From the NCBI GenBank assembly GCA_023406965.1, contig JAEXTI010000462.1, forward strand, positions 1-12,810: a DNA stretch of 12,810 nucleotides, read 5' to 3'. Both the position numbers and the translations under genes were made by a program. Every line of letters begins with the position of its first letter. Position 1 is the first letter of the stretch. The notes under the pieces were generated by a model. The model did not search any database, was not told the origin of the DNA, and saw only the letters and a list, made by a program, of their open reading frames with translations. Source of the DNA: Chloroflexota bacterium. GTDB lineage: Bacteria; Chloroflexota; Anaerolineae; Anaerolineales; Anaerolineaceae. Shown here in pieces: positions 1 to 12,810 of this stretch.

Positions 1-275
1 CCCATCTCGAACAGGGCCTGCATGCCCACGCAAATGCCCAGGAGCGGGTCACCGCGCTCGATGACTTCGCGCACGGCTGCATCCAGGCCGCGGGCGCGCA
101 GGCCGTCCATGAAGGCGGCAAAGGCCCCCACACCCGGCAGCAGCACCCGCCCCGGTTCGCTTAAATCGGCGGGGTCGGTGGTGACGCGGATGGCGTAGCC
201 CAGGTGTTCGAGGGCGTTGCGCACGGAGTGCAAGTTGCCGGTTCCGGCGTCGATGAGAATGGCGTCGTATTTCAT
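1..275 (-). CDS. hisH: Imidazole glycerol phosphate synthase glutaminase subunit HisH (partial, C-terminus off the window)
   Basis: HisH is the class I glutamine amidotransferase that hydrolyses glutamine and channels ammonia to HisF, which makes imidazole glycerol phosphate and AICAR in the cytoplasm. About 91 residues are visible, starting MKYDAILIDAGTGNLHSV. The typical motifs are GTGNLHSV (residues 11-18), LPGVGAF (46-52) and the nucleophile elbow GICVGMQ (80-86), with Cys82 as the expected catalytic cysteine. The catalytic His and Glu lie in the missing C-terminal half. The ATG at 275 is preceded by AGGAGA at a suitable distance, and it begins 14 nt after the stop of the hisC/hisB gene. 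It is therefore the fourth gene of the operon, and hisA/hisF are expected beyond the left edge. The reading frame is open to position 1, with no sign of a break. Confidence 0.95.
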   Translation of the reverse strand, partial: MKYDAILIDAGTGNLHSVRNALEHLGYAIRVTTDPADLSEPGRVLLPGVGAFAAFMDGLRARGLDAAVREVIERGDPLLGICVGMQALFEM

Positions 276-289
276 GCGAGTCTCCTGGG

Positions 290-1993
290 TTATAACGAGC
301 CTTTGCTGGACGGAATTTGCCCGGTGCGCCGCGGGTCGATGCGCGTGGCAGCCGAGAGGGCCCGGGCCAGGGCTTTGAAGAGGGCTTCCACCTGGTGGTG
401 GTCGTCGCGCCCGTACTGCACGCGGGCGTGCAGGGTGAGGCGGGCCTGCTGGGCGAAGCTCTCCAAAAAGTGGGCGAAGAGCGAGACGGGCAGTCCGCCC
501 ACAGCGGGGCCGTTCCAATCCACCTGCACCACTGTGTAGGGCCGCCCGGAGAAATCCAGCGAGACCTGGGCCAGGCTCTCGTCCATGGGGGCGTCGGCGG
601 AGGCCATGCGTACCAACCCGGCTTTATCACCCAGCGCCTGGGCAAAGGCAGCGCCCAGGGTCAGACCCACATCTTCGACGGTGTGGTGCGGGTCGATGTG
701 CAGGTCACCCCGGGCGGTCACGTTCAGGTCAAACAGACCATGCACCGCGATTTGGGCCAGCATGTGATCGAGGAAGCCGATGCCGGTGTCGACGGCGTGC
801 TTGCCGGTCCCGTCGAGGTTGAGGTTGACGTTGATGCTGGTTTCGGCGGTGGCGCGGGAGACCTGGGCACGGCGGGCAGCCGGGGCGGGGGCCGGTCGCG
901 GCTCGCCCTTCAACGCGGCGATGACCCCGATGGTGTCTTCGGGGCGGCCCACCGAGATGCGGATATAGTCGCGCAGCAAGGGCGTGTCGTAGTAGCGCAC
1001 CAGCACGCCTTGTGCTGCCAGGCTGTCTTTCAGCTCGCGAGCGGAGCGGTCCAGCACCCGGCAGAGGATGAAATTGGCTTGCGATGGATGGGGTTGAAGG
1101 TAGGGCACCCCGGCGAGCAGATCCAGCAGGCGCTCGCGCTCGGCGCGCAGGCGGGCTACGTTGCCCGCCAGGAAGTCGCAATCGGCCAGGGAAGCCAGGG
1201 CGGCTTCAGTGGCTGCCACGTTGACGTTGTAGGGCTGTTTGGTCTTCCACAGGACGGGCATCAGCCAGGCCGGGAACGCGCCGTAGCCCACGCGCAGCCC
1301 GGCCAGACCGGCCCACTTGCTGAACGTGCGCAAGACGACCAGGTTCTCGCGCCGGGGCACCTGGGTGATGCGGCTGAGAGCTTCGCCGAGCTTGCCGCCC
1401 GCCGCAGTGAACTCGATATAGGCTTCGTCGATGACCAGCAAGGCGGGCAGAGCGAGCAGCGTCTCGATCTCTTCGGCGGTTGCCACGCGGCCGTCGGGGT
1501 TGTTGGGCGAGGTGACGAAAATGACCTTGGGCTTGCGCTCGGCCACGGCGGCCTGAATGGCAGGCAGGTCTAGCGAGAAATCGTCACGGCGCGGGACTTC
1601 AATCACCTGCCCGGCGTTGAGGCGCGTGTCGAAGGGGTACATGCCGAAGGTGGGCGGCAGGTTGAGAACGCAGTCGCCCGGCTCGAGCAGCACGCGCAGG
1701 AGCAGGTCGATGAGTTCATCCGCGCCCGCGCCTGGCATGAGAAACTCGGCGGGCACGCCCGTGAAACGCGCCAGGGCCTCGCGCAGCGAGCGGTTTTCGG
1801 GGTCGGGGTAGATGTGCGGCCATTGCAGCTCGGCCAGGGCCTTGCGGGCGCGCGGCGAGGGGCCGTAGGGGTTCTCGTTGGCATCCAGCTTGATGATCTG
1901 CTCGGCTGGAATGCCCAGGCGGGCCGAAAGCACCTCGAAAGGCTCGATGGGCGTGTAGGGCGGAAAATCGTCAAAACGGGGCGCGGTTTTCAT
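290..1993 (-). CDS. hisCB: Fused histidinol-phosphate aminotransferase / imidazoleglycerol-phosphate dehydratase (HisC-HisB)
   Basis: This single 567-residue frame joins two histidine enzymes. Residues 1 to about 362 are HisC, a PLP-dependent fold-type I aminotransferase converting imidazole-acetol phosphate to histidinol phosphate. It shows [12 protein letters not shown] (36-47), SPNNPDG (162-168), DEAY (189-192), the PLP lysine in TFSKWAG (Lys226), and RISVGRPED near 345-353. A short Pro/Ala-rich linker (about 363-374) leads into HisB (about 375-567), the Mn-dependent dehydratase that makes imidazole-acetol phosphate. HisB shows TGIGFLDHM (403-411), HHTVED (436-441), PMDESL (469-474), SGRPY (482-486), [12 protein letters not shown] (530-541) and a PSSKG ending. 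The product of the HisB half is the substrate of the HisC half, so the fusion joins consecutive steps. The start overlaps the hisD stop as ATGA, which supports this ATG and implies translational coupling. Both halves keep the expected catalytic residues, so both are probably active. HisC-HisB fusions are uncommon; the better known HisB fusion in enterobacteria is to a histidinol phosphatase. Confidence 0.95.
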
Positions 1994-3312
1994 AGGCGCA
2001 CCCGCGCGGAGTTGGCATGCGCGTCGAGGCCTTCCAGCATGGCGATTTCGGCGGCGGCGGGGGCAATGGTTTGCGCCGTGGCCGGGTCCAGCGAGACCAG
2101 GCTGACCACGTGGATGAAGTCGAGGACGTTGAGCGGGGAGGCAAAACGGGCCGTGCCGCCAGTAGGCATGACGTGGCTGGGTCCGGCAACGTAATCGCCG
2201 AGGACTTCAAAGCTGTGCTCGCCGACGAAGACGCCGCCCGCGCAGGTGACCCGCTCGGCCAGGCGGAAGGGCTCGCGGGTGGCCACGCAGAGGTGCTCGG
2301 GAGCGTAGGCGTTGGCCAGGTCGAGGGCTTCATCCAGGTCGCGGGTGAGCACCGCGCCGCTGCGCTCGTTGAGCGCCGAGGTGATCATCTCCTTGCGCGA
2401 GCGTTGGGCGAACTGACGCGTCACTTCGGCCTGCACAGCCTGGATCATGGCCTGGGAGGGGCACAGCAGGATGGCGGAAGCCAGCAGATCATGCTCGGCC
2501 TGGGCCAGCAAGTCGGCGGCCACCCACTCGGGGTTGGCGGTCTCGTCGGCAATGACCATCGTTTCGGTCGGCCCGGCCAGCCCGTCGATGCCCACCACGC
2601 CGTAGACCTGCTTCTTGGCCAGGGTGACGAACAGGTTGCCGGGGCCAAAAATCTTGTCTACCGCCTTCACCGATTGGGTGCCGTAGGCCAGCGCGCCGAT
2701 GGCCTGCGCCCCGCCCATGGTGTAGACTTCTTCGATGCCCAACAAGGCCGCCACCGCCAGAATGCTGGGGGCGATGCGCCCCAGGCCGCGCTGCGGCGGG
2801 GCGGCGATGGCGATTTCTTTCACCCCGGCGGCCTGGGCCGGGCAGACGGACATCAACACAGAGGAGGGTAGCGGCGCCGTCCCGGCGGGGACGTACAGCC
2901 CGATGCGGCGAATGGGGCGGATGTACTGGCCCAGTGTGCCGCCCAGGGATTGGGTCATCCAGGACGTGACGGGTTGGGCCTGGTGGAAGCGCAGCACGCG
3001 CTCGGCAGCCAGTTCAAAGGCTTTGCGCTGGGCCGAGGGCAGCCCGTCGAGAGCGGCGTGCAACTCTTCGGGCGGTACGCGCAAGGAGTCGGGCGCGGCG
3101 CCATCCAGTTTGACGGTCCACTCGCGCAGGGCGGCGTCACCATCGCGGCGCACATCGGCCAAAATGCGCTCAACCGCCTGGTAGGGGCTGAGCGGCTCGC
3201 CGAACAGCGATGCGATGCGCTGGAGGACGGCGGGTGGGACAGTTTGATCATCGAGAGAGATTCGTTTGAGGATGGTTCTTTGTGCTTCGGGGACGGAATA
3301 TTGTTTGAGCAT
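1990..3312 (-). CDS. hisD: Histidinol dehydrogenase HisD
   Basis: HisD catalyses the last two steps of histidine synthesis, the NAD-dependent four-electron oxidation of L-histidinol to L-histidine, and is a Zn enzyme. The start at 3312 gives 440 residues, the usual family length, and is preceded by AAAGGA 8 nt upstream. The frame is open back to 3438, but that extension lies inside hisG, lacks HisD similarity and would add 42 atypical residues. Visible motifs are [17 protein letters not shown] (138-154), KIFGPGN (220-226), [10 protein letters not shown] (241-250), QAEHD with Zn ligands Gln271 and His274, YAPEH with catalytic Glu339/His340, [19 protein letters not shown] with Zn ligand Asp373, and EGLDAH with Zn ligand His432. 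All catalytic and metal positions known for the E. coli enzyme appear present. It starts 25 nt after hisG and overlaps the next gene by 4 nt. Confidence 0.97.
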
Positions 3313-3337
3313 GGGGATTTTCCTTTGGGAGCAAGCG

Positions 3338-4348
3338 TTATTCGGCCAGTCCTTTAAGCATGGCGGCGTAACGCGGGGGTTCTTCTTCAAAAATATAACT
3401 GACGGGCACCACCACCACGCCGCTGCCGCCAATTTCACGCAGTTCGGTGATGGCCTGGAAGAGCTGGCTGCGGCGCACGATGATGTTCACAGCGTACCAG
3501 TTGGGGTCCAAGTCGCGGGTGACCACGCGCGAGACGGTGGGGCCTTGCAGGCCGCCGATGGTGGGCTGGGCGAATAGTAGCTCTGCAATGGCTTCGGGCG
3601 ACGACCCGCGCATGTTGGCGAAGATGTGCAGGCTGTCTTCGGCACGTAGGTGAGCTTCAAAGTACTCTAACAGGGTGCGGGCCATTTGCAGCGAACCGGG
3701 CTTGTTCTTGAGCGACTGCTTGTTGGCGATGAGCGCGGCCTGGGATGCCTGGATCAGCCCGTCGGTCAGGGGTTTGAGGCGGTTGTCGCGCAGGGTCTGG
3801 CCGGAGGAAACCAGATCAGAGATCATGTCGGCATAGCCGATGGAAGGAGCGGTTTCGAGGGTGCCTTCGGCATAGATGAGCGTGGATTGAATGCCAAATT
3901 TTGAGAGGAAAGCTTCGGTCAGGTTGGGATATTTAGTGGCCACGCGCAGGGGACGCCCCAGAGTGGCGGCGAAGGCAGCCAGCCCAGGCACATCGTTGAT
4001 CTCGGCCCAGTTTTCGGGTACCGCCAGGCGCAGCGAGCAAGCGCCGAAGCCCAGATCGTCGTGCAGGATGAGCAGATGGCCGTTTTCACCTTTGCGCTCT
4101 TCGATCACGTCAATGCCGGTGATGCCGAAATCAACGCTGCCGTCGCGGACGCTGACCACAATGTCGGCGGGACGCTGGAACAGCACCGTGAGGCCGGGCA
4201 GGACGGGGATGGTGGCTTCGTACTGGCGCGGGTTGGGCTTATAGATCTTCAGCCCGGCTTCGGCCAGGAAGTCCAGGCAGTCTTCGGCCAGGCGGCCTTT
4301 GGACGGCAAAGAAAGTCGGATAGGGGTAGGTTCGATGGATTGGGTCAT
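3338..4348 (-). CDS. hisG: ATP phosphoribosyltransferase HisG, long form
   Basis: HisG condenses ATP and PRPP to phosphoribosyl-ATP, the committed and feedback-regulated step of histidine synthesis. The 336-residue length, with a C-terminal region after about residue 245, fits the long (HisG_L) form carrying its own ACT-like regulatory domain, so no separate HisZ should be needed. Motifs are LSLPSKGRL (12-20), FQRPADIVVSVRDGSVDFGI (58-76, periplasmic-binding-like fold), the PRPP loop EGTLETAP (161-168), GYADMISDLVSSGQT (171-185), and in the regulatory domain QGPTVSRVV (268-276) and NIIVRR (288-293). The ATG at 4348 is preceded by AGGAGA (4353-4358). This is the first structural gene of the operon. 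It lies directly downstream of a terminator-like hairpin and a His-rich leader peptide, so its transcription is probably controlled by attenuation as well as by histidine inhibition of the enzyme. Confidence 0.97.
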   Translation of the reverse strand: MTQSIEPTPIRLSLPSKGRLAEDCLDFLAEAGLKIYKPNPRQYEATIPVLPGLTVLFQRPADIVVSVRDGSVDFGITGIDVIEERKGENGHLLILHDDLGFGACSLRLAVPENWAEINDVPGLAAFAATLGRPLRVATKYPNLTEAFLSKFGIQSTLIYAEGTLETAPSIGYADMISDLVSSGQTLRDNRLKPLTDGLIQASQAALIANKQSLKNKPGSLQMARTLLEYFEAHLRAEDSLHIFANMRGSSPEAIAELLFAQPTIGGLQGPTVSRVVTRDLDPNWYAVNIIVRRSQLFQAITELREIGGSGVVVVPVSYIFEEEPPRYAAMLKGLAE

Positions 4349-4352
4349 GGGT

Positions 4353-4358
4353 TCTCCT
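4353..4358 (-). promoter_or_regulatory. hisG ribosome binding site
   Basis: AGGAGA on the minus strand lies 4 nt before the hisG ATG and about 4 nt after the T-rich tract of the attenuator. The upstream hairpin therefore controls readthrough into the gene and leaves the ribosome binding site itself free. Confidence 0.75.
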
Positions 4359-4362
4359 GGGT

Positions 4363-4392
4363 AAAAGAAAAGCCCCCGGTGTCCGGGGGCTT
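4363..4392 (-). terminator. his attenuator: intrinsic terminator hairpin before hisG
   Basis: On the minus strand AAGCCCCCGG (4392-4383) and CCGGGGGCTT (4379-4370) form a perfect 10-bp stem with a 3-nt loop (ACA). The strand continues with T residues interrupted by one C (to 4363). This is a standard Rho-independent terminator. It lies between the leader peptide and hisG, with no full-length gene upstream on this strand, so it should end transcription of the leader RNA rather than of a preceding gene. This is the 3:4 hairpin of the attenuator. Confidence 0.9.
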
Positions 4393-4453
4393 GTTTGGTG
4401 TCAAGGCATACGCAAACGCAACCGACCTCCGGTCAGGCTGGGGGGAGGTGGGT
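4383..4453 (-). promoter_or_regulatory. Mutually exclusive leader RNA pairings (segments 1, 2 and 3 of the his attenuator)
   Basis: Segment 1, ACCCACCTCC (4453-4444), overlaps the leader codons just after the three consecutive His codons. It can pair with segment 2, GGAGGTCGGT (4430-4421), forming 9 bp with one C-C mismatch. Segment 2 begins directly after the leader stop codon. Its stretch CCGGAGGT (4432-4425) can instead pair with GCCCCCGG (4390-4383), which is the 5' arm of the terminator, with one A-C mismatch and one U-G wobble. An inner GTTTG (4417-4413) / CAAAC (4397-4393) helix could extend this antiterminator. A ribosome stalled at the His codons would block segment 1 and favour 2:3, giving readthrough. 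A ribosome reaching the stop codon would cover segment 2 and favour the terminator. Pairings were found by eye; no folding energies were calculated. Confidence 0.75.
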
Positions 4454-4486
4454 ATGATGATGAATTCGGGAGATGTTGCGTTTCAT
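4433..4486 (-). CDS. hisL: Histidine operon leader peptide, 17 residues
   Basis: The minus strand encodes MKRNISRIHHHTHLPPA followed by TGA. Four of five consecutive codons (residues 9-13) are His (CAT CAT CAT ACC CAC), the classic sensor of charged tRNA-His in ribosome-mediated attenuation. The ORF lies between a strong promoter and the terminator hairpin before hisG, and its stop codon directly abuts the RNA segment able to switch pairing partners. The peptide itself probably has no function beyond translation. There is no Shine-Dalgarno sequence, and the ATG lies only about 8 nt after the -10 box, so translation may start on a leaderless mRNA. It is not a homologue by sequence of the E. 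coli his leader; the call rests on codon content and position. Confidence 0.88.
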   Translation of the reverse strand: MKRNISRIHHHTHLPPA

Positions 4487-4494
4487 TGGGGGTG

Positions 4495-4523
4495 TTTATA
4501 TCAGAGGGATGAGGATTTGTCAA
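4495..4523 (-). promoter_or_regulatory. his operon promoter
   Basis: On the minus strand TTGACA (4523-4518) is separated by exactly 17 nt from TATAAA (4500-4495), an almost perfect housekeeping sigma-factor promoter. The expected start of transcription falls around 4489-4486; the first purines there are the A at 4487 and the A of the leader ATG at 4486. The promoter thus points straight into the His-rich leader peptide and the attenuator. Confidence 0.85.
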
Positions 4524-4532
4524 TGGAATGCC

Positions 4533-4578
4533 GCATGACCGGAGGGGCAATTCATGAATTACCCCTCCGGTTGCATGC
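4533..4578. repeat. Long imperfect palindrome in the divergent intergenic region
   Basis: CCGGAGGGG (4539-4547) and CCCCTCCGG (4562-4570) are perfect 9-bp arms. Inside them AATTC (4549-4553) and GAATT (4556-4560) also pair, with a single C/A mismatch between the helices and a 2-nt centre. Outside, A4538 pairs with T4571, and GCATG (4533-4537) can pair with CATGC (4574-4578) across a 2-nt bulge. There is no T-tract on either side and no convergent transcripts, so it is not an ordinary terminator. It lies about 10 bp upstream of the his -35 box and about 90 bp upstream of the rightward -10 box, a good position for an operator, though the ligand is unknown. Confidence 0.75.
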
Positions 4579-4591
4579 AGTTATTCGGAAC

Positions 4592-4649
4592 GTCGGATTT
4601 CGCTTAGGCTCGTCTTATTCGAAGTATTGGATGATTCGCTCAATCCGAC
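4592..4649. repeat. 8-bp inverted repeat with arms 42 bp apart, upstream of the rightward operon
   Basis: GTCGGATT (4592-4599) is mirrored by AATCCGAC (4642-4649). Between and beside the arms, the segments starting TTATTCG at 4581 and 4615 align at about 13 of 18 positions with 34-bp spacing. These could be binding sites for a regulator acting on the TATAAT promoter. They could also be chance, since short repeats are common over 150 bp. Confidence 0.35.
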
Positions 4650-4650
4650 C

Positions 4651-4675
4651 TACCCGAGCGGAGCGGGTATATAAT
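4651..4675 (+). promoter_or_regulatory. Probable rightward promoter with dyad TACCCG-N7-CGGGTA touching the -10 box
   Basis: TATAAT at 4670-4675 is a perfect -10 box 34 bp before the GH2 start. The perfect dyad TACCCG (4651-4656) / CGGGTA (4664-4669) fills most of the spacer and ends at the first base of the -10 box. No sequence like TTGACA lies 16-18 bp upstream. The promoter may therefore need an activator, or be blocked by a repressor bound to the dyad, as is common for sugar catabolic genes. No transcription factor gene lies in the window to test this. Confidence 0.6.
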
Positions 4676-4697
4676 TCTAGCTAGGATATTTCCACCC

Positions 4698-4703
4698 AAG
4701 GAG
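4698..4703 (+). promoter_or_regulatory. Ribosome binding site of the GH2 gene
   Basis: AAGGAG ends 5 nt before the ATG at 4709. It is a strong Shine-Dalgarno match and fixes this start codon. Confidence 0.85.
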
Positions 4704-4708
4704 AAAGA

Positions 4709-6913
4709 ATGCCCAGAAAGCAATTCTCACTCGACTGGCAGCTAGGAATGCACGCTCAACATGAAGGGGTGCTCGAAGCCTGGATTCCGGCGGAGGTGCC
4801 CGGGGCTGTGCAGTTGGATTGGGCCGCTGCCCACAATTTTGCTCCCTACACTTACGCCGATCATTATAAGGATTACCTGTGGATGGAGGATGTGTACTGG
4901 ACCTACCGCACCCGGGTACCCGAACACCATGCCACAGAAGACGAGCGAGTCTTCTTTGTCTGCGGCGGCGTGGATTACCAGTTCGAGGTGCTGCTGAAGG
5001 GGGAGATCATCCACGCGCAGGAGGGCATGTTCACGCCCTTCGATCTGGAATTGACCGGGCGCGCCGAGGCAGGGGATGTGTTGGAGGTGCGCGTGTTCCC
5101 CGCGCCCAAGTCACGCTCGGTGGGTGAGAATGCCAGCGAGGAAGAGATGCGCAGCCAGGCCGATCACTCTTGCAAGCCGGCGGTGAGTTACAAGTGGGAT
5201 TTTCACCCGCGCCTGATCCCACTGGGCATCTGGCAAGACACCTACGTTGAGGTACGGCCGAGCTGTATCATCGCTGAGACGGGCCTAGATTACCGCTTAA
5301 GTGCCGACTTGCAGCGGGCAGAGATCAGCGACGTGGTCTGCGTCGAAGGGCTGCTGCGCGGCATGGTGAGGTGGGAACTGTTGGATCCATCCGGCCATTG
5401 CGTGATCGAGCAGGTGCTGCCCGCGGTGGAGAAAACCGAATTCCATGCGGTTCTCGAAAAGCCGCAGTTGTGGTGGCCCCACGACCAGGGGCAGCCGCTT
5501 TTATATACCAGCCGAATGACTTTGATGGAAGAAGACGGGAATGTGCTGGATTGGCAGGAGCGGCGGGTGGGTTTTCGGCGCGTGAAGCTGGTGATGAACG
5601 AAGGCGCATGGAACTTACCGGACCGCTACCCCATGACGCGCAGCGCCGCGCCGATGACGCTGGAGATCAATGGGCGCAAAGTGTTCGCCAAAGGTTCCAA
5701 CTGGGTCAGCCCGCACATCTTCCCCGGCAAGCTGAACCGGGCAATCTATGAAGACCTGCTGGGCCTGGCGCGCGATGCAAACATGAACATTCTGCGCTGC
5801 TGGGGCGGTGCGCCGGTGCAGAAAACCGATTTCTTCGACCTGTGCGACGAGATGGGCATCATGCTGTGGCAGGAGTTCCCGCTAGCGTGCAACAATTACC
5901 CCGATGACGAAGACTACCTGCGCATCCTGGACCAGGAGTCGCGCTCCATCATCCGCAAGTTGAAGCACCATCCCAGTATTGTGCTGTGGTGCGGAGGCAA
6001 CGAGCTGTTCAACAACTGGTCGATGATGACCGACCAGTCGCTGGCCCTGCGTTTGTTGGATAGCAACTGTCTGAAGATGGATCCCGAACGTCCATTCATC
6101 ATGACTTCGCCCTTGAACGGGGCCGGGCATGGACCGTATTACATTTTTGACCACGTTCACCAACAGGAAGCCTGGCCGATGTTCCAACAAGCCAGCCAGA
6201 CGGCTTATTGTGAGTTTGGCTGCACGGGCGGCATGGCTCCGGCAGAGATATTGCGCGAGATAATCCCGCCCGAGTCGATCTTCCCACCGCGGCCCGACGC
6301 GGCCTGGGTGGCGCACCACGCGTACGGCAGTTCACTGCTTTCTGCCCACTTGAACGTAGAAGTGACTGAAAGCCTGTTGGGACCTTCGCAAAGCCTGGAG
6401 GAATTGGTGGAGAAGAGCCAACTGATCCAGGGCGAGGTGCTGAAAGGCATGTTTGAGGAGGTGCGCCGGCAGAAGATAGCCGCCTCGATGGCGATCAACT
6501 GGTGTTTCAATGAGCCCTGGCCCGCGGCGGCCAACTGCAGCATTGTGGCCTGGCCGGCCAGACCAAAGTTCGGTTTTGCGGCGGTGAAAGATGCGCTGCG
6601 CCCGGCCCTGGCCAGCCTGCGCATTCCGCATTTTCAATGGCGGGTGGGAGAATCGCTTCGCTTTGAGGTATGGCTGCTCAACGATGCCCCGCAGCCGCTG
6701 ACCGGCGGGACCTTGAGTGTTTGGATGCGCGTGGATGGGCAGGAGACTCGCCTGCTGGAATGGAGCTTCCCCGATTTGGCCGCGGCGGCCAACCTGCAAG
6801 GCCCGCAAGGTCAGGCGCCGCTACCTGAGGCGGACGCGCGGCAATTTGACCTGTTGGTGCGGGTGACCGGGCGGCCTGAACTGGATTCGGTTTATACTTT
6901 AGCGTTGAAATAA
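4709..6913 (+). CDS. Glycoside hydrolase family 2, beta-mannosidase-like
   Basis: This 734-residue protein has the GH2 layout: an N-terminal sugar-binding jelly-roll (about 1-180, with VPGAVQLDW and YWTYRTRV), an Ig-like domain (about 185-290), a TIM barrel (about 300-640) and a C-terminal beta region. The stretch KGSNWVSP (328-335), the CWGGAP region (364-369), FFDLCDEMGIMLWQEFPLAC (375-394) and WCGGNE match beta-mannosidases. Glu432 in NE is the expected acid/base, and Glu502 in CEFG the expected nucleophile. There is no signal peptide, so it probably trims beta-mannosides or manno-oligosaccharides inside the cell. The usual RVWGGGxYE motif is replaced by RCWGGAPVQ, so the substrate may differ. 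It is the first gene of a rightward operon, followed after 28 nt by the Trypco1-like gene. The family call is firm; the mannosidase specificity is less so. Confidence 0.85.
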   Translation: MPRKQFSLDWQLGMHAQHEGVLEAWIPAEVPGAVQLDWAAAHNFAPYTYADHYKDYLWMEDVYWTYRTRVPEHHATEDERVFFVCGGVDYQFEVLLKGEIIHAQEGMFTPFDLELTGRAEAGDVLEVRVFPAPKSRSVGENASEEEMRSQADHSCKPAVSYKWDFHPRLIPLGIWQDTYVEVRPSCIIAETGLDYRLSADLQRAEISDVVCVEGLLRGMVRWELLDPSGHCVIEQVLPAVEKTEFHAVLEKPQLWWPHDQGQPLLYTSRMTLMEEDGNVLDWQERRVGFRRVKLVMNEGAWNLPDRYPMTRSAAPMTLEINGRKVFAKGSNWVSPHIFPGKLNRAIYEDLLGLARDANMNILRCWGGAPVQKTDFFDLCDEMGIMLWQEFPLACNNYPDDEDYLRILDQESRSIIRKLKHHPSIVLWCGGNELFNNWSMMTDQSLALRLLDSNCLKMDPERPFIMTSPLNGAGHGPYYIFDHVHQQEAWPMFQQASQTAYCEFGCTGGMAPAEILREIIPPESIFPPRPDAAWVAHHAYGSSLLSAHLNVEVTESLLGPSQSLEELVEKSQLIQGEVLKGMFEEVRRQKIAASMAINWCFNEPWPAAANCSIVAWPARPKFGFAAVKDALRPALASLRIPHFQWRVGESLRFEVWLLNDAPQPLTGGTLSVWMRVDGQETRLLEWSFPDLAAAANLQGPQGQAPLPEADARQFDLLVRVTGRPELDSVYTLALK

Positions 6914-6941
6914 CGATTTTGTTGGAAAAAGGAACCCCATT

Positions 6942-7277
6942 ATGCCTTACATGACATTTACGCTCGAAGACGGCACGGAAGTTTATATAGAAGCTATGGA
7001 CGCGCCGAAAAGCTCGGCCAGTTTGATTCCCTCCAGCCGCGGCGAGGAGGATAACGAAAAGCAGGTCCATTCATTTGAATCCTCGCTGGATGGCGTGCGG
7101 AAGATGGCCGGGTCGCTGGTCAAGAAGATGCGCGAGGGGTTGGCCGACCAGCCCAGTGAAGTGGAAGTAACCTTTGGATTGAAAGCCTCTGGCGAGGTGG
7201 GTGGTTTCCTGGTAGCCCGCGCAGCGGTAGACGCCAACTACGCTGTGACGCTGAAGTGGAAGCCTAAAGAAGGGTAG
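6942..7277 (+). CDS. Trypco1-like (CU044_2847 family) small protein
   Basis: This 111-residue protein begins with MPYMTFTLEDGTEVYIEA, likely two beta strands. A polar linker follows (about 21-43), then a helix (FESSLDGVRKMAGSLVKKM, 45-63), and it ends with EVEVTFGLKASGEVGGFLVA (73-92) and ANYAVTLKWK (98-107). The VxFGLK...GxxVA...ANYxVTLxW pattern is what I recognise as the trypsin-co-occurring domain 1 (Trypco1) or CU044_2847 family. These are non-enzymatic domains often found near trypsin-like peptidases and other conflict or signalling effectors. No peptidase, NTPase or caspase-like gene is visible here. The gene has a ribosome binding site (AAAAAGGA) before its ATG and ends one nucleotide before the next start, so it is probably co-expressed with both glycosidase-like genes. 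Its role is unknown. The family call is from memory of the pattern. Confidence 0.75.
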   Translation: MPYMTFTLEDGTEVYIEAMDAPKSSASLIPSSRGEEDNEKQVHSFESSLDGVRKMAGSLVKKMREGLADQPSEVEVTFGLKASGEVGGFLVARAAVDANYAVTLKWKPKEG

Positions 7278-7278
7278 C

Positions 7279-9168
7279 GTGCTGATCTCGCATCACCCGA
7301 CCCTGCGCGAGTCGCTGCAGCCGGGAAAGCACCGCCCGATCTACCTGTGGGCTGGGCAGGGCACGGTGCGCATGAACCGGCTGAAATTCATGGAAGCCAG
7401 GGTGGATGAGTCCGTCCATCTACAGGCCCACACGCTGGACGGCGCCCGACGAGCCATTGGCGAAACGGGCTGCCGTTGGGCGTATTTGATGTACAACTGG
7501 GGATTTCCACCCGAGGTGGAGCGCGCCGATTGGGAGTCTTTTGAGGCCGCTGCGCGAGCTTATCACCAGGCGGGCGGGTTGGTTTTTGCGTATATCCAAA
7601 GCTCGAATTGCGTTTATGATGGTAGTTTCCGAGAAAAGGACTGGTACGCCCAGGATTGGCACGGGCGTAAGATTTTTTACTACACCGGCAGGTACATGAC
7701 CTGCTGGGAACACCCCGATTGGCTGGCCTACTTGAAAGAGCGTGTTTCAGATGCGCTGCGGCGGGGCGCAGATGGCATCTTCTTTGATAACCCCTGGCAT
7801 GCCGGGCAGCCCATGCACTTTGGCGGGGCCTGGTTGGGTGGGGCGGGTTGTTATTGCGAGCGGTGCCGGGCGGCTTACCGGCTGGCGGTAGGTCAAGAGA
7901 TTCCGCGCGTCATCCGCCCAGGACGGATGGAAACGGATGTTTACTTGCGTTGGCGGCAAGAGCGGGTGACACACCGACTGCGCGATCTGGCAGAGTACAC
8001 GAGGAGCCTGAAGCATGATGTTCCGGTGAGCGTCAATGACTTCGACGCGGTGATGCGGGCCAGCTCGGTGACGGCGGGAATCGAGCTGAGACAGTTGGCG
8101 CAGGTTCAAGATGTGATCATGATCGAGGATTACGGGCTGCCAAGTTGGAACGCGGACACCGGGGAGTTGGTGAACAACGCCGTGACGCTGCGAACCGCCC
8201 ATGCTTTGTGCGGCGACACTCCCTTGAGTGTGGATCCTTACGACAAAGGTATTGGCTTTGACCGGGTGTTCCCGGCGCGGCGATCGCTGCAAGCTATTGC
8301 CGAGGCGTCCGCTTGCCGGGCCAGTTGCGTGGTGAAAGGTACCGAGTTTGTGGACGAGGACGGCAACTTCACCCTGTTGACCGATGAGCGCTACACGGAT
8401 GTGCGCCTGGATATCGGTAAGTTCAACCAGTGGTTGGATGAGCGCTCGGGAATGCTGAATGGCGGGCGCAACCTGGCGCAGATTGGGCTGCTCTATCCTC
8501 AGGAGCGCTTGTGGCACAAAGGCGGCGAACTGGCGCGAATTTATTTTGCCTGTGCACAGGCTTTGTTGTCGGCAGGCTTGCCCTGGCGCGCAGTGTTGCC
8601 TGGTGATGATCTCTTATACTTGAAGACGTTGCTGGTATTCGATTTGCGCGACTTACGCGGAATGAAGTTGCCTGGTCAGGTGGGCGTTCTGGAAGTGCCC
8701 CGCCTGGATGGCTGGCAGATCAAGGACGGGGAGTCGTGGTTAGATCGAAGTCCGCTGTTGCGGCGATTATCAACTCGCGTGATCAGCGAAACCGTTCGTG
8801 GCTACTTTGCCAGCCGGATGGTTCGGCGCTTCCTGGATGGAGCGGGAGCCATGCGCCTGTTCACAGGCAGCCCGTTTTTCCGCCTTCCGGACCCAACTGC
8901 GCGGAAGGCTTTGTTGGAAGCGCTGCCGCAGGATTTACGGGTCAAGGTGAATTCCGCTGCTCCAGTACTGGTGGAGGTATGGGAACATGATGGCACCCTC
9001 CAGGTTCATTTAGTGAATTATGCTTCGCAAGCGCAAGCTGTGACGGTGCGCTTCGATCGGCCTGTGCGGGCAGAGGTGTGGAGCCATGATCGGCTCCTAC
9101 CGGCAACAATTGAGGGGCAAGAACTGCGCCTTGAGGTAGATGTCTACTCGATTATGGTGGTGGTGTAG
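7279..9168 (+). CDS. Putative TIM-barrel glycoside hydrolase with C-terminal beta domain
   Basis: This protein has 629 residues from a GTG at 7279, which lies one nucleotide after the previous stop with AAGAAGGG upstream. A start at Met32 is possible but would lose the conserved-looking N-terminal strand. The N-terminal two thirds look like a (beta/alpha)8 barrel: CRWAYLMYNWG (65-75), GLVFAYIQSSN (100-110), the acidic strand end GADGIFFDNPW (163-173), VSVNDFD (250-256) and VIMIEDYGLPSW (279-290). Asp170 and Glu283 are possible catalytic acids; this is inference. A CYCERC motif (191-196) after strand 4 resembles the Cys clusters of GH42-like and hypothetical GHL families and may bind metal. 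The C-terminus (about 560-629: VEVWEHDG, LQVHLVNYAS, YSIMVVV) resembles the beta-sandwich ending many galactosidases and fucosidases. There is no signal peptide. It is the last gene of the operon. The exact family and substrate cannot be named. Confidence 0.65.
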   Translation: MLISHHPTLRESLQPGKHRPIYLWAGQGTVRMNRLKFMEARVDESVHLQAHTLDGARRAIGETGCRWAYLMYNWGFPPEVERADWESFEAAARAYHQAGGLVFAYIQSSNCVYDGSFREKDWYAQDWHGRKIFYYTGRYMTCWEHPDWLAYLKERVSDALRRGADGIFFDNPWHAGQPMHFGGAWLGGAGCYCERCRAAYRLAVGQEIPRVIRPGRMETDVYLRWRQERVTHRLRDLAEYTRSLKHDVPVSVNDFDAVMRASSVTAGIELRQLAQVQDVIMIEDYGLPSWNADTGELVNNAVTLRTAHALCGDTPLSVDPYDKGIGFDRVFPARRSLQAIAEASACRASCVVKGTEFVDEDGNFTLLTDERYTDVRLDIGKFNQWLDERSGMLNGGRNLAQIGLLYPQERLWHKGGELARIYFACAQALLSAGLPWRAVLPGDDLLYLKTLLVFDLRDLRGMKLPGQVGVLEVPRLDGWQIKDGESWLDRSPLLRRLSTRVISETVRGYFASRMVRRFLDGAGAMRLFTGSPFFRLPDPTARKALLEALPQDLRVKVNSAAPVLVEVWEHDGTLQVHLVNYASQAQAVTVRFDRPVRAEVWSHDRLLPATIEGQELRLEVDVYSIMVVV

Positions 9169-9172
9169 AAAA

Positions 9173-11662
9173 TTACCTGCAACCCCAATCGTCGGGTTTC
9201 GGTTGTGAATAAAGAACAGTATTTGAGTCGGGGCTGATGACCACGATCAAGTGCGCGTCCAAATTGATTTTGGGCCGCTCGCCGGGGACCACAATTGGAC
9301 AGCCTGCCACGACAATATATGAACCGGGCGGGAAGCTCTGAAGGTTGTTTACCTGGACGAGACGGGTGTTGATGACTCCATGCTCCGGGCTGAGTACATA
9401 AAAATCCAGGTGCGGTTGATCGGTTTTTTCACCCGCGTAGCGGGGATATAGTCCCTGCCCGGCATAAATGGAGTAGCTTGCAGCAGAAGCCGTGTTTTCT
9501 GGGAGGTAGGATTGGATCAAGGCAGCAGAATCTAAGGCTGCTTCCTGCGCGAAGCGTTTGGGCATAAAGTCATCGACCATGTGCATGCCCACGCCGAAAA
9601 GGGCGAAGGGCAGGAACACCAGCCAGCTTGCACGCGGCGCGGCGCGGGATGGGACAGGCTCTGCAATCTGAGCAGGATGGGATGGATTGGGGCGCGGAGC
9701 AATGACTGCCGCCAGAAAAGAGAGGCATTCGACGATGCCGATGGCGAAGTAAAAGTAGACCACCCAATCGATGGGTACCAGATAGCGCGAACCGGACGTG
9801 CGTCCCAGGCTGAGCGCGGTGTTATATACCAGGAAGATGAGCAGCGGGACAAGCCCTGCCCAGCGGTGGGTCTTCCAACTGCGGGCCAACCCCAGGGCAA
9901 CCAGAGCCAGGTTGACGGCAATTGCGGCCCTTTGATTGGCTGGCAACTGCCCGGCCCAGTCGTTTCCATCGATCCAATAGGGTCGTTTCGCCATCGTTTC
10001 CAGATTGTCATAGACCAGTGAATCGGGCAGAGTCAGCATGGCTCCCACCAGGTTGTGGGCGAAGTGAGCCGGGACGAACTGGTAGGCCGGAGTCTGCGCC
10101 TCGAGGGTGGCTGACTGAAGGGTGAAGACTCCGGCAGAGGCGGTTTGAGGGGCGGTCAATTGGAAGGAAGTGCCCGGCAGGTAACGGGTGCGGATGACTT
10201 CCATGAATTTGAACACTAGCAGCGGAACTCCATCGGGGCCGGTGCCGGTGAGCACGACCGGGGTGAATACCAGTAGAAATGCCAGCGCGAGGCGAGCGAT
10301 ATGCTTCCACCACAGCCTGATCTGACCCCGGTAGAGAAACAATGCAAAGAGCATGGCAGCAGGCAGCAGGAGGATAGCATTCAGCCGGATGAGGGAGATG
10401 ATGCCAATGATGCCCCCTGCCATAGCCGCCAGGTTGGCGGAGCGAGGGCTGGATTTCCACCATTTGAACAAAATCCAGGCGCAGAAAAGCAGCCCCAGCA
10501 GCATGGGCACTTCGCTGACCAGCAATTTGACGTTGGCCGAGGCGATCAAATGCGACCCGGCGATGGCATTACGCTGGCGAAGGAGGATGAGCACCGCCAG
10601 GAAGAAGCCCAGCGGCGGGCTGTGCATGGAGCGGCCAATCAGGTAAATCACGGGCGGGATGAGGGCCAGCACCCAGACCTGCAGGAGGGTGAGCAGCCAA
10701 TAATCTTCTCCAGCGAGGAGGTGAAGCAATCCGAGAAAGACGCCATATAAGGGTTTATCGCTATATCCGCTGCTGAAAATGCCGTAGCCATTGATTAAAT
10801 AGTGGGCGGAAGCGTCGTAGACGATAGCATCTGAGGCCGGATAGGGCTGGTGATCGGGGCCGGTGGGCGTGGGTGAGAAGTGGTGCTGCTTGAGGGCCGT
10901 AGCGTTCCATAATAACCCGGCAGCCAGGAATAAGACCAGGCAGGCCAAAAAATCGATCCAGCGACGGGACAGCCGCACAGGCCGAGTGAAGATCAGTGCG
11001 GTTACCAGGAGCAGGCTGCCGAAGAACTGAAAACCAGTGATGGGGATGCCGGGTACATTCCAAAAGCGATCATCCGGAATCAAACCAATGGCGGTGACGG
11101 AAATGAATGCCCACAGTGCGAGGAGCCCGGCCAGAATCCAGGCGGAAAGGCGCAGGAAAGGGCGATTGTTGGATATAAAGGTTTGCAAACGGGAGGTTTT
11201 TTGAGTCGTGAGTTTTAGCAATCCCCACACCAATAACTGGAAAGCGAGCGCTCCTGCGGCGATTGGAATGGGGCGCAGGCGAATAAAAAAGTCTTGTTGC
11301 TCAAGGAATAGGTAGGGGGGGGAAGCCAGGGCCAGCCAGCCGATCAAAGCCAACAGCCCAAGCCCCCAAAAGACAGACCGCCGAAGCAGCTTCTGGTTAG
11401 AAAGCTTCTCGAACCAGGCGGCCGTCAGGTTGGGCTTGCGCAGAACCGCCACCGCCACACCCAGACAAACCAGGGCGGCAAGTGCGGCAAAGGCGATGAT
11501 GATCAGGCGTTGGGGTGAAAGGCCCAGGAAGGCAATGTTTTTGGGGTCGCGCTCAATGCCGGCAAGGATGAAGGCGGCCGCGGCAAATTCGACCGCGCCC
11601 AACAACAGGGCGGAGAAGAGAAGATGGCGGGCTGAAGGAGCGGGCATTGATTTAGCCGGCAT
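9173..11662 (-). CDS. Multi-pass membrane protein, probable GT-C (GT39/ArnT-like) glycosyltransferase
   Basis: This 829-residue protein has about 16-18 hydrophobic segments. One block spans residues 11-252 (about seven helices), followed by an outer loop (about 255-303), another block at 304-471, a second large loop (about 472-577), helices at 578-655 and 679-697, and a soluble C-terminal domain (about 700-829). The loop motif SDAIVYDASAHYLINGYGIF (277-296) followed by YSDKPLYGVFLGLL (300-313) looks like the acidic first loop and helix of lipid-phosphate-sugar dependent GT-C enzymes. These enzymes move a sugar from a polyprenyl phosphate carrier to a protein or lipid outside the membrane. In typical members this loop follows the first helix, so the roughly 250 residues before it would be an added module. 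The ATG at 11662 lies 3 nt after the stop of the RodZ-like gene and has no clear Shine-Dalgarno sequence, suggesting translational coupling; Met6 is an alternative start. The acceptor and sugar are unknown. Confidence 0.65.
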   Translation of the reverse strand: MPAKSMPAPSARHLLFSALLLGAVEFAAAAFILAGIERDPKNIAFLGLSPQRLIIIAFAALAALVCLGVAVAVLRKPNLTAAWFEKLSNQKLLRRSVFWGLGLLALIGWLALASPPYLFLEQQDFFIRLRPIPIAAGALAFQLLVWGLLKLTTQKTSRLQTFISNNRPFLRLSAWILAGLLALWAFISVTAIGLIPDDRFWNVPGIPITGFQFFGSLLLVTALIFTRPVRLSRRWIDFLACLVLFLAAGLLWNATALKQHHFSPTPTGPDHQPYPASDAIVYDASAHYLINGYGIFSSGYSDKPLYGVFLGLLHLLAGEDYWLLTLLQVWVLALIPPVIYLIGRSMHSPPLGFFLAVLILLRQRNAIAGSHLIASANVKLLVSEVPMLLGLLFCAWILFKWWKSSPRSANLAAMAGGIIGIISLIRLNAILLLPAAMLFALFLYRGQIRLWWKHIARLALAFLLVFTPVVLTGTGPDGVPLLVFKFMEVIRTRYLPGTSFQLTAPQTASAGVFTLQSATLEAQTPAYQFVPAHFAHNLVGAMLTLPDSLVYDNLETMAKRPYWIDGNDWAGQLPANQRAAIAVNLALVALGLARSWKTHRWAGLVPLLIFLVYNTALSLGRTSGSRYLVPIDWVVYFYFAIGIVECLSFLAAVIAPRPNPSHPAQIAEPVPSRAAPRASWLVFLPFALFGVGMHMVDDFMPKRFAQEAALDSAALIQSYLPENTASAASYSIYAGQGLYPRYAGEKTDQPHLDFYVLSPEHGVINTRLVQVNNLQSFPPGSYIVVAGCPIVVPGERPKINLDAHLIVVISPDSNTVLYSQPKPDDWGCR

Positions 11663-11665
11663 ATG

Positions 11666-12808
11666 TTACGGAATGAAGGGCGTGATGGTCGGCGTGGGCA
11701 TGGTGGGAGAGGGTTGCGGAGTGGCGGTCGCCGGGGGCGTGATGGTGGGCAGGAGCGTAATCGAAAGAGTGGGCGTGACAACCCCTTCTGCGCTGAAGAC
11801 CAGGCTGACCGGCTGACCGGCAACACCCAGGGAGCCTAAATCTTGCTGGTTGTGGAAAACCTGGATGGCGGCAGCATTGCCGCAAATCAGTTCGATGCGC
11901 TGCTTTCCTGAATAAGGGTAGGCGTTGCCGGGGATGATCCGCCCGTTGAACTTCAATTGGTCATCGACGATGATGCGCAGAAAGGCCCTTCGTCTGGCAA
12001 TCACATAGACCTGTAACGGATCGGAATTGATGGGAGCGATGGTAATGGTCGGTTGAGTGTCTTGTGGAGCTACTTCGGTCGGTAGGATGGTTGCCTCGCT
12101 GTCTTGCGGCGTTCCGTCGAAGGTAGGTGAAGCGAGAGGGGTGTCGGAGGGGGTGGTGAGCAGAACTTCGCCGACAGAGGGAAGGGTGGCAGAAGCCTCT
12201 TCGGAATCAAGCATACCGATGCTGGACGCGCCCCACAGCAGCAAAGCAAACAACCCGGCCAGCAAGGCTACAGCAAACAACAGGTCCGGAGTCACCAGGC
12301 GGCGAAGAGGCGATGTGGGCTTTGCCCCGCGGACGGGCGCGCGGCCTCCGGACTTGACGGGAACGGTACGTTCCAGGCGGCGGGTTTGCAGCCCGTCGGC
12401 AAAGCGGAGAAGGAGCGCTTCGCTATCGAGGTTGAGGAAGGTGGCGTAATTGCTCAACATGCCGCGAGCCTGCACCGGGGAGGGAAGCTGGTCGAGGGCG
12501 CCTGATTCCAAGGCCTTCAGGTAGTGTAATCGCAGGTGGGTAAACTTCTCCACATCTTGCAGCGACAGGCTTAACGTTTCACGTTGCTTGCGCAGCGTTT
12601 GACCGATTTCAATAAAAATAGATTGGGCAGTGCCTGATTCGGGGGGAGTTTCCGCTAGGACGGGCGGGATGTAGGGGATTTCGGCAGAGGGAACCGGGGG
12701 CTCTTCAACCTCGATTTTCTCCTCAACGGTTTCAATCTCATCTTCCGGCTCGTCCGATTCGAGCGAGACTTCGGAGACGGGTTCGGGAGACGCCGGAGGG
12801 GGAGCGGG
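11666..12808 (-). CDS. RodZ-like protein: HTH, one membrane helix, DUF4115-like domain (partial, N-terminus off the window)
   Basis: The frame is open to the right edge, with 380 residues visible and no in-frame ATG before the helix-turn-helix. Visible residues 1 to about 62 are Pro/Glu-rich and low in complexity. IEIGQTLRKQRETLSLSLQD (66-85), followed by VEKFTHLRLHYLKALESG, is the RodZ-type Xre HTH (about 66-135). A basic stretch precedes a single membrane helix (about 175-195), then a linker rich in Ser, Thr and Pro. A DUF4115-like domain follows (about 265-343) with FNGRIIPGNAYPY and GNAAAIQVFHNQQDLGSLG. The last 35 residues are a Pro/Thr-rich tail. RodZ proteins link MreB and the cell wall, but similar HTH-TM-DUF4115 proteins also exist without that role. 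The acidic Pro-rich segment before the HTH is unusual, as RodZ normally begins with the HTH. It lies 3 nt upstream of the membrane glycosyltransferase-like gene. Confidence 0.85.
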   Translation of the reverse strand, partial: PAPPPASPEPVSEVSLESDEPEDEIETVEEKIEVEEPPVPSAEIPYIPPVLAETPPESGTAQSIFIEIGQTLRKQRETLSLSLQDVEKFTHLRLHYLKALESGALDQLPSPVQARGMLSNYATFLNLDSEALLLRFADGLQTRRLERTVPVKSGGRAPVRGAKPTSPLRRLVTPDLLFAVALLAGLFALLLWGASSIGMLDSEEASATLPSVGEVLLTTPSDTPLASPTFDGTPQDSEATILPTEVAPQDTQPTITIAPINSDPLQVYVIARRRAFLRIIVDDQLKFNGRIIPGNAYPYSGKQRIELICGNAAAIQVFHNQQDLGSLGVAGQPVSLVFSAEGVVTPTLSITLLPTITPPATATPQPSPTMPTPTITPFIP

Positions 12809-12810
12809 CT

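Follow-up and report, generated by a model that had tools for sequence, protein, structure and literature searches.

The his operon in the analysed stretch of DNA (12,810 nucleotides from an Anaerolineaceae member of the Chloroflexota, referred to here as the window) is very likely controlled by a ribosome-mediated transcription attenuator whose leader peptide is probably leaderless. An earlier note on this DNA had proposed ribosome-mediated attenuation, and this reading is supported by conserved His runs, terminators and co-varying antiterminators in relatives as well as by a modelled ribosome-position profile; the probably leaderless start of the leader, hisL, is an addition to that note. 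The strongest evidence is the conservation in relatives: because the antiterminator of the window itself is weak, it is, at the level of sequence comparison, the family rather than the window that carries the proof.

The promoter, leader, switch and his genes of the window all lie on the minus strand. A -35 box TTGACA (4518..4523) and a -10 box TATAAA (4495..4500), identified by sequence and promoter score, are separated by a 17-nt spacer, the -10 box ending 8 nt before the leader ATG, and from its position transcription would be expected to start at about 4488-4486. The automated promoter scan required a T at the last -10 position and therefore did not pick up this promoter. The leader ORF hisL (4433..4486, stop codon at 4435-4433), again identified by sequence and promoter score, comprises 17 codons for the putative peptide MKRNISRIHHHTHLPPA and a stop (ATG AAA CGC AAC ATC TCC CGA ATT CAT CAT CAT ACC CAC CTC CCC CCA GCC TGA). 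Its control codons CAT CAT CAT ACC CAC (HHHTH) occupy 4448..4462, and the pattern CATCATCATNNNCAY occurs a single time in the window versus 0.01 expected from shuffling. Between this leader and hisG lies an intrinsic terminator (4363..4392) consisting of AAGCCCCCGG, the 3-nt loop ACA, CCGGGGGCTT and the T-rich tract TTCTTTT, with a stem of 10 bp. Both the 17-residue HHHTH leader and the terminator hairpin with its T-rich tract had been described in the earlier note and are indeed present.

Downstream follow AGGAG (4354..4358), the likely Shine-Dalgarno site of hisG, and hisG itself (3338..4348), which encodes an ATP phosphoribosyltransferase of 336 aa (TIGR00070, 171.5 bits, and TIGR03455, 59.7 bits, both above cut-off). 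The longest ORF for hisD (1990..3438; TIGR00069, 498 bits) probably has its true start near 3312. It is followed by a hisC-hisB fusion of 567 aa (290..1993), in which TIGR01141 matches residues 29-362 and NF002116 (HisB) residues 373-567, and by the start of hisH (3..518), which is cut by the window end and gives a partial, below-cut-off match to TIGR01855 (77.7 bits) from about residue 87 of the ORF. Both hisC and hisB domains are present in 110 of the best 120 proteins listed, the window included. Ahead of the his promoter, 4538-4571 form the near-perfect palindrome ACCGGAGGGGCAATTCATGAATTACCCCTCCGGT of 34 bp; in the relative L001 a palindrome with other flanks has the core GGCAATTCATGAATTGCC, which is absent from all others of the 315 loci.

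Downstream of the leader lies the switch segment TGACCGGAGGTCGGTTGCGTTTGCGTA (4409..4435), for which the earlier note had claimed two alternative partners. Pairing with the leader holds in the window itself: segment 2, CGGAGGTCGGTTGCGTTTGCGTA (4409..4431), can pair with segment 1, the start codon and first codons of hisL (4469..4486), at -21.0 kcal/mol and a z-score of -3.5. The second partner is the terminator 5' arm AAGCCCCCGG (4383..4392), which would form the 3' strand of an antiterminator with TGACCGGAGGTCGG (4422..4435) as its 5' strand. This pairing is evident in the family but weak in the window (z -0.7, with 21 of 100 shuffles equally good). The leader was also folded in free and constrained states, as the earlier note had suggested. 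The 139-nt leader reaches -41.6 kcal/mol (z -2.48, 4 of 200 shuffles equally good); however, the antiterminator is the minimum-energy fold in none of the four modelled window states, and the terminator is retained in all four full-length folds, which counts against attenuation. The same is true of the observation that segments 1 and 2 remain paired in the model when the ribosome mask is placed at the last His codon. The modelled antiterminator probability in the window is 0.00 for the free RNA, 0.22 with a ribosome stalled at His and 0.00 with a ribosome at the stop codon; in L001, the nearest relative of the window, it is 0.57 when stalled.

The HisG protein of the window shares 79% identity with its Anaerolinea thermolimosa counterpart and up to 98% with other proteins, and a quick HisG tree joins the window to L001 (an Anaerolineaceae MAG, 96%) and then to Anaerolinea, placing the source in the Anaerolineae, as the earlier note had guessed. 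At the DNA level, a good alignment between the window and L001 begins near the -35 box and extends through the hisG start; further upstream the alignment is poor. No HisG relatives were found in viral contigs. The comparison of upstream regions, which the earlier note had also recommended, was made with the best 80 of the 177 hisG loci found, in named genome contigs, the criterion being three or more His within 8 codons of an upstream ORF. Such a His-run leader stands ahead of hisG at 75 of these 80 loci. No leader was called in L036 and L069, where the contig is cut, in L011, where an unrelated coding sequence lies upstream (perhaps a chimeric contig), in L055, where the leader is degenerate and promoter and terminator are present, and in L077, where a His-run leader is seen by eye, displaced upstream by an inserted gene. 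This short gene of L077, between attenuator and hisG, possibly encodes a four-helix-bundle / 23S intervening-sequence protein.

In 74 of 76 cases (window included), 7-10 nt separate the end of the -10 box from the first codon of the leader, and for this reason hisL is probably leaderless, its RNA starting at or near the AUG with little room for a Shine-Dalgarno site. A promoter score of at least 11 was obtained for 71 of 76 leader starts and for 3 of 2665 other ATGs at the same loci, a contrast that is flattered since the leader starts were picked partly by promoter score. Free of this circularity is the residue-blind choice of the best promoter-adjacent short ORF, which exists at 70 of the 80 loci and contains a His run in all 70. 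Among the 75 leaders analysed, 14 have 18 residues or fewer and 61 are longer; in 52 of the longer ones the stop codon lies at or beyond the 3' end of the switch segment, and in 38 it lies 10-31 nt past it. The earlier note had stated that the leader stop codon directly touches the switch segment, as the model requires. The overlap is real in the window, but such contact is no requirement in view of these longer leaders.

The intrinsic terminator upstream of hisG was detected by code in 75 of 76 leaders; the one missed, L005, was entered by hand for the covariation analysis. In the family its 5' arm is often CCCCCGGTC, which is able to pair with a GACCGGnGG-like segment, yielding an antiterminator that excludes the terminator by using its 5' arm. 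This pairing has a median z of -3.07 (below -2 in 61 of 75), and the antiterminator segment begins 7-21 nt past the His run in 75/75 leaders. The pair types vary together and include GACCGG/CCGGTC, GGTCGG/CCGACC, GATTCGG/CCGAATC and GACTGG/CCAGTC. With rows as set by code, 409 of 450 core pairs are formed, the maximum in 5000 permutations being 379, and with 9 hand-set rows 436 of 456, the permutations giving 401.6 +/- 2.9 and at most 414; kinship is ignored in both comparisons. Hand-set antiterminator anchors were used for L009, L010, L024, L029, L061, L074 and L080 as well as L073, which enter the covariation analysis and the three-state model in this form and are absent from the codon-by-codon profile. 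The HisG tree requires a minimum of 11 pair-state changes at each of the positions +3 and +4, a count that is not restricted to compensated double changes. The first codons of the leader also pair around the antiterminator strand and downstream of it, at a median z of -1.91; that this segment 1:2 pairing has a z below -2 in only 35 of 75 leaders counts against the attenuation reading.

The influence of the ribosome position was modelled with a 31-nt ribosome mask on RNA made as far as the terminator loop. Over 75 leaders, the mean antiterminator probability is 0.57 for free RNA, 0.91 with the ribosome stalled at His and 0.43 with the ribosome at the stop codon, so that in the family model a stall at His frees the antiterminator and an advancing ribosome covers it. 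At the stop codon the probability is 0.00 in the 14 short leaders and averages 0.53 in the 61 long ones, where the antiterminator is not invariably lost with the ribosome in this position, which counts against the reading. A codon-by-codon A-site profile, computed for 67 of the 75 leaders, lies at 0.89-0.93 within the His run, has dropped to 0.18 by +7 and is 0.00 at +9 to +15. Two of its features count against a simple switch: the profile climbs again to 0.74 at +20 (23 leaders reaching that far), and antitermination is likewise permitted when the mask covers codons ahead of the His run (0.75-0.87, 67 leaders). The rise ahead of the run is mild and the sharp feature is the fall after it; in this profile the His run is thus placed near the last stall position that still allows antitermination. 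Free RNA already favours the antiterminator in some relatives (a probability of 0.99 in L025 and L030), so that termination without translation is not general.

Taken together, we propose that transcription begins at or a few bases from the leader AUG and that the ribosome starts on the RNA 5' end. When His-tRNA is scarce, the ribosome would stall in the HHHTH run and cover the leader coding region, segment 2 would be less held by segment 1 and would pair with the terminator 5' arm, and with the antiterminator formed RNA polymerase would continue into hisG, hisD, hisCB and hisH. When His-tRNA is plentiful, the ribosome would run on; in short leaders, including that of the window, it would stop on the switch segment and block its pairing, and in long leaders it would pass over the switch segment. 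With the switch segment blocked or passed, the terminator would form, making readthrough into hisG presumably dependent on histidine.

It is very improbable that the His-rich ORF is a product of chance and the hairpin an ordinary terminator or mRNA 5' structure without any sensing. The window-only statistics are modest (antiterminator z -0.7, fold z -2.48) and would fit such a view, but the His runs recur in 75 of 80 relatives and in 70/70 without the residue criterion, argG has Arg runs instead (45 of 46), the antiterminator pairs co-vary, and the promoter-adjacent short ORFs before eno are rarer (6 of 26) and mutually unrelated. We regard the control of hisG by a histidine T-box or another known riboswitch as extremely improbable, for although trpE of this clade has T-boxes at 5 of 8 loci tested, no Rfam family reached its gathering score in the window and the leader of about 140 nt from promoter to hisG is occupied by the leader ORF and the hairpins. 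The best match below threshold was rdlD on the plus strand (E 0.014), followed by matches to leaders for Thr, Trp, His and Phe (E 0.055-0.86); a generic leader shape is their probable cause. Among them, the His_leader family RF00514 scored 19.4 bits against a gathering score of 49 (E 0.41), so that the window is not a member at threshold. A search with the T-box model RF00230, of the kind that detects T-boxes at trpE, gave no match in the window, and a T-box was rejected as a candidate.

Unlikely, in our opinion, is also that histidine is sensed while the switch acts partly or wholly on hisG translation, Rho termination or mRNA decay. Leader ORFs in other bacteria can act in such ways, as does speF orf34 (PMC6386406), and the free leader fold of the window pairs the AGGAG region of hisG with the T tract, which might affect ribosome access. 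Nevertheless, the code detected a GC-rich hairpin with a T tract in 75 of 76 leaders, and its position ahead of hisG is the one seen in known attenuators, which argues for transcription attenuation.

To follow the spread of the his attenuator, 121 genomes were drawn from the phylum to which A. thermolimosa belongs; 93 of them had a HisG match, and 50 loci were examined. At a HisG identity of at least 58%, a His-run leader was present in 8 of 8 loci, although at least four of these genomes (G001, G024, G078, G126) were already among the 80. The leader peptide of G118 is identical to that of L009, and L086 has a poor promoter (score 8), L087 a moderate one (10.5). At identities of 50% or below, a promoter-adjacent His leader was found within about 1500 nt in none of 42 loci, a search that leaders before other his genes would escape; the His clusters seen in L123 and L127 lack a promoter. 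One of these 42, L130 (G090, HisG 35% identical), has a YNHHHHEQG leader and a terminator with a promoter-like site well upstream and may represent an independent his attenuator belonging to a different group of this phylum.

Other genes of the clade were searched for comparable leaders. The 16 trpE loci contained no convincing Trp leader, one ORF having two scattered W and a promoter score of 7; with T-boxes at five of the eight loci tested, the choice of sensor by amino acid becomes testable within one clade. No promoter-adjacent leader was found at 21 ilvB loci (branched-chain-rich ORFs without promoter occur in L152 and L156) and no Rfam match in the 11 of them searched; 17 loci of LeuA-like relatives had no conserved leader. 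At eno, short promoter-adjacent ORFs occur at 6 of 26 loci and are unrelated to each other, so that the leader seen before eno in A. thermolimosa is not conserved.

In A. thermolimosa, the pattern of a promoter-adjacent ATG is found at 19 places (with two identical copies) versus 4 for the reversed pattern. These places include hisL, a leader before argG and a leader before a LeuA/homocitrate-synthase-family gene, the latter two genes being about 2.7 kb apart. Promoter-adjacent short ORFs with terminators were also noted at L184, L190 and L177 of this genome; by eye, the genes behind them are eno, a dihydroorotase-like gene and a third without assignment.

The argG set comprised 53 loci, in one of which the anchor was not found; partial or weak loci (L217-L220, L223-L225) were left out, and one further match had no locus. 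A promoter-adjacent Arg-run leader precedes argG at 45 of 52 loci, and 45 of 46 leaders picked by promoter alone contain an Arg run; examples are RTRRPKP and LRRRVRR (argG loci including L187/L199, L203, L204, L209 and L214). No scoring leader was present in L196, L199 (RR only), L202, L205, L215, L256 and L279. A terminator follows in 45/45, and the antiterminator, with a median z of -2.28 (below -2 in 31 of 45), again varies in its pairs (GAGAAGG/CCTTCTC, GAGGTGG/CCACCTC); a segment 1:2 pairing is unsupported at argG (median z -0.66, below -2 in 9 of 45).

For the LeuA/homocitrate-synthase-family gene, 25 loci (L186, L226-L235, L286-L299) were considered, one lacking the anchor, and K-x-K-R-like promoter-adjacent leaders rich in Lys and Arg, with motifs such as EAKAKRKP and ADKRVKR, were found at 18 of 24. 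A terminator is present in all 18; the antiterminator is weak (median z -1.10, below -2 in 6 of 18), and at least 3 Lys in 8 residues occur in only 7 of 19 promoter-picked leaders. Modelled antitermination rises at or after the run in both argG and this lysine class and is about zero some 11 codons further on, the peak of the lysine class falling after the K motif. No NCBIfam model exceeds its cut-off for this gene product: the best match is a 2-isopropylmalate-synthase subfamily (505.9 bits, cut-off 517), the next LysS TIGR02146 (412.1 bits, cut-off 413.55), and a C-terminal stretch resembles LysM (51 bits, below cut-off). It appears that argG shares the hisG leader design, as does, less surely, the LeuA/homocitrate-synthase-family gene, whose assignment as a lysine class is uncertain. 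Upstream of a 39%-identical relative of this gene in Longilinea arvoryzae (L246) we observed another promoter-adjacent leader, MQQPRLFTKKEGKKCTRTLL, which contains two KK pairs and is accompanied by a terminator-like hairpin.

The his attenuator is most likely one of a small set in its clade. A tentative generalisation, which we would sooner doubt than assert, is that the Anaerolineae use one design of leaderless codon run, switch and terminator for the basic amino acids, namely His at hisG, Arg at argG and Lys, perhaps Lys plus Arg, at the LeuA/homocitrate-synthase-family gene. Because the transcript would begin with the AUG, which many his leaders also include in the segment 1:2 stem, initiation may take place mainly before this stem forms. 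The amino acid might then be read a single time per transcript, with neither the RNA-polymerase pause nor the Shine-Dalgarno loading known from the enteric attenuators.

As far as the literature searched goes, the his attenuator is most likely new for its phylum. The earlier note knew of no description in Chloroflexota, and we likewise found none of a codon-run attenuator in the open-access literature, as far as the accessible texts go, which is no proof of absence; in two papers on Chloroflexi, the "leader peptides" are those of secretion and of peptide antibiotics. Codon-run attenuation would thereby be extended to a deep-branching phylum without earlier description in the literature searched. 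The many natural variants of one switch offer a test of leaderless translation-transcription coupling, and the findings point to Arg-codon attenuators of an arginine-synthesis gene and perhaps to Lys-codon ones, neither of which was found in that literature.

With the enteric his attenuator (RF00514), the Anaerolineae system has in common that the his operon is preceded by a leader peptide with His codons, by alternative hairpins and by an intrinsic terminator; it differs in its shorter, probably leaderless leader and its own co-varying GACCGG/CCGGTC switch. Outside the Proteobacteria, the his attenuators found in Firmicutes by comparative genomics likewise have His-run leaders, a terminator and an antiterminator (PMC9413887, PMC2965389); they belong to another phylum, a leaderless start is not mentioned in the accessible parts of these reports, and the likeness is one of description. 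According to PMC2965389, only Proteobacteria and Actinobacteria had been known to possess such systems until its own Firmicutes case. Leaderless leader peptides followed by hairpins are shared with Actinobacteria, where leuL, trpL and ilvL of S. lividans are transcribed in this way; that report, in its accessible part, lists leaders for Leu, Trp, Ile, Thr, Met and Ala, without His, Arg or Lys, and concerns another phylum (PMC8079986). Comparable to the argG leaders is orf34 of Salmonella speF, a short upstream ORF in which ribosome pausing at consecutive Arg codons alters mRNA folding; as described in the accessible part of the report, it has a Shine-Dalgarno site and controls polyamine synthesis via Rho, RNase G and ribosome-site access (PMC6386406). 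Unlike speF orf34, the argG leaders stand ahead of an intrinsic terminator and of a gene for arginine synthesis.
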